Positions 1 to 64,000 of a stretch of DNA of 64,000 nucleotides are shown here, one piece after another (the first letter of the stretch is position 1; the number at the start of each line of letters is the position of its first letter). The notes beneath the pieces were generated by a model. The model was not told the DNA's origin, searched no databases, and worked only from the letters and a program-made list of their open reading frames with translations. The DNA is taken from NCBI GenBank assembly GCA_019695235.1, contig JAIBAI010000002.1, forward strand, positions 1 through 64,000, given 5' to 3'. The position numbers were made by a program, and so were the translations under genes. This stretch comes from Bacteroidia bacterium (GTDB lineage: Bacteria > Bacteroidota > Bacteroidia > M30B66).

Positions 1-1
1 C

Positions 2-355
2 CCGGTACTTGCGCTTGATGTGCAGGAGGGTACCAGCTCAGGCCGTTTCTTCCTGCACTTAGGTGAGGCTGTGAGTGGGGTAGATGAGCGCATGGCAAAC
101 CGTATGTTCAGCATCTTCCCGAACCCTGCCGATGATGTATTATCGTTGCAATGGAACGCCGAAGGGCGCGAACAAGCAGAGCAGGTATCGGTACACGATG
201 CTACTGGTCGCTTGGTAATGCAAATGGATGCATCAGCCATCAGTTCTGGCAGCCGGATGAATCTTCCGGTGAAATTGCTGGCTGCGGGTGCCTATCAGGT
301 AAGCCTGAGCACCAAAAATGGACGGTACACCCGCACCTTCATCGTTAGACATTAA
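2..355 (+). CDS. T9SS cargo protein, C-terminal fragment (5' end outside window)
   Basis: This reading frame is open from the left edge of the window, so only the last ~117 residues of a larger secreted protein are visible. From about residue 35 of the fragment it matches a type A T9SS C-terminal sorting domain: the FSIFPNPADD start motif, a VHDATGRLV strand, LAAGAYQVSL and a basic end at TFIVRH. Such domains direct export across the outer membrane by the Por machinery and are normally cleaved by the sortase-like PorU. The function of the cargo cannot be told because the N-terminal part is missing. The gene converges on the giant adhesin gene, with a repeat element between them. Confidence 0.85.
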   Translation, partial: PVLALDVQEGTSSGRFFLHLGEAVSGVDERMANRMFSIFPNPADDVLSLQWNAEGREQAEQVSVHDATGRLVMQMDASAISSGSRMNLPVKLLAAGAYQVSLSTKNGRYTRTFIVRH

Positions 356-358
356 GCC

Positions 359-611
359 CAATTGACCCCTTCGGGGGCAGGTTGTTGGGCGGTTTGATTT
401 CAATAAAGGTTCGACCCCTTCGGGGTCGGGTTGTTGGGCGGTTTGATTTCTATATAGGTTCGACCCCTTCGGGGTCGGGTTGTTGGGCGGTTTGATTTCT
501 ATATAGGTTCGACCCCCTTCGGCATCGTTCATTGCATTTTTCAATAATCCCAACGGGATTAAAGCTTTATAGAAATTAATGTGATATAATAATCACGATG
601 CCGGAGGTATC
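359..611 (+). repeat. Modular palindromic intergenic repeat, copy 1
   Basis: Three head-to-tail 49-bp units start at 359, 408 and 457; the last two are almost identical. Each carries the palindrome GACCCCTTCGGGGTC (413-427 and 462-476). A partial fourth unit at 506 changes into a different half-palindrome (CCTTCGGCATC, ~515-526). Then come the palindrome AATCCCAACGGGATT (546-560) and a degenerate GATGCCGGAGGTATC (597-611). The units abut without spacers, so this is not a CRISPR array. The same modules in the same order occur on the opposite strand at 39126-39240. The element fills most of the 350-bp gap between two convergent genes. Confidence 0.85.
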
Positions 612-649
612 GAACTATTCAATCTTTAGAAATCCAAATCCCATTCCTC

Positions 650-685
650 AAAAAAAAAGAGGCTGCCCTTTTGAGACAGCCTCTT
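650..685 (-). terminator. Rho-independent terminator of the giant adhesin gene
   Basis: A 9-bp perfect stem (AAGAGGCTG at 657-665 pairing with CAGCCTCTT at 677-685) closes an 11-nt loop. On the minus strand it is followed by a run of U residues (A-run at 650-658 on the plus strand). It lies 20 bp beyond the stop codon of the gene ending at 706. Confidence 0.85.
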
Positions 686-705
686 CCAAATCATGCTTTC
701 AAAAT

Positions 706-3700
706 TTATTTCTTCACCAATCGCTGAACATACCTTTCCTGATCACCATTAATCAGCACCAGCAATACACCGGGTGGCAGACTGGCGATTTCCAGATCAA
801 AGTAATTCTGCGTTGCGTTCACATCAATCTTCGCACGACGAATCAACCTGCCGGAGGCATCAAACAAAGTAAGACTATAACTGGCGTTGCGGGTCAGGCC
901 TTTGAACGAAACCCTGGCGTTACCGTTGGTAGGATTTGGGAAGATATCAACCAGAATTTCATCCTTCTTATCTACCGCTAAACCAGCCTGTTCTTCCTGC
1001 TGTGCAATCATACGTTTGCTGATAGCTTCACAATCATCAAACAAGGCAATCACACCATCTACATCGTAGCCTTCGTCGCTACCTCCGAATTTGGTTTTAT
1101 CTGACAAATCGCGGAATTTTAAGAACTGCGCAAATGGAAGGATTCCCAAATCCACTTCGCTGTCCTGGCAAATGGTATCCAGCACCGTCCACGAAACAAG
1201 GTCGTATGAAGCACTGATTTCTGCATTCTCCGGGTAACTGGTACAGTTCGGACTTCCAAAACTGGTCTCAATTACCTTGATGTCATTGCCCGGGCGGTTG
1301 AAAATTACATGGTCAAAGCCCACAACAAGCGTTCCACCAAAACCTAATGATACAAAGTTGTAAGTATCATTGTTTTCAGGTACACCCAGTGCCTTCTCCG
1401 GGTTGCGGCGGTTATGGTCAACAGGTTGCCCGTCTTTGCGTGTTCCAGGCTCATAAGAAATTACCTTTTGTAGTGAACAGCCATCGAGCCCGCCATCAGG
1501 GGTTTCTGTAGCAGTTCCGTTTAGACAGGTAATTCCGTTCACATCGAAACCATCTGCATTGGCAGGGAAACTGGAAGGGTCTGTATCATCAAGAATCTTT
1601 ATGAATTTTGCCCAACTTAAGCTACCCAGATCAAACGATTCGCTATGGCAGGCTTTTCCAAGATAGGCATAAAACAACCCGTCTTGCGATGCAAATACAT
1701 GAGCTGATTCAGGATAGTTCGAGCAAACTTTCCCATCCCAAGTGGCCTCTGAAAGGCGTACATCTGGTCCTGTACCGTTGGCAATAGGCTGAGCAAACTC
1801 AACAGTCATCTCACCACCAAAGCCGAGTGAGTAGAAATTTACCACACCATTCACAACGGGCTCTGGTTCACCAAGAGCATTGTCAGGATTGCTCCTGATT
1901 GCCGGAACCGCATTTCCTGACTTTGTCTTGCCTTGCTTGGTCTCAATCACCCTGCTGGCAGCACACTGGCTGATTTGTGCAACACCATTCAAACATTCAA
2001 TTCCATCTACGTCGTATCCATCAGCATCTGATGCACTAAAGTCTGAACGGCTACTTGCGTCTTTCAGCTTCACAAACAACGCCCAGGGAAGTCCTGCTAC
2101 ATCCAGATCAAAGTCGCTGTTCTGGCAGCCTTCACCCAGCTCCTTCCATGATAAACCATCCTGAGAAACAGAAACTTTCACTTTCTCACGATAAGCATTG
2201 CATACCGGATTGCCATACGATGTTTCTACTACACGAAGGTCGTTGCCCGTACCATTGGCAATCGGGTATTCAAACTTCAATACCAATTCGCCACCAAATC
2301 CAAGGGCTACGTAGTTCATAGGTGCTCCTGCCTGGTCATTGTACTGAGGAGTACCCAGCGCATTGTTCGGATTAGAACGCAGCGACGGAACATTGCCATA
2401 ATCTTTGCGCTTGCCCTGGTTGAACGAGATTACCTCATGTGCCGGACAGCCACTGGTATGCTCCATCTCTATGGTCTGTGATACACAGCTGGTGATGCCA
2501 CAAATACCTTCAGCACGCACGTAATAGGTGCTTGGTTCGGTAGGGCTTACCACGATACTGTTCCCAGTACCAATGGCTTCTCCTTCACCACATCCACCTT
2601 TATACCATTTCCATGCTGCATCAGTTCCGAGGCTGCCTCCGTTTACGGTAAGCGCCACTGAAGAACCTGCTACTACAGTGCTTGAAGAAGCATTAACAGT
2701 TTGTGCAGCTACCGAAGGTTGATTGACTATCAGAACCAGCTTTACCAACTCATAACAGCCATTGTTTCCGGCAACCAGAATTTTATACACTCCGGCCTGA
2801 GAATAGGTGTTTCCGTAGAACTGGAACGAACTTCCCTGACAAATGGTTTTTATCATTGTATTTTCTGTTGGTTTCACCGTAATTGTTTGCTTGCGCTCCG
2901 CTGAAGTATTGCCGCTGGCATCTGTTGCAATCCACTTACGTGTTACATAATAAATTCCGGAGTTCTGACTTACTGCTGAACGTACAGTTGAAAGAACCGA
3001 TACTACCGGGTTCGGATCACAGTTGTCTGTAGCTGTAGGCGCTGTGAATACAGGCTCAGCAGGGCAGGTGATTTCCATATCCGGACCTGCATCTGTAATA
3101 ACCGGGTTTGTTGCATCAAGCACTCTGATCAATTGATAATACAAACCTGTTTGGTTGCCACAAGAATCTTTTGCATTCCATTTTTTATGATAGAATGCGC
3201 CACCCGGGAAGGTTTCTGTTGAATTGTAAACAAGCTCAACTTTCACTTTGCCCGAATTGTCTTTCGCCTCAGGAACCAACGCAAGGGCTGCCTCAAGTGC
3301 CGAAGTCTCATCACATTCAAGACGGCGATCTAATGCACCTGTAGCAGTCAGCCATTCAGGTACTTTGGTATCATTAACTCGAATGATTTGTATAAATGCG
3401 TCGGATGGATTGCCGCAGCGATCTTTTGCTACCCAGGTGTTGGTGTATGTGCCACCACATGATTCAGTAACAAATGTACCTGATGTTTTTTCAAGGCTAA
3501 TTTCACCACATGCATCTGTTGCAACAGGTGCCATTTGTTGTGCCGCAGCAAGTGCTGAAGCATCATTCACTTCAACAGTGGTGTTTAAGCTTCCGGCAAT
3601 ACTTGACCATAAAGGTGCACTTGCGTCTGTTATTGTAATCACTTGCGTAAATACTTCTGAAATATTACCGCAAGCATCTTTACCTGTCCAGGTATTGGTG

Positions 3701-6700
3701 TACAATCCACCACAGTTGCCGGCTACAAATGAGCCAGTTACTTTTGTAAGTTCAACATCTCCACCGCAGGCATCTGAAGCTTGCGGAACAAGCGCCATTG
3801 CTGCATCAATGCCTGCCTGATCACCACATGCAACTTCACGGTTTAATGAAGCAGATGGGCTGTTCCATACAGGTGCTTTTTCATCAACCACACGAATTAA
3901 CTGTGTATAAACGCCGGATGTATTTCCACAAGCATCTTTAGCAATCCAGGTATTAGTGTATGTGCCGGTTGGATTACAAATACCTGCAACAAAACTACCA
4001 CCTGTACGCTCGTAACTGATGGCGCCATCACAATCATCTTCGGCAATCGGTGATAACTGCTGTGCAGCATTTAACGCATCCTGATCATCACATGATACCT
4101 TACGGTCTAATTCGCCTTTACGCGTTTTCCAAACCGGTGCAAAATTATCAATGCGGGTCTGATAGTTAACAGTTCCGATATTGCCGCATTGGTCTGCTAT
4201 TTGCACAGAAACTACTGCTTTGCACCCACCGGATGTACTGGCTGTTTTATTGATAGTGCCTTCACAATTTCCGGCAATAACTGTTGTTGCTGAAATTGCT
4301 GCCGATTCAGCGGCTGCTTTGCTCGCATAGCATGGTGCAATTTCACCTTTCTGCGCTATAGGTGCTTCTGCCGAAACAGGTACACTTACAGTTGCCTGAT
4401 CACAGTTTGTCTGATTGAGTACTTCACAAATTTTATAGGTCAGTGAATAATTGCCGGTAGGTGTATTGGCGGCAACTACCACATTCTTTCCGGATAAACT
4501 TACTCCCGGATGTGTGCTGCTTACAAATGTAAGTGTAACTGCTGCATCAGCAAACGAAGTGCCGTTCAATAAGTCGTTAGCAAGAACGTTGCTGAATGAA
4601 GTGCCACCGGCGAAGCCATTCACCATACCACCATCATCATCACGCGCATCTATAACAGGTTCATCAACCTTTACTGATACTTGTGCTTCATCACAATTCG
4701 ATGGATTTAGTTTCTCACAAATTCTATAAGTTAATGTATAGTTTCCTGCCGGAGTTCCCGCAGCTACCACTACATCAACACCACTAAGGCTGATACCTGC
4801 ATGGCTTGATGATACAAAACTGAGTTGAACATCAGCAGGATTTAACAAGGTGCCATTCAATTTATCATTTGATAAAACATTACTGAACGAAGTGCCTCCG
4901 TTAAATCCATTTACAGTAACCCCTGCATCATTAATCGCATCTATTTCAGCAGCACGTACTGGCACACTCACCTCTGCATCATCGCAATTGTTTGGATTTA
5001 ACTTTTCACAAATACGATAGCTGAGGGTATAGTTGCCGGCAGCTGTTCCTGGGGCTACCTGCACGTCTGAACCTACCAGCGTTATACCCGGATGGCTTGC
5101 TGAAATAAAAGACAAGTTTATCTCTGATGGATTAACTACAGTTCCATTCAATGAATCATTTTGCAAAACATTTATCATTGCAACACCACCTGTAAATCCG
5201 TTGGTCTCAGTACCCTGATCATTATTCGCAATAATTTTTGCCGCATCAACCTGAACACTTACTGTTGCATCATCACAGTTTGAAGGGTTTAATTTTTCGC
5301 AAATCTGATAAACAAGTGTATAATTTCCGGCAGGTGTTCCGGGCGCAACAACTACATTGCTTCCGTTTAAACTTACTCCCGGATGCGAACTGTTAAGCTG
5401 TGAAAGATTCACATCTGCAGCGTTAACAGCCAAACCATTTAATTTATCATTGCCCAATACATTGCTGAACGATGTTCCTCCGGCATAACCATTTACAGTA
5501 TTTCCTGCGTCGTCATTGGCAACAATCGGAGCAGTTGAAACCTGAACCGTTACAGTGGCATCGTCACAAATTTCTGGATGTGCAATTTCACAAATTCGGT
5601 AAACAAGTGTGTAATTTCCTGCAGGTGTACCAGGTGCTACTACAACCGACTGGCCTGCAAGTGATACGCCCGGATGGCTGCTTGAAACCTGTGTTGTATT
5701 CACTGCCGACTGATTTACTACTGCACAATTCAACTGGTCATTTGCCAATACGTCAGCTACTGATTCTCCACCTGTAAATCCGTTAACTGTAATACCCGCA
5801 TCATTCACTGCATCAATTACACTTTTTACGGTAAGCGTGCTTGTACACGTTGTGAAGTTGCCACAAGCATCTTCTACACGAATAGTTACAACAGTTTGTC
5901 CAACTGATACTTCGGTTCCTGCAGTGGGGCTCTGGCTGATGATTAACACAGAATCAGCATCGCAATTATCTGTTGCCTGAACCAAAGTAGTAAAATCAGG
6001 TACCTGCGCCTTGCATGCTGCATTGGCCAGAATGCTTGAATCCTTAGCGCAAGAGCCAATCTCCGGTGCAAGCAAATCTTTAATGCGAATCACCTGAACA
6101 AATTTTAAACTTTGATTTCCACAGGCATCTTTGGCAATCCATTCGTTGGTGTAGCTTCCTGATTTTCCACATGCTCCAGCAATAAACGTACCAGCAGTTT
6201 TTTCATAGCTTACTCCGCTACATGCATCCAATGCAACTGGTGCAGCCATTTGTGCTTGCGCAATTGCATCGGTGTCTTCGCATGAAATTGTCTGATCAAG
6301 TGAGCCTGCCTGGCTTGTCCAAACAGGTGCCTGCTCATCAATGATAGTAATTACCTGTGTGAAAGTTGCACTTGAATTTGTACAAGCATCGGTGGCTACA
6401 AAGGTGTTGGTATATGACCCGCCACAACCATTGCTCACTAAAATACCAGCGGTTTTTGAAATGATTACATCTCCTCCGCAAAGGTCTGCTGCTTCGGGCA
6501 TGAGCGCCTGTGCCGATGCTAAGCCCGAAAGATTATCACATGCAACACTTCGGTTTAAACTGCCTGCTGCGCTAACCCAGCCTGGTGCTGTATTATCGGT
6601 GATACGAATAACCTGTGTGAACACCTCTGACACATTGCCGCAAGCATCTGTAGCAGTCCAGGTATTGGTGTAAGTTCCGGTAAGCCCGCAGCTTCCCGCA

Positions 6701-9700
6701 TTAAATGTACCAGCAGTACGCTGGTAGCTAATTTCGCCCGGGCATTGATCAGTGGCAGCAGGCGCTAAAGCTTGTGCTGCTTGCAATCCGGCAGCATCAT
6801 TACACGATACTGAACGGTTCAAATCATCTGTGCCAGTACTCCAAACCGGAGCTTGATTGTCAATGCGTGTATGATACACTACGGAGCCCTGGTTACCGCA
6901 TTGGTCGCTTACGGTAACAGTAATCTCGGCCTGACAGCTGCCACTGGTAGATGCTGATTTATTTACATCTCCGGCACAGTTTCCAGGCGTTACACCTGTT
7001 GCCGCAATGGCAGCAGCTTCTGCCGCAGAGGCATTGCTGTAACATGCTCCAATCTCACCTTTGGTAGCAACCGGAGGCTCGGCTGTAACTGGTACGCTTA
7101 CCTGTGCCTGATCGCAATTTGAAGGATTGAGTATTTCACAAATCTTATAGGTCAAAGTATAATTGCCGGATGTTGTATTGGCAGCAACAATCACATCCTT
7201 TCCGCTCAAACTTACACCCGGATGACTCGCACTAACAAAACTCAGACTTACTTTTGAGGGGTCAACGGCTACTCCATTGAGCAGGTCGTTTGAAAGTACA
7301 TTGTACAATGAAGTTCCACCCGAAAACCCGTTTATCAACCCACCTGCATCATTTACTGCATCAATACTTGGTGCTGTAACTTCAACGCTTACCACAGCCT
7401 GATCACAATTTGTAGGATTCAGGTTGTCGCAAATTTTATAGGTTAATGAATAGTTGCCGGCAGGTGTGCCTGCTGCAACATCTACATTTGCTCCGTTAAG
7501 ACTGATGCCCGGATGACCTGACGAAACAAAACTCAGGCTAATAGCAGATGGATTTACACTCGTGCCATTTAACTTATCATTCACAAGTACATTGCTAAAG
7601 GATGTACCACCGGTAAAACCGTTTATTGCAACCCCTACATCGTCATTGGCTTCGATTACAGGTACACCCACCGGCACGGTTACAACAGCATCGTCGCAAT
7701 TGGCCAGATTTAATATCTCGCAAATTCTGTAAGTCAAAGTATATGAACCTGCTGGTGTTCCGGCAGCTACCTGAACATCATTGCCAACAAGGGTAATTTC
7801 AGGTGCTGATGAGGAAACGAAACTCAAAGTAACCGCTGAAGGATTCACCGCCACGCCGTTTAATTTATCATTGCCCAGCACATTGCTAAAGCTGATGCCA
7901 CCCATCAAACCATTGACTTCAGAACCAGCATCATCATTTGCTTGAATAGCAGGCGCTGTAACAGGTACGCTCACCTCAGCCTCATCACAATTCAGTGGAT
8001 TTGCAATTTCACAAATCTTGTAAACAAGGGTATAATTTCCTGCAGGGGTGCCAGAGGCTACAACTACTGCGTTGCCTTGCAGGCTTATGCCCGGATGGCT
8101 TGAAGAACTCTGACTGATAGTTATTTCTGCTGCGTTTACGGCAACACAATTCAGCTTGTCGTTGTTTAATACATTACCTACGGAAGTGCCGCCTACAAAG
8201 CCATTCACACTGTTGCCTGCATCATTTACAGCATCAATAATACCTGTAACATGCAGGCTTGTCTGGCATGTACTTTCATTTCCGCAGGCATCTTTTACTA
8301 TAATTACAATTGTTGTATTACCTGGCCCAACTTCAGTACCAGCAGCGGGTTGCTGACTAATTACTAACTGATTTGCCGCTGAACAATTGTCTGAACTATT
8401 GATACCCTGTGTGAAATCAGGTACCAATGTTTTACAGTTCTGAGCGGTTTGAATTGATTGAGCATCTGCACAGGTGTTGATTACAGGGGCTACATTATCA
8501 ATAACCGTAATAGTCTGACTAAAGCTGATACTTGCATTCTGGCAGGCATCTTTTGCCACCCAGGTATTGGTATAGCTTCCTGTTCCTGCACATGCTCCGG
8601 CAACAAATGTGCCAGGTGTTTTTGTAATGCTAACAATGCCACATAAATCCGTTGCTTTCGGCTCCCTGCCCTGCGCTCTAGCGAGTGCATCCTGATCGTT
8701 GCAGGCAATTGTCATATCAAGCGCACCAACAGCCGTTGTCCAGCTTGGGGCGGTTTCATCTTTTATGCTTATTACCTGGGTGAAGACGGTACTTTCGTTA
8801 CCGGCTGCATCTTTTGCAATCCAGGTATGTGTATAGCTGCCTTCTGCACCACAGTTTCCGGCTACAAAACTTCCGGAAGTTTTAATATATTGAACCGAAC
8901 AATTGTCTGTAGCTGCCGGTGTAAGCGCATGGGCAGCAGCCAACGCATCATCGTCTGAACAAGATACTGTTCTGTTAAGCGAACCAGCAGCACTTGACCA
9001 TACAGGTGCTGTGTGATCTGCATGACCGATATTGAAGGCAACCAGTGCTGCTGAACAATTGCGGGCATCTTTCACCTGTACGCTGTATGCTCCTGGAACC
9101 AATGCGCTGGCAGAGGCTCCTGAGCCTCCTGATGGCGACCATGTATAGCTGTATGGAGTAGTACCACCACTTACGGTAATACTTGCTGAACCTCCGGCAT
9201 GACCGGCACATTCAGCATCTGTTTTGCCGCCAAGACTTGCCATTAGCAAGGCATCCGGCTCGGTTATTTCAACGAAAATATTCGAAATACAGCCGGCATT
9301 GTCTTTTACAGAAGCAGGATAATTTCCGGCAGCCAAACCGCTAAAGCTTGCAGAAGCCTGATAGGCTGAACCGTTAAAACTATAACTGTATGGCTGAACA
9401 CCATTGCTTCCTTTCAGGGTAACCGAACCCGTAGCATTGCCTTTGCAATCAACCGGGCTTACCGATACAGTACCTGCACTTAAGTTCGACGTGTTGTTTA
9501 CCACTGTATTGGACGCTGCTTCACAAAGGTTTGCATCTTTTACTGTTACCTGTAAGAAGCCGGCACCAACGCCGGTAATTGTAGCAGTTGTACCCCCATT
9601 TGACCAAACATAGGTATAGGGTGCAGTACCGCCACTGGCATTTACTGTGGCAGTGCCGTTGTTACCTCCGCAGGTAGCATTGGTTGAACTGGCACTGGCC

Positions 9701-12672
9701 GACAGGGGCGCTGCTGGCTGGGTGATGGTAAAGCTGTTTGAAGCACTACAATTGCTCGCATCAGTTACGGTAACATGGTAGGTGCCAAGTCCCAAACCTG
9801 TAATTGTCTGGTTGTTTGAAATCACCACATTGTCTTTCTTCCAGGTGTAGTTATAGGGTGGCGCTCCATCAGGGGTTGCCTTAATTTGTCCATCTGATAA
9901 TCCAAAACATGAAATGTTACGAACTTCTGCCGGAACGCTTAATACTTTAACGGTAACTGACTGGTCAGCAGCACCTGCAATCACACATGCATCACCGCCA
10001 ATAATCCGGCGATAATAAGTCTTCTGCTGAAGAGCTCCCATCAGTGCAGGAGCCAGATTCTGGGTAGTTCCTCCTGCAATATCTGTCCAGTTGGTACTGT
10101 CAGTACTCGATTGCCATGTGAAGGTTGGTGAAGATGGCAAGTTAACGGGATAGGCGCTTGATGTACCATTACGCAATATAGTTGCAACTGAGTAGTTGGG
10201 TGCTGAACCGGTCAAACCCACAGGAATAGCGCCTGCACAAATGGTTTGATTGCCTGAAATGGTATTGTTCAATAAATCAGGAGGGTTTGCCCAAACAACA
10301 AGTCCCGGCTCGTAAATTGATGTTGAACTTTGTTTGCTTGTTGTAATCGCACCCTGCGTAAGGGGTATATCATTTGATTTCGCAGTAACTATGGTGTAAA
10401 TACGGCAATTGGAGAACTTAATTCCACGCTCACCTACAGGGTCATAATCATCTGCACTACCACCATAATAAGTGCTGTACAACGGACTCGCATTTAGACT
10501 TGCAGGCAATTTGAAGAATACTTTGTCATTTGCCGGATCAGAACCATTGCTGGATGTATTGTTCAGTTTACTCTGAAGCGCATCTGTCGTCACAGGGAAA
10601 TTAGTACTATTGGTATAACCGAAAACATAAACATCATTATTCAAATCAACATTCAGACCCATCATGTTTACTTCATTGGCTGCGCCTCCAATATATGTTG
10701 AGCGCACAAATGTTTGGTTGGTATCCATACATGCTACAAAGAAGTCATTAGAGCCTCCGTTGTAGCTGTTATCATAGGTGCCTGAAGCAGGTATGTTTGC
10801 CGGAGATAAAAGACCGTTACTGATACCGCCGAAATACAATTTATTGCGCAAGGTGTTAAACTCCATACAAAGAATGGAGGTACTCTTGCCGGATGCTGAA
10901 TTAAAGTAAGATGACCATACTTCTGTACCATTCGATTTGAACTTCTGAATAAATCCGTTTTTGCTTCCGCCGGCAGTTGCCTGGCGTGCGTTTGAACTTA
11001 CCGGGAAATTGCTCGCATTGGTATGCCCCCCCACAAAGATGTCGCCGTTCACCGGGTTCATCACCATGATGGTAGCTACATCTGTATTGTTGCTGCTTTT
11101 ACTTCCTGTTCCACCATAATTTTTCATCCAAATGATTGAACTCAGGTCTTGATTGATTTTGAAAATGTGAACATCTGTGCCGCCGGTATAACCGCTGGTT
11201 CTGTTCACTGCACCACTACCGCTGTATTGGGTGCCCAAATTCTTACTATTGGTGTTACCGCAAACCAGAACATCTCCCTCAGGTGTGATACGCAGGTCAT
11301 AAGAACCATCATCACCATCACCACCAATCACAGCGGCCTTTATTGCATTACCACTTTTATTGATCTTTAAAACAAATGTGTTGTCGGTTGTTTGTCCGCG
11401 ATGGTTTATCCCACCAGTGTTCCCAAAAGCAGTACCGCCAATCAACGGGAAATCGCTACTGGCAGTGTAACCTGTAATGTAAATGTTTCCGTCGGGCCCC
11501 TGCTCGAGTGCGTAGGGGTTATCATCTTTAGCACCGCCGATATAGGTTTGCCATACGCGCTGGCCTGTACCACCAATGCTTGTTGGTTCAAAATATTTTC
11601 CAATGATCAGGTCAACGCCACCTTTTGCTGAAGTTTCAAGCGAACCAGGGGTAATATTGTCGGTTTGGCCGTCAACGCGGGCAACGATATAAATCGCACC
11701 GTCTGAAGGGTCTACCCAGATACCATGACCGTGGTTGTGACCAGAACCATTCCCATTCAAAGAACCTGAATTGCTGTTCACCCAGGTTGCCCAACGCAAG
11801 GCAATAGGGTCAATAATCAGCGGTAGTGAGGTGTCGTATTCTCCCAATTCAAATCGAACCATGTCTTTCCCTTCAATCACGTACGATGATGAAATTTCTT
11901 TTTTCTTCCCGTTTTTTTGCTGGTAAGCGTAAGGGGTAGGAAGGCTCATTTCTCCAACAGAAGTAGTCACAATAAGCTCACCTTTGCTACCTTTCTTTAG
12001 TCCCAAAACACCTTCCAGGCGTATCGCAATGTCTTTGGGGTTGAATCCTTTTTTACCGATGATGTCGTATTCTAACTCACCTGATGCTGATGGATAGTAT
12101 CGAACATCCACTTGCTTGTAAACATCGCGGTACCATATTTCCTTATAGCTTCCAAGGTTTGTTGCAGAAACATCACCCATGAAGTAATTAAAGCTTTCCT
12201 GGTGCTTTTCTCTGGGCTCAATGCGTGCCGAAGGCAACTGGTTTACAAACTGCATCAACCAAGCATGTGAACGCACGTTCACCGGTTCTTCCTTCAGAAC
12301 ATTGCCGGCTTTGTGCGCCTCTTCAGCCCGAAGTCCCTGAGCGGCCTGCAATGCCATGTCTTCCTGGTGAAAGCTACGCATCAACACCCCTCTTGAGGTT
12401 ACAATTGCTTTCCCCAAAGGAAAATCTGCCTTGTACAGGATGTCTTTCTCCCATTGCCCCTTGTTTTCTGTAAAAAAGATTTGCCGCTCAAAATGATGTA
12501 GCATCTCTTCTATTGCCTGATCATCATGGGCTTTGCCATCTATGGCAGCTAACTGCTGACCGTGTACACTAAAGCCATGTAAGATTAATCCTGAAATTAT
12601 CAGAAAAAAAATCAAACTCCGACCTGCAATTGTTGCAGGAACAGTTTTGCCTGAAAAGTAAGAATGGGTCAT
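706..12672 (-). CDS. Giant T9SS-secreted multidomain adhesin-like protein (3,988 aa)
   Basis: Likely a very large surface or secreted adhesin. I chose the ATG at 12672 because a signal peptide follows directly (basic start, hydrophobic IFFLIISGLIL, cleavage near VHGQQ); the frame stays open to 12891, but that extension has no export-signal character. Domains in order: a DUF7948-like N-terminal region (FFTENKGQW...), SBBP-type beta-propeller repeats (YIGG.KDD..., nt ~10300-11650), an Ig-like domain, four SprB repeats (nt ~9020-9930), nine ~90-residue repeats of the APVW...LNR.VSC type mixed with three HYR-like domains, nine ~97-residue repeats starting VNDAG..VNGF.GGTSF, three ~161-residue repeats, and a type A T9SS sorting domain (DIFPNPTNGN...). 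SprB in Flavobacterium is a gliding adhesin; adhesion is inferred here. There is no obvious enzymatic domain. A strong terminator follows. Confidence 0.9.
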   Translation of the reverse strand: MTHSYFSGKTVPATIAGRSLIFFLIISGLILHGFSVHGQQLAAIDGKAHDDQAIEEMLHHFERQIFFTENKGQWEKDILYKADFPLGKAIVTSRGVLMRSFHQEDMALQAAQGLRAEEAHKAGNVLKEEPVNVRSHAWLMQFVNQLPSARIEPREKHQESFNYFMGDVSATNLGSYKEIWYRDVYKQVDVRYYPSASGELEYDIIGKKGFNPKDIAIRLEGVLGLKKGSKGELIVTTSVGEMSLPTPYAYQQKNGKKKEISSSYVIEGKDMVRFELGEYDTSLPLIIDPIALRWATWVNSNSGSLNGNGSGHNHGHGIWVDPSDGAIYIVARVDGQTDNITPGSLETSAKGGVDLIIGKYFEPTSIGGTGQRVWQTYIGGAKDDNPYALEQGPDGNIYITGYTASSDFPLIGGTAFGNTGGINHRGQTTDNTFVLKINKSGNAIKAAVIGGDGDDGSYDLRITPEGDVLVCGNTNSKNLGTQYSGSGAVNRTSGYTGGTDVHIFKINQDLSSIIWMKNYGGTGSKSSNNTDVATIMVMNPVNGDIFVGGHTNASNFPVSSNARQATAGGSKNGFIQKFKSNGTEVWSSYFNSASGKSTSILCMEFNTLRNKLYFGGISNGLLSPANIPASGTYDNSYNGGSNDFFVACMDTNQTFVRSTYIGGAANEVNMMGLNVDLNNDVYVFGYTNSTNFPVTTDALQSKLNNTSSNGSDPANDKVFFKLPASLNASPLYSTYYGGSADDYDPVGERGIKFSNCRIYTIVTAKSNDIPLTQGAITTSKQSSTSIYEPGLVVWANPPDLLNNTISGNQTICAGAIPVGLTGSAPNYSVATILRNGTSSAYPVNLPSSPTFTWQSSTDSTNWTDIAGGTTQNLAPALMGALQQKTYYRRIIGGDACVIAGAADQSVTVKVLSVPAEVRNISCFGLSDGQIKATPDGAPPYNYTWKKDNVVISNNQTITGLGLGTYHVTVTDASNCSASNSFTITQPAAPLSASASSTNATCGGNNGTATVNASGGTAPYTYVWSNGGTTATITGVGAGFLQVTVKDANLCEAASNTVVNNTSNLSAGTVSVSPVDCKGNATGSVTLKGSNGVQPYSYSFNGSAYQASASFSGLAAGNYPASVKDNAGCISNIFVEITEPDALLMASLGGKTDAECAGHAGGSASITVSGGTTPYSYTWSPSGGSGASASALVPGAYSVQVKDARNCSAALVAFNIGHADHTAPVWSSAAGSLNRTVSCSDDDALAAAHALTPAATDNCSVQYIKTSGSFVAGNCGAEGSYTHTWIAKDAAGNESTVFTQVISIKDETAPSWTTAVGALDMTIACNDQDALARAQGREPKATDLCGIVSITKTPGTFVAGACAGTGSYTNTWVAKDACQNASISFSQTITVIDNVAPVINTCADAQSIQTAQNCKTLVPDFTQGINSSDNCSAANQLVISQQPAAGTEVGPGNTTIVIIVKDACGNESTCQTSLHVTGIIDAVNDAGNSVNGFVGGTSVGNVLNNDKLNCVAVNAAEITISQSSSSHPGISLQGNAVVVASGTPAGNYTLVYKICEIANPLNCDEAEVSVPVTAPAIQANDDAGSEVNGLMGGISFSNVLGNDKLNGVAVNPSAVTLSFVSSSAPEITLVGNDVQVAAGTPAGSYTLTYRICEILNLANCDDAVVTVPVGVPVIEANDDVGVAINGFTGGTSFSNVLVNDKLNGTSVNPSAISLSFVSSGHPGISLNGANVDVAAGTPAGNYSLTYKICDNLNPTNCDQAVVSVEVTAPSIDAVNDAGGLINGFSGGTSLYNVLSNDLLNGVAVDPSKVSLSFVSASHPGVSLSGKDVIVAANTTSGNYTLTYKICEILNPSNCDQAQVSVPVTAEPPVATKGEIGACYSNASAAEAAAIAATGVTPGNCAGDVNKSASTSGSCQAEITVTVSDQCGNQGSVVYHTRIDNQAPVWSTGTDDLNRSVSCNDAAGLQAAQALAPAATDQCPGEISYQRTAGTFNAGSCGLTGTYTNTWTATDACGNVSEVFTQVIRITDNTAPGWVSAAGSLNRSVACDNLSGLASAQALMPEAADLCGGDVIISKTAGILVSNGCGGSYTNTFVATDACTNSSATFTQVITIIDEQAPVWTSQAGSLDQTISCEDTDAIAQAQMAAPVALDACSGVSYEKTAGTFIAGACGKSGSYTNEWIAKDACGNQSLKFVQVIRIKDLLAPEIGSCAKDSSILANAACKAQVPDFTTLVQATDNCDADSVLIISQSPTAGTEVSVGQTVVTIRVEDACGNFTTCTSTLTVKSVIDAVNDAGITVNGFTGGESVADVLANDQLNCAVVNQSAVNTTQVSSSHPGVSLAGQSVVVAPGTPAGNYTLVYRICEIAHPEICDDATVTVQVSTAPIVANDDAGNTVNGYAGGTSFSNVLGNDKLNGLAVNAADVNLSQLNSSHPGVSLNGSNVVVAPGTPAGNYTLVYQICEKLNPSNCDDATVSVQVDAAKIIANNDQGTETNGFTGGVAMINVLQNDSLNGTVVNPSEINLSFISASHPGITLVGSDVQVAPGTAAGNYTLSYRICEKLNPNNCDDAEVSVPVRAAEIDAINDAGVTVNGFNGGTSFSNVLSNDKLNGTLLNPADVQLSFVSSSHAGISLSGVDVVVAAGTPAGNYTLTYRICEKLNPSNCDEAQVSVKVDEPVIDARDDDGGMVNGFAGGTSFSNVLANDLLNGTSFADAAVTLTFVSSTHPGVSLSGKNVVVAANTPTGNYSLTYKICEVLNQTNCDQATVSVPVSAEAPIAQKGEIAPCYASKAAAESAAISATTVIAGNCEGTINKTASTSGGCKAVVSVQIADQCGNIGTVNYQTRIDNFAPVWKTRKGELDRKVSCDDQDALNAAQQLSPIAEDDCDGAISYERTGGSFVAGICNPTGTYTNTWIAKDACGNTSGVYTQLIRVVDEKAPVWNSPSASLNREVACGDQAGIDAAMALVPQASDACGGDVELTKVTGSFVAGNCGGLYTNTWTGKDACGNISEVFTQVITITDASAPLWSSIAGSLNTTVEVNDASALAAAQQMAPVATDACGEISLEKTSGTFVTESCGGTYTNTWVAKDRCGNPSDAFIQIIRVNDTKVPEWLTATGALDRRLECDETSALEAALALVPEAKDNSGKVKVELVYNSTETFPGGAFYHKKWNAKDSCGNQTGLYYQLIRVLDATNPVITDAGPDMEITCPAEPVFTAPTATDNCDPNPVVSVLSTVRSAVSQNSGIYYVTRKWIATDASGNTSAERKQTITVKPTENTMIKTICQGSSFQFYGNTYSQAGVYKILVAGNNGCYELVKLVLIVNQPSVAAQTVNASSSTVVAGSSVALTVNGGSLGTDAAWKWYKGGCGEGEAIGTGNSIVVSPTEPSTYYVRAEGICGITSCVSQTIEMEHTSGCPAHEVISFNQGKRKDYGNVPSLRSNPNNALGTPQYNDQAGAPMNYVALGFGGELVLKFEYPIANGTGNDLRVVETSYGNPVCNAYREKVKVSVSQDGLSWKELGEGCQNSDFDLDVAGLPWALFVKLKDASSRSDFSASDADGYDVDGIECLNGVAQISQCAASRVIETKQGKTKSGNAVPAIRSNPDNALGEPEPVVNGVVNFYSLGFGGEMTVEFAQPIANGTGPDVRLSEATWDGKVCSNYPESAHVFASQDGLFYAYLGKACHSESFDLGSLSWAKFIKILDDTDPSSFPANADGFDVNGITCLNGTATETPDGGLDGCSLQKVISYEPGTRKDGQPVDHNRRNPEKALGVPENNDTYNFVSLGFGGTLVVGFDHVIFNRPGNDIKVIETSFGSPNCTSYPENAEISASYDLVSWTVLDTICQDSEVDLGILPFAQFLKFRDLSDKTKFGGSDEGYDVDGVIALFDDCEAISKRMIAQQEEQAGLAVDKKDEILVDIFPNPTNGNARVSFKGLTRNASYSLTLFDASGRLIRRAKIDVNATQNYFDLEIASLPPGVLLVLINGDQERYVQRLVKK
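1020..2447 (-). repeat. Three tandem ~161-residue protein repeats in the giant adhesin
   Basis: Copies begin at cysteines encoded near 2447, 1965 and 1479, giving periods of 482 and 486 bp. Each has a K.K.G....R.NP.NALG.P signature, a LGFGGEL strand, a variable centre with paired cysteines, and a closing acidic motif D.DGYDVDGI that looks like a calcium-binding loop. They sit immediately before the T9SS sorting domain. I do not recognise a firm family name. Confidence 0.8.
4360..5818 (-). repeat. Second cluster of VNDAG-type repeats (five copies) in the giant adhesin
   Basis: Five copies of a ~97-residue unit start near 5818, 5527, 5235, 4944 and 4652 (period 290-293 bp). Each begins with a variant of IDAVNDAG..VNGF.GGTSF.NVL.NDKLNG and ends with a variant of GNYTLTY.ICE.LNP.NCD.A.V. 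They resemble cadherin-like or VCBS-like extension modules in overall design. Confidence 0.85.
7080..8238 (-). repeat. First cluster of VNDAG-type repeats (four copies) in the giant adhesin
   Basis: Four copies start near 8238, 7947, 7655 and 7364 with the same ~97-residue unit as the 4360-5818 cluster. Both clusters are preceded by a HYR-like domain (AP.I..CA.) and followed by a KGEI..CY linker and APVW-type repeats, so the whole block appears to have been duplicated. Confidence 0.85.
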
Positions 12673-13083
12673 CGTTTTATCATATTTGGTGGTAGGTCGG
12701 ATAAAAAAACATCCCCCTGACCCGGGTTCGGTACAGAGGGCTTCTTGACTTGATTTGTTCATCCCTTTTGAGGTAGTTGAATCAGCTGCTTTGCTTGATT
12801 TAAGAAGGTTTTGAGCGTATGAGTTTTTCAATGTCAATGTAGTTTTTGTTAATTCCATTACCTCTCTAATCCACCCTTTGTTACATTGCACTAATAGCCT
12901 AATTCAAGAAATCATAAAATTGGATGTAAGCCCACTTGTGGTTTTTGGAAAGAGTGTATGCCTGCCTTATACAAAATAGCTGTGTGCTACTATCCTGTCA
13001 AATTCCATTGGACTGACCTGATGCAGTATTTTGATAGAACAAAATCTCTGAGAATTACTAAATTTATCCTTCAAACACAGGCC
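12673..13083. other. Divergent intergenic region between giant adhesin and C25-like gene
   Basis: 411 bp separate the preferred start codons of two divergent secreted-protein genes. Both frames stay open upstream (to 12891 on the minus strand and from 12958 on the plus strand), but neither extension resembles an export signal. I found no full TAnnTTTG box on either strand; the nearest on the plus strand is TATTTTG at about 13027, one base short. No stem-loop or repeat stands out. Confidence 0.5.
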
Positions 13084-15273
13084 ATGAAATCATTAAATAG
13101 TAAGGGTGGAATCGCAAGCCTCATTTTCTTTTTTATTGCCCTGTCATCCGGATACACGCAAACCCCCGGTATCAATAAATCGGTGCAATTAAATGCCCAT
13201 GTTCAAGACCAGGTACCCCGAATTACCCTGCAATGGGTACCTTTCTCTGATGCGTCCTACTTTTCTGTTTACCGTAAATCACCACTCGAAACAAGCTGGG
13301 GAACACCGCTGGTGCCTTCTCTCCCGGGTACTGAAGTCCATTGGGCCGACAGTACCGCCCTTGAAGGCCAGGCCTATGAATATCGGGTGTTGAAGATTGG
13401 TGGAAATATGGCAACAGGGTATATCATGGCCGGAATGCGTTTACCCGCAGATGAAAGACAAAAATGTCTTTTATTGGTGCTCGATACAACCTTGTTAAGT
13501 ACATTTTCAACGGAGCTAAACCAGTGGGAAGCAGATTTGACAGGTGAAGGCTGGGTGGTTAGACGTATACCCGTGTCGCCGTACGACTCGGTTCAGGCAG
13601 TGAAAAGAAGCATTGTACAAGCATATCAACTGAACCCCTCAGCTACCCGGGCGGCATTGCTATTCGGCAAAGTTCCTGTGCCTTATTCAGGGAGTATTGC
13701 GCCTGACGGTCACCAGCCTGATCACAAAGGAGCCTGGCCTGCTGATGGATATTACGCTGATATTGATGGAGAGTGGAAGGATGAATTTGTAAATGATACA
13801 GTTGCAAATAACGAAAGAACCCGAAACAGACCCGGGGATGGTAAATTTGACCCCAGTGTGTTTCCAAGCTCCCTGGAGCTGTCCGTCGGAAGGGTGGATA
13901 TGTCTGGGCTCTCACAACTTGGAAATGAATCCTTGCTGCTTAAATGGTATCTGGTGAAAAACCATTTGTACCGGACTGCTGCTATAAAGGTGCGGCACAA
14001 AGCGCTCATTGATGATAATTTTACCGGATATGGAGAAGGTTTCTCTGCTTCTGCATGGAGAACATTCCCAACAATTGTTGGAACCGATAGCATTGAACAG
14101 GCGGATTATTTTGGCAATCTGCGTCAAAAAAGTTACTTGTGGTCCTATGGTTGTGGGGCCGGAAACTATACCGGTGCCTCAGGCATCGGAAATTCAGCCG
14201 GTTTTGGAGCAGATTCATTGCAAGGGATTTTTACAATGCTCTTTGGAAGCTATTTCGGAGATTGGCATACTCAAAATAATTTTTTACGCGCTGCAATCGG
14301 AACAGGAAATACCCTGACTAATGTCTGGTCTGGAAGGCCAATATGGCATTTTCATCACATGAGTCTGGGATACCCTATAGGATTCTCAACCCTGCAGGCA
14401 ATGAACAATATCAGCACTTATGATATAAATAACGGTGGGCGTGGGGTACACATGGCGCTGATGGGTGACCCTACCTTGTCAGCATTCACCCTTGAGCCTC
14501 CCTCTCAAACTAACGCAACTTTCTACAGAGGAAATGTATTGGTAACATGGACAACCGCAGAAAACATGCCTGATGGGTATTTTGTTTATAAACAGGTACA
14601 TCCTGATTCATTATGGCAACGCATAACTCCGGCAATTAACACACAAAATAGTTTTACTGACTCTTGCGTAAATGAAGTAGGCCCCATCACTTATTGGGTG
14701 CGTGCGGTAAAACTTGAAAATTCACCTTCAGGTAGCTTTTATGTCCTTTCAACAGGAAATGCCAGTACAATTAATATACCCGCAGTTCCTAATCCTGCCC
14801 CAACATTTACTTATCAGGCGGTGCAAAACAATGTGAACTTTCAGGTGCTAAACCCTGATACTGCCACCAGCTATTTTTGGAATTTTGGCGATGGACAGGT
14901 AGCATCCGGCACTCAGGTAAATCACACATACAATACACCCGGCACACACCATGTTGTGCTTCGGGCAATTCATTTCTGTAAAATTGATTCATCAAGCCAG
15001 CAAATTGAAATACATTTAGTTTCGCTCCAACCGGATGAAGCATTTTTCCTAAATATTTTTCCAAATCCGGCAAACGACCTGCTTGTTATTCGTCACTCCA
15101 GCCCCCAACCATTGCCTGCTTTACTTACACAACCTGATGGTAGAATTATTTTAAAGTTTGAGGCCGGCCAATACCACCCCCTCTCCTTAAAGGGTCTGTC
15201 AAAAGGCATGTATCTGTTATCGTTCTCTAAAGATGGCAAATGGGTTTCACGAAAACTTTTAATCGTTGGTTAG
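13084..15273 (+). CDS. C25 (gingipain)-like fold secreted protein with Fn3, PKD and T9SS domains
   Basis: 729 aa from the ATG at 13084, chosen because a signal peptide follows (MKSLNSKGG... ending near GYTQ); the open frame reaches back to 12958 without export character. Order: an Fn3-like domain (~25-110), a C25-like caspase-fold region (~120-470), a second Fn3-like segment (~480-560), a PKD domain with FWNFGDGQ (~575-645), and a type A T9SS sorting domain (NIFPNPANDLL, ~660-729). The C25 family is cysteine peptidases that usually show a GHG motif and a catalytic Cys before GD. Here the matching places read YGCGAG and FGSYFGDW, so both catalytic residues seem replaced. It may be a binding protein or have altered chemistry. 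Assignment to the C25 fold rests on motif layout only. Confidence 0.75.
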   Translation: MKSLNSKGGIASLIFFFIALSSGYTQTPGINKSVQLNAHVQDQVPRITLQWVPFSDASYFSVYRKSPLETSWGTPLVPSLPGTEVHWADSTALEGQAYEYRVLKIGGNMATGYIMAGMRLPADERQKCLLLVLDTTLLSTFSTELNQWEADLTGEGWVVRRIPVSPYDSVQAVKRSIVQAYQLNPSATRAALLFGKVPVPYSGSIAPDGHQPDHKGAWPADGYYADIDGEWKDEFVNDTVANNERTRNRPGDGKFDPSVFPSSLELSVGRVDMSGLSQLGNESLLLKWYLVKNHLYRTAAIKVRHKALIDDNFTGYGEGFSASAWRTFPTIVGTDSIEQADYFGNLRQKSYLWSYGCGAGNYTGASGIGNSAGFGADSLQGIFTMLFGSYFGDWHTQNNFLRAAIGTGNTLTNVWSGRPIWHFHHMSLGYPIGFSTLQAMNNISTYDINNGGRGVHMALMGDPTLSAFTLEPPSQTNATFYRGNVLVTWTTAENMPDGYFVYKQVHPDSLWQRITPAINTQNSFTDSCVNEVGPITYWVRAVKLENSPSGSFYVLSTGNASTINIPAVPNPAPTFTYQAVQNNVNFQVLNPDTATSYFWNFGDGQVASGTQVNHTYNTPGTHHVVLRAIHFCKIDSSSQQIEIHLVSLQPDEAFFLNIFPNPANDLLVIRHSSPQPLPALLTQPDGRIILKFEAGQYHPLSLKGLSKGMYLLSFSKDGKWVSRKLLIVG

Positions 15274-15401
15274 TTGAACATCCCCGCCAAACATGCATAC
15301 GATTGGTTGAGCCTGGACGGCTCATAGCTAAATATCTACAAATTTCATATAACAAACCCCTTAATTGTTTTTATGTAGTAGTAACTAACAGCCCAAAACG
15401 A

Positions 15402-15464
15402 ACGAGGGCAAATTTTGCCCTTGTGCTCTGAACGAGAGTAAAATATTGGTATTTTTACCCTTGT
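15402..15464. promoter_or_regulatory. Two tandem dyad-symmetric sites upstream of the Fic gene
   Basis: Dyad 1 has 11-bp arms ACGAGGGCAAA (15402-15412) and TTTGCCCTTGT (15414-15424) with one mismatch. Dyad 2 has arms ACGAGAGTAAAA (15432-15443) and TTTTTACCCTTGT (15452-15464) with two mismatches. The two sites share the outer ACGAG and CCCTTGT ends and lie 36-98 bp before the fic start codon. They look like paired operator sites; which protein binds is unknown, but autoregulation by the Fic protein's own winged-helix domain is possible. Confidence 0.5.
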
Positions 15465-15499
15465 ATTTAAGGCAAGAGAAAAACTTACACTTGAACAAG

Positions 15500-16630
15500 A
15501 TGGGCAAATTTAATAGAGAGATTCCGTATAACGACCTGCCTTTGTTACCGCCAAAGACAGATGTTGAAACTAAAGAAATACTTCGTAAAACTATTTCGGC
15601 AGGTAGAGCATTGGCGCAACTAAACGGAACTTTGTTAAATTTACCAAATCCAACTTTGTTTTTAGACACGATTTATTTACAGGAAGCAAAAGCGAGTTCG
15701 GAAGTTGAAAACATCATCACGACAAACGATGAACTTTACAAATCTTTGGTTGCCGATAGAAAAGTAGAAAATTCAGCTACCAAAGAAGTGTTGAGGTACA
15801 AAGAAGCACTCTGGTTGGGCTTAGAACAATTAAAGAAAAAACCATTCATCACAACAAATCTTTGTATCAGCATTGTTAAGTGCATTAAACAAAATACTGC
15901 TTCAATTCGGGTTACACCCGGAACTACATTAAGCAACACACATGGCGAAGTATTTTACACACCACCAAGTGACGAAAAAGTCATTCGTGAAAGATTGGCG
16001 AATTTGGAAAAGTTCGTTAACAAAAAAGAAAGAATTGACCCACTTATCAAAATGGCGTTAATGCACTACCAGTTTGAAGCAATTCACCCATTTTCAGACG
16101 GTAATGGAAGAACAGGAAGAATTTTATTGTTGTTGTATCTCAAACTTTCAGGTTTGCTTGACACTCCTGCAATTTATTTGAGTGAATACATCATCAAAAA
16201 CAAAGCTGATTATTACAAGTGTTTGCGTGGCGTAACCGAAAAAAACGATTGGGAAAGCTACATATTGTATATGTTGGATATGATTGAAGAAACATCGAAA
16301 AATGGTTTGATACGACTAAATAAAATCACAACAACAATTGACAAAACAGCAAATGAGATTAAAGCTAAATTGCCAAAACTATACTCAAAGGCCTTGGTTG
16401 AGATTTTATTTCGCTTGCCATACACCAAACGCCAATACTTGATTGACGCAAGCATTGGAAACCCGAAAACAGTCGGTAACTATTTACAGACATTGGAAGA
16501 AAGTGGATTTTTGAAATCGGTAAAAGTGGGAAAGGAAAAATTGTATCTCAACCAACGACTACTGAAAATATTAGAAGAACAACATTCCTCAGGCAATCAA
16601 TCAGGAACATCATACATCCCTGGCATTTAG
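15500..16630 (+). CDS. Fic family protein (AMP-transferase) with C-terminal winged helix
   Basis: 376 aa. Fic enzymes usually transfer AMP from ATP to a Ser, Thr or Tyr of a target protein. The full core motif HPFSDGNGRTGR is present (catalytic His196). An N-terminal inhibitory motif of the [S/T]xxxE[G/N] type is seen at Ser66-Asn71 (SSEVEN), which would make it a class II, self-inhibited Fic protein. Residues ~305-365 look like a winged helix (KRQYLIDASIGNPKTVGNYL), typical of Fic proteins that bind DNA. I chose the ATG at 15500 because MGKFNREIPYNDLP fits known Fic N-termini. The gene is visibly richer in A and T than its neighbours and stands alone between unrelated genes, suggesting transfer. 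The target is unknown. Confidence 0.93.
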   Translation: MGKFNREIPYNDLPLLPPKTDVETKEILRKTISAGRALAQLNGTLLNLPNPTLFLDTIYLQEAKASSEVENIITTNDELYKSLVADRKVENSATKEVLRYKEALWLGLEQLKKKPFITTNLCISIVKCIKQNTASIRVTPGTTLSNTHGEVFYTPPSDEKVIRERLANLEKFVNKKERIDPLIKMALMHYQFEAIHPFSDGNGRTGRILLLLYLKLSGLLDTPAIYLSEYIIKNKADYYKCLRGVTEKNDWESYILYMLDMIEETSKNGLIRLNKITTTIDKTANEIKAKLPKLYSKALVEILFRLPYTKRQYLIDASIGNPKTVGNYLQTLEESGFLKSVKVGKEKLYLNQRLLKILEEQHSSGNQSGTSYIPGI

Positions 16631-16711
16631 CATGAACCCCGACAGAATATATTTATTATCGTGGCACAATGAAATGGGAAGGATTATCAGGGAGTTAAAT
16701 AAAACGATTGC

Positions 16712-18253
16712 CTAACCAGCCCAATTCTCCCTATCCAAACTCCTGAGTTGAATTGCTTCTGCAAGGTGATGTATTGACACCCCTTCAGAACTTTCAAGGT
16801 CAGCAATGGTTCTGGCAACCTTTAATATTCTGTCATAAGCCCTGGCCGACAATGAGAGCCGTTCCATTGCCGTTTTCAGCATACGGTTGCCTTCTTCACC
16901 TACCGGACAATAGGTGCGGAGCATCCTTGAATTCATCTGAGCATTACAATGCAAATTGTCAAGATGTGCAAACCGCTCTTTCTGAATACCGCGTGCCTGA
17001 ATTACCCGTGAACGTATATCTGCACTGCGCTCCGCAGTTCGGGCTGTTGTTAACTCATCAAACCGAACAGGGGTTACTTCTACATGTAAATCTATCCGGT
17101 CGAGCAAGGGGCCTGATACACGGTTGAGGTACTTCTGTACCACCCCGGGTGCGCAAACACAATCTTTCTCAGGGTGATTATAAAACCCGCACGGACAAGG
17201 ATTCATGGAGGCAACCAACATAAAGCTGGCAGGATACTCCACCGTAAAACGCGCCCTTGAAATGGTGATTACACGGTCTTCTAAGGGCTGCCGCATTACC
17301 TCCAGCACCGTACGTTTGAACTCCGGCAATTCATCTAAAAACAATACCCCGTTATGTGCCAGCGAAATTTCGCCCGGTTGGGGGTTGCCTCCGCCTCCCA
17401 CCAAAGCAACATCCGAAATCGTATGGTGGGGCGAACGAAATGGCCTGCTGCTTAGCAATGCTGAATAACGGCCAATCTTCCCTGCTACAGAATGAATCTT
17501 GGTTGTTTCAAGGGCCTCTTCTAATGTGAATGGAGGTAAAATGCCGGGTAAACGCTTGGCTAACATAGTCTTTCCCGCACCGGGCGGACCAATTAGAATC
17601 AGGTTGTGTCCACCGGCAGCTGCAATTTCAAGCGCCCTTTTGATGTTTTCCTGGCCTTTTACATCTGCAAAGTCAAACTCGTTTTCTGATTCCTGCTGAG
17701 TAAGCATGACAGACGACTCTGCCGGGTTTGATATTTGCAAGCCTGCTGTACCATTTAAAAAGGCAATTACCTCTGAAAGACTGTTGGCCCCTAACACTTC
17801 AAGCCCGCTTACAATACTTGCTTCCTGTATGTTCTCACTGGGTAAAATCAAACCCCTAAACCCTTCGTTTCTGGCCTGAATAGCAATTGGCAATACACCC
17901 CGTAAGGGCAACAAACTCCCATCTAAAGAAAGCTCTCCCATGAATAAATAGTCAGGTATCAATGTTTCTGCTATTTGACCACTTGCAGCAAGAATTCCAA
18001 TTGCGATGGGCAAATCATAAGCCGAACCCTCCTTCCGGATGTCTGCTGGTGCCATATTTACCACAATCTTTTTACCCGGCATCCGAAAACCACTCTGGTT
18101 AAGCGCCGATTCAATTCTTTGCTGACTTTCTTTCACAGCATTGTCAGGCAGGCCTACAAGAAAAAACTTGATGCCCTGTGCTACTGAAACCTCAATTGTA
18201 ATGGTGGTGGCATTGATGCCATATACGGCACTGCCTGATACTTTAACAAGCAT
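16712..18253 (-). CDS. comM: YifB/ComM family magnesium-chelatase-like AAA+ ATPase
   Basis: 513 aa, close to the ~506 aa usual for the family. Order: N-terminal ChlI/Lon-protease-like domain (~20-140), AAA+ ATPase with Walker A GPPGAGKT (~222-229) and a Walker B region with FLDELPEF, then a C-terminal Mg-chelatase domain containing NPCPCGFY and the [16 protein letters not shown] segment. In Vibrio and Haemophilus, ComM is a hexameric branch-migration helicase that helps integrate transformed single-stranded DNA; the same role is inferred here. It ends convergently to the Fic gene, 81 bp away. Confidence 0.93.
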
Positions 18254-18426
18254 AATAGATACATTTTATTCGTTAATTAATAGATTCGCTAAGCTGATAA
18301 TAATGAATAAAGGTAAACGAAAAAATCAAAACAACTTAATACCGGAAAACATTTTTTTAATAAAACCAGAAGCCTGCCCTGTTGAGATTTCTTTATTTAC
18401 CAGGTGTTTCTTTTATATGAACCTTT

Positions 18427-18900
18427 TTAAAATGCTGAAATAATAATCTTTTTCATTTCCATCATTTTTTGAAAACCACCAGGCTTGTTCAATAACGCTT
18501 CCCAATCGGCAGGACATATCTGCCAGCTCAAACCAAACTTGTCTTTAAGCCAGCCACAAACACTTTCCTCGCCACCATTTGCGGTGAGTGCATCCCAATA
18601 ATAATCAATTTCTTTCTGGTCTTTACATGGTATCATAAATGAAACCGATTCATTGAATTTAAACTCCGGGCCAGCATTAATTCCAATAAATCGCATCCCT
18701 AATATCTCGAATTCAATAGTAAGAACTTTCCCTGCCAATTCTTTCTGGAACGGAGCAAGCCCCTCTGCTTCTGTTTTTGGGTAGAAGGTGGTTTTTAAAA
18801 CCTTCCCATCCTTAAATATTGATAAATAATAGGCGACGGCTTCTTCGATATTCCCATCAAACCATAAGTTCGGAATAATTGTAGGTTGCGTGCGGTGCAT
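18427..18900 (-). CDS. VOC family protein (PhnB/glyoxalase-like)
   Basis: 157 aa with the PhnB-type layout: IIPNLWFDGNIEEAVAYY at the start, a TIEFEILGMRF strand in the middle, then SVSFMIPCKDQKEIDYYW and CGWLKDKFGLSWQICP. Proteins of this kind fold as paired beta-alpha-beta-beta-beta units of the vicinal-oxygen-chelate superfamily; they are often annotated as 3-demethylubiquinone methyltransferase-like, but the substrate is usually unknown. It begins 25 bp beyond the gmhA stop on the same strand, so it may be the last gene of that operon. The 173 bp between it and comM show no clear feature. Confidence 0.85.
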   Translation of the reverse strand: MHRTQPTIIPNLWFDGNIEEAVAYYLSIFKDGKVLKTTFYPKTEAEGLAPFQKELAGKVLTIEFEILGMRFIGINAGPEFKFNESVSFMIPCKDQKEIDYYWDALTANGGEESVCGWLKDKFGLSWQICPADWEALLNKPGGFQKMMEMKKIIISAF

Positions 18901-18925
18901 TAGACTCAGATTTAATTTATTTCAA

Positions 18926-19504
18926 TCACAACGACTGCTCGATACCCTGAATCAAGCAATGAATCACTTTGATATGTATTTCCTGTACCCTGTCGGCATA
19001 AGGGGTTAGAGGCGTACGAATTTCAACATCACATAATCCGGCAAGTAAACCACCATCTTTTCCGGTGAGCCCAATAACCTGCATGTTCAACTCACGTGCC
19101 ATCCTTGCTGCTGCAACTACATTGGCCGAATTACCACTGGTACTTATTGCCAGTAAGACATCCCCCTGACGCCCCAGGGCTTGTACAGCACGCGAAAAAA
19201 CATATTCATACCCATAATCGTTTGCAACGCAACTCAAATGTGATGGGTCTGAAATCGCCATTGCTGCAATCGGTGCCCTGTCGTCTCTGAAACGCCCGCT
19301 TAATTCTTCCGCAAAATGCATGGCATCACACATCGAACCGCCATTGCCACAAGAAATAATTTTCCCGCCTTGTTGAAGGCTTGTGACCATGAGCCGGATG
19401 GCATCCGAAATAAGTTCGAAATTCTTTTCCTCACTCATGAATAGCTGCAATGTTTGCGCCGCTTCATGAAATTCTTGTTTAATTGATGCGATATGATCCA
19501 TCAT
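18926..19504 (-). CDS. gmhA: D-sedoheptulose-7-phosphate isomerase
   Basis: 192 aa, the same length as the E. coli enzyme. It converts sedoheptulose 7-phosphate to glycero-manno-heptose 7-phosphate, the first step of ADP-heptose synthesis for LPS core. The SIS-domain motifs are clear: [20 protein letters not shown] around residues 51-70 with the catalytic Glu, AISTSGNS for phosphate binding, and QEIHIKVIH near the C-terminus carrying the catalytic His. Its start overlaps the stop of the upstream gene by 4 nt (ATGA), which implies translational coupling with that gene and the glycosyltransferase. A GT9 heptosyltransferase at 57091-58086 would use the end product. Confidence 0.93.
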
Positions 19505-19863
19505 TCATAAGGGATAAAAATAAATCCGGCAGTTTGTCCATCAATAATAGTGAAAAGACAAATATGTGCTAAGGGGTTTTTGTAATGTTGCCGAAAAGCT
19601 TCCAGCTTAGATTCAGGTACTATGTTACGTCGAACAAATTCTTCAAGCGTTGATGCAAAAATATTCCATTCAAGGGCAAGCTCCTCTTTGTCAATAATCA
19701 TTCGCCCAAGATTTACTTCCTCCCGGCTTGCAATAAATACCGGATACTTTGAAACTTTACCGTTTAAAATCTCTTCGGCTACTTCACGAATTGATTCTTT
19801 ATATATAGCAAGGTTCTGCTCTAAGTTTTGTAGTTCTTCTTTTTTGTCTTCCAGATTAATCAT
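19501..19863 (-). CDS. Conserved hypothetical protein between GT2 and gmhA
   Basis: 120 aa, not recognised. The first ~35 residues ([25 protein letters not shown]) look like an amphipathic, possibly coiled-coil helix; the rest is a mixed alpha/beta region ending in hydrophobic strands ([21 protein letters not shown]). There is no signal peptide, membrane segment or catalytic motif. It overlaps both neighbours by exactly 4 nt (ATGA), so it is clearly translated in this operon and is likely to serve glycan or LPS assembly, perhaps as a partner of the GT2 or GmhA. That role is inference from position only. Confidence 0.8.
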
Positions 19864-20636
19864 GGCTTATTACTTGTGGGTGTCTGCCGGGTGAGCTGTC
19901 GAAGTTTGATGTATTTCATAAATGTGTACCAGGCTGTTAACCGGGCAATCTGATAACCTGCAAAGCCATCTAAAAAGCCTCTACGCAGTATGTAGTCGCG
20001 AATAAATGCAAAGCAAGGCCTGAACAAAATCTTAAACATCCCGGCTCGCTTGCCCTCTTTCAAATAGGCCCCTGCGGCAATATCAGAGAAATAATCAAGC
20101 TTCTTTATGTGTTCATTAACACTCAGATAAGAGTAATGAAATAAATCTCCCTTGATCCATTTTGCAGTTCCACCATGCAACAACTCAACTTTGTCATGAG
20201 GATTCACACCGCCCCATCGTGCCTTGCTTTTGCAGAATAAGCGAAGTTTAATGTCAGGATACCAGCTCCCATGCCTGATCCATGAACCACAGTAATTACT
20301 TAAACGATTAAAGCGGTAAGCGGTGTTGGGTAAGCCTTCGTGTACACAGTGAAGTATTGATGCATGCAAGCCAGGAGAAACTTCTTCATCAGCATCTAAT
20401 GCCAAAACATTATCGTACAGGGCCTGGTCTAAGGCAAAGTTTTTTTGTTCAATATGCCCTTCAAATGGATGCAGAATAAAACGAGCACCATACTGCCTGC
20501 AAATAGCTTCGGTCTGGTCTTCTGAGCCAGAATCAACCACTACAATCTCATCGGCTAACTGCTGCACCGAAGCCAGACAACGACCAATGTTGCGCTCTTC
20601 ATTGAAGGTAATGATAACCACAGAAAGCTTGCTCAT
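19860..20636 (-). CDS. Family 2 glycosyltransferase (WaaE/KdtX-like)
   Basis: 258 aa from the ATG at 20636 (an in-frame TTG three codons upstream is less likely). The N-terminal GT-A fold is clear: LSVVIITFNEERNIGRCL, EIVVVDSGSEDQT, and a DADEEV sequence as the metal/nucleotide-binding DXD region. The middle motif NRLSNYCGSWIRHGSWYPD and the hydrophobic C-terminus match the WaaE/KdtX subgroup, which adds a hexose to the heptose or Kdo part of the LPS inner core. It is the first gene of a tightly overlapping run with an unknown protein and gmhA, which supports an LPS-core role. The sugar donor cannot be told. Confidence 0.9.
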   Translation of the reverse strand: MSKLSVVIITFNEERNIGRCLASVQQLADEIVVVDSGSEDQTEAICRQYGARFILHPFEGHIEQKNFALDQALYDNVLALDADEEVSPGLHASILHCVHEGLPNTAYRFNRLSNYCGSWIRHGSWYPDIKLRLFCKSKARWGGVNPHDKVELLHGGTAKWIKGDLFHYSYLSVNEHIKKLDYFSDIAAGAYLKEGKRAGMFKILFRPCFAFIRDYILRRGFLDGFAGYQIARLTAWYTFMKYIKLRQLTRQTPTSNKP

Positions 20637-20693
20637 TGCGTGCAAAATTACGCTTTCTTAGGCATGTATTCGTGAAAACGCTGATACCCTGTT

Positions 20694-21191
20694 TCAGGAT
20701 AATAGCTTCCCTAACATTTCGATGCCTTTATTGAAATTGGTGATTTGTTCGGCATCAAGTTTCTTCTGTGAGAGATTAACAGTAATGTTCCTTAATACTT
20801 CAAAAAAAGAACCGACATCTACTTTGTTGTCTTCAAACTGATTTTTTAAGGCAGCTTTGATATTGATCTCGCGGCTCTCATCGTAAAGATGCACAATCTT
20901 CCGCAGTAGTAATATCTCCTGGTCGTTTGAAGAATGGCCATTGCCAGTACCAGGTATGGCAAGCTTGCGGTCTAATGAGTCTTGCTCGCCGTTAATGTAC
21001 CTTATGAAGTCATTGACCTCAATGTCAAAAACCTTCGAAATCTGGTCAATGCGGTCAAGGTTAAGACGGGTAACCCCACGTTCAATTTTACTGTATGCGC
21101 CAACAGTAATATCCAGGGCTTTTGCGACGCTTTCCTGACTCATCCCTTTCGAAACTCTGATTAGTCTTAAGCGATCGGCCTGCTGTTTCAT
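20694..21191 (-). CDS. XRE family transcriptional regulator
   Basis: 165 aa. Residues ~8-62 form a Cro/CI-type helix-turn-helix (LRLIRVSKGMSQESVAKALD ... YSKIERGVTRLNLDRIDQI). The C-terminal ~100 residues have two likely helices (EILLRKIVHLYDE and NIKAALKNQFEDNKVDVG) and no known ligand domain. The TAATTTTG (21208-21215) and TAAATTTG (21197-21204) octamers on the minus strand just upstream match the Bacteroidota -7 box, although the second is only 5 bp from the ATG. The target genes are unknown; it lies between envelope genes and a PP2C phosphatase. Confidence 0.88.
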   Translation of the reverse strand: MKQQADRLRLIRVSKGMSQESVAKALDITVGAYSKIERGVTRLNLDRIDQISKVFDIEVNDFIRYINGEQDSLDRKLAIPGTGNGHSSNDQEILLLRKIVHLYDESREINIKAALKNQFEDNKVDVGSFFEVLRNITVNLSQKKLDAEQITNFNKGIEMLGKLLS

Positions 21192-21288
21192 AGAATCAAA
21201 TTTAATGCAAAATTAATACAAATGCGTTCCGGAATCTCCGAAATACAAAAGTATTTTATTTTTCAAATAAACAATTAAAAATTTCACT

Positions 21289-22518
21289 TTAAAAAAAGCG
21301 ACATGCTAACAACGCTACATCATCAATATACGGCCTTTCACCTTTATAGGTTGAAAGATGCTCAACCAAGAGGGCGTTGAACGCTTTTGTTGATAGCGCA
21401 TGATTCTCAGCCAAAATATTTGTAAGCAATTCGAGCCCGAAATCTTTGCCTCCTTCATTTTCCTGTTCTACCAGTCCATCAGTATAGCATAATAGAAAAG
21501 CGCCCGGCGAAATTGATACCCGGCCAACTTCAATGTCAACTAATTCATCGAGAATCCCCAGGCCCGGGCAGCCTTTTCGAAGCACTTCGATACCATCTGT
21601 ACACCTAAGTAATGGAGGGTTGTGGCCGGCATTGATATACAATAGTTCTCTTTTCTGCTGGTGGTAGCGTGCCACGAAAAAGGTGATAAACTTTTCACCC
21701 TTTGCACTTTGCATCACTTTGGTATTTAGCTCACGTGTTAAAAGCTCCAGTGATTTGTCGGCAGAAGCTAGCGCGCGCAGGTTGGCCTGAAAGTTCGACA
21801 TGAGCAATGCTGCTGATACGCCTTTGCCTGAAACATCGGCCACACAAAAGAGTACTTCCTGTGCGTTTAAACGTATATAATCATAATAATCGCCTCCAAC
21901 CTTCCGGTGTGGTTGATAATAAGCAGAAAACTCAAAATGCTCGTTATTAGGCAGGTGATCAGGAAACAGCATCGCCTGCATTTCACGGGCTAAATCAAGT
22001 TCTCTTTGGAGCAGTTCCTGTTGAAGGTTCTCTTTATACAAACGTTTGTTCTCAATTGCAACCGCGATGATATTGCTGATGGTCTGAATGAATTCTAAAT
22101 CGTGCTCTTTTACATCATCGAGCCGTTCAGGTTCAATGCCCCCAATGAGGATATATGCCAATGCCTTCGTTTTGTGAAACACCGGAATGATGATTTGAAA
22201 GGCACGCAAGGGTGCAATGAGCGCATTTTCAGTGTAGCACAAATCACGGATGCCTTCTAAATCAAACTCAGGCTTTATTTTACTTACCTCTTCTGCTGAA
22301 TGGTGCGTAACTGTCCAACGCCAGGGTGATTCATTGGCGCAATAAGCAAATTTTTCAAGTCCAAGCTGATCGGCTAGTACGAATTCAAATATTTTAAAAA
22401 GGTCGCTTGCTGAAAAGTTGCTATTGATGGCCTGCGTAATTTCAAGCAGTGAATCAAGTTTTAACTTCGAGCGACTGCTGGTGCTACTTTTTAGTTTTTC
22501 AATCACGGGTCCTGACAT
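21289..22518 (-). CDS. GAF-PP2C (SpoIIE/RsbU-type) serine phosphatase
   Basis: 409 aa. An N-terminal GAF-like sensory region (~25-165) is joined by a helical linker (LQQELLQRELDLAREMQAML) to a SpoIIE-type PP2C phosphatase domain (~195-405). The metal-binding aspartates are visible in GGDYYDY, ADVSGKGVSAALLMSN and LLCYTDGLVEQEN. Such enzymes dephosphorylate anti-anti-sigma-type partners (RsbV/SpoIIAA) in partner-switching control. No matching STAS or anti-sigma gene is seen here. No membrane segment, so it should be cytosolic. It starts 46 bp beyond the LpxD-like gene stop and is followed by the XRE gene. Confidence 0.9.
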   Translation of the reverse strand: MSGPVIEKLKSSTSSRSKLKLDSLLEITQAINSNFSASDLFKIFEFVLADQLGLEKFAYCANESPWRWTVTHHSAEEVSKIKPEFDLEGIRDLCYTENALIAPLRAFQIIIPVFHKTKALAYILIGGIEPERLDDVKEHDLEFIQTISNIIAVAIENKRLYKENLQQELLQRELDLAREMQAMLFPDHLPNNEHFEFSAYYQPHRKVGGDYYDYIRLNAQEVLFCVADVSGKGVSAALLMSNFQANLRALASADKSLELLTRELNTKVMQSAKGEKFITFFVARYHQQKRELLYINAGHNPPLLRCTDGIEVLRKGCPGLGILDELVDIEVGRVSISPGAFLLCYTDGLVEQENEGGKDFGLELLTNILAENHALSTKAFNALLVEHLSTYKGERPYIDDVALLACRFF

Positions 22519-22564
22519 TTTTTGAGCTTGACGATTCAGTTAGCCCACTTCAAATATTGTGCAA

Positions 22565-23512
22565 TTATTTTATATGCCCCTCATTTTTTAACCGTTCGAG
22601 GATATCCGGAATGCGTTTAATGTGAGCCATCTCTTTCATTTTCTGGCGGGCATCACCCACCGGAGAGCCAAAGTACACCTGCCCACCACGTAGTGATTTT
22701 GGTACCCCGCTCTGTGCCAGTACTATGGCACCCTTGCCAATTGTCAGGTCTTTTGAAACCCCCACCTGACCCCACAATATCACTTCGTCTTCAATATGTG
22801 TTACCCCGGCAACGCCAACCTGGGCAGCAAAAAGACAATGTTCACCAATATGTGTATCATGGCCAATATGAATCTGGTTGTCGAACTTGGTACCTCTGCC
22901 AATCACGGTATCTCCTGAAACCCCACGGTCAATGGTGCAGCTGGCCCCAATTGTTACGTCATCCTCAATCAATACCCGCCCACAGCTTTTCATCTTATCA
23001 TAGCCTTCTGGCCGTCTTTTAAAGTAAAATGCATCAGCACCAATTACACTGCCGGCATGAATCTCAACTCTATCGCCGATGATGGTATGGTCATAAATAG
23101 TAACATTGGGATGTATGATGCAGTCATTACCAATTTTTACCTGATTGCCGATGAACACCCCCGGTTGAATTATGGTGTTCTGACCAATCTGTGCAGTTGA
23201 GCTTACCATCTCTTTGGCCGCCACAAAAGGCATAAAGTGTTCTACTAACTTATTGTAATCACGAAACGGGTCATCACTGATCAGCAATGCCTTACCCTCC
23301 GGACATGCAACTTCTGTGTTAATTAATATTGTACTTGCTGCTGAGCCAAGGCAACGTTCGTAATATTTTGGGTGGTCAACAAAAGAAAGATCACCCGGTT
23401 CAACCTGGTGAATTTCATTTATACCACGCACTATATGTTCCGGATTGCCAATCATGCGGGCAGCAATGATTTTGGCAATTTCGGCGAGGGTATGTTGACG
23501 GGTGAGTTTCAT
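22565..23512 (-). CDS. LpxD-like UDP-3-O-acyl-glucosamine N-acyltransferase
   Basis: 315 aa, slightly shorter than typical LpxD (~340). LpxD adds the N-linked hydroxy fatty acid in lipid A synthesis. The first ~95 residues match the uridine-binding LpxD N-domain (LTRQHTLAEIAKIIAARMIG, then LSFVDHPKYYERCLGSAA). Residues ~105-275 are left-handed beta-helix hexapeptide repeats (IGQNTIIQPGVFIGNQVKIG...), including FDNQIHIGHDTHIGEHC with the conserved His pair. The C-terminus lacks the long terminal helices of classic LpxD. Bacteroidota often carry an LpxD plus a shorter paralogue; this looks like the paralogue, so the acceptor may differ. Confidence 0.85.
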   Translation of the reverse strand: MKLTRQHTLAEIAKIIAARMIGNPEHIVRGINEIHQVEPGDLSFVDHPKYYERCLGSAASTILINTEVACPEGKALLISDDPFRDYNKLVEHFMPFVAAKEMVSSTAQIGQNTIIQPGVFIGNQVKIGNDCIIHPNVTIYDHTIIGDRVEIHAGSVIGADAFYFKRRPEGYDKMKSCGRVLIEDDVTIGASCTIDRGVSGDTVIGRGTKFDNQIHIGHDTHIGEHCLFAAQVGVAGVTHIEDEVILWGQVGVSKDLTIGKGAIVLAQSGVPKSLRGGQVYFGSPVGDARQKMKEMAHIKRIPDILERLKNEGHIK

Positions 23513-23516
23513 GTTA

Positions 23517-23553
23517 TTGATGCGCTTGCGCCAAAGGTATTGTAAATTTGCAA
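23517..23553. promoter_or_regulatory. Overlapping divergent promoters between the LpxD-like and J-domain genes
   Basis: The 82-bp gap holds two Bacteroidota -7 boxes back to back: TACCTTTG on the minus strand (23532-23539), 20 bp upstream of the lpxD-like ATG, and TAAATTTG on the plus strand (23543-23550), 45 bp upstream of the J-domain ATG. A TTG at 23517-23519 could serve as the plus-strand -33 element with a 23-bp spacer. The -33 element on the minus strand is unclear. Confidence 0.5.
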
Positions 23554-23594
23554 CGGTAAAGTTCTAATCATTTTCAACAACTGCCATAAACCAC

Positions 23595-24494
23595 ATGACC
23601 ATTCCGGAAGCACTCCAGATTCTTGAACTGAAGATTCCTGTCAGTGCCAATGACTTGCGTAAAGCATTCAGGGAGAAGGCAATGCGTTATCATCCGGATA
23701 AATTTATTGACCCACGGGAGCAGCAACAGGCAAGTGCCAGGTTTATCCGTGCAAAAGATGCTTACAATTTTTTGTTGAAGTTTCAACCTGAACAAATCAA
23801 CAGCGGCAACTACAGGAGAACCCATCAACCGATAAGGCGGAAATCTGAAAGGCCTGTTTACCGTAAACACAGCCCTGTTGTTAAACACCCTATTGTAAAC
23901 GACATTGACCGCATTGCACGCCTTTTGCACCTGGTAAATACACAGGGAAAAAAGACCAGACTATGGCAAAGAATTTCTGCCTTTCGGTTTTATCCTTCTG
24001 AAGTACTGGGAACCTGGTATATCCGACTGTTTGAACGCAAGTACACAGGTGAGGAAAGGCTCAATGGACTGCTATTTATCATATTCAGACTTTTCAGAGT
24101 CATCAGCGGAGCAATACTTCTGATTGTCGGATTTTTTCTGATCGCCATCTGCGCCCTGAGTTTGATGGTTGTAATAGCGCCCCCACTCTTGTTGTTTCTT
24201 GCAATGTATCATGTTTATATGAGTGTGATTGATTGGGTACAACGCTACATGCAAAAAGCAGGTAAATCAATATTCCCCGGGGTAAAAAGCAAAGATTTGG
24301 CTTATCTGGTGCTGAGAAGTCTCCCTATGGTGCCATGGTTGGCGTTTACAAGTTTCTTTTTTGTGTTTGGGCTCCGCTTTAGCCCCTATGTTCAGTCAAT
24401 CACATGGATTTTTTCCGGCCTGTTTTTTCTACTACTTTTATGTGTCGGCTCTGAATGGCAATCGTTTTTTAAAGGCAAACCCCTGAGAAGGTAA
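23595..24494 (+). CDS. Membrane-anchored J-domain (DnaJ-like) protein
   Basis: 299 aa. Residues ~3-65 form a J domain with the HPD motif (RYHPDKFI) that stimulates Hsp70 ATPase activity. There is no G/F-rich region, zinc centre or client domain, so it is a type III J protein. A basic stretch (RKSERPVYRKH) follows, then two hydrophobic blocks with about four membrane segments (LLFIIFRLFRVI...LLLFLAMYHVYM, and PWLAFTSFFFVFGL...WIFSGLFFLLLLCV). It should recruit DnaK to the inner membrane; the client is unknown. It is divergent from the LpxD-like gene and is followed by a DUF5606 gene 71 bp away. Confidence 0.88.
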   Translation: MTIPEALQILELKIPVSANDLRKAFREKAMRYHPDKFIDPREQQQASARFIRAKDAYNFLLKFQPEQINSGNYRRTHQPIRRKSERPVYRKHSPVVKHPIVNDIDRIARLLHLVNTQGKKTRLWQRISAFRFYPSEVLGTWYIRLFERKYTGEERLNGLLFIIFRLFRVISGAILLIVGFFLIAICALSLMVVIAPPLLLFLAMYHVYMSVIDWVQRYMQKAGKSIFPGVKSKDLAYLVLRSLPMVPWLAFTSFFFVFGLRFSPYVQSITWIFSGLFFLLLLCVGSEWQSFFKGKPLRR

Positions 24495-24565
24495 GACATG
24501 CATGCGAAAAATCAGATTTGGCAGGATTCGTATTTTGCTTTAGGTTTGCAGCTTATATTTTTCGC

Positions 24566-25108
24566 ATGGACTTAAGCAGCATTATTTCTGTATCCGGGAT
24601 GAGCGGTTTATACAAGGTGGTTGCACAAACCCGCACGGGTTTGCTTGTTGAATCAATGAGCGACGGAAAGCGTTTTCCGGTTTATTCAACCACCAGGGTG
24701 AGCGCCCTTGAAGACATCAGTATATACGGAAATCAGGATGATATTCCGTTAAAAGATGTTTTTGCTTCTATCATGAAACAATTAGATGGTGCAGCCTATG
24801 AGGGTGATCTTTCTGACACAACTGCACTGAAAGCAGCCTTCGGTAAGTTTTTGCCTGAATATGATGCTGCAAGGGTTTATACATCCGACATCAAAAAAGT
24901 TTTTGTATGGTATAACCTGCTCCTTGAGAAGAACCTGCTTACAGCGCCTGACCCTGAAGAGAAAAAGGAAGAAAAGAAAGAAGACAAGAAGAAGTCAGAA
25001 GCAGCTAATAAGCCGGCTACCGCTAAAGCAAAACCGAAAAGCGCAGCACCAAAGGCATCCAGCAAAGGGATGGCCAAGACACAGACTGTGCGGAAAACAG
25101 GTGCCTGA
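24566..25108 (+). CDS. DUF5606 domain protein
   Basis: 180 aa from the ATG at 24566 (the upstream extension is not conserved-looking). Residues ~1-135 match the DUF5606 family, a Bacteroidota-specific group of unknown role: MDLSSIISVSGMSGLYKVVA, DGKRFPVYSTTRVSALEDISIY and DDIPLKDVF. The last ~45 residues are low-complexity, rich in Lys, Glu, Ala and Pro (EEKKEEKKEDKKKSE then AKAKPKSAAPKASSKG), a likely disordered, nucleic-acid- or ribosome-contacting tail. The M3 peptidase gene follows after 7 bp and is probably cotranscribed. Confidence 0.85.
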   Translation: MDLSSIISVSGMSGLYKVVAQTRTGLLVESMSDGKRFPVYSTTRVSALEDISIYGNQDDIPLKDVFASIMKQLDGAAYEGDLSDTTALKAAFGKFLPEYDAARVYTSDIKKVFVWYNLLLEKNLLTAPDPEEKKEEKKEDKKKSEAANKPATAKAKPKSAAPKASSKGMAKTQTVRKTGA

Positions 25109-25115
25109 TTGCCTG

Positions 25116-26828
25116 ATGAATACTGCTACAAAAGGGTTTCTGCCTGAAAATTTTCAGGTAGAAACATGGAAACCCATTGAGGTTTTTTTCATTGAATTGG
25201 CGCAAAGAGAAATTACTACTGCTGAACAGTTCAGAGAATGGCTGCGCAATCGTAGTGAATTGGATGCAGCCCTTCAAGAAGAACTCGGCTGGCGATATAT
25301 TCGCCAAACCTGCGACACCAACAATGAGCAAAAAAAAGAAGCCCTTCACTTTTTTATCCGTGAAATTGAGCCGCACCTGGCAGAATACGCTGATAAATTA
25401 AATCGGAAAATGCTCGCACTGCCTTTTGGAGAGCAATTGAACGATGAGAAATTCAGTGTGTTTTTCAGAGCAGTTAGAAAGGAAACTGAGATATTCAGAC
25501 AAGAAAATATCCCCTTGCAGACCGAGGCACAGACCCTTGCAAATGAATACGGGCAGATTCTTGGAGCGATGTCGGTAGAGGTTAATGGCAAGGAACTCAC
25601 CCTGCAACAAGCCGCCCAGTTCTTAAAAGACACTAACCGCAGCCTCAGAGAAGAGGTGTATGTTAAAATATGTCGTCGCCGGATAAATGACAGTGCTCAG
25701 CTGGATGGCTTGTTCGACAACTTGCTGAAAATCAGAAACCAGATTGCCCTGAACGCCGGTAAGGCAAATTTCAGAGATTATATGTTCGATGCCCTGGGCC
25801 GGTTTGATTACACACCTGAAGATTGCTTTGCGTTTCATCAATCAGTGAAGGAACATATTCTACCCCTGATTGAAGCGTTTGAATCCTTGCGCAAATCGAG
25901 GTTGGCGTATGAAAATCTATACCCCTGGGATTTAGAGGTTGACCCTGATTCAAAGCCGGCTTTGAAACCATTTGTTGATGGTGCTGAATTAATTGAAAAA
26001 TCTGCTGAGTGTTTCGCAAGAGTGAAGCCTGCATACGGTGATCTTATCCGCTTAATGCAGCAAAGAGGCCATCTTGACCTCGATTCACGGCTCGGAAAAG
26101 CACCGGGCGGGTACAATTACCCATTGTATAAATCAGGCCTCCCGTTCATCTTTATGAATGCTGCCGGCTCTTTGCGTGATATGGTTACCATGATGCACGA
26201 AGGCGGTCATGCGATTCATGCTTGGCTTACACGCGACCTTGAACTTTCTGCTTTTAAGCATACCCCTTCTGAAATTGCCGAGGTGGCATCTATGGCCATG
26301 GAACTGATTTCTATGGAACACTGGGAGGTCTTTTTTTCTAATCCTGTTGATTTGCGCCGGGCACGTTTGTACCAATTGGAAAAAATTCTGGGTATCCTTC
26401 CCTGGATTGCAAATATTGATGCATTCCAACATTGGTTGTACCTGCATCCGGCACATACACCGGCAGAACGCGAGCAGGTATGGGTGAACCTGCTGAATGA
26501 GTATTCAGGTAAGGTAGTTGACCGCAGTCGTTACCCTGAATTTGAACGACACAGCTGGCACAAACAACTCCATATTTTTGAGGTACCCTTTTATTATATT
26601 GAATATGGCATTGCCCAGTTAGGTGCAATTGGCATCTGGCGCAACTTCAAAAAAGACCCCGAAAATGCACTCAGGCTTTATGAAGAAGCGCTTGCCCAGG
26701 GCAATCAGATGACCCTCCCTAACCTCTACAAGAAGGCAGGAGTACGCTTTGATTTTTCGGCTGCTTACGTGAAAGAATTGGCAGAATTCATCCAGCAGGA
26801 AATGCAAGCGATTGAATCTGCACAATAG
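25116..26828 (+). CDS. M3 family oligoendopeptidase
   Basis: 570 aa from the ATG at 25116, the usual size for PepF/M3B oligoendopeptidases; the long frame before this ATG overlaps the DUF5606 gene and is not used. The zinc motif HEGGH lies at residues 361-365 in MVTMMHEGGHAIHAW, with the third ligand Glu expected in PSEIAEVASMAMEL. The fold is almost all helical. It cleaves short peptides in the cytosol; there is no signal peptide. It is followed by a small palindrome and a convergent gene. Confidence 0.93.
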   Translation: MNTATKGFLPENFQVETWKPIEVFFIELAQREITTAEQFREWLRNRSELDAALQEELGWRYIRQTCDTNNEQKKEALHFFIREIEPHLAEYADKLNRKMLALPFGEQLNDEKFSVFFRAVRKETEIFRQENIPLQTEAQTLANEYGQILGAMSVEVNGKELTLQQAAQFLKDTNRSLREEVYVKICRRRINDSAQLDGLFDNLLKIRNQIALNAGKANFRDYMFDALGRFDYTPEDCFAFHQSVKEHILPLIEAFESLRKSRLAYENLYPWDLEVDPDSKPALKPFVDGAELIEKSAECFARVKPAYGDLIRLMQQRGHLDLDSRLGKAPGGYNYPLYKSGLPFIFMNAAGSLRDMVTMMHEGGHAIHAWLTRDLELSAFKHTPSEIAEVASMAMELISMEHWEVFFSNPVDLRRARLYQLEKILGILPWIANIDAFQHWLYLHPAHTPAEREQVWVNLLNEYSGKVVDRSRYPEFERHSWHKQLHIFEVPFYYIEYGIAQLGAIGIWRNFKKDPENALRLYEEALAQGNQMTLPNLYKKAGVRFDFSAAYVKELAEFIQQEMQAIESAQ

Positions 26829-26843
26829 CAGGTATCCTACCTG
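26829..26843. terminator. Possible weak convergent terminator
   Basis: CAGGTA-TCC-TACCTG forms a 6-bp hairpin with a 3-nt loop in the 37-bp gap between two convergent genes. There is no clear U tract, so termination is only suggested by position. Confidence 0.3.
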
Positions 26844-26865
26844 GCAATGCTTACCTGAAAGTTAC

Positions 26866-28965
26866 TTAGAATTTCACCCGTACCTGCACCCTAAAATCAG
26901 ACCGGGCAGGGCCTTGAATTTCTGACATGCCAGAACCAGTACTTTGCTTGTTGAGGTAATAGAACTGTGCAAACCGTAACCAGATGTCAACATTGCGCAT
27001 CGGACTGTATTCAAGAATACAATAAAATCGTGAGCCTTTATCACTGTATGCCGGAATTGAAAATGAATACAATACATCATTCTCATAAGCGTAAATCCGG
27101 GCATTGTAACTATCTGTGTTAAATAATGCATAGCGCATGGTGAGAGCGATGGGTATGCCAATTGGCCGGTAATAAATATCCTGCATCACCAGAAAACCTT
27201 GCTCCCAAAGCTCGCTGTCGGCCCGCTTGTATTGCATGGCTTCAAAACGGTTTCTTAACCTGATTGTCGGACTTATTTTATACGATAAATCGAAGCGATA
27301 CTGGCGTTGCAATGTATGTACCGGATAATCAATTTCAAGGGCATCTTCACTACCGGTATTTTTTGCACGCAGCCGTTCACGGTACCTGAAATACATATCG
27401 GTGGTCTTCGAGGGGGTGTAATTGATTTGCAGAAGGCCATCATGCCCGGTGCTGGGCGCATCTACCAAATAGCGCAGCCAGGGGTATTTCCAGCGGTCAT
27501 AGAATGCTGAAACGCTAACATACCTGTAAGGCTTCATGACCATGCCTATATAGGTGCCTCTTTCATTGATATTGCGTGAACCTTCGGCAATGGCAGCACC
27601 ATAAACCACCTGATAGTCGCGGGCGAAATTGCGTTGTAAAAAGCTGAATGTCAACCTCGGGTCGAGTGCGAGGAGCAAGCCGTTGGTACTGGCAATAGCG
27701 CCATTGGCACTGCGTGCAGTTTCACCAAAGAAATTGAAGTTACGGTAAACCCAATTGTAGTCAATACCAATGTTGTAATTTGATTTTCCCTGAAACTCAA
27801 ACTTGTTATATGGCTTGTCAGTTCGGGTCATGGCGGCACTGTATTGATAGCCAGCGGCAGTAAGCCCGATATTCAGGTTGCGCTTTCGGTAGGTAATATG
27901 CCCGCCCGCAATTTGTTCACGTATATTTCCCTTGTCTTGCAGTTCACCAGGGGTGCGATGAAAACCGCTGAGGTTGAAATTTGAAAATGCAAGAATATCC
28001 TGACTGAGTGAATCAGCTTCACTGGCATTGGTGTTCACTTTTTTATCAGAATAAAAACCGGTGATTTCAAAGCGTTTGCCTATTTGCCAGGCGCTTGCAA
28101 TACCCCTGAGAAACAAGTTTTCGTTCACCGAGGTATAAGGTTTTAATCCTACACCAGAGCGTTTTACATTGAGGGCATCGGCAGTTTTTCCGAAAGCAAA
28201 ACCTGACCAAAATGTGAGCCCCTGACCGAAATGTGCCTGGTAATCACCAATGTTTAGTGAGCGCATTTTCCCAATTTGTTGTACTGACACATGGGCGCTC
28301 ATAAAATCAAAGCCTTGTTTTTGTGAGCCTTTGAAAAACTCTTCACCCGCATCTTTCTCACCAGTAAATCCGGCACTTACCCGGTTGCTGTATTTAAAAC
28401 GGTACCGCATGAAAATGCGCTGCGGACTTCCCAGATAGCGTGCATTCGGATTGGCTGCCAAATCTGCATCACTAATGGGAGAAAAGCCTTTTTGCTCACC
28501 CAGGGTTTGGGTAAGCCGCATGAAAACATCATTGGTTCCGTATCTGAATACATCTTTTATATTGATGTTTAATCGGTTAAGCTCACGGTCAACTTTCACA
28601 AAGGGCAACATCTGGTAAATAAGCGGTAAATCGAATCCTTCAACAGATTGTAATTCGTAGATAGACAACAGTTTGCCGTATTTTTCACGGTGCCGTATCA
28701 AGGCTGCAATCTGAAAATCGTTCAACATGAGCAGTTGGCTTAATTCATCTGCATCGGCGAAGTTCAAATCTAAAGGGTGCTCTCTAAAATAAGCGAGGTT
28801 TTCAAAAAGGGTAGTGTAATCAACGTCTTCAGATGAATTTTCTGCGATATTTTCTATCTTTCTTTCTAAGAAGTTATCATTTTTCGGGTCGTCTTCAACT
28901 TGTGCAAAAACAGTGGAGGAGCATCCCACAAGCAATAAAAACAGTATGTAGTTATACCTATTCAC
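26866..28965 (-). CDS. Outer-membrane barrel protein with N-terminal helix-hairpin-helix (ComEA-like) domain
   Basis: 699 aa from a GTG at 28965, chosen because a signal peptide follows at once (NRYNYILFLLLVGCSSTVFAQ) and because it overlaps the upstream stop by 8 nt; an ATG at 29028 would add residues without export character. LVGC could also act as a lipobox. Residues ~60-125 hold two helix-hairpin-helix units (LDLNFADADELSQLLMLND, ELQSVEGFDLPLI), which in ComEA bind DNA. The remaining ~550 residues are alternating aromatic beta strands with short turns and end in a basic-aromatic strand (VQVRVKF), typical of an outer-membrane barrel. The helical domain would face the periplasm. DNA binding is inference. 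It is coupled to the PorV/PorQ-like gene. Confidence 0.8.
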   Translation of the reverse strand: MNRYNYILFLLLVGCSSTVFAQVEDDPKNDNFLERKIENIAENSSEDVDYTTLFENLAYFREHPLDLNFADADELSQLLMLNDFQIAALIRHREKYGKLLSIYELQSVEGFDLPLIYQMLPFVKVDRELNRLNINIKDVFRYGTNDVFMRLTQTLGEQKGFSPISDADLAANPNARYLGSPQRIFMRYRFKYSNRVSAGFTGEKDAGEEFFKGSQKQGFDFMSAHVSVQQIGKMRSLNIGDYQAHFGQGLTFWSGFAFGKTADALNVKRSGVGLKPYTSVNENLFLRGIASAWQIGKRFEITGFYSDKKVNTNASEADSLSQDILAFSNFNLSGFHRTPGELQDKGNIREQIAGGHITYRKRNLNIGLTAAGYQYSAAMTRTDKPYNKFEFQGKSNYNIGIDYNWVYRNFNFFGETARSANGAIASTNGLLLALDPRLTFSFLQRNFARDYQVVYGAAIAEGSRNINERGTYIGMVMKPYRYVSVSAFYDRWKYPWLRYLVDAPSTGHDGLLQINYTPSKTTDMYFRYRERLRAKNTGSEDALEIDYPVHTLQRQYRFDLSYKISPTIRLRNRFEAMQYKRADSELWEQGFLVMQDIYYRPIGIPIALTMRYALFNTDSYNARIYAYENDVLYSFSIPAYSDKGSRFYCILEYSPMRNVDIWLRFAQFYYLNKQSTGSGMSEIQGPARSDFRVQVRVKF

Positions 28966-29770
28966 TGAATGTGTAGCTGATACCACATTGAGGGGTAAAA
29001 CCAAGAACCTGATGGAATGCCCCGGCAAAATCTACCCTAAGTTTTTTTAGCTTTAAGCCGAACCCAAAGGAACTGTTGACGGGCTGCGATGAAATTCCGG
29101 CACGAATTACCAATACTGTATGCACCTGGTATTCCATCCCCATCCGGAGGCGTGGTTTAAATTCTCCTGTTTTTTCAACCTCAGCAGCCAATAGAATTTT
29201 ATCAGAAAACTGATAGCGTAAACCAAACCGGATGGCAGCAGGCATGCGTTCATTCCCGTAATCTGTAAGGCGTGGTTGGCCCGGGTTATACACGTGAGCG
29301 CCTGCATAAAGGTTTTTCCCGAGACGGTAGATAGCACCTGCTTCTGCTGTAAAAAGTGAGCGGTTGCCATAATATTCAGAGAAGCCAATCAGGTGGTAAT
29401 TTAATTGCATTCCGATGCTGAGGTTATCACCAAACTGCCTTCCATAGCCAATGCCAGCCTTGCTTTCATGGTACAGTTTGTACCCAAAGTTGCGGAAACT
29501 AATGCCAAAGCTTCCTTTGCCCACAGGTATGGCTGCAGCAAAAGCACCAAGGCCTAATTCAGGAATTAAAAAACGGTTTTCATAATATACCCCTACGCTT
29601 GTATGTTTAATAAAACCAAGCCCGGCCTGATTATGATGTGCTGACCAGACATCTGAGAGGGTAACCGCAGCATTGGCCAGTGCTGCTTGCCTTGCCCCAA
29701 CCGGAAAGTTTTCCTGGCTGGCAAGCGGCAAACAAAAAAGCAGCAGGAAGCAGGGTAACAGTTGTTTCAT
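28958..29770 (-). CDS. PorV/PorQ-like outer-membrane beta-barrel protein
   Basis: 270 aa from the ATG at 29770, directly before a signal peptide (MKQLLPCFLLLFCLPLASQ). The mature start NFPVGARQAALANAAVTLSDVWSAHHNQAGL is the typical opening of the PorV/PorQ/FadL-like group, with an inner plug followed by ~14 strands. PorV and PorQ are T9SS components, but the group also has many members of unknown role. It precedes and overlaps the HHH-barrel gene, so the two probably act together at the outer membrane. It is not clear that this is the T9SS PorV or PorQ itself. Confidence 0.75.
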   Translation of the reverse strand: MKQLLPCFLLLFCLPLASQENFPVGARQAALANAAVTLSDVWSAHHNQAGLGFIKHTSVGVYYENRFLIPELGLGAFAAAIPVGKGSFGISFRNFGYKLYHESKAGIGYGRQFGDNLSIGMQLNYHLIGFSEYYGNRSLFTAEAGAIYRLGKNLYAGAHVYNPGQPRLTDYGNERMPAAIRFGLRYQFSDKILLAAEVEKTGEFKPRLRMGMEYQVHTVLVIRAGISSQPVNSSFGFGLKLKKLRVDFAGAFHQVLGFTPQCGISYTFSE

Positions 29771-29829
29771 CAAGAGCAAGGTACGGGTAAACAAAGCAGA
29801 TTTCCAAACGAATACTGCTAAAGAACGTA

Positions 29830-30360
29830 TTAGCCCTGAAAACCTTCGGTTCTGTACCGGTGTGATGAATCTTTGAGGGCATCCAGTGAGTCAATGACAC
29901 CCTGCTTCATTGTGTTTTTATAAGCCAATAGTCGCCCGGCCAGCTCCGGGTCATTGCATGACAGAATTTGTGCAGCTAAAATTCCTGCGTTAGCAGCACC
30001 GTTAAGGGCTACAGTAGCTACTGGTACTCCTGAAGGCATTTGCAAAATAGAAAGTACCGAATCCCAGCCGTCAATTGAGTTTGACGATTTTACAGGCACC
30101 CCAATCACAGGAAGTGTAGTGCAGGCTGCCACCATGCCGGGTAAATGCGCAGCGCCACCTGCTCCTGCGATGATTACCTTTAGTCCACGCTCGCGGGCTG
30201 AGCTGGCGTAATGCAGCATCCGCTCGGGAGTACGGTGGGCTGATACAATACTTATCTCATAAGGAATCTCAAAAAACTCCAATAGGTCGGCTGCTGCCTG
30301 CATGACATGCAGGTCGCTTTTGCTGCCCATAATTATTCCTACCTGTGCTGTTCTGTTCAT
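29830..30360 (-). CDS. purE: N5-carboxyaminoimidazole ribonucleotide mutase
   Basis: 176 aa. It moves the carboxyl group of N5-CAIR to C4, giving CAIR in purine synthesis. Class I PurE motifs are present: VGIIMGSKSDLHVM, SAHRTPERMLHYA with the catalytic His, IIAGAGGAAHLPGMVAA, and PVIGVPVKSS. The start overlaps the end of purK by 4 nt, so the two are translationally coupled, as expected for enzymes handling an unstable intermediate. Confidence 0.96.
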   Translation of the reverse strand: MNRTAQVGIIMGSKSDLHVMQAAADLLEFFEIPYEISIVSAHRTPERMLHYASSARERGLKVIIAGAGGAAHLPGMVAACTTLPVIGVPVKSSNSIDGWDSVLSILQMPSGVPVATVALNGAANAGILAAQILSCNDPELAGRLLAYKNTMKQGVIDSLDALKDSSHRYRTEGFQG

Positions 30361-31493
30361 GTTGCTGAAATTACCCTGATGTTGTTTTTTACTTCTTTTG
30401 CCTTGCGTATTGCCTCCTGCAAAGTGTCGGCTGTAACAGTGACATGCCCCATTTTGCGAAAAGCCCTGGTGTTCTTTTTGCCATAAAGGTGTACATATAC
30501 GCCTGACATTGCCATTATTTTGTCGAACCCGTGGTAAAGTGCCGGTCCTTCAAAACCGGGTTCACCCAAAAGGTTAAGCATAACTGATGGCTTTACAATT
30601 GCAGTGTTTCCCAAAGGCCAGCCTAGAATAGCCCTTAGATGCTGGTCGAACTGACTCACTACATTGCCTTCTATGCTTTGATGCCCGCTGTTGTGGGGCC
30701 TTGGCGCCAATTCGTTGATGAGTATTTGCCCATCGTTTGTGACGAACATTTCTACGGCAAGCAAACCTCTGATACCGGTTATTTCAGCGAGTTGCCGCGC
30801 AAGCTGTTCAGCCCGATGTTGCAATGAATTGTCGAGTTCAGAAGGGCAGGAAAGAAATTCAACCAGGTTGGCTTCAGGATGAAAAAGCATATCCACCATC
30901 GGGAAGGTGCTGATTTCGCCCTGGCCGTTGGCAGCAACAATTACAGAAACCTCTCTTTCAATGGCGATCGCCTTTTCAATTACTGATGGTGCGTCAAAAG
31001 CCTTGTGGAGGTCGGCTCGGCTTTGCAGACGTTGTACTCCTTTGCCGTCGTAACCTGATTTGCGTAACTTCTGAAAGCAGGGGAAAAACGCATCCGGTAA
31101 ATGCTCAAGTTCTTCACTGTTTTCAATAAGTACGTAGGGAGAAGTCGGAATAGAATGCCTTGTAAAGAATTGTTTCTGCAGGCCTTTATCCTGAATCATC
31201 TCAAGTACAGCCACCTGTGGATACACCTGTTTGCCTTGTTGTTCAAGTTCACGGAGCGCCTCAATATTAACATGTTCTATTTCTACAGTAATAAGGTCTT
31301 TGTTTTGACCGAAAGCAAGAACACTCTTGAAATCGTTAAAACTACCAGATGTAAAGCTTGAAGAAATGCTGGCTGCCGGCGCATCAGGGTCAGGGTCAAG
31401 GGTGTGAATATCGAGATGATAATTAATTCCGGCCTGAATAAGCATGCGCCCCAACTGACCGCCTCCAAGGATGCCAATTTTGGCCGTTTGCAT
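30357..31493 (-). CDS. purK: N5-carboxyaminoimidazole ribonucleotide synthase
   Basis: 378 aa from the ATG at 31493; a GTG five codons upstream (31508) is also possible. It makes N5-CAIR from AIR, ATP and bicarbonate. ATP-grasp features are visible: IGILGGGQLGRMLIQAG at the N-terminus, FFPCFQKLRKSGYDGKG in the nucleotide-binding region, EVSVIVAANGQGE, and NELAPRPHNSGH near the metal site. It is first in the purK-purE pair and divergent from the hpt gene. Confidence 0.96.
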   Translation of the reverse strand: MQTAKIGILGGGQLGRMLIQAGINYHLDIHTLDPDPDAPAASISSSFTSGSFNDFKSVLAFGQNKDLITVEIEHVNIEALRELEQQGKQVYPQVAVLEMIQDKGLQKQFFTRHSIPTSPYVLIENSEELEHLPDAFFPCFQKLRKSGYDGKGVQRLQSRADLHKAFDAPSVIEKAIAIEREVSVIVAANGQGEISTFPMVDMLFHPEANLVEFLSCPSELDNSLQHRAEQLARQLAEITGIRGLLAVEMFVTNDGQILINELAPRPHNSGHQSIEGNVVSQFDQHLRAILGWPLGNTAIVKPSVMLNLLGEPGFEGPALYHGFDKIMAMSGVYVHLYGKKNTRAFRKMGHVTVTADTLQEAIRKAKEVKNNIRVISAT

Positions 31494-31620
31494 TTGGGCT
31501 TGTTTCACAAGGCAAAGATAGAACGAATTTTACCTTTAAAATTGCTAAGTCATTGTCATGAAAGTGTGCTGATGAATATTTAGTTCATGCAGATGCCCGC
31601 AAATCCGTTTTAATATTTCT

Positions 31621-31628
31621 TACTTTTG
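31621..31628 (+). promoter_or_regulatory. Possible -7 box of the hpt-adk-guaD operon
   Basis: TACTTTTG matches the Bacteroidota TAnnTTTG consensus and ends 10 bp before the hpt start codon, so transcription would begin only a few bases before ATG. No clear TTG -33 element is seen at the right distance, so this is tentative. Confidence 0.35.
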
Positions 31629-31638
31629 ACTGCTTTTT

Positions 31639-32178
31639 ATGCAAAAGATCAACGTAGAAAACATGTCGTTTGAAATGTTTATTTCGAACGAGCAGATTAA
31701 CAAACGAATAGGGGAGATTGCTATGCAATTGAACCAGCAGTTTGATGGCTTGTCGCCTGTCTTTATCAGTATCCTGAATGGCTCATTCATGTTCACTGCT
31801 GATTTGTTAAAACAAGTCAGTATCCCATGTCAATTGAGTTTCGTAAAGCTGGCTTCCTATACCGGAATCAGCTCAAGCGGCCAGGTGAAGGAGTTGGTAG
31901 GTCTAGCAGAAGATATCCGCGACCGCCACATCATTATTCTGGAAGATATTGTTGATACCGGTTTAACCATACATTCGATAATTGACCAGTTAGCAGCACG
32001 TCAGCCTGCCAGCATTCATGTGGCAACACTTCTGCAAAAACCTGATTGTTTGAAGGTCGAGGTGCCCGTTGATTTTATTGGTTTTTCTATTCCGGATAAA
32101 TTTGTAATTGGTTATGGCCTTGACCTGAATGGCTATGCCCGGAATTTACCCGACATTTATCAATTAAGTAATGAGTAA
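31639..32178 (+). CDS. hpt: Hypoxanthine phosphoribosyltransferase
   Basis: 179 aa. It makes IMP (and often GMP) from the free base and PRPP. The PRPP loop IILEDIVDTGLTI is complete, and ISILNGSFMFTADL and the C-terminal DFIGFSIPDKFVIGYGLD match Hpt enzymes. The first ATG is preferred because FEMFISNEQINKRIGEIA aligns with the usual N-terminal helix. It overlaps adk by 8 nt and begins a purine-salvage operon with adk and guaD. Confidence 0.95.
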   Translation: MQKINVENMSFEMFISNEQINKRIGEIAMQLNQQFDGLSPVFISILNGSFMFTADLLKQVSIPCQLSFVKLASYTGISSSGQVKELVGLAEDIRDRHIIILEDIVDTGLTIHSIIDQLAARQPASIHVATLLQKPDCLKVEVPVDFIGFSIPDKFVIGYGLDLNGYARNLPDIYQLSNE

Positions 32179-32752
32179 CAGCATGCTGAACATTGTGCTA
32201 TTTGGCCCTCCCGGTGCCGGAAAAGGAACCCAGTCTACATTCCTGGTAAATAATTTCAATTTGGTTCATTTGTCAACAGGGGATATTCTCAGAGCCGAAA
32301 TTGCTGCAGGTACCCGTTTGGGGCAGGAGGCCAAAGGGCTGATGGATCAGGGAAACCTGGTGCCTGATGAGGTAGTCATAGGGATGATTAGGTCGAAATT
32401 AGAAAGCACCAAAGGAGCACCCGGGTATATCTTTGATGGTTTTCCAAGAACCATTCCACAGGCAGAAGCCTTAGACCGCCTATTGCATGAAGTGGGTACT
32501 GAGATTACAGTGATGCTTGCCCTTGAAGTGAGTGAGGAAGAGCTCACCCGGCGTTTGCTGAATCGTGGCAAGGATTCGGGAAGAAGTGATGATACAAACG
32601 AGGATATTATACGTAACCGTATCAGGGAGTACAATAACAAAACTGCGCCACTTGCGGGTTATTATGCTGAACAAGGCAAGTATTCAGGTATTCCCGGGGT
32701 AGGAAGCATTGAAGAAATTGCAGGCCTGATTCGTGCTGCGATTGCAAAATAA
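32171..32752 (+). CDS. adk: Adenylate kinase
   Basis: 193 aa. It interconverts ATP and AMP with two ADP. The P-loop GPPGAGKGTQS, the AMP-site STGDILRAEI, the FDGFPRTIPQAEALD motif and the RLLNRGKDSGRSDD lid region are all present. The lid is short, with no zinc cysteines, as in other Bacteroidota. The ATG at 32171 overlaps the hpt stop by 8 nt; a second ATG four codons later is possible. Confidence 0.96.
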   Translation: MSNSMLNIVLFGPPGAGKGTQSTFLVNNFNLVHLSTGDILRAEIAAGTRLGQEAKGLMDQGNLVPDEVVIGMIRSKLESTKGAPGYIFDGFPRTIPQAEALDRLLHEVGTEITVMLALEVSEEELTRRLLNRGKDSGRSDDTNEDIIRNRIREYNNKTAPLAGYYAEQGKYSGIPGVGSIEEIAGLIRAAIAK

Positions 32753-32770
32753 CACCAAGAAGGATAGCGC

Positions 32771-33253
32771 ATGCAAAACGAGCCAACACATATATATTGG
32801 ATGCGTGAGGCAATCAGCTTATCGCAGGAAGGGATGAAACAAGGGCAGGGCGGGCCGTTTGGTGCGATTGTGGTGAAGGACAATAAAATTATCGGGAAAG
32901 GCTTTAACCGGGTGCTCGGCAGCAATGACCCAACGGCACATGCTGAGGTAGAGGCTATCAGAGATGCCTGTAAGAATCTGGGAAGCTTTCAGCTTGAAGG
33001 CTGTGTTATTTACACTTCCTGCGAACCTTGTCCGATGTGTATGGGAGCAATTTATTGGGCGCGTCCTGCGGCGGTTTATTATGCCAATAACAGGCAGGAT
33101 GCTGCCGATATTGGGTTTGACGATGATTTTATTTACCAGGAGCTGGCAATGCCGCTAAACATGAGAAAGTTGCCTATTAAGGAGCTGTTACGCGAAGAGG
33201 CTTTGCAGGCTTTCCGTGCCTGGACAAAAAAGGATGATAGAACAAGTTATTAA
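32771..33253 (+). CDS. guaD: Guanine deaminase (CDA-fold, GuaD type)
   Basis: 160 aa. It most likely converts guanine to xanthine. The zinc motif is complete: HAEVEAI (His57, Glu59) and CEPCPMC (Cys84, Cys87). TadA tRNA deaminases share these motifs, but YWARPAAVYYANNRQDAADIGFDD and the aromatic C-terminal end (DRTSY) match the Bacillus GuaD group, in which the terminal Tyr contacts the base. Position after hpt and adk supports purine salvage over tRNA editing. Confidence 0.85.
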   Translation: MQNEPTHIYWMREAISLSQEGMKQGQGGPFGAIVVKDNKIIGKGFNRVLGSNDPTAHAEVEAIRDACKNLGSFQLEGCVIYTSCEPCPMCMGAIYWARPAAVYYANNRQDAADIGFDDDFIYQELAMPLNMRKLPIKELLREEALQAFRAWTKKDDRTSY

Positions 33254-33638
33254 GGAGTAAAAATTATACGAATAATATACCGAATTTCATCGTTAAAAGG
33301 TCTAAATTAGAAGATTAATTCTGTTTTTCAAAAAATAATACCCCGCTGTTCGATTCTTTGGCCTCATTTTTGATGCCCGATTCCCATCCTTTGCCTGCCT
33401 TTATAAAATGATTGACCTTCATTAGTGCGTAATTTGCTGATTATCAGGCCGATAAAATTTTATTCAAAAGGCAATGAAAACACTTGTTTAAACGATAATA
33501 AAGTGTAACTTTATGATGAAAATTGCGTTTTTTAAAACAAAGACTATAAAACTTTCTGAAAATCACAACAATACAAGAAGTTTGCTGTTGAAAAATCTAC
33601 AAAAGCGTAATTAATTAAAATTTTTGAAAAATATAAGT
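33254..33638. other. AT-rich intergenic region upstream of recQ
   Basis: 385 bp with many A/T runs. I find no gene, no full TAnnTTTG box, no strong hairpin and no repeat. An in-frame TTG at 33624 lies five codons before the recQ ATG and is not preferred. Confidence 0.5.
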
Positions 33639-35852
33639 ATGATTGACGAGGTTGAAAGCTCAGTACAAATTGATTTAACAGAGCGGCTGCAACATTTTTT
33701 CGGATTCAGCAAATTCAAGGGTGAGCAGGAAGCCATCATCCGCAATACATTAGAAGGGCGTGACTCGTTTGTCATCATGCCTACCGGAGGAGGTAAATCT
33801 CTCTGCTATCAGCTCCCGGCACTTATTTCTGAGGGTACTGCTATTATTGTTTCACCACTTATCGCCCTGATGAAAAATCAGGTGGATGCCATCCGTAATT
33901 ATGGCTCAGAAACCGGTATTGCGCATTTTCTGAATTCTTCATTGAACAAAACAGAAATTGCCAATGTGAAGAACGACATTACCCGGGGCTTGACCAAGCT
34001 GCTGTATGTAGCACCTGAGTCGCTCAATAAGGAAGAAAATGTCGAGTTTCTCCGGGAAATCAATATTTCATTCTTTGCAATAGACGAAGCCCACTGTATT
34101 TCTGAATGGGGGCATGATTTCAGGCCGGAATACCGTCGTCTTCGACCAATCATTGAGGCCATTGGCTCGGTGCCCATTATGGCCCTTACGGCAACGGCTA
34201 CCCCAAAGGTGCAACAGGATATCATGAAGAACCTGAACATGACCGAGGCTACCTTGTTCAAATCTTCATTTAACCGTGCAAACCTTTATTATGAGGTGCG
34301 TCCGAAGAAAAACGTTGTAAAAGAAATTATCCGCTTTGTAAAGCAACATCCGGGTAAATCAGGTATTATCTATTGCCTTAGCCGGAAGAAAGTGGAGGAG
34401 ATGGCCGAAACCTTGGTGGTCAATGGTATCAAAGCATTGCCTTACCATGCAGGTTTGGATGCATCTACCCGGGCTTCACATCAAGACCAGTTTTTGATGG
34501 AAGAAGCGGATGTAATAGTTGCAACAATCGCCTTTGGTATGGGTATTGACAAGCCGGATGTTCGTTTTGTAATCCACCACGAAATTCCGAAAAGCCTTGA
34601 AGGATATTATCAGGAAACAGGCAGAGCAGGCCGTGATGGCGGTGAAGGTATTTGCCTGGCATTTTATAGTTACGACGATATACAAAAGCTTGAGAAATTC
34701 CTGAAAAACAAACATGTTGCTGAGCAGGAGATCGGACAGCAATTATTGGCTGAAACAGTAGGTTATTCTGAAACTTCTATTTGCCGCAGAAAATATCTGT
34801 TGCATTATTTCGGTGAAGAATATGATGAAAGCGGCTGTAACAGTATGTGTGATAACTGCCGGAATCCACGCAAGAAATTTGACGGTCAGGATGATCTCTG
34901 TTTGGCACTCGACACGGTATTGGCTGTAAAAGAGAAGTTTAAAGATAAACATATCGTTCATGTGCTCACGGGTGCGTTTAATTCGGTAATAAAGTCATAC
35001 AAGCACGATCAGTTAGAGATATACGGAAAGGGAAGCGACCAGACTGCACTTCACTGGTTTAGCGTAATCCGCCAGGCGGTAGTGATGGGCTTCCTTGAAA
35101 AAGAGGTTGAGAATTACGGAACCCTGCGACTTACCAAGGCAGGCAATGAATATCTTGAAAATCCATACAGTATCATGATAACCGAAGACCATGATTACAG
35201 CGATACTGATGAGGATGATGATACAATTGTGGCTGCTGGCGGAGCTGGTGCAGGTGCTGCTGATGAAGTCCTGTTCAGCATGCTTAAAGAGCTGACCAAG
35301 AAGATTGCCAAAAAGCACAACATGCCTCCTTATGTGGTTTTTCAAGAGCAATCACTCATTGATATGACCATCCAATACCCGATAACGCTTGATGAACTTA
35401 AGCAAATTGCAGGTGTTGGCTCAGGAAAAGCAGAAAAATACGGTCGTGAGTTTGTGAAACTCATTAGTGAGTACGTTGCCGAGAATGAGATAGAACGCCC
35501 TCTGAATATGGTGGTTAAATCGGTAGTAAATAAGTCAACTCAAAAGGTATATATTATCCAAAGCGTTGACCGTAAAATTCCGCTTGAAGATATCGCATCC
35601 TCGAAGAACCTTAGCCTTGAAAGCCTGGTTGAGGAAATGGAAAGCATTGTTTATTCAGGAACAAAGCTTGATATTGGCTATTATATTGACGACAATATTG
35701 ACGAAGAGATTCAGGAAGAAATTTTTGATTACTTCCGCAATAGTGAGTCTGATGATTTAACGGCAGCCTTGAAGGAATTGGAAGATGATGAAGTGAATGA
35801 ACTGCAGATTCGTCTGATGCGCCTGCGCTTCATCTCAGAAAACGGTAACTAA
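33639..35852 (+). CDS. recQ: RecQ-type ATP-dependent DNA helicase
   Basis: 737 aa from the ATG at 33639, longer than E. coli RecQ (609). It unwinds forked and recombination DNA 3' to 5'. The SF2 helicase core (~15-340) has PTGGGKSLCYQ, DEAHCISEWGHDFRPEY and QETGRAGRDG. A zinc/winged-helix RQC region follows (~355-510), with cysteines in SICRRKYLLHYFGE and SMCDNC. After a strongly acidic linker (DYSDTDEDDDT) comes an HRDC domain (~540-610, VVFQEQSLIDM...GVGSGKAEKYG). The last ~125 residues look like a second helix-turn-helix module (HTH_40-like) with an acidic tail. Confidence 0.94.
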   Translation: MIDEVESSVQIDLTERLQHFFGFSKFKGEQEAIIRNTLEGRDSFVIMPTGGGKSLCYQLPALISEGTAIIVSPLIALMKNQVDAIRNYGSETGIAHFLNSSLNKTEIANVKNDITRGLTKLLYVAPESLNKEENVEFLREINISFFAIDEAHCISEWGHDFRPEYRRLRPIIEAIGSVPIMALTATATPKVQQDIMKNLNMTEATLFKSSFNRANLYYEVRPKKNVVKEIIRFVKQHPGKSGIIYCLSRKKVEEMAETLVVNGIKALPYHAGLDASTRASHQDQFLMEEADVIVATIAFGMGIDKPDVRFVIHHEIPKSLEGYYQETGRAGRDGGEGICLAFYSYDDIQKLEKFLKNKHVAEQEIGQQLLAETVGYSETSICRRKYLLHYFGEEYDESGCNSMCDNCRNPRKKFDGQDDLCLALDTVLAVKEKFKDKHIVHVLTGAFNSVIKSYKHDQLEIYGKGSDQTALHWFSVIRQAVVMGFLEKEVENYGTLRLTKAGNEYLENPYSIMITEDHDYSDTDEDDDTIVAAGGAGAGAADEVLFSMLKELTKKIAKKHNMPPYVVFQEQSLIDMTIQYPITLDELKQIAGVGSGKAEKYGREFVKLISEYVAENEIERPLNMVVKSVVNKSTQKVYIIQSVDRKIPLEDIASSKNLSLESLVEEMESIVYSGTKLDIGYYIDDNIDEEIQEEIFDYFRNSESDDLTAALKELEDDEVNELQIRLMRLRFISENGN

Positions 35853-35939
35853 GCACCTACAAGGGGTGCAAATTGAACCTGTCGGATATTTTCTGGCCGG
35901 TGTGCGCTTCTGCGTCGTATATTTCAAGCCCCTGAAGGT

Positions 35940-38534
35940 ATGCGATTGATAGCCTGGCTTGTTTTTATTGTCTTGTCCTGTTCATCAGGCTTGCTTTATG
36001 CTACCCATAACCGGGCGGGTGAAATTACTTATCGTCATCTGGGAGGCTATCAGATTGAAGCAACGATTACTACTTATACCAAGGCAGATAGCCAGGCCGA
36101 TAGGGCCAGCCTGGGCATTCATTGGGGTGATGGTACGGTAGATACTATTCAAAGGTTGAATGGTAATGGGCAAGGTGAACTAATTGCACCAGATCTGAAA
36201 AAAAATATTTACAGGGGTATCCATATCTACCCGGGACCTGCAGGTTATACCATGTTCTTTGAAGACCCCAACAGGAACGGCGGGGTGGTTAACATCCCCA
36301 ATTCAGTGAATATTCCGTTTTACGTGAGTACCCAACTGCTGATTAATCCTTTTGTGGGCATCAATAATTCGGTACAACTGCTCAATCCTCCGATTGACAA
36401 GGCTTGCCCGGGGCAGATATTCATCCATAATCCGGGAGCATGGGATCCTGACGGGGATAGCATTTCGTATCGTTTAGTTAGCTGTCGGGGTGAGGGTGGA
36501 CAAGCAATTCCTGGCTTTACGCAGCCCCAGGCTACTAATTCGTTCAACCTCGACCCGGTAACTGGCGATTTGATATGGGATGCGCCCCCCGCCACAGGCC
36601 TTGGTGAATATAATGTGGCCTTTGTAATTGAAGAATGGCGCCGGGGGGTGCTACTCGGCAGTGTGACCCGCGATATGCAAATTGATGTAGTACCATGCAC
36701 CAATACACCGCCGTTATTGTCAGATATGCACCATTTATGTGTCTTGGCCGGTGAAACTGTTTCATTCAAGATAAGTGCAAGCGATGTGGATTTTCCACAT
36801 GATCTGATAACCCTTAGTGCTACCGGTGGCCCCTTTGAGTTAGCCCATCCCGGGAAGGCTCAGTTCGCCCCGGTTACCGGCAAAGAAACTATCAGTCAGG
36901 ATTTTATCTGGCAAACCGCCTGTAACCACGTGCGCAAACAGCCCTGGGTGATCAGTTTCAGGGTAGGAGATAACGGAAACCCGAACCTGGCTGCCTACGG
37001 GAGCAGTTCGGTAAAAGTTATAGCTCCTGCACCTGCGCTTTTGAGTGCGAGTGCCCTGGGAAATACAATTCGGCTTGAGTGGACTGAAAGCCCTTGCAAG
37101 GAGGCAACCGGGTATGAAGTTTACCGTCGTACAGGCCCTTCAAATTTCACCCCCGGCAATTGTATTACCGGCATTCCTGCTGCTTATGGATTTGAGCGGA
37201 TTGCAATACTGTCGGGTCTTGCAACGCTTGGTTACATTGATTCTGCCGGGCTTCAACCGGGTGTTGATTATTGTTACCGCATTGTTGCCCGCTTTCCCGA
37301 TGGTGCTGAGAGTTATGCTTCAAATGAGCTCTGCACCACACTGCGTCGTGATGTGCCGATAATGACCCATGTGAGTGTGTTGAAAACAGACCCGAATGCC
37401 GGGGCTATTTTGCTGGCATGGCGGCCAGCTACAGAAATTGACAGCCTTCAATGGCCGCCACCCTACGCATATCAGGTGGAGCGTGCATCCGGAAATATGA
37501 GTACCCAATGGCAGGACATAGGAACAACTGCCGACACCAGTTTTGTTGACACTTCTGCAGGTTTGAATACTTCAGGTCATGCATGGAATTACCGCATCAG
37601 ATTAATAACGAGTTCAGGCCTTGTGGTAGGCCGAAGTTTGCCGGCAGCTTCTTTGTTTATGAAGCTAAAAGCCTTTGACAATAGCATTGAGATTCAATTA
37701 GAAGAGCAGGTGCCATGGACAAATCACTCCTACACCTTGTTCCGGAAGGAGCAGGGGAGCGCAGATTATGATTCAATTACAGTGTTTTCAGGGCTAAGTT
37801 ACCGTGATTCAGGCCTTGCAAATCATGTAAGCTATTGTTACAAGCTGCGCTCATCCGGTGCTTACAGCACTTTACCATCATCCGGCGCATACCTGAATTT
37901 CAGTCAGGAGCAATGCCTGGCACCCATTGACCTTGAGCCACCTTGTGCCGCAATTGTGATGGTACAAACATCCTGCGACTCAATGTTTAGTCGCATTAGC
38001 ATTGGCATTCCGCCCGGATGTATTGATGACGTGCTTCAAGGCAGATTGCTTTTTAAACCTGCACCGGATGGGGAAACTGAAACTTTGGCAAGTTGGGGCA
38101 AGATTGAAAATCATTTAGTTGAGCATGTTTCAGCAATTTCACTTGCAGGATGTTATCAGGTAATTACCTATGATTCAGTTGGAAATAGTGCCAAATCAAC
38201 CTGGGTATGTGTAGATAATTGTCCTGAATATCGTTTGCCGGATTCGTTTAGTCCGAACAATGATGGAGTGAATGATGAATTTCGGCCGTATCCTTATGCT
38301 TTTATTGCCGGGGTAAGGATGAAAATTTTTAACCGCTGGGGTATTGAGGTATTTGAAACAACTAATCCGGAAATAAAATGGACCGGCAGAGCAAAAAATG
38401 GTGGACTGCTTCTTCCGGATGGTGTTTACTTCTATGTTTGCGAAGTTGATGAAATCAGGCTTCAGGGAATCATTACCCGGCGCATGAAGGGCATTATTAC
38501 CATGTTGGGTTCAGGAATACAATCAAACGAATAG
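35940..38534 (+). CDS. T9SS type B (gliding-motility-associated C-terminal) secreted protein
   Basis: 864 aa. A signal peptide (MRLIAWLVFIVLSCSSGLLYA) is followed by the common mature start THNRAGEITYRHLGGYQIEATI seen in many Bacteroidota surface proteins. The next ~330 residues are beta-rich (DPDGDSISYRLV, a cadherin/Ig-like look), then two or three Fn3-like domains (~370-620). Residues ~765-860 form a CHU_C/type B sorting domain (FSPNNDGVNDEFRPYPY, FNRWGIEVFETT, LPDGVYFYVCEV). Type B cargoes are often large adhesins fixed to the cell surface. The ribE gene begins 2 bp after its stop, an odd pairing with a housekeeping enzyme. Confidence 0.88.
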   Translation: MRLIAWLVFIVLSCSSGLLYATHNRAGEITYRHLGGYQIEATITTYTKADSQADRASLGIHWGDGTVDTIQRLNGNGQGELIAPDLKKNIYRGIHIYPGPAGYTMFFEDPNRNGGVVNIPNSVNIPFYVSTQLLINPFVGINNSVQLLNPPIDKACPGQIFIHNPGAWDPDGDSISYRLVSCRGEGGQAIPGFTQPQATNSFNLDPVTGDLIWDAPPATGLGEYNVAFVIEEWRRGVLLGSVTRDMQIDVVPCTNTPPLLSDMHHLCVLAGETVSFKISASDVDFPHDLITLSATGGPFELAHPGKAQFAPVTGKETISQDFIWQTACNHVRKQPWVISFRVGDNGNPNLAAYGSSSVKVIAPAPALLSASALGNTIRLEWTESPCKEATGYEVYRRTGPSNFTPGNCITGIPAAYGFERIAILSGLATLGYIDSAGLQPGVDYCYRIVARFPDGAESYASNELCTTLRRDVPIMTHVSVLKTDPNAGAILLAWRPATEIDSLQWPPPYAYQVERASGNMSTQWQDIGTTADTSFVDTSAGLNTSGHAWNYRIRLITSSGLVVGRSLPAASLFMKLKAFDNSIEIQLEEQVPWTNHSYTLFRKEQGSADYDSITVFSGLSYRDSGLANHVSYCYKLRSSGAYSTLPSSGAYLNFSQEQCLAPIDLEPPCAAIVMVQTSCDSMFSRISIGIPPGCIDDVLQGRLLFKPAPDGETETLASWGKIENHLVEHVSAISLAGCYQVITYDSVGNSAKSTWVCVDNCPEYRLPDSFSPNNDGVNDEFRPYPYAFIAGVRMKIFNRWGIEVFETTNPEIKWTGRAKNGGLLLPDGVYFYVCEVDEIRLQGIITRRMKGIITMLGSGIQSNE

Positions 38535-38536
38535 AG

Positions 38537-39127
38537 ATGTTTACAGGAATTGTTGAAGCACTTGGAAAGGTGTTACAGATAGATAAGGATCAGGAGAATC
38601 TGATATTTAGCATAGAATCGGCAATTAGTCAGGAGTTGAAACCCGATCAGAGTGTGGCACACAATGGGGTCTGTTTAACTGTAACTGCAATAAAAGGGCA
38701 GGTACACCAGGTTACAGCTATTGGTGAAACCCTTGCATTAACCAACCTTTCTGATTTGAAGACTGGTGATGTAGTCAACCTTGAACGCTGTATGCGTATT
38801 GGAGATCGGCTCGACGGCCACATGGTACAGGGCCATGTTGATACATGTGGGGTGGTACAAGAAGTTAAACAAGAAGGTGGAAGTTGGCTTTTGAAGGTTG
38901 AATATGATAAAAATGCTGGTTTTACAGTTAAAAAAGGTTCCATCTGTCTGAATGGTGTCAGCCTTACTGTAGTATACAGTCAGGCTGGTTTGTTGTCGGT
39001 TGCAATAATTCCATATACATGGCAACACACAAATTTTCACCTCTTACAACCCGGTAACAAGCTTAACATAGAGTTCGATATTTTTGGAAAATATCTACAG
39101 GAACTTTATTTAAGAAATCAGCTTTAA
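38537..39127 (+). CDS. ribE: Riboflavin synthase alpha chain
   Basis: 196 aa. It makes riboflavin from two molecules of 6,7-dimethyl-8-ribityllumazine. Two similar beta-barrel halves are visible, beginning MFTGIVEALGKV and GHMVQGHVDTCGVV; the first half contains VAHNGVCLTVTAI and the second KGSICLNGVSLTVV, each with the conserved NGVxLTV. It probably shares a transcript with the T9SS type B gene; there is no FMN riboswitch upstream. Its TAA stop codon overlaps the first two bases of the palindromic repeat element. Confidence 0.95.
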   Translation: MFTGIVEALGKVLQIDKDQENLIFSIESAISQELKPDQSVAHNGVCLTVTAIKGQVHQVTAIGETLALTNLSDLKTGDVVNLERCMRIGDRLDGHMVQGHVDTCGVVQEVKQEGGSWLLKVEYDKNAGFTVKKGSICLNGVSLTVVYSQAGLLSVAIIPYTWQHTNFHLLQPGNKLNIEFDIFGKYLQELYLRNQL

Positions 39128-39240
39128 TCCCGTTGGGATTATTGAAAAATGTACCATAATCAAATGATGCCGAAGGCATCAAACCATTATAGAAAACAAA
39201 CCATCCCCACCATCCGACCCCGAAGGGGTCGAACCTTTAC
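39126..39240 (-). repeat. Modular palindromic intergenic repeat, copy 2
   Basis: Read on the minus strand this carries GACCCCTTCGGGGTC, then GATGCCTTCGGCATC, then TTTTTCAATAATCCC leading into the palindrome AATCCCAACGGGATT (39126-39140). Order and linkers match copy 1 at 457-560, with the B module complete here. The element starts within the stop codon of ribE. Confidence 0.85.
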
Positions 39241-39365
39241 CGAATAATCAAAACGTCAAATAATGCACAAAAACAAAATATTCACACAGAACGTTTGAAT
39301 GGTAAAATCGCAATCAGCACATTATGAGACGATTAAAATTTACAATTAAATGTACATACATTAGT

Positions 39366-39392
39366 TTGTTTAAGTATTGTTTAATATCTTTG
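39366..39392 (+). promoter_or_regulatory. Bacteroidota-type promoter of the ECF sigma gene
   Basis: TTG at 39366-39368, a 16-bp spacer and TATCTTTG at 39385-39392 match the TTG / TAnnTTTG consensus of the primary Bacteroidota sigma factor. The predicted start is near 39400, giving a ~30-nt leader that contains AAAGGAAG 8-15 bp before the ATG. Confidence 0.7.
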
Positions 39393-39430
39393 AACAGATT
39401 TAGTTGTTAACCCTTTAAAAGGAAGCTATT

Positions 39431-39940
39431 ATGTCAGCACTTGAATTCAATACCGAAATACTTAATCTGAGTAAGCCATTGAAATATTTTGCGCTTAATC
39501 TGACCTCTAACAATGAAGATGCGAATGATTTAACGCAGGAGACCATTTTGAAGGCCATTAGTAATCGTCATCGTTTTGCAGAGCAGACGAATTTGAAAGC
39601 ATGGTTGTACACAATCATGAAAAACATATTCATCAACAATTACCGTCGCAAGCAAAAGTCGAACACACTTTTAGATACCACCAAAGACTTGTATTTCATC
39701 AACATCCCACAGCATACAGGTGATGTTGCACCTGAATCGAAATATGCTGAGCGCGAGATTTTGGGTACTATCGAGCGCCTGGAAGACGCATACAAGGTTC
39801 CGTTTATGATGTACTTTGACGGCTATAAGTACAAGGAAATAGCAGATTATCTTGATCTTCCGATAGGCACTGTAAAAAGCCGGATTTTCCTTGCGCGCCG
39901 CCAATTAATGGAGATGCTTAAGGGTTATAGCCGCAATTGA
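39431..39940 (+). CDS. ECF-type RNA polymerase sigma factor
   Basis: 169 aa. Region 2 is at ~10-80 (LKYFALNLTSNNEDANDLTQETILKA with the region 2.4 end NLKAWLYTIMKNIFINNYRR) and region 4 at ~110-165 (EDAYKVPFMMYFDGYKYKEIADYLDLPIGTVKSRIFLARRQL). There is no anti-sigma gene next to it, and its own promoter looks like that of the primary sigma factor. Highly similar stand-alone ECF factors are common in Bacteroidota. The regulon is unknown. Confidence 0.93.
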   Translation: MSALEFNTEILNLSKPLKYFALNLTSNNEDANDLTQETILKAISNRHRFAEQTNLKAWLYTIMKNIFINNYRRKQKSNTLLDTTKDLYFINIPQHTGDVAPESKYAEREILGTIERLEDAYKVPFMMYFDGYKYKEIADYLDLPIGTVKSRIFLARRQLMEMLKGYSRN

Positions 39941-39973
39941 GGTAGTGGCAGGCTGTGATGATTGATGTGTAGG

Positions 39974-40570
39974 CTATAAACGCGTAGCAATACCGATGTT
40001 AAGCACACCATAAGGGCAGAGGCCGATTTCAGCCATAACTGCCACACGGTACAGGGTGTATATTCTGGCACCAAGATGAATTCCGGCAAGGTTTACAGCG
40101 CCAGAATTGTTAAAACCCAATCCTGAGAAAGTAAGCGTCTTGGCTGTTTGTCTGCCAGCCCACAATCCGGCATAAAGGTCAAAACGGGAAGGTTCAAGTT
40201 TCAATGCCGTTTTATTACTTAACAATTCGGTGAGATGGAAATTAAATCGCAAACCATAATAGTAGTAGTTTACATCATAGATTAAGGAGCCTGGAGGTTT
40301 ATAGCTCCGTTGGTTCCATCCGCCGAACAAGCCAGCACTTATTTGATTGGTAAGACCGTATTCAGCCCCAATAAATATTGGCAAGCGGGTACTCAGAAAG
40401 TTTTTATCGGCTTTGCGGTAAATACCCAGACTTGAATGTAAATCGAGCAGTACGATACCTTTTTGAAAAGCATTGCTGAATTCACGTTGTGCTGTTACAT
40501 GATTTAAGCCCCATAAGCTTATTAGAAGCAGGCTAAGGCAACTTTTATTTCTGAACCACATTAATTCCAA
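39974..40570 (-). CDS. Small predicted outer-membrane beta-barrel protein
   Basis: 198 aa, not assigned to a named family. A signal peptide ([23 protein letters not shown]) is followed by ~8 amphipathic strands with Tyr/Trp girdles ([50 protein letters not shown]) and a strand ending IGIATRL. It resembles small eight-stranded barrels. Its start overlaps the aspS end by up to 26 nt; an ATG at 40561 is an alternative start. A role at the outer membrane is inferred. Confidence 0.75.
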
Positions 40571-42293
40571 GTTCTTTCAGTTGGTCGTTATGAACAGTTG
40601 AGGGAGCATCAATCATCATATCACGTCCGGCATTGTTCTTTGGGAAGGCAATAAAATCACGAATTGAATCTGCCCCTCCAAAAGTCGAACAAAGGCGGTC
40701 GAAACCCAGTGCGATGCCGCCATGGGGTGGTGCTCCATACTCAAAAGCATTCATCAGGAAGCCAAATTGATTTCTTGCCTCCTCATCTGAAAAGCCAAGC
40801 AGGCTAAACATGCGTTGCTGTAATTGCTTGTCATGTATCCGGATAGAACCACCTCCGATTTCGGTGCCATTAATTACCAGGTCATAAGCATTGGCTTTAA
40901 CCTGACCGGGGTTTTGACTAAGCAAAGCGATATGCTCTGGTTTTGGCGATGTAAACGGATGGTGCATGGCATGCCAGCGACCATTTTCTTCATCCATTTC
41001 AAGCAGTGGAAAATCTACAACCCAAAGAGGGACAAAATGATCCTTTTTTCGCAGGCCTAAGCGATTGCCCATTTCCAGGCGCAATTCGCTCATGGCTTTG
41101 CGTGTTTGGGCTTCTTTTCCGGCAAGTATCAGTATAAGGTCGCCCGCATTAGCAGCGGCTTGCTTTGCGAAGCTAGCCAGTTGATCAGGGTTAAAGAACT
41201 TGTCGACCGATGATTTGAGTGCGCCGTCTTCCTGATAACGCATGTAAATCAGCCCTCCGGCGCCAATCTGTGGTCGTTTGACCCAGTCAGTGAGTTCATC
41301 AATTTGTTTACGTGTATAATTTGCCGCACCGGGTACGGTAATTGCGAGTACGAGTTCGGCAGCATCAAAGACCGCAAATCCGGAAGAACGCGTAAGCGGT
41401 GTAAGGTCGCAGAATTCCATACCAAAGCGCATGTCGGGTTTATCGTTACCGAAACGCCGCATGGCTTCGTCGTAGGTCATTTTTGGGAATTCGCCTGGGT
41501 CAAACCCTTTGACATCTATGAACAGGCTTCTCACCAGGCCTTCGAAAAGCGCTAAAATGTCGGCCTGTTGAACAAATGAAAGTTCGCAATCAACCTGTGT
41601 AAATTCAGGTTGCCGGTCGGCCCGAAGGTCTTCATCGCGGAAGCATTTTACAATCTGATAATAACGGTCAAATCCGGCAACCATCAATATTTGTTTAAAG
41701 GTTTGCGGGCTTTGAGGAAGGGCGTAAAATTCACCCTGATTCATTCGTGAGGGTACAATGAAATCGCGTGCACCTTCGGGGGTAGATTTAATGAGCACGG
41801 GTGTTTCAACTTCAATGAATTGTTGTTTATCGAGGTAGGCTCTGATAAGGCCTGAAAGCTTATGACGCAGCAGCAGGTTTTCTCTAACCACAGACCTTCG
41901 GAGGTCGAGGTAACGATAGCGCATCCGTAAATCGTCGCCCCCATCGGTATCATCTTCGATGGTAAAAGGCGGGGTGATGGATGGGTTGAGCACTTCAAGT
42001 GCGCTAACCCTGATTTCAATGTCGCCGGTTGCGATGTGGGTGTTTTTATTTGAACGTTCCCGTACCTGGCCACTTACCTGAATTACGAACTCGCGTCCTA
42101 AGCGACGGGCTTTTTCACATAACTCAGCCTCATCATCCATGTTGAAAACAAGCTGGGTAATGCCAAATCGGTCGCGCAGGTCAATAAATGTCATGCCGCC
42201 AAGGTCTCTTGAACGAGCCAGCCATCCGGCCAGTTGAATGGTTTGGCCTACATCTTTCAGCCGTAGTTCTCCGCAAGTATGTGTTCTTAGCAT
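40545..42293 (-). CDS. aspS: Aspartyl-tRNA synthetase
   Basis: 582 aa from the ATG at 42293 ([12 protein letters not shown]); upstream sequence in frame is not conserved-looking. Class IIb synthetase: OB-fold anticodon-binding domain (~1-110), catalytic core with motif 2 [19 protein letters not shown], the bacterial GAD insertion domain, and motif 3 [10 protein letters not shown]. It charges tRNA-Asp. The 155 bp upstream show no obvious T-box or other leader structure. Confidence 0.97.
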
Positions 42294-42448
42294 AATAGTT
42301 TGTGCAGGTAGTCTGTTGTATTCTGCATGCGAAAATACCACAAGGAATCACCGACACGTTCATCCGGGGCATTGATTTTTGAACAGGCCCCGATGTTGTA
42401 CAGATGCGCCTGTGTATTGTCAATTAAAGAGGAGTGCAGCAATTCGTC

Positions 42449-42991
42449 TCAACAGATAACTATTGATTTATTGCGGCAGAAATTGGTAAGTGCGTTTTTT
42501 GCATTTTCGAATCTTTCGCTTCCAAGGCCTGAGATAATTGTGTAGGCCCTGTTTTGCTCATCCAGTTTTTTTCTGTAAATTTCAAATAATTCGTTGCGAT
42601 GATTGGGATGTTCACGGAGAGGATCAGGCTCCCAGCGCAGGTCAGTATTCATCAGGAGGGTAAAGTGGTAACTGTTAGTTTCCTCCAGTTTCAGGATTTC
42701 TTCCGGGCATGAGCTGAATACAAATTCAGCCCAAATATGGCAAACCAGCAGGTCGGTATCACAGATGAGCAGGTGTGGCATAAGCCGTGAATAACTGTTT
42801 TCATAAGCCATTTGTGCCCGGGCGATTTTAATAATGTCGTTTTGAGTGTATTCAGGCCCATATCGTTCGAGGTAGAAACGGGCAAATTCAGGCACACAGG
42901 GTACTTTAAAGTATTCTGCAAGGTGGCGTGCCATTGCTGATTTGCCGGTTGACTCAGGCCCGGTTATGGCGATTCGAATAGTTTTTTCCAT
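42449..42991 (-). CDS. NadR-like ATP-binding protein (probable nicotinamide riboside kinase)
   Basis: 180 aa. The P-loop GPESTGKSAMARHLAEYF and the lid/acceptor-site sequence ICDTDLLVCHIWAEF, then NTDLRWEPDPLREHPNHR, match the kinase domain of NadR and related stand-alone proteins. It would phosphorylate nicotinamide riboside to NMN and trap it in the cell. It overlaps pnuC by 28 nt, which strongly supports this assignment. The NMN adenylyltransferase domain of full NadR is absent. Confidence 0.88.
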   Translation of the reverse strand: MEKTIRIAITGPESTGKSAMARHLAEYFKVPCVPEFARFYLERYGPEYTQNDIIKIARAQMAYENSYSRLMPHLLICDTDLLVCHIWAEFVFSSCPEEILKLEETNSYHFTLLMNTDLRWEPDPLREHPNHRNELFEIYRKKLDEQNRAYTIISGLGSERFENAKNALTNFCRNKSIVIC

Positions 42992-43530
42992 TGCTTATGT
43001 CCGTACCATGCCAAAATTGCCAGAATGAAATAAAGAAGTGCGCTAATGTATAGGTGTCTGAACAAAAATACGATGACACTTAAAAGGTTAACGACCATCC
43101 AACCGGTCCAGCACTCAAGGTAGCGTTTTGCCATTTGCCATGTAAGTACGAGCCCTGCTGCTGCTAAGAAAGCGTCGGTGTAAGGCAAATCGGTGTCGGC
43201 ATATTTTTCAAGTACAATTCCTGTAAACATTGTCAGTAAAAGCCAGATGAGAAGGTTTAGACTGAAGGTGAGTGTGCTAATAGTTTTAACCTGAAAGCTT
43301 GTGTTTTGGGTGTTTTTCCAGGCAAGCCAGCCATAAAAACCCATACCGGCATAGATTGCCTGCAAGGTACTTTCGGCGTACAATTTTGAGTGAAAGCAAA
43401 TGTAGGTATAAATAGCTGCACCGCCTATTCCGGCAAGCCACCCGCTTGTTTTACCACGTGCGGTTAGCCACACACCAAGCAGGGTAATGAATGCCCCAAA
43501 AAATTCAAGGAACACCATTTGCTTAATCAT
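42964..43530 (-). CDS. pnuC: Nicotinamide riboside transporter PnuC
   Basis: 188 aa with about seven membrane segments. Family motifs are visible: FFGAFITLLGVWLTARGK, WLAGIGGAAIYTYICFHSKLYAE, and GFYGWLAWKN. PnuC moves vitamin B3 ribosides by facilitated diffusion, and import is driven by the intracellular kinase, which is the next gene. The ATG at 43530 overlaps the PTPS stop by 8 nt; an ATG at 43518 is an alternative. Confidence 0.93.
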   Translation of the reverse strand: MIKQMVFLEFFGAFITLLGVWLTARGKTSGWLAGIGGAAIYTYICFHSKLYAESTLQAIYAGMGFYGWLAWKNTQNTSFQVKTISTLTFSLNLLIWLLLTMFTGIVLEKYADTDLPYTDAFLAAAGLVLTWQMAKRYLECWTGWMVVNLLSVIVFLFRHLYISALLYFILAILAWYGHKQWKKLFESP

Positions 43531-43954
43531 TCACCGGGCCGGTGTACTCTACATAATTATGGTCGGTTTCGTACAGTCTTACAGAAATTTGAAATTTTGC
43601 CGGTAATTTGTTGTGCAGGCGTTTCCAGATTTCGATAGCGATGTTCTCGGCACTTGGATTGGTATCTTTGAATTCGGGTACGTCGAGGTTAAGATTGCGG
43701 TGATCGTAGCGTTCGATGATTTCGTTTTCAATGAGTGCGCTTAATACTTTCATATCAATTACGTAGCCAGTTCCGGGGTCAATTTCTCCTTTAACCCCAA
43801 CTATCAGGCGGTAGTTATGTCCGTGGTAATTAGGGTTGTTACATTTGCCAAATACCTTTTGGTTGGTTGCGGTGTCCCAGTCAGGATTATGAAGGCGGTG
43901 TGCAGCATTAAAGCTTTCTTTTCGAAACACAGTGGCTATTGGCGCTTTTTCCAT
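43523..43954 (-). CDS. 6-pyruvoyl-tetrahydropterin synthase family protein (PTPS-like)
   Basis: 143 aa from the ATG at 43954. Zinc ligands His19, His44 and His46 (AAHRL, YHGHNY) and the catalytic Cys38 are present. The motif FGKCNNPNYHGHNY, followed by GEIDPGTGYVIDM and DHRNLNLDVPEF, is nearly that of animal PTPS, which makes tetrahydrobiopterin, and has the longer Cys-to-His spacing rather than that of QueD. It could still work in queuosine synthesis; no other queuosine or biopterin gene is near. It leads the pnuC/NR-kinase operon. Confidence 0.88.
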   Translation of the reverse strand: MEKAPIATVFRKESFNAAHRLHNPDWDTATNQKVFGKCNNPNYHGHNYRLIVGVKGEIDPGTGYVIDMKVLSALIENEIIERYDHRNLNLDVPEFKDTNPSAENIAIEIWKRLHNKLPAKFQISVRLYETDHNYVEYTGPVND

Positions 43955-44028
43955 AGGGGCAAATTTTAAATTAATTGTTTTGCAAAATTGCATCGTTTTT
44001 TTTGCCAAATAAATTTTCACCGATACAA

Positions 44029-44059
44029 TTGCCTGAAACGCTTTAAATTCTTATATTTG
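44029..44059 (+). promoter_or_regulatory. Probable promoter of the small T9SS protein gene
   Basis: TTG at 44029-44031, a 20-bp spacer and TATATTTG at 44052-44059 match the Bacteroidota consensus. The start would be near 44067, leaving a ~60-nt leader before the ATG at 44129. Confidence 0.6.
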
Positions 44060-44128
44060 TTTGTTAAATCAAAGTTAAAATCTACTTTTGTCGGTTCAAT
44101 TGCGTTTCTATTTCTACGTTCATCATTT

Positions 44129-44665
44129 ATGAATAAATTTTCATTCCGCACTATTTTACTGCTTGTAGCAGTGTTTGGTTTTGGTGTTTTGCACGCTCAG
44201 ACATTACAGTTAAAACCCAGTGTTATTGCATCACAGGGGGGTAATTTTGTAAACAGCAACTTTGAGATTTCCTATACCATAGGCGAGTTGGCGGCTGTTT
44301 CAACTATCACTAATACAGGTGCAGCCTTAACCTTTACACAAGGTTTTCATCAGCCGGATAAGTTCTCTGTTTATGTCGGTGTAAATGAAATTGACAATAT
44401 GGTTTCGGCCAATCTATATCCAAATCCGGCAAGCGACCGTGTGTATCTTGCTATTGCTGCGGGGTTTGAAAAAGGCATTGTTGCTGATTTGTTTGATGCT
44501 TCAGGCCGTAAAATTTTTGCCAGTCAGAAACTTTCGCATGTTGCCGGAGCGCAGCAATATGAGTTTTCAATTGGTGGACTTTCTGCGGGTACTTATTTAA
44601 TCAGATTAAGTACAATTGACGGAACAAGTCAAAAAACATTCCGCTTTAATAAGGCATATTTCTGA
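44129..44665 (+). CDS. Small T9SS-secreted protein
   Basis: 178 aa from the ATG at 44129, which begins a signal peptide (MNKFSFRTILLLVAVFGFGVLHAQ). A short ~75-residue body (IASQGGNFVNSNFEISYTIGEL...FTQGFHQPD) is typical of many Bacteroidota proteins that carry little besides a sorting domain. Residues ~95-178 are a type A T9SS domain (NLYPNPASDRVYL, DLFDASGRKIFA, GLSAGTYLIRL). Function is unknown. It lies just upstream of the collagen-like cluster and has its own promoter. Confidence 0.88.
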   Translation: MNKFSFRTILLLVAVFGFGVLHAQTLQLKPSVIASQGGNFVNSNFEISYTIGELAAVSTITNTGAALTFTQGFHQPDKFSVYVGVNEIDNMVSANLYPNPASDRVYLAIAAGFEKGIVADLFDASGRKIFASQKLSHVAGAQQYEFSIGGLSAGTYLIRLSTIDGTSQKTFRFNKAYF

Positions 44666-44740
44666 TAAAGACACAAGCCTTGGAAGAGGGTTGTTTGCCA
44701 AGGGAGACAGCCATTTTACAATCGCCTAAAATAAACGCCC

Positions 44741-45931
44741 ATGCTGAAAAATGTACGGTTGATTTTGCTGGCATGCCTCATGCAAGGGATTGTATATGCA
44801 CAAAACTTAGTTCCGCAGCTTATAAATTATCAGGCAATTGCCAGAACTGCAAGCGGAGCGGTATTTGTAAACAAACAATTAGGAATTCGTATTAGTGTGT
44901 TGGAGGGAAGTTCTTCCGGGGCTGTTCAATACAGTGAACGTCATGTTGTTACGACCAATTCTTTTGGTTTGTTTACCTTAAAAATAGGTTCAGGCACTCC
45001 GCTCAGCAATACTTTTGCATCCATTACCTGGAGTACGGCCAATCAGTATTTGAAAGTTGAATTGGACCCGGAAGGTGGTACAAATTACACTGATTTGGGA
45101 ACCAATGAGTTACTATCGGTTCCTTATGCACTTTATGCGCAAAACGGCGGTTCTGGTGGTACGCAGGGGCCGCCAGGGCCTGAAGGGCCTCAGGGACCGC
45201 AAGGCGAGCAGGGTCCGGCAGGAACTCCGGCTCCGGAGTATGAAGCGGGGCCGGGCATCGGGATTTCCGGAAATGTCATATCGAATACCGGAGACAGGGA
45301 TTCAACAAACGATATAGTCATTGGTTCAGTTGCCGGTGGTGACCTGAGTGGGTTCTATCCTGACCCATCAGTGGTTAAGATTCAGGGAATTCCTGTTTCT
45401 CCTGATGCTCCAACCGAGGGGCAGGTTCTTCAATTTAATGCCACAAATAATAGGTATGAGCCAGTTACACCTGCGAGCGGAGGCTCAGGGGGAGCAACAG
45501 GTTCTCAGGTTTACTCAAGTTCTTCGATTGCTTTAACAAGTAATTTCCAATTGATTCCGGGTATGCAAGCTACCATCAATGTACCTGAAGGTGGGATGGT
45601 TTTGGTTAACACCCAGGGTGGGATTTACTCTGATTATACAGGAACAGCAGGGGCAGCAGTTGAATTCAGATTGCTTTTTGACGGGCAATTACCGGCAGTT
45701 AATCTGGGATCTGCCTATGAGATGCATACTTTATATCATACAGCCGGGGTACGTGAAAATTATCTGAATTGGTCGTTTTCGCATTTATACACCAATGTAA
45801 GCGGAGGTTCGCATACCATTGAGCTACAAAGTAAGCGCCAGATTCTGGCCGGAAACCCAGCAATAAGTGTTGGAGGCGGGCCAACAGACATCAATCAGGG
45901 CTTAATCAATGTATTGATTTACGCCCCTTAA
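44741..45931 (+). CDS. Collagen-like secreted protein 1 (short collagen stretch)
   Basis: 396 aa. Signal peptide (MLKNVRLILLACLMQGIVYAQ), then an N-terminal module of ~115 residues ([46 protein letters not shown]) shared with the next two genes. A short collagen stretch of 8 Gly-X-Y triplets ([19 protein letters not shown]) follows. The middle part (GISGNVISNTGD..., GDLSGFYPDPSVVKIQGIPVS) resembles phage tail-fibre linkers. The C-terminal ~140 residues form a beta-rich head that might trimerise. There is no T9SS sorting domain. It is the first of three tandem paralogues. Confidence 0.85.
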   Translation: MLKNVRLILLACLMQGIVYAQNLVPQLINYQAIARTASGAVFVNKQLGIRISVLEGSSSGAVQYSERHVVTTNSFGLFTLKIGSGTPLSNTFASITWSTANQYLKVELDPEGGTNYTDLGTNELLSVPYALYAQNGGSGGTQGPPGPEGPQGPQGEQGPAGTPAPEYEAGPGIGISGNVISNTGDRDSTNDIVIGSVAGGDLSGFYPDPSVVKIQGIPVSPDAPTEGQVLQFNATNNRYEPVTPASGGSGGATGSQVYSSSSIALTSNFQLIPGMQATINVPEGGMVLVNTQGGIYSDYTGTAGAAVEFRLLFDGQLPAVNLGSAYEMHTLYHTAGVRENYLNWSFSHLYTNVSGGSHTIELQSKRQILAGNPAISVGGGPTDINQGLINVLIYAP

Positions 45932-45989
45932 TTAGCATCAAACAATTTCATACAGTAAATTCATAAACACCATACAATTCGATACCAAT

Positions 45990-48497
45990 ATGAGACAATT
46001 GCTCAGAGTATTCATTCTCACATTATTTGCGGTTCAGTTTTTACAGGCGCAGACGCCTGTACCTGGCGGCATTAATTATCAGGCCATTGCGCGAAATGCC
46101 AATGGCGGGGTTTACGTTAACAAGGCAGTTTCAGTGCGCATCACTGTATTGCAAGACAACAACCCCGGAACGGTTCAGTACACAGAAACCCATGCTGTTA
46201 CTACCAATGGTTTCGGTTTGTTTAATTTAAAGATTGGTGGTGGAACACCCGAGAGCGGCACCTTTGATGATATCACATGGACAACCGCCAATCAATACAT
46301 TAAAGTAGAGGTAGATATTGATGGAGGCACTAATTATGTAGACATGGGTACCAGCGAATTGCTTTCAGTTCCTTATGCATTATATGCAGAAACTTCTGGC
46401 AATTCAGGTTCTGTAGGTCCGGAAGGCCCTGCTGGTCCTGCCGGTCCTGCTGGTGCAAAAGGCGACAAGGGAGATAAAGGAGATGCCGGTGCTACTGGCC
46501 CTGCCGGAGCCACCGGTGCACAAGGTCCTGCTGGTCCTGCCGGTGCAAAAGGCGACAAGGGAGATAAAGGAGATGCAGGTGCTACTGGCCCTGCCGGAGC
46601 AACAGGAGCACAAGGTCCTGCTGGTCCTGCCGGCCCGGAAGGTCCTCAAGGCCCTCCAGGAAGTGGTAGTGGTTCTGGTAATACGGTATTAAACGGTACT
46701 GGAAACCCTGGTGCCGGAACAGGAAATTTGGGTGATTTTTATATCAACACAACAACTGATGAAATTTTCGGACCTAAGACTGGTTCAGGATGGGGTACTG
46801 GAACTTCATTGGTAGGTCCGCAAGGCACAAGTGGTAGTGCAGGTGCTGTTGGCCCGCAAGGTCCTGCCGGTCCTGCCGGTGCAAAAGGCGACAAGGGAGA
46901 TGCCGGTGCTACAGGCCCTGCCGGAGCCACCGGTGCACAAGGTCCTGCTGGTCCTGCTGGTCCTGCTGGTGCTACCGGAGCAACTGGCCCAATTGGTTTG
47001 ACTGGTCCTGCTGGTGCTACCGGAGCAACAGGTGCTCAAGGCCCTGCCGGCCCTGCTGGTGCTACTGGTGCAACTGGTGCTCAAGGTCCTGCTGGTGCTC
47101 CTGGTGCTCCTGGAGCAACTGGCGCTCAAGGTCCTGCCGGCCCTGCTGGTGCAACCGGTGCAACCGGAGCCCAAGGCCCTGCTGGTGCAAAAGGCGATAA
47201 GGGAGATAAAGGTGATCAGGGTGATCCGGGACCTGCGGGCGGTGGAACACTTGATCAGGCTTATGATTTTGGTGGCCCAGGTTTGGGACGTACGATAACT
47301 GCAGATGCAAGTCCGGTAGAAATAATTGTATCAGGAGCCAATGCCACATCAGACAGGGGTATTCGCATAACAACAGCCGGCACCAATGCAATTGGTTTGG
47401 ATATTCCACATACAGGAAGTGGGGTAGGGGTGCGTGTAAACAATTCAAATGCGAGCAATACCTATGCTGCTGTTCAGGCACAAACAAATAGTACCACCGC
47501 TAATAATTCAGCCATATTCGGGCAGACAACTGGTGCAGCATCAGGGGTTGCCGGTGAAGTATCTTCTTCTGCTACTGCCTTTGCAGCTGTTCATGGAAGT
47601 AACCTGCGTACTACAGGTGGTGCGGGAGTAAACGGGATTGGATTTCAGGGAGTAACCGGGCAAACAATTCGTGTATCTGGTACAGGGGTGTTTGGGCAGC
47701 ATAACACTCCGGCTACCGGTGCAGATCCATTTGCAACGCCTACTGGTATTTATAATGCCGGCGTACTTGGTGTTGGATACTGTGGTACGGTTGGTCAGAC
47801 ACAATTTGCAGGTGGTTCGGGAATTTTCGGATTAAACATAGCCACAGCCACAGCAACTGATGACGCTGCCGGTGTGATTGGCGATGGTGATTTTGTGGGA
47901 GTGGTTGGATATTCAAATGCCGCTTATTATGGAGTTGGTTCTTTAACGAACATTCTTGCTTTAGGCAATTTAGAGGCCTATGGCACCAAAACATTTATCA
48001 TTGACCATCCGGCTGACCCTGCCAATAAATTTTTAAGGCATTTTGCTGTTGAATCGAATGAGGTACTGAACATGTATAGAGGTGTTGTACAGTTAGATGG
48101 TAAAGGTGAAGCAACGATAAGCTTACCTACCTATTTTGAAGCAGTTAATAAGAATTTTGCCTATCAGTTAACGGCTGTTGGCGGGTCAATGCCAGGAGTA
48201 TACGTAAAATCGGAGATTGCATCCGGACAATTTACAATTGCTGGCGGTATTGCCAATGGCAAAGTATCATGGCAGGTTACAGCAGAACGTAACGACCTGT
48301 ATCTGCAGAAAAATCCACAAGAAAGAGAAGTTGAAAGAGAAAAACCAGCCTTTAAGAAAGGAACTTACATGAAGCCTGAACTTTACGGGGAGCCTATTGA
48401 GAAATCCTACCTGAATGCTCGCCGCTTTAGCAAAGTAGCGCCATTGGAAACTCCTAAAGGCAAGGGACAACAAAATACATTCCCTGCAAGCAAGTAA
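45990..48497 (+). CDS. Collagen-like secreted protein 2 (long interrupted collagen domain)
   Basis: 835 aa. Signal peptide ([21 protein letters not shown]), the shared ~115-residue N-terminal module, a first collagen block of 27 Gly-X-Y triplets, a ~50-residue insert ([20 protein letters not shown]...), and a second block of 47 triplets. The collagen part is rich in GPA, GAT, GAQ and GDK triplets, the last giving charge pairs. After it comes [15 protein letters not shown], identical to that in the third paralogue, then Gly/Ala-rich repeats and a C-terminal domain ([30 protein letters not shown]) of a type found after bacterial collagen or fibre stalks. It is likely a trimeric surface fibre; export route unknown. 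Confidence 0.88.
46455..46634 (+). repeat. 90-bp in-frame tandem duplication in the collagen domain
   Basis: Two nearly identical 90-bp copies start at 46455 and 46545 and encode the same 30-residue unit, [19 protein letters not shown] followed by [11 protein letters not shown]. Only a few synonymous changes separate them, so the duplication or conversion is recent and the collagen length could vary between strains. Confidence 0.85.
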
Positions 48498-48517
48498 TTC
48501 AAACACAAAATAAATAT

Positions 48518-50320
48518 ATGTTTTCACGAAGAAAAAGTTTGATTCTGGGTCTTGGACTGGCATTGTCAGGTCTTCTTAGTGCTCAGACACCGGTACCCTC
48601 CGGCATTAATTACCAGGCGATTGCGCGTAACAGCAATGGCGGGGTTTATGTAAATCAGAGTATTGCGGTACGGATATCTGTATTGCAGGGTTCTTCATCG
48701 GGTGCTATACAATACTCAGAGACCCATGCAGTAACTACCAATGGCTTTGGTCTTTTCTCACTAAAGATTGGTGGTGGTACGCCTGTGCAAGGTACGTTTG
48801 ATGACATCACCTGGAGCACAGCCAATCAATATGTAAAAGTGGAGGTTGACATTGCCGGAGGAACCAATTATGTTGAGATTGGTAATAGTGAGCTTTTATC
48901 AGTTCCTTATGCCTTATATGCCGAAAGTGCAGGAAATGGTGGTACCGGAACCGGACCACAGGGGCCTCCCGGCCCTGCTGGCCCTGCGGGAGAAAAGGGT
49001 GAAAAAGGAGATGCCGGTGCAACAGGTCCACAAGGCCCTCCCGGCCCTGCCGGGGTAGCTGGTGCTCAAGGTCCTGCCGGTGCAACCGGAGCTCAAGGTC
49101 CTGCCGGGGTAGCTGGTGCACAAGGTCCTGCTGGTCCTGCTGGTGCAACTGGTGCTCAGGGTCCTGCCGGTCCACAAGGCCCTGCCGGTCCTGCGGGCGG
49201 TGGAACACTTGATCAGGCTTATGATTTTGGCGGCCCGGGTTTGGGTCGTACGATAACTGCAGATGCAAGTCCGGTAGAAATTACAGTTGCTGGCACGGCA
49301 GCTGCTTCACGCACCGGTTTATTGGTAAATACGGCTGGTACAAGTGCAATTGGGGTAGATGTGGCCAGCACCGGAACGGGTGTGGCAATACGTGCAAAGA
49401 GCAATCTTGCCGCGAACACATTTGCTGCAATTCAGGCAGAAACCAACAGTTCTACGGCAAGTAATGCAGCCATTCTGGGCAACTCAACCGGAGCAGCGTA
49501 CGGGGTAAGCGGACAGATTATGTCGAGCGGAACATCGTATGCCGGTGTTTACGGAAATAACTTAAGAGTTGGAGCAGGTGTAGGTGTTGGTGGAATGGGC
49601 TCTATTGGTGTTGGCGGTGAGTCAAGCAATGCAAATGGATTCGGTGTTTTTGGTATCGGAAACCAATTGCCCTATAACAATAATTCAGTGAACACTGCAG
49701 GTGCTGGTGGTGCCTTTAACGGTTGGAACTGGGGCTTATTTGCTAAACCATTAAATTACTCTTCCGGTGTAAACCAAGGCTCAATTTTTACATTTGATGG
49801 CAATCCTAGCCCGGTACCGGCAAGTCAGGTAGTGGTGAATCTGTGGGATAACACAGATACTCATTATAAGATTTGGGGTGGTGGAGCTGTTTCAACGATT
49901 GTAAGGGATAACAATGGTGGCTGGGCTACGATGTACGCACCCGAAGCGCCGGAAGTTCTATTGGAGGACTATGGCCAGGGTCAGTTGATAAATGGTAAGG
50001 CACACATTTCTCTTGACCCGATTCTTGTAAAAAACATTGCAGTGAACGACAAGCATCCGCTGCGTGTATTTGTGCAACTTGAAGGTGCATGCAATGGTGT
50101 GTATATCACTAATAAAACTGGCAATAGTTTTGAAGTGGTTGAGTTGAATGGTGGCAAATCAAATGTGGCCTTCCAATGGCATGTAGTGGGCAACCGCGCT
50201 GATCAGGACGAGGGTGGAAGAGTAGCACGTTATCAGGATGTACGATTCAATCGAGCAAAAATGTTAGACAAGTTGAAAAATATTGAGGGTGGTATTGAAA
50301 CACCAACTCCTGCGAAATAA
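48518..50320 (+). CDS. Collagen-like secreted protein 3
   Basis: 600 aa. Signal peptide ([23 protein letters not shown]), the shared N-terminal module, one collagen block of 27 Gly-X-Y triplets, then [19 protein letters not shown], shared with paralogue 2, and a Gly/Ala-rich region. The C-terminal ~140 residues differ from paralogue 2: [39 protein letters not shown] and [17 protein letters not shown] form another beta-rich head domain. The gene begins 20 bp after paralogue 2 and ends at a strong bidirectional terminator, so the three genes form one unit. Confidence 0.88.
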
Positions 50321-50340
50321 CTTGTAGTAGTTTTCAAAAG

Positions 50341-50374
50341 AAAAGCCCTGAAATGTATTTCAGGGCTTTTTTTA
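50341..50374. terminator. Bidirectional terminator between collagen-like 3 and TPR genes
   Basis: A near-perfect 14-bp stem (AAAAGCCCTGAAAT / ATTTCAGGGCTTTT, 50341-50370) with a tiny loop, flanked by A and T runs on both sides, sits between two convergent genes and overlaps the stop region of the minus-strand TPR gene. Confidence 0.9.
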
Positions 50375-51217
50375 TTGAAGTTGCTTTAGCCCGGCATGCG
50401 CTGTTGAGTCAAGCGGGTTGAGGTTTAGTACAGTATTGAAATCTCTTCGGGCGGAGATGAAATCTTTGCGTAAAATGTGCCACTTTGCCCGTACGAGATA
50501 GAAGCCAGCATTGTGTGAATCAAGTTGAATAGCATACGAAAGATTTTTCATGCCTTGAAGTGTATCTTTGAGAATGTTTAGTTGCGTTTGGGCAAGTTTA
50601 AAATAAGCCTCCGCATAACGAGGGTTCAATGTAATTGCCTTTTCGAAGTCTTTAACTGCCTGTTGAGGTTGCAGGAAGTTTTTTAATGAATCAACAAGGC
50701 TTGAAGAGTAAAAAGCACCCCGCAGAAACCAGGCATCCGGGTTGGTACTGTCGGCCTGAATTGCCTGATGGAGGCACTGGAGGCTTTCATCAGGTTTTTT
50801 GGTATAGAATAGCAGCAAAGCACGCTCTAATAAGAATTCAGAAACGATATGTCCGCTTTGTTTGGTTGATGGGAGTGTGAGATGTCGTAGGGCGGCGAGG
50901 GTATCACCCTGGTAAGCAAGCAGGCGGGCGAATTCGAGTTTTGCTCCGAGGCTTGTTGGGTTTAGTTGTAAAGCATGCAAGAGGTCTTTGGCTGCCTTTT
51001 CGTGTTTTTCTACACGGTTATAGCAGTGGGCACGTAAGACCAATACGCTATCAGAAGGAGCGTGATTTTCAAGATAGAGGTTGATTTCGAGGATACAGCC
51101 TAAGAAATCACGGGCAGCGTATTCGTTTTTTGCAAGTTGCCAATGGTCTTTTGACTGGGTGTTGCAAGCAAAAATGAAGAGCAAAGCTAATGCAAGAGGA
51201 GCAAGATGTCTTGTCAT
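50372..51217 (-). CDS. TPR-repeat lipoprotein
   Basis: 281 aa. A lipoprotein signal (LALALLFIFACN, lipobox FAC) places it on a membrane facing the periplasm. Six to seven tetratricopeptide repeats follow (for example AAKDLLHALQLNPTSLGAKL, AVKDFEKAITLNPRYAEAYF, ARRDFNTVLNLNPLDSTAHA), a protein-binding scaffold. Its start overlaps the end of the carboxylase-like membrane gene by 4 nt, so they are translationally coupled and likely function together. The partner or substrate is unknown. Confidence 0.88.
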   Translation of the reverse strand: MTRHLAPLALALLFIFACNTQSKDHWQLAKNEYAARDFLGCILEINLYLENHAPSDSVLVLRAHCYNRVEKHEKAAKDLLHALQLNPTSLGAKLEFARLLAYQGDTLAALRHLTLPSTKQSGHIVSEFLLERALLLFYTKKPDESLQCLHQAIQADSTNPDAWFLRGAFYSSSLVDSLKNFLQPQQAVKDFEKAITLNPRYAEAYFKLAQTQLNILKDTLQGMKNLSYAIQLDSHNAGFYLVRAKWHILRKDFISARRDFNTVLNLNPLDSTAHAGLKQLQ

Positions 51218-52584
51218 TTGCTGGCTACTCCTGATTTATAAGCTTCCAGTTGCGTGAAGAGGTCTTTTGATTTTTCAACCACCACAAATGGTTCCCGTCC
51301 GTTCATAGAAAGGCTTAAATCTGCTCTTATTTCAACCTGACCTGGCAATATTGCTTTCAGGTAATTGGCAAATTGTAGAATCATTCTTGGGTCCTGAGCC
51401 ATGAATTTTTGCTGGTGTTGCGTAAGATAGGTGTCAAGATGAATCTTTGATTCACGCCCGCTAACAGTATCAATCTTCCAGAAAGTAACGCTTCCTGATT
51501 TTTCATAAAGTTCCATGTTCCAGGAGAAATGGAATATGGTGTCGGCCCATTTAAGGGCACCCCATTTCATATATGCCACCACGGGCCAGCTTAATTGAAA
51601 GCCCAGGAACACTGAAATCAGCACTATCATCAGGCGTTTATTGCGGTATTCTAACATATAGCCCCCACCGGGTTTAAATACATCTCCTTTAAATTGAAAT
51701 ACATCGTATAAAAAGTAAGAGATACGTGAAATAAATTCATGAATTCCGGCAGGAGGAAGGAATATCAAACAGGAAACACAAAACAAAACAGGGAAGAAGC
51801 CAACCGGAAAAAGTACCAATGAAATCACTTGCAAGCACAGAAATAATAGAAAGGTGCCTGTTGCGGTTTTTTTATCGAAGAGGAAATGAGGGAAAATAAA
51901 ATCAGAAAGAATTAACAGCCATGAAAGTAAAATGGCGAGCCATTTAAAGCTGCCGGTTAGGTCAATATACAGCCCCCAATTCCGAAATGCCTCCATGAGC
52001 CAAAGTGAGAGTGGACGGCCTTCAAAGAGCCAGTCGTAGTTTAATTTTCCCATTCCGGCAAAAAAGAAGACCAAAACCACCTGTATTTTCATTGCAAGCA
52101 TAAACCAGGTTGGAATAAAGTCAACGCGTATTGATGGTTTCCGGATAAGGTCAAGTGAAAAAAGGCGGTGTGCTGGGGATACCAAAAGCATTAACGCCAT
52201 GATAATTACAAAATAATAGTAGCTGAGGTAATTTGATTTATCTATCAATGTAATGTATCCGAAAGCCAGAATAAAGACCAGGGTACTTATTTTAAAGAAC
52301 AATCCGGCTCCAAGCAGAAGGGCACTAAGGGCAATCAGCATGAATACGAGATACAGGCTTGTTGTTCCGGGTGGTTCAATCCAAGCGAATCCTTTATAGT
52401 GGAAAACGAAATTACCTGAAGTAAATAATTCTGAAAGGGTGCCATTAAGCAGCATATTCAATGCCCATCCAGCCATCACCGCGCCAAACATAACCCTCAC
52501 AAGCACCAAAGGATATAATGATGCGGGTTTAAACAAGGCGATGAGTTGCCGGTTAAGAATGGATTTGATATCAGTAAAATGCAT
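51214..52584 (-). CDS. Vitamin K-dependent gamma-carboxylase-like (HTTM) membrane protein
   Basis: 456 aa with about eight membrane segments in the first ~320 residues (HTTM domain), then a ~130-residue soluble domain. FFFAGMGKLNYDWLFEG contains Lys180, which lines up with the catalytic Lys of animal carboxylase (AG..KLDADW). The soluble part also matches: HFSWNMELYEKSGSVTF, YLTQHQQKFMAQDPRMILQFANYL and LSLSMNGREP. This is therefore a full-length homologue rather than an HTTM-only protein. In animals the enzyme carboxylates Glu to Gla; bacterial members have unknown substrates. A His conserved after DK..NNH in animals seems changed (DKSNYLSYYY), so the chemistry may differ. It is coupled to the TPR lipoprotein. 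Confidence 0.85.
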   Translation of the reverse strand: MHFTDIKSILNRQLIALFKPASLYPLVLVRVMFGAVMAGWALNMLLNGTLSELFTSGNFVFHYKGFAWIEPPGTTSLYLVFMLIALSALLLGAGLFFKISTLVFILAFGYITLIDKSNYLSYYYFVIIMALMLLVSPAHRLFSLDLIRKPSIRVDFIPTWFMLAMKIQVVLVFFFAGMGKLNYDWLFEGRPLSLWLMEAFRNWGLYIDLTGSFKWLAILLSWLLILSDFIFPHFLFDKKTATGTFLLFLCLQVISLVLFPVGFFPVLFCVSCLIFLPPAGIHEFISRISYFLYDVFQFKGDVFKPGGGYMLEYRNKRLMIVLISVFLGFQLSWPVVAYMKWGALKWADTIFHFSWNMELYEKSGSVTFWKIDTVSGRESKIHLDTYLTQHQQKFMAQDPRMILQFANYLKAILPGQVEIRADLSLSMNGREPFVVVEKSKDLFTQLEAYKSGVASK

Positions 52585-52651
52585 TGAATATATCCAGGCT
52601 GAATTTAGGAAAATTTCTGCATGGTTCAGAAAATCTTTACTTTTGAAACCG

Positions 52652-53422
52652 GTGCAATTTCTAAAAAAACTCCTTTTTGTCCCTTATTGGGTCTGGCTTT
52701 TTCTAGTGTTTCTTGCCTTTTTGGTGAGTTCAACCTTGATTTCTTCATTGCTTTTGCTGGTTTTAAGCAAGAAAGCACAAAAGCCATTAATAGGTTTGTA
52801 TAAGTTTTGGGCGGCTGTATTTTTTACTGCTGCATTTGTGCGTATCAGGATGGAGAACAGAAAGATTGTAAAGGAGAACAATCCTGCCATTATTGTGGCC
52901 AATCATGGCTCAAATCTCGATATGTTTTTAGGGGCTTATGCTTTGCCATTGAATACCAAGCCTTTGGCAAAGGTGCAGTTAAAAAAAATCCCCTTGCTTG
53001 GTTTCTTGTTTTCAACAGTTTGTGTGCTGATTGACCGATCGAGCAGGGAGAGTCGTGAAAAAGGCTCTCGCAGGCTTAAGCAGGAAATGAAAAATGGCAA
53101 TTCAATTTTCATTTATCCGGAAGGTACACGCAACAAAGGAAATGAACCGATAAATGCATTTTTCGACGGGGCATTCAGGTTTGCCATCGAAGGTCAGGTG
53201 CCAATCGTGGCAATGTGTTCTATTGGGGCAAGGCACATAACGCCTTCTGATGGCTATGCTGTGAGACCTGGTACAATCCGGATAGTTTTTTTAGGCCCGT
53301 ACATCACAGAAGGACTGACCCCACATGATGTTCAGGGTTTGAAAGAGCGTGTGCGCAATGATATGTATGCGTTGATTGCCAGAGAAGACCCTATGTTCAG
53401 TGCTTCAAAGCTTCCCGCCTAA
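52652..53422 (+). CDS. plsC: 1-acyl-sn-glycerol-3-phosphate acyltransferase
   Basis: 256 aa from a GTG at 52652. There is no in-frame ATG between the divergent gene's start (52584) and the conserved region; TTG at 52643 is an alternative, and an ATG at 52559 would overlap the divergent gene. It adds the second acyl chain in phospholipid synthesis. An N-terminal membrane segment (VPYWVWLFLVFLAFLVSS) is followed by the HX4D motif NHGSNLD, the FIYPEGTRNKG motif, and GAFRFAIEGQVPIVAM. The 3' end overlaps the convergent gene by 18 bp. Confidence 0.9.
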   Translation: MQFLKKLLFVPYWVWLFLVFLAFLVSSTLISSLLLLVLSKKAQKPLIGLYKFWAAVFFTAAFVRIRMENRKIVKENNPAIIVANHGSNLDMFLGAYALPLNTKPLAKVQLKKIPLLGFLFSTVCVLIDRSSRESREKGSRRLKQEMKNGNSIFIYPEGTRNKGNEPINAFFDGAFRFAIEGQVPIVAMCSIGARHITPSDGYAVRPGTIRIVFLGPYITEGLTPHDVQGLKERVRNDMYALIAREDPMFSASKLPA

Positions 53423-56068
53423 AACAAACGGTTTCTTAACGGCAATAGTTTTTCCATCAAGGGTAAAACCTTCCAGAAAAACAATGTAAATTCCTACACG
53501 GGCTTTGCCTGAATCATCCTGAATACCATTCCATGAAAGCTGACCGCTGGTACCCATGAGCATGTTTCTTGTGATGGTATTCACTAAACGTCCATTGGCA
53601 TCATAGATATAAAGCGAAGCGGTAAAACCGGGTTCAGTAAATTCGTAATTGAAGGTCACCACATCGTCAAAGCCGTCGTTGTCGGGTGAAAACACTTCAG
53701 GGTTTACAGTAAGTGTGGCGTTATTTTGGCCGGAAATTTCGCTAAACTGAGAGTTCCTGTACCCCGGTGTTCCGTAGTTTACGGTAGATGCAGCTGAGTT
53801 CCAATTGGTTCGGTCATTTGAAGGGCGGTTGTAATTAACGCGTTCAAGGCTCACCCCATCGAGTGAATTTAGGAAAGCGAAGTGCATATCACTGCGGTAA
53901 ACCACCTGGTCAATTTGTACCTGATTGGCAATGGTTGAAAGTGTAACCACGCCCGATTCGTTGTTGTAAGCAGCAAGTGAAGGTACCTGAATGAAGGCGA
54001 CATCCGGCGGAACAGTATAAAAAGGAGTAATGCCTGAGAGTGATGTGCTAACGAGAAGGTATTGGCCCGGGAAGCACAGATAACCTTTTGGGGCGAGCTG
54101 AACGCTTGCAGTCAGTGTTCCGCTGAGCGTATCTTTAGAACCTAATTGTAAACTTGCCAGATCAATGATTTTCTGAGAGCGGTTGTACAGTTCGATGTAA
54201 TCTACCCCCCCTGATTTGGGGTCAGATAGAATTTCATTGATAATAATATCGTTGGGCAGGCAGACGCTTGGGATTGCAAATTTTGCATTTGAGCTGATAG
54301 GGCTGGGGTTGCCCAGGCAATCACGAACGGGTTTTTCAAGTGATATAGTATACAACAAACCTACCTGAAGCGGTGTGGGTAAGAGCAGCTTTGCGGTGTT
54401 AAATGCCGGGCCCTCCGGAAACACTTTAGCCGGATGCCCGATGCTCTGGTCAATCAAATAGGCACTTGAGTCAGCGAGGTCCTCTGCCAGAACATTTTCG
54501 GTAAAGAATACCCGGATGGTATCAGGACTGATAACAGCCACACGGTCAATCTTTGGCACAATGGTGTCTGGCGCCGGGTTCCATACGCTGTTTCTGGCAC
54601 CGGGCGTACCTCCCCTGGCGTTTGTTGAGGCGGTCCAGTTGGCAGCTCCTTCACATGGTTTCAAGGGGCTTATCTGCTCCAGCGCCCACCCTCCGTCTTT
54701 CTTGGCGGTGTTGCCGTACCATGCATCGGCATAGCTTACTGCAGAAATAATTGTTCCGGAGGGGTCAATCAAGCTCAGAGCGGCTCCGGTATTGGTGAGT
54801 GAAGGGAAGGCGACCACGCCTGAAACCGCAATAGAGTCTTTGTAGAGGGCTTCTCCGACAAAGCTCGTTAATACAATAAAACTGTCAGGGAGTATTTTTG
54901 CAGCAGCAATTAGCTTGAAGTTGGTACCTGCCTGGATGGTCCAGTTTTGAAGATTAACGGGGTAGGCCGACCTGTTATACAATTCAATGTATTCAACATT
55001 AGGTAATTGCACCGGAGGGTCAGGGTCGGCCATGATTTCATTGATAACAATGTCGAAAGGTTTTGCCTTGTAATAAAGAAAAGGTAACTGGGTGATAATC
55101 ATTGAATTACCGGCCAGGTCTTTTATGCCAGTGCAGCTGAGTGTAAGTGTAAGGGCTTCAGGAAAAGCGGTGTTAAAATGCAGGTTGACTACATTATGAC
55201 GGATAGCGTTTCTTGAAGCTGAGCCTGGTTCACCGATGCTGTTGTTTACATCGAAGTTTTCGGTGTTAGCAGCTGTAGCAGGGTCTAAGTTTTCTGAGAA
55301 TACCAATTCGAGCTCCTGGCTATTAAGCACATTCACTTCTAATAGCTGAGGGGCAATGGTATCAAGAATTTCAGGCCCGATACTTAAATCATCAAAGAAG
55401 AATTTGCTTCGATTTGAATTGCTGTAACGCACAATCAGCCCGCAGAACAGCGCTTCTGAATATGCAATGTCTGATGTAATTCCTACCAATTCATAGGCAG
55501 TACCGCTACCGTCATAATCAGCATATAAAGTCCATTGACCTGCGCTTGTGCGTATTACTTTTACACGTGTGGGGTTGGTAGAGGTACCGTTAATACTACC
55601 CTGAACACCGTTGATGATTTTAGTTTCCGTAAGTCCATCCCGGCGAAAGAGTGCTACTTCATCCGGTGTACCTCCAATTCGTACAAAATAGCCATTCAAT
55701 GGTCCTTTCAGGTTGAATGAGTCGCTCATCAGGTACACATCCATCAGGTTGTTAGAAGATGTACTCATTTTTGGATTGACAAAAAACTCCCATTGGGTAT
55801 TTGTGAAAAGCGCCCCTTCTGTAACCAGATAAACGGTATTGCTACTGCCTGAAAGAGAATCGCCATTGCTTTGCAACATACCATCGGCGCTGATCAGGAA
55901 CTTATTTACATCGCCAATCCAGGTTGGGTTTTCGGTGAAGTTCCCATCGCTAAAATCATCCTGAACCTGTGCTGATAAAGGAATGGCTGTAAGGGTTAAC
56001 AGGTACGACAAGGCTAAAGTAAGCTTGCTCAACCAGCTGAATTTGAATTTGTACTTTTGTTGATTCAT
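53405..56068 (-). CDS. Secreted protein with two lamin-tail domains and a T9SS/FlgD-like C-terminus
   Basis: 887 aa from the ATG at 56068 (a GTG lies one codon upstream). Signal peptide (LTLALSYLLTLTAIPLSAQ), an N-terminal jelly-roll-like domain (~25-235), an SbsA-type Ig domain (VNVLNSQELELVFSENLD), lamin-tail domain 1 (IVINEIMADPDPPVQ, ~338-450), a second Ig domain (ISPDTIRVFFTENV), lamin-tail domain 2 (DIIINEILSDPKSGG, ~604-730) and a C-terminal beta domain (FSPDNDGFDDVVTFNY...YIYDANGRLVN...GIYIVFLEGF) of the FlgD-like kind used in T9SS cargoes. Bacterial lamin-tail domains are linked to extracellular nucleases and surface attachment; no nuclease motif is seen. Function unknown. Confidence 0.87.
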   Translation of the reverse strand: MNQQKYKFKFSWLSKLTLALSYLLTLTAIPLSAQVQDDFSDGNFTENPTWIGDVNKFLISADGMLQSNGDSLSGSSNTVYLVTEGALFTNTQWEFFVNPKMSTSSNNLMDVYLMSDSFNLKGPLNGYFVRIGGTPDEVALFRRDGLTETKIINGVQGSINGTSTNPTRVKVIRTSAGQWTLYADYDGSGTAYELVGITSDIAYSEALFCGLIVRYSNSNRSKFFFDDLSIGPEILDTIAPQLLEVNVLNSQELELVFSENLDPATAANTENFDVNNSIGEPGSASRNAIRHNVVNLHFNTAFPEALTLTLSCTGIKDLAGNSMIITQLPFLYYKAKPFDIVINEIMADPDPPVQLPNVEYIELYNRSAYPVNLQNWTIQAGTNFKLIAAAKILPDSFIVLTSFVGEALYKDSIAVSGVVAFPSLTNTGAALSLIDPSGTIISAVSYADAWYGNTAKKDGGWALEQISPLKPCEGAANWTASTNARGGTPGARNSVWNPAPDTIVPKIDRVAVISPDTIRVFFTENVLAEDLADSSAYLIDQSIGHPAKVFPEGPAFNTAKLLLPTPLQVGLLYTISLEKPVRDCLGNPSPISSNAKFAIPSVCLPNDIIINEILSDPKSGGVDYIELYNRSQKIIDLASLQLGSKDTLSGTLTASVQLAPKGYLCFPGQYLLVSTSLSGITPFYTVPPDVAFIQVPSLAAYNNESGVVTLSTIANQVQIDQVVYRSDMHFAFLNSLDGVSLERVNYNRPSNDRTNWNSAASTVNYGTPGYRNSQFSEISGQNNATLTVNPEVFSPDNDGFDDVVTFNYEFTEPGFTASLYIYDANGRLVNTITRNMLMGTSGQLSWNGIQDDSGKARVGIYIVFLEGFTLDGKTIAVKKPFVLGGKL
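56052..56059 (+). promoter_or_regulatory. Possible -7 box of asd inside the divergent gene
   Basis: TACTTTTG matches TAnnTTTG and lies 39 bp before the asd ATG, within the first codons of the divergent lamin-tail gene. A TTG at 56025-56027 gives a rather long 24-bp spacer, so support is moderate. Confidence 0.4.
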
Positions 56069-56098
56069 CACGATAAAGAAACAAAAATCAACGCTGAT

Positions 56099-57091
56099 AT
56101 GAAAATTGCTGTAGTTGGAGCCACCGGGCTTGTCGGGAGTAAGATGTTGCAGGTACTTGAAGAACGGAAATTTCCGGTAAAAGAGTTAATTCCGGTAGCT
56201 TCGGCGAAATCAGTCGGGAAGGAATTGCTTTTTCAAGGCAAGCGCTGGAAGGTGGTATCTATGGAGGAGGCCATTGCATTAAAGCCCTCTATCGCTTTGT
56301 TTTCGGCAGGAGGCAGCACTTCTCTGACCTGGGCCCCCCGATTTGCCGCGGCTGGAATTACGGTTATTGATAATTCATCTGCCTGGCGGATGGACCCGAC
56401 AAAGAAGCTGATAGTGCCGGAAATCAATGCAAATCAACTCACAAAATCTGACAAAATTATTGCCAATCCGAATTGTTCGACAATTCAGATGGTTGTTGCC
56501 TTAAAGCCTTTGCACGATGCGTACCATATTCGCCGGATTGTGGTGAGTACTTATCAAAGTGTTACCGGTACAGGAGTTCAGGCAGTTGAACAATTGATGC
56601 AAGAGCGAAAAGGAGAGGATGGTCAGAAAGCTTACCACTGGCCTATTGATTTGAATGTTATTCCGCAGATTGATGTTTTTTTAGAGAATGGTTACACCAA
56701 AGAAGAGATGAAGATGGTGAACGAAACCCGTAAAATTCTTCAGGCCGAACATATTGGTATTACGGCAACTACTGTGCGCATACCTGTGATGGGCGGCCAT
56801 TCAGAGGCAGTGAATGTAGAATTTGAGCGCGAGTTTAGCCTTGATGCTGTAAGAGATTTACTGTCAAACGCACCGGGCGTCAAGGTAAAGGATAATATTG
56901 CAAAGTTCGAATATCCTATGCCGCTCCATTCAAAAGACAGGGATGAGGTTTTTGTGGGTCGGTTACGACGAGATGAAAGTCAGCCCAAAACGCTGAATAT
57001 GTGGATTGTTGCTGACAACCTCAGGAAAGGAGCAGCCACCAATGCAGTGCAAATTGCTGAGTACTTAGTTACAAAAGGTTTGCTTGCCTGA
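56099..57091 (+). CDS. asd: Aspartate-semialdehyde dehydrogenase
   Basis: 330 aa from the ATG at 56099. It reduces aspartyl phosphate to aspartate semialdehyde for lysine/diaminopimelate, threonine and methionine synthesis. The NADP-binding start KIAVVGATGLVGSKMLQVL, the catalytic NPNCSTIQM (Cys), and the His region RIPVMGGHSEAVNVEF are complete. Its TGA shares one base with the ATG of the following heptosyltransferase gene, so the two are cotranscribed. Confidence 0.96.
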   Translation: MKIAVVGATGLVGSKMLQVLEERKFPVKELIPVASAKSVGKELLFQGKRWKVVSMEEAIALKPSIALFSAGGSTSLTWAPRFAAAGITVIDNSSAWRMDPTKKLIVPEINANQLTKSDKIIANPNCSTIQMVVALKPLHDAYHIRRIVVSTYQSVTGTGVQAVEQLMQERKGEDGQKAYHWPIDLNVIPQIDVFLENGYTKEEMKMVNETRKILQAEHIGITATTVRIPVMGGHSEAVNVEFEREFSLDAVRDLLSNAPGVKVKDNIAKFEYPMPLHSKDRDEVFVGRLRRDESQPKTLNMWIVADNLRKGAATNAVQIAEYLVTKGLLA

Positions 57092-58086
57092 TGCCACGTT
57101 TCCTTGTGGTTCGGTTTAGTTCGATTGGTGATATTGTATTGACCAGTCCAGTACTGCGTTGTCTAAAACAGCAGGTTCCGGGGGCAGAAATTCACTTTCT
57201 TACCAAGCCGCAATTTGTGCAGGTGCTGGCTAACAATCAGTACATTGATAAGCTCTGGGAATGGGGTGATAAGCCAGGGCCATTACTTGATGAGCTTAAA
57301 AAGCAGCGGTTTGATATGCTCATTGACCTGCATCATAATTTGCGTTCGTTGCGTGTGAAGCTGGCGCTGGGGGTTCGGTCGGTTTCGTTTAACAAATTAA
57401 ACTTTGAGAAGTATTTGTATGTACGTTTTAAAATAAACAGGTTGCCCGATAGGCATATTGTTGACCGTTACATGGATACGCTGGCAGGTTTAGGTGTAAA
57501 AAATGATGGCTTGGGCCTTGATTATTTTTTGCCGGAAGACATTGGGCCGGATTTATTAAAAAAGCTTCCGGAGACGCATCAGCAAGGCTTTGTAGCCTTG
57601 GTATGCGGGGCATTGAAGGGTACCAAGCGCATGCCTGACGACATGCTGAGTAGTTTATGCAGGCAAATCAAGCGGCCGGTAGTTTTATTGGGTGGCAAAG
57701 CGGAGGCTGCATTGGGGCAGACTATTGCTGAAGCCTGTGGAGGCAATGTATTTAACGCTTGCGGCAAGTTTAGTTTGCACGAATCTGCATGGTTTGTCAA
57801 GGCATCAGAGGTGGTGCTTACGCATGATACTGGTTTGATGCACATTGCTGCGGCATTCAAAAAGCCAATTGTAAGCATCTGGGGCAATACAGTTCCGGCC
57901 TTCGGAATGTATCCCTACCTACAGGGCAACGAACAGCTGAATGTAATCTCGGAAGTACAGGGGCTTTCGTGCCGGCCTTGTTCAAAGATAGGGTTTGACA
58001 AATGTCCGAAAGGGCATTTCAGATGTATGCGTAATCAAGACCTTCCGGCAATTATCAGCGCAGTTGAAAAACTTTCCGGCAATTAA
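57091..58086 (+). CDS. Family 9 glycosyltransferase (LPS heptosyltransferase)
   Basis: 331 aa. GT-B fold of the WaaC/WaaF group: FLVVRFSSIGDIVLTSPVLR at the start, FDMLIDLHHNLRSLRV, and the C-terminal donor site HDTGLMHIAAAFKKPIVSIWG. It would add heptose from ADP-heptose to the LPS inner core, fitting with gmhA at 18926-19504. Near the C-terminus CRPCSKIGFDKCPKGHFRCM has four cysteines that could bind a metal, a trait I associate with Bacteroidota members. The stop overlaps the convergent citrate synthase gene by 4 bp. Confidence 0.92.
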   Translation: MPRFLVVRFSSIGDIVLTSPVLRCLKQQVPGAEIHFLTKPQFVQVLANNQYIDKLWEWGDKPGPLLDELKKQRFDMLIDLHHNLRSLRVKLALGVRSVSFNKLNFEKYLYVRFKINRLPDRHIVDRYMDTLAGLGVKNDGLGLDYFLPEDIGPDLLKKLPETHQQGFVALVCGALKGTKRMPDDMLSSLCRQIKRPVVLLGGKAEAALGQTIAEACGGNVFNACGKFSLHESAWFVKASEVVLTHDTGLMHIAAAFKKPIVSIWGNTVPAFGMYPYLQGNEQLNVISEVQGLSCRPCSKIGFDKCPKGHFRCMRNQDLPAIISAVEKLSGN

Positions 58087-59369
58087 CGGTCAGCGATATT
58101 GATGTAATTGCGTTTGGTTGCGCCGGTATATACCTGGCGTGGTCTGGCGATTGGCTCTTTGTTTTCAATCATTTCTTTCCACTGAGCAATCCATCCGGGA
58201 AGGCGACCTAAAGCAAACATTACGGTAAACATTTCGGTTGGGATACCCATTGCTTTGTAGATAATACCTGAGTAAAAATCAACATTAGGGTACAGTTTAC
58301 GCTCAACGAAATACTCATCGTTCAGTGCTGCCTCTTCAAGTTGCTTGGCGATGTCAAGGAGGGGGTCTTTGACGCCAAGTTTGTTGAGCATTTGATCACA
58401 AGCCACTTTAATGATACTGGCGCGAGGGTCGAAATTCTTGTAAACACGGTGTCCGAATCCCATCAGGCGGAAGGGGTCGTTTTTGTCTTTGGCTTTGTTA
58501 ACGAATTTGGCAACATTGCCTCCATCGTCTCTGATTTGCTCGAGCATTTCAATTACCGCCTGGTTGGCGCCGCCGTGTAATGGCCCCCAGAGTGCACATA
58601 TTCCGGCTGAAATAGAAGCGTAAAGATTTGCCTGTGAAGAACCCACCATGCGCACCGTAGAAGTGGAGCAGTTTTGCTCATGGTCGGCATGTAGAATAAG
58701 GAGTTTGTCGAGTGCATTGACAATAACGGGGTCAATTTCATAGTCTTCCGTAGGCATGGCAAACATCATGTAAAGGAAGTTTTCGACGTAATTGTATGAG
58801 TTTCTTGGGTATATACCTGGATGACCGACAGAGTTTTTATATGCCCATGCTGCTATGGTGCTGAATTTAGCCAACATCCGGGTAATGGTAAGCTCAACTG
58901 CTTCTTTTTTAGGATTCGCATTGAGTGAATCGGGGTAGAAAGTCGAGAGTGAGCAGGTGATAGAGGCTACAACACCCATTGGATGTGCTTTTGCCGGATA
59001 TGCTTCGTAGAAGCGCTTCATGTCCTCATGAATGAGGGTATGGCGCGTAATAGCATTTGCAAAATTTTCGAGTTCGATTTTCGATGGCAAATTGCCGAAA
59101 ATCAGCAGATAAGCAACTTCGATGAATGAAGATTTCTCAGCCAGTTGCTCAATCGGATATCCACGATAACGGAGGATACCGGCTTCACCATCCAGAAAGG
59201 TGATTTTACTGGAAGTTGCCCCTGAGTTTTTATACCCTGAATCGAGGGTAATAAATTCGGTTTGGGCACGAAGGTTTTGAATATCAATGGCTTTTTCGTT
59301 TTCTGAGCCAACCACAACAGGTAATTCATAGGTTTTACCATCCAGTGAGAGAGAGGCAATTTCTGACAT
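58083..59369 (-). CDS. gltA: Citrate synthase
   Basis: 428 aa, the usual size of type II (E. coli-like) enzymes. It joins acetyl-CoA and oxaloacetate at the TCA-cycle entry. Catalytic motifs are complete: LHADHEQNCST, GPLHGGANQAV and MGFGHRVYKNFDPRA, plus a downstream Asp in YPNVDFYSG. The ATG at 59369 is preferred over one two codons upstream. The 232-bp upstream region is shared with the divergent PhoH gene; TTACTTTG (minus strand, ~59400) resembles a -7 box with one mismatch. Confidence 0.97.
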   Translation of the reverse strand: MSEIASLSLDGKTYELPVVVGSENEKAIDIQNLRAQTEFITLDSGYKNSGATSSKITFLDGEAGILRYRGYPIEQLAEKSSFIEVAYLLIFGNLPSKIELENFANAITRHTLIHEDMKRFYEAYPAKAHPMGVVASITCSLSTFYPDSLNANPKKEAVELTITRMLAKFSTIAAWAYKNSVGHPGIYPRNSYNYVENFLYMMFAMPTEDYEIDPVIVNALDKLLILHADHEQNCSTSTVRMVGSSQANLYASISAGICALWGPLHGGANQAVIEMLEQIRDDGGNVAKFVNKAKDKNDPFRLMGFGHRVYKNFDPRASIIKVACDQMLNKLGVKDPLLDIAKQLEEAALNDEYFVERKLYPNVDFYSGIIYKAMGIPTEMFTVMFALGRLPGWIAQWKEMIENKEPIARPRQVYTGATKRNYINIADR

Positions 59370-59601
59370 AATCAAAATCTATTTCTTAATTCGACGTGCA
59401 AAGTAACAAAAAGCAGGGGCTAAGTGTTCACAAAACCAGATTAAGTTTTGTACATAGTTTTTGTAAAAGTTATTCGTTTTGTAACCAACTGATAATTACC
59501 CGACTACAAATGCTGTCAAAATCCTGTTTACATCTTTTGCTACATCCGGTCAGATAGCGGTAATGAAGTTGCTTAGTTTCGTCAATTAGCTTATTTCTAC
59601 A

Positions 59602-60939
59602 ATGGCCACAAAGAAAGACAAGGAAAAGAAAATTTTCGTTCTTGACACATCGGTAATTATCTATAACCACAATTCGATATATAGCTTTTCAGACAATGAT
59701 GTGGCTATTCCGATCACGGTTCTTGAGGAGCTTGATAATTTTAAGAAGGGCAATGACACCAAGAACTTTGAAGCAAGGGAGTTCATCAGGAAGATGGATG
59801 CGTTGGCTGGTAGTTATGTTCTCACTGAGTGGATAAATCTGGGAGGGCGACTCGGGCGTTTCAAAGTGGTGATGAACGGAAGGGGGAAGCTTGATGCTAT
59901 TAAGATTCTTGGCGAGGACAAGCCAGACCACCGGATTATCAACTCGGCATTGGCTTTGGCTGATGAATATCCTGACAGGAAAGTGATTTTGGTAAGTAAA
60001 GACATCAATCTTCGCCTGAAGGCTAAGTCATTGAATCTTTATAGCGAAGATTTTGAAACCGGGAAGATAAAAGACGTTGACAGCCTTTATACCGGCAAAT
60101 CAATCATCAATAATGTAGATGTAGAAGTTATAGATAAGCTATATTCAGAAGGGTTTTGTAAGCCGGAAGATTTTCTGAAAAACAGAAAGCCCATTTTTAA
60201 CCATTACTACATTTTAAAAAACGGAAAACATTCAGTATTGGGGTATTTTAATCCGATTTCGGGTGTAGTTGACCGGGTGGAGAAAACCTCGGCTTATGGT
60301 ATCCGGCCCCGCAATGCGGAGCAGATTTTTGCCTTGCATGCACTGATGAACCCTGAAATAAAACTGGTTACCCTTCAGGGTGTTGCCGGCACCGGAAAGA
60401 CCCTGTTGGCACTTAGCGGAGCCTTAGAGCAAAAAAGAGAGTTCAGGCAGGTGTATCTTGCACGACCGATAGTACCCCTGAGTAACAAAGACATCGGTTA
60501 CCTTCCGGGTGATATCAAGAGTAAGCTAAACCCCTACATGGAGCCGCTTTGGGATAATCTGAAGATGATTCAAAATCAATGGGATGAGACAGACAAGGAA
60601 TACAAAAAAATTACGGAGATGGTTGACAGTGAGAAGTTGATGATTACGCCACTGGCATATATCAGAGGCCGGAGTCTGAGTAATATTTTCTTTATTGTTG
60701 ATGAGGCTCAGAATCTGACTCCTCACGAAATCAAAACCATCATTACCCGTGCAGGGGAGAATACTAAGATTGTATTCACCGGAGATGTTTTTCAAATTGA
60801 TACGCCCTACCTCGATACCCAGTCGAACGGTTTAAGCTACCTGATTGACAAAATCAGAAATAACCGCTTATATGCCCATATTACATTAGAAAAAGGGGAG
60901 CGTTCAGAATTGGCTAACCTGGCCAATGAATTGTTGTAA
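59602..60939 (+). CDS. PIN-PhoH fusion protein (PhoH2-like RNase/helicase)
   Basis: 445 aa. Residues ~10-150 are a PIN nuclease domain (IFVLDTSVIIYN, with acidic ligands in TVLEELDNF and VILVSKDINLRLKA). Residues ~235-445 are a PhoH ATPase domain with Walker A GVAGTGKTLLA (~260-268), YLARPIVPLSNKDIGYLPG and FIVDEAQNLTPHE. In mycobacteria and other bacteria such PhoH2 fusions unwind and cut RNA and can act as toxin-like stress factors. No antitoxin gene precedes it here. The PIG-L gene follows after 7 bp. Confidence 0.92.
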   Translation: MATKKDKEKKIFVLDTSVIIYNHNSIYSFSDNDVAIPITVLEELDNFKKGNDTKNFEAREFIRKMDALAGSYVLTEWINLGGRLGRFKVVMNGRGKLDAIKILGEDKPDHRIINSALALADEYPDRKVILVSKDINLRLKAKSLNLYSEDFETGKIKDVDSLYTGKSIINNVDVEVIDKLYSEGFCKPEDFLKNRKPIFNHYYILKNGKHSVLGYFNPISGVVDRVEKTSAYGIRPRNAEQIFALHALMNPEIKLVTLQGVAGTGKTLLALSGALEQKREFRQVYLARPIVPLSNKDIGYLPGDIKSKLNPYMEPLWDNLKMIQNQWDETDKEYKKITEMVDSEKLMITPLAYIRGRSLSNIFFIVDEAQNLTPHEIKTIITRAGENTKIVFTGDVFQIDTPYLDTQSNGLSYLIDKIRNNRLYAHITLEKGERSELANLANELL

Positions 60940-60946
60940 ATAAAGG

Positions 60947-63427
60947 ATGAGAATTGTTTTATTTGTTATTCTGCTTCTTTGCGGATTAAAAGGAAAATCA
61001 CAAGAGCGTTGGGCCTTATCGGCAGGTGAAATACGTCATCGGCTGGAAGGCCTTCAAGTCTTTGGTTCTGTATTATACATTGCGGCTCACCCGGATGATG
61101 AAAACACTCGTTTACTTACCTGGCTTTCGAAAGAGAAGCACTTAAGAACAGGCTATCTTTCGTTGACCAGAGGCGAGGGAGGGCAGAATTTGATTGGGAG
61201 TGAGCAAGGGGCAATGCTGGGTATGATAAGAACACAAGAGCTGCTTGCTGCACGCAGGATAGATGGTGCAGAGCAGTTTTTTACCCGTGCAGTTGATTTT
61301 GGATATTCAAAAAACCCTGAAGAAACACTGCGGATGTGGAACAAAGACAGCGTGTTGGCCGATATGGTATGGGTGATTCGGAATTTCAAGCCGGATGTAA
61401 TTATTTGTCGTTTCCCAACCAGCGGCGAAGGCGGTCATGGGCATCATACTGCATCGGCGATACTTGCTGAGCAAGCCTGGAGTGCGGCTGCTGACCCCAA
61501 ACGCTTCCCTCAGCAACTCAGGTACACAGAACCCTGGCAGGCCAAGCGACTTTTCTGGAACACCTTTCAGTTTGGAAATGTAAATACTACAAGTGCTGAG
61601 CAGCTGAAAATTAATATAGGAGCATATTATCCTTTACTAGGAGAATCAACTGGTGAAATAGCTGCACGTAGCCGTAGCATGCATAAAAGTCAAGGCTTTG
61701 GAACAGCTGCACAGCGGGGCGAAATGATTGAATTCTTTAAGCAACTGAAAGGTGAAACAGTACAAGGCGATTTGTTTGAAGGGCTTGACATGAACTGGAG
61801 TAGGGTAGGGGCGCCCGTTGATTTCAGGAGCAAGGTTGCTGAACTTATCAATACCTTTGATGACAAAGCACCTGAAAAATCAATTGCAGCCATAGCTGAG
61901 TTATACCAGTGGCTTGGCGCTTTGCCATTAAAGGATGCAGAAGTCAGGTATTGGGTAGCAGTACGTCAAAAAGAGATTCGTGCTTTGTTACTTGCCTGTG
62001 CCGGTTGGTATGCAGAGTGCCTGGCAGATGCTTATAGCCTGACACCTGGTCAGGAGTTTACAGTTCGCCTGCAATGTATTCAACGCAGGGATGCAGGTCT
62101 GCGCTTAATCAAATTGCGTTTTCATGATACTGACAGCCTTGTTGCTCAGCACCTTGAAACGAATAAACTTTACACCTTTACGCACCGAATGCGTGTGCCG
62201 GCAGCAAGTGCCCTTACCAACCCATTCTGGTTAAATAAACCCGTTCATCAAAACATGTACCAGGTGCCAATGCAGGCTTTGGTGGGTAAAGCCGAAAATG
62301 ATCCTGTTTGGGAAACCGTGGCAGAGGTGGAGTTGGGGGGCATCAGGTTGAATGTGCCCGTTCAGGTTATGTATAAAGAGGTTGATCCGGTAAAAGGTGA
62401 GCGAAACCGTGGTGTAGAAATTTTGCCGGCGGTATCGCTTTCGTTTTCAACACCGCTGGTATTGCTTACCGGCAAAAAAGCAAGTATCGGGTTAAAGCTC
62501 AGTGCCCAACAGGCGAACCAAAGAGGGCAGGTGATCCTGAGTGGCCCGCCCGGTTTGGAGGTAAATCCACGCATCATCCCGCTTTTTCTTGAGGCTAAGG
62601 GCAGTACGGTTGAAGTTACGAGCGAATTGTTTTCGGGTGTTACCAAGCTGACAGGTCAGTTACGTGCAAGTGTGGTTATTGGAAATGATACGTTAAAGAA
62701 AAGCATCCACAGGGCGAGTTATGATCACATACCTGAACAATTATATATGACAGATGCGGCGGTGAATGTTCGTCAATTTGATTGTTTCGGAGCAGGAGGG
62801 AAAATTGGTTTCATCAATGGTTCGGGCGAAGACACGCCTGTTAATCTGAGGCAGTTGGGTTTTGAAGTAGAAGAGCTTAAACCGGAGCAGTTAAGTAGTG
62901 AGGTGCTGGCTGGATTTCGGGCTGTTATTACCGGCATTCGGGCCTTTAACTCAGATGAGAATTTATATAAACAGGTTCCGGTACTGCTTGATTATGTGAA
63001 GCAGGGAGGTAACTTACTTGTGCAATACAATACCAACAGCCGTATTGGGCCTTTGAACGGCTCAATAGGCCCCTATCCCTTTACTATCTCACGCGGACGT
63101 GTCACCGATGAAACAGCTAAGGTACGTATCCTGGCGCCGCAGCATCCGGCCTTATTACAACCCAATAAAATTTCGGAGGCTGATTTTAATGGCTGGGTTC
63201 AGGAACGAGGATTGTATTTTGCCACCGATACAGACACGGCTTACACTAAGTTGCTTTCAATGAATGACCCAGGAGAAGCCGCGTTAGATGGCAGCCTGCT
63301 TGTGACAGCCTATGGGAAAGGCAATTTTGTATATACTGGTCTGTCGTTTTTCAGGCAGCTTCCGGCAGGTGTTCCTGGTGCCTATCGTCTGTTTGTAAAC
63401 TTGTTAAACCTCCCCTCAGGTAAGTAA
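60947..63427 (+). CDS. Secreted PIG-L family deacetylase
   Basis: 826 aa. Signal peptide (MRIVLFVILLLCGLKGKSQ). Residues ~35-210 form the PIG-L/LmbE domain with the zinc motif AHPDDE at 47-52 and EGGHGHHTAS carrying further His ligands; family members remove acetyl groups from GlcNAc-containing molecules. The remaining ~600 residues are beta-rich, including NEW3/Ig-like stretches, and end in a Rossmann-like, glutamine-amidotransferase-like region (GFRAVITGIRAFNSDE, VKQGGNLLVQYNTN, GKGNFVYTGLSFFRQLPAG). It likely acts on glycans in the periplasm or outside; the substrate is unknown. Confidence 0.9.
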   Translation: MRIVLFVILLLCGLKGKSQERWALSAGEIRHRLEGLQVFGSVLYIAAHPDDENTRLLTWLSKEKHLRTGYLSLTRGEGGQNLIGSEQGAMLGMIRTQELLAARRIDGAEQFFTRAVDFGYSKNPEETLRMWNKDSVLADMVWVIRNFKPDVIICRFPTSGEGGHGHHTASAILAEQAWSAAADPKRFPQQLRYTEPWQAKRLFWNTFQFGNVNTTSAEQLKINIGAYYPLLGESTGEIAARSRSMHKSQGFGTAAQRGEMIEFFKQLKGETVQGDLFEGLDMNWSRVGAPVDFRSKVAELINTFDDKAPEKSIAAIAELYQWLGALPLKDAEVRYWVAVRQKEIRALLLACAGWYAECLADAYSLTPGQEFTVRLQCIQRRDAGLRLIKLRFHDTDSLVAQHLETNKLYTFTHRMRVPAASALTNPFWLNKPVHQNMYQVPMQALVGKAENDPVWETVAEVELGGIRLNVPVQVMYKEVDPVKGERNRGVEILPAVSLSFSTPLVLLTGKKASIGLKLSAQQANQRGQVILSGPPGLEVNPRIIPLFLEAKGSTVEVTSELFSGVTKLTGQLRASVVIGNDTLKKSIHRASYDHIPEQLYMTDAAVNVRQFDCFGAGGKIGFINGSGEDTPVNLRQLGFEVEELKPEQLSSEVLAGFRAVITGIRAFNSDENLYKQVPVLLDYVKQGGNLLVQYNTNSRIGPLNGSIGPYPFTISRGRVTDETAKVRILAPQHPALLQPNKISEADFNGWVQERGLYFATDTDTAYTKLLSMNDPGEAALDGSLLVTAYGKGNFVYTGLSFFRQLPAGVPGAYRLFVNLLNLPSGK

Positions 63428-63429
63428 GC

Positions 63430-63537
63430 ATGATGCAAGAAAAATCTTACAGATGGAGAGTTATTTATGCAGCAGTACTTGTTTTTCTTGCAATAAATAT
63501 CCTTTGCCTGTATTGGTTCACAAAATATTTTGAATGA
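63430..63537 (+). CDS. 35-aa single-span membrane micro-protein
   Basis: This short frame (ATG at 63430, TGA at 63535-63537) begins 2 bp after the PIG-L stop and overlaps the symporter start by 4 nt (ATGA). It encodes MMQEKSYRWRVIYAAVLVF and continues LAINILCLYWFTKYFE: a short basic N-terminus, one membrane span of ~20 residues and an aromatic tail. The tight coupling suggests it is translated and may be a small accessory subunit of the symporter, as in some two-part solute:sodium symporters. Function is inferred from position only. Confidence 0.65.
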   Translation: MMQEKSYRWRVIYAAVLVFLAINILCLYWFTKYFE

Positions 63538-64000
63538 GCAGTATTGACTGGATCATATTAGTTCTGACCATTGTTTTTATTGTCTTTTATGGGGTATTTA
63601 AAAGCAGGCAGACAAAAAATATCAGCGGTTTTTTATTGGCAGATAAGGAGATGCCCTGGTATGTGGTTGGCTTTTCGGTGATGGCTACGCAGGCAAGTGC
63701 AATCACCTTCTTGTCATTGCCCGGTCAGGCTTACAGTGATGGCTTGCGGTTTATTCAATTTTACTTTGGTTTACCGCTTGCTATGGTAGTTATCTGTCAT
63801 ACGTTTATTCCGGCATTTAAACGCCTGAATGTTTATACAGCTTATGAGTATTTAGAGCAGCGCTTCGACGGTAAAACAAGGTATTTTACATCAATTCTCT
63901 TTTTAATTCAGCGGGGGCTTTCAACCGGTGTTGCCATTATCGCGCCTGCAATTATTCTTTCTTCAATTTTACAGATTCATACCGACTATACTATTTTATT
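63534..64000 (+). CDS. Sodium:solute symporter family protein, N-terminal part (runs off window)
   Basis: The first ~155 residues are visible. MSSIDWIILVLTIVFIVFYG is the first membrane span, followed by NISGFLLADKEMPWYVVGFSVMATQASAITFLSLPGQAYSDG, the hallmark of the SSS family (sodium-site region in spans 1 and 2), and later AYEYLEQRFDGKTRYF. These carriers import sugars, amino acids or organic acids with sodium; the substrate is unknown. In operon with the PIG-L deacetylase, an amino-sugar or other glycan breakdown product is a plausible cargo. Confidence 0.9.
   Translation, partial: MSSIDWIILVLTIVFIVFYGVFKSRQTKNISGFLLADKEMPWYVVGFSVMATQASAITFLSLPGQAYSDGLRFIQFYFGLPLAMVVICHTFIPAFKRLNVYTAYEYLEQRFDGKTRYFTSILFLIQRGLSTGVAIIAPAIILSSILQIHTDYTIL

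What the first reader, a model, noticed from the sequence alone, without database searches (positions are those of the whole stretch)
50372..52584. Full-length vitamin K carboxylase-like protein coupled to a TPR lipoprotein, beside the collagen cluster
The membrane protein has both the HTTM part with the catalytic-type Lys (Lys180 in AGMGKLNYDW) and the soluble domain with HFSW, QDPRMILQFAN and NGREP. Most bacterial HTTM proteins are not characterised. The 4-nt overlap with a TPR lipoprotein suggests a substrate-recruiting partner in the periplasm. Convergent collagen-like proteins contain Glu residues near the stalk and are speculative substrates; a prokaryotic protein-carboxylating (Gla-like) or related modification system would be new.
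Basis: partly seen in the sequence, partly recalled or inferred. Interest (0 to 1): 0.66.

Follow-up and report, generated by a model that had tools for sequence, protein, structure and literature searches.

The report
Rewired vitamin-K-carboxylase relative with TPR partner
This bacterial membrane protein has the fold and one catalytic lysine of the human vitamin K-dependent carboxylase, but its family has replaced the histidine and asparagine that grip glutamate and always pairs it with a TPR lipoprotein, so it is probably a repurposed relative and not a bacterial Gla-making enzyme.

Summary
Window 51214-52584(-) encodes a 456-aa HTTM plus VKGC-lumenal protein. Its only PDB fold matches are human GGCX. 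It overlaps by 4 nt a TPR lipoprotein gene (50372-51217), and the base Lys (K180 = GGCX K218) is present.

The Gla-carboxylase interpretation is weakened. GGCX N159-H160, which hold the substrate Glu, read S121-Y122 here. All nine orthologues from the window's bacterial family read Ser-Tyr. All 130 other Bacteroidota homologues examined, plus human GGCX, read Asn-His. This 'LSY' clade also lost G259, F286, H287 and M402, but kept K218, W223 and F299. It is monophyletic (support 100, long stem) and under strong purifying selection (dN/dS about 0.05), so it is a remodelled functional protein and not a decaying copy.

Genomic context switches with the active site. All 9 LSY genes have the TPR lipoprotein directly downstream. 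All 18 canonical Asn-His genes examined lie between imelysin and a TonB receptor. The collagen genes are convergent, separated by a bidirectional terminator-like hairpin, and adjacent in only 5 of 9 genomes, so they are not supported as substrates.

Best reading: a TPR-coupled, neofunctionalised VKGC paralogue acting on something other than a GGCX-style Glu, or a scaffold. New variant of a known kind; chemistry and substrate unproven.

The parts
51214..52584 (-). HTTM + VKGC-lumenal-domain membrane protein, 456 aa (LSY-clade VKGC paralogue)
51751..52533 (-). HTTM domain, residues 18-278
   Evidence: Pfam PF05090 E 5.6e-49; the only HTTM protein in this genome
51247..51639 (-). periplasmic/lumenal domain, residues 316-446
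   Evidence: Pfam PF22777 E 4.1e-22
52045..52047 (-). Lys180 codon = GGCX K218 (hydroquinone-deprotonating base)
   Evidence: aligned; K in 9/9 LSY and 111/111 other homologues
52219..52224 (-). Ser121-Tyr122 codons at the position of GGCX N159-H160 (Glu-binding pair)
   Evidence: SY in 9/9 clade members, NH in 111/111 class homologues and 19/19 further phylum homologues
50372..51217 (-). TPR-repeat lipoprotein, 281 aa, lipobox Cys18, overlaps the HTTM gene by 4 nt (ATGA)
   Evidence: orthologue directly downstream of the HTTM gene in 9/9 LSY loci
50338..50373 (.). bidirectional terminator-like hairpin between the TPR gene and the convergent collagen-like gene
   Evidence: -21.0 and -17.9 kcal/mol on the two strands, z -6.4 and -5.7 against shuffles

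Best explanation
It is a two-gene unit: a neofunctionalised paralogue of the vitamin K-dependent carboxylase-like HTTM enzymes, plus a periplasmic TPR lipoprotein. Shown: GGCX fold, retained base Lys, clade-wide replacement of the Glu-binding Asn-His by Ser-Tyr and remodelling of the quinone/acceptor pocket, purifying selection, constant pairing with the TPR lipoprotein, and a genomic context different from the canonical imelysin/TonB-receptor operon. Inferred: the membrane protein still binds an apolar cofactor or lipid (most likely menaquinol) beside Lys180 and performs a Lys-initiated reaction, or a derived one, on an acceptor that is not a GGCX-type Glu side chain; the TPR lipoprotein holds or recruits that periplasmic acceptor. 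The collagens next door are not shown to be part of it.
For: K218 is invariant in all 120 bacterial rows while N159-H160 is S-Y in 9/9 LSY and N-H in 111/111 others, and N-H in 19/19 further phylum hits. In human GGCX, N159, H160 and Y395 coordinate the substrate Glu and H160A compromises Glu carboxylation (PMC12589487). Of 50 columns conserved outside the clade, 12 are lost in all LSY members; the lost positions include 159, 160, 211, 259, 286, 287, 296, 394, 400 and 402, while 218, 223, 263 and 299 are kept. Clade monophyletic, SH-aLRT 100, stem 1.47 changes per column. dN/dS 0.047-0.048, versus about 0.08 for canonical paralogues. TPR lipoprotein downstream in 9/9 LSY loci; imelysin upstream and TonB receptor downstream in 18/18 Asn-His loci. 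Confident models: HTTM pLDDT 89.5 with only GGCX structures matched, TPR 91.6. LSY found in 9 of 10 genomes of the family and nowhere else among 395 class and 396 phylum genomes sampled.
Against: No substrate, product or cofactor is shown. The quinone ring pocket and tail tunnel are also altered (F286 and G259 lost in 9/9), so even menaquinol binding is uncertain. Pocket enrichment among lost columns is only modest on the published pocket list (Fisher p 0.046). A TPR/HTTM physical complex is inferred from gene order only. K218 conservation could be partly structural.
Confidence: 0.55

Rival explanations
1. Pseudoenzyme or scaffold: the protein has lost catalysis and uses the HTTM/lumenal fold as a membrane platform for the TPR lipoprotein, for example in surface-protein assembly.
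For: Loss of the Glu site and of quinone-pocket positions F286 and G259, and of H287, in 9/9 members; long stem branch; TPR partner always present.
Against: K218 and W223 are invariant at 40-50% identity; K180 is one of 13 invariant columns among 42 diverse homologues; retained F299, D263 and V210 suggest a preserved site.
Confidence: 0.25
2. A genuine vitamin K (menaquinol)-dependent Glu carboxylase in which Ser-Tyr replaces Asn-His, with the TPR lipoprotein as substrate recruiter.
For: GGCX fold, base Lys, a menaquinone-pathway signature in the genome, periplasmic partner gene.
Against: N159-H160, F286, G259 and M402 lost in all members; Y395 is Phe; no VKOR; no Glu-rich Gla-like region in the stalks of the neighbours.
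Confidence: 0.12
3. The pair acts specifically on the neighbouring collagen-like/T9SS surface proteins, whatever the chemistry.
For: Collagen-like cluster c8 next to the pair in 5 of 9 genomes, and the T9SS-tail protein c11 near it in several.
Against: Convergent orientation with a bidirectional hairpin; collagen genes absent from the neighbourhood in 4 of 9 LSY loci while the TPR gene is never absent. Short-range synteny within one family may be simple inheritance.
Confidence: 0.08

Closest known systems
Human gamma-glutamyl carboxylase GGCX (PDB 9bvk, 9l6q, 9mqb and others)
   Same: Same fold (Foldseek TMq about 0.78, E down to 5e-17); HTTM plus first lumenal domain; base Lys218, W223 and F299 conserved.
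   Different: No PBD-2/Arch propeptide-binding part. N158-N159-H160 is Leu-Ser-Tyr, Y395 is Phe, F286 and G259 are replaced. Paired with a TPR lipoprotein.
Canonical Bacteroidota HTTM/VKGC proteins (YLNHYY type) in DUF4856-imelysin-HTTM-TonB receptor operons
   Same: About 30-38% identity, same two-part layout, same length, same base Lys motif.
   Different: They keep N159-H160, F286 and G259 and lie in a different operon (18/18); none has the TPR lipoprotein neighbour.
NNH-type HTTM/VKGC paralogues in the same bacterial family (L045, L046, L048, L049)
   Same: Same layout and base Lys; co-resident in some of the same genomes.
   Different: Keep Asn-Asn-His as in human GGCX; other neighbours (DUF1761, fatty-acid desaturase, epimerase).

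Membership tests
Pfam HTTM superfamily (PF05090) | HTTM profile match above gathering score | tested here: met
   167.5 bits against cut-off 27.7
Vitamin K-dependent gamma-carboxylase-like (VKGC) family, by fold and domains | HTTM followed by VKGC lumenal domain, GGCX fold | tested here: met
   PF22777 79.2 bits; the only significant PDB fold matches are GGCX entries
Vitamin K-dependent gamma-carboxylase (enzyme function) | Base Lys218 | tested here: met
   K180; 9/9 clade, 111/111 others
Vitamin K-dependent gamma-carboxylase (enzyme function) | Glu-binding N159-H160 | tested here: not met
   S121-Y122; SY in 9/9 clade members, NH in 130/130 other homologues and human
Vitamin K-dependent gamma-carboxylase (enzyme function) | Y395 of the Glu pocket | tested here: not met
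   Phe in 9/9; variable outside the clade too (Y 65, H 18, F 15 of 111), so weak on its own
Vitamin K-dependent gamma-carboxylase (enzyme function) | Quinone pocket F286, F294, F299 and tail tunnel G259 | tested here: inconclusive
   F299 and (in the window protein) F294 kept; F286 and G259 lost in 9/9
Vitamin K-dependent gamma-carboxylase (enzyme function) | Propeptide-binding PBD-2 / Arch domain | tested here: not met
   Protein ends at 456 aa; the phmmer match stops at GGCX residue 476 and Foldseek TM-score normalised by target is about 0.55. Canonical bacterial homologues are equally short.
Vitamin K-dependent gamma-carboxylase (enzyme function) | Menaquinone available in the cell | tested here: met
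   Two PF02621 (MqnA/MqnD) hits above cut-off; menB not above cut-off. Other pathway steps not tested.
Vitamin K-dependent gamma-carboxylase (enzyme function) | VKOR for epoxide recycling | tested here: not met
   No PF07884 match in the genome
Vitamin K-dependent gamma-carboxylase (enzyme function) | Formation of Gla on a protein | not testable with these tools
   Needs biochemistry or mass spectrometry

The most novel reading that the evidence does not exclude
A family-restricted membrane enzyme that keeps the GGCX base Lys and a lipophilic-cofactor site but has exchanged the Glu-binding His/Asn for Tyr/Ser, and uses a dedicated TPR lipoprotein to present a different periplasmic acceptor: a new protein- or lipid-modifying reaction derived from vitamin K carboxylation.
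Probability: 0.35. Interest if true: 0.72.

Novelty: new variant of a known kind. Interest (0 to 1): 0.47.

Why it matters
What bacterial relatives of the human vitamin K carboxylase do is an open question. This clade is a natural experiment: evolution kept the base Lys but swapped the Glu-gripping pair and the partner genes, and in several genomes it sits beside canonical paralogues that keep both. Comparing the two versions could separate cofactor chemistry from acceptor choice. It also warns that the Lys motif alone does not predict Gla formation.

Tried and rejected
Collagen-like neighbours as co-transcribed substrates: rejected because of the convergent orientation, the bidirectional hairpin and patchy adjacency. 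Decaying or pseudogene copy: rejected, open frames and dN/dS about 0.05. Defence-system component: no meaningful PADLOC match. Alignment artefact for S-Y: rejected, the motif YLSYYY aligns without gaps to YLNHYY. Gla-like Glu clusters in DUF4856, imelysin and TPR proteins: none found; one collagen has 8 Glu in 40 residues near its C-terminus, not pursued. Literature on HTTM with imelysin/DUF4856: none in the held library. The consensus terminator scan missed the 50338-50373 hairpin that direct folding shows.

Full report
OBSERVATION. Both genes are real. The minus strand of the window carries a 456-aa protein (51214-52584) and, overlapping its stop by 4 nt (AAATGACA), a 281-aa TPR lipoprotein (50372-51217). 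The first has Pfam HTTM (residues 18-278, E 5.6e-49) and VKGC_lumenal_dom (316-446, E 4.1e-22). A sequence search of the PDB gives human vitamin K-dependent gamma-carboxylase, GGCX, at E about 1e-18 over residues 3-430. An AlphaFold2 model on an alignment of 42 homologues has mean pLDDT 89.5. Foldseek against the PDB matches GGCX entries only (16 entries, TMq mostly 0.75-0.80; the next hit has E 0.8). So homology to GGCX is beyond chance. The protein lacks the propeptide-clamping PBD-2/Arch part of GGCX, as do the canonical bacterial homologues.

ACTIVE SITE. In GGCX, K218 deprotonates vitamin K hydroquinone; N159, H160 and Y395 coordinate the substrate Glu; H160A compromises Glu carboxylation; F286, F294, F299, H160, V210, M401 and W223 line the naphthoquinone; G259 lines the isoprenyl tunnel and G259W impairs activity (PMC12589487). 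The window protein keeps K218 (K180) but has S121-Y122 in place of N159-H160. I collected relatives from 100 close genomes, 395 genomes of the class and 396 of the phylum. In an alignment with human GGCX, 9 of 9 members of the window's own clade have Ser-Tyr. 111 of 111 other class homologues have Asn-His, including canonical paralogues in the same genomes. The 19 best further phylum hits all have Asn-His too. K218 is present in all 120 bacterial rows.

HOW DEEP THE CHANGE GOES. Of 50 columns highly conserved outside the clade, 12 are lost in every LSY member: GGCX positions 159, 160, 211, 259, 286, 287, 296, 380, 394, 400, 402 and 442. K218, W223, D263, Y162 and F299 are kept. On the published pocket list, loss is enriched in pocket columns (5 of 10 versus 7 of 40, Fisher p 0.046), a modest figure. 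The clade is one side of a single branch (SH-aLRT 100) with a stem of 1.47 changes per column; the tree was built without the three motif columns. dN/dS in two species pairs is 0.047-0.048, against about 0.08 for the canonical copies of the same genomes. The second LSY pair is near synonymous saturation (dS 2.6), so its ratio is rough. This is a remodelled protein under constraint, not a decaying one.

PARTNER AND CONTEXT. A TPR lipoprotein homologue (28-31% identity, lipobox Cys in all) is directly downstream of the LSY gene in 9 of 9 loci. No comparable hit was found in the sampled genomes outside the family; the two best outside it are at E about 3e-11. The TPR model is confident (pLDDT 91.6) and all-helical. 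Canonical Asn-His genes sit in another operon: imelysin directly upstream and a TonB-dependent receptor directly downstream in 18 of 18 loci examined, with a DUF4856 protein in 17 of 18. So active-site type and partner genes switch together. The LSY protein is the only HTTM protein above cut-off in the window's genome (100% complete) and in G002 (100% complete). Across the family it is found in 9 of 10 genomes; the exception is 73% complete.

COLLAGEN CLUSTER. The collagen-like genes are convergent with the pair. Between them lies a hairpin with z-scores of -6.4 and -5.7 on the two strands, consistent with a bidirectional terminator. The collagen cluster is next to the pair in 5 of 9 loci; the TPR gene is never missing. 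The stalk regions show no Glu clustering like a Gla domain; one collagen has 8 Glu in 40 residues near its C-terminus. The substrate proposal therefore has little support.

QUINONE SUPPLY. The genome has two PF02621 (MqnA/MqnD-type) genes, no menB above cut-off and no VKOR. Menaquinone by the futalosine route is likely; a VKOR-based epoxide cycle is not evident.

INTERPRETATION. Shown: fold, base Lys, clade-wide loss of the Glu-binding pair, pocket remodelling, purifying selection, fixed TPR partner, different operon. Inferred: the protein is a neofunctionalised VKGC paralogue acting on a non-Glu acceptor, with the TPR lipoprotein as periplasmic adaptor (0.55). Rivals: scaffold without catalysis (0.25); true carboxylase with Ser-Tyr (0.12); modifier of the collagens (0.08). 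By fold and domains it belongs to the VKGC-like family. It should not be filed as a vitamin K-dependent carboxylase, because a defining catalytic feature was tested and not met.

LIMITS. Homologues come from Bacteroidota only, plus human GGCX. The quinone-binding question is open because F286 and G259 changed too. The complex with the TPR protein is inferred from gene order.

Noticed in passing
L060-L072 and L033-L037 (canonical homologues elsewhere): Canonical Bacteroidota GGCX homologues (YLNHYY) sit in a tight DUF4856 - imelysin - HTTM/VKGC - TonB receptor operon: imelysin upstream and TonB receptor downstream in 18 of 18 loci. This suggests a metal-uptake role and makes imelysin/DUF4856 lipoproteins candidate substrates; no paper in the held library mentions it.
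   Followed up: partly
L045, L046, L048, L049: A third HTTM/VKGC paralogue type in the same family keeps Asn-Asn-His as in human GGCX; its neighbours include DUF1761, a fatty-acid desaturase and an NAD-dependent epimerase.
   Followed up: partly
window 44003-50320 (+): A run of a T9SS-tail protein and collagen-like proteins of one homology cluster; the N-terminal part of the collagen-like proteins weakly resembles the NCBIfam mosaic adhesive trimer domain Bdello_MAT_N (below cut-off).
   Followed up: no
window 52439-53422 (+): A 1-acylglycerol-3-phosphate acyltransferase-like gene lies divergent to the HTTM gene here, where the other eight LSY loci have an outer-membrane beta-barrel protein. 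Its listed GTG start overlaps the HTTM gene, so the true start is probably further in.
   Followed up: partly
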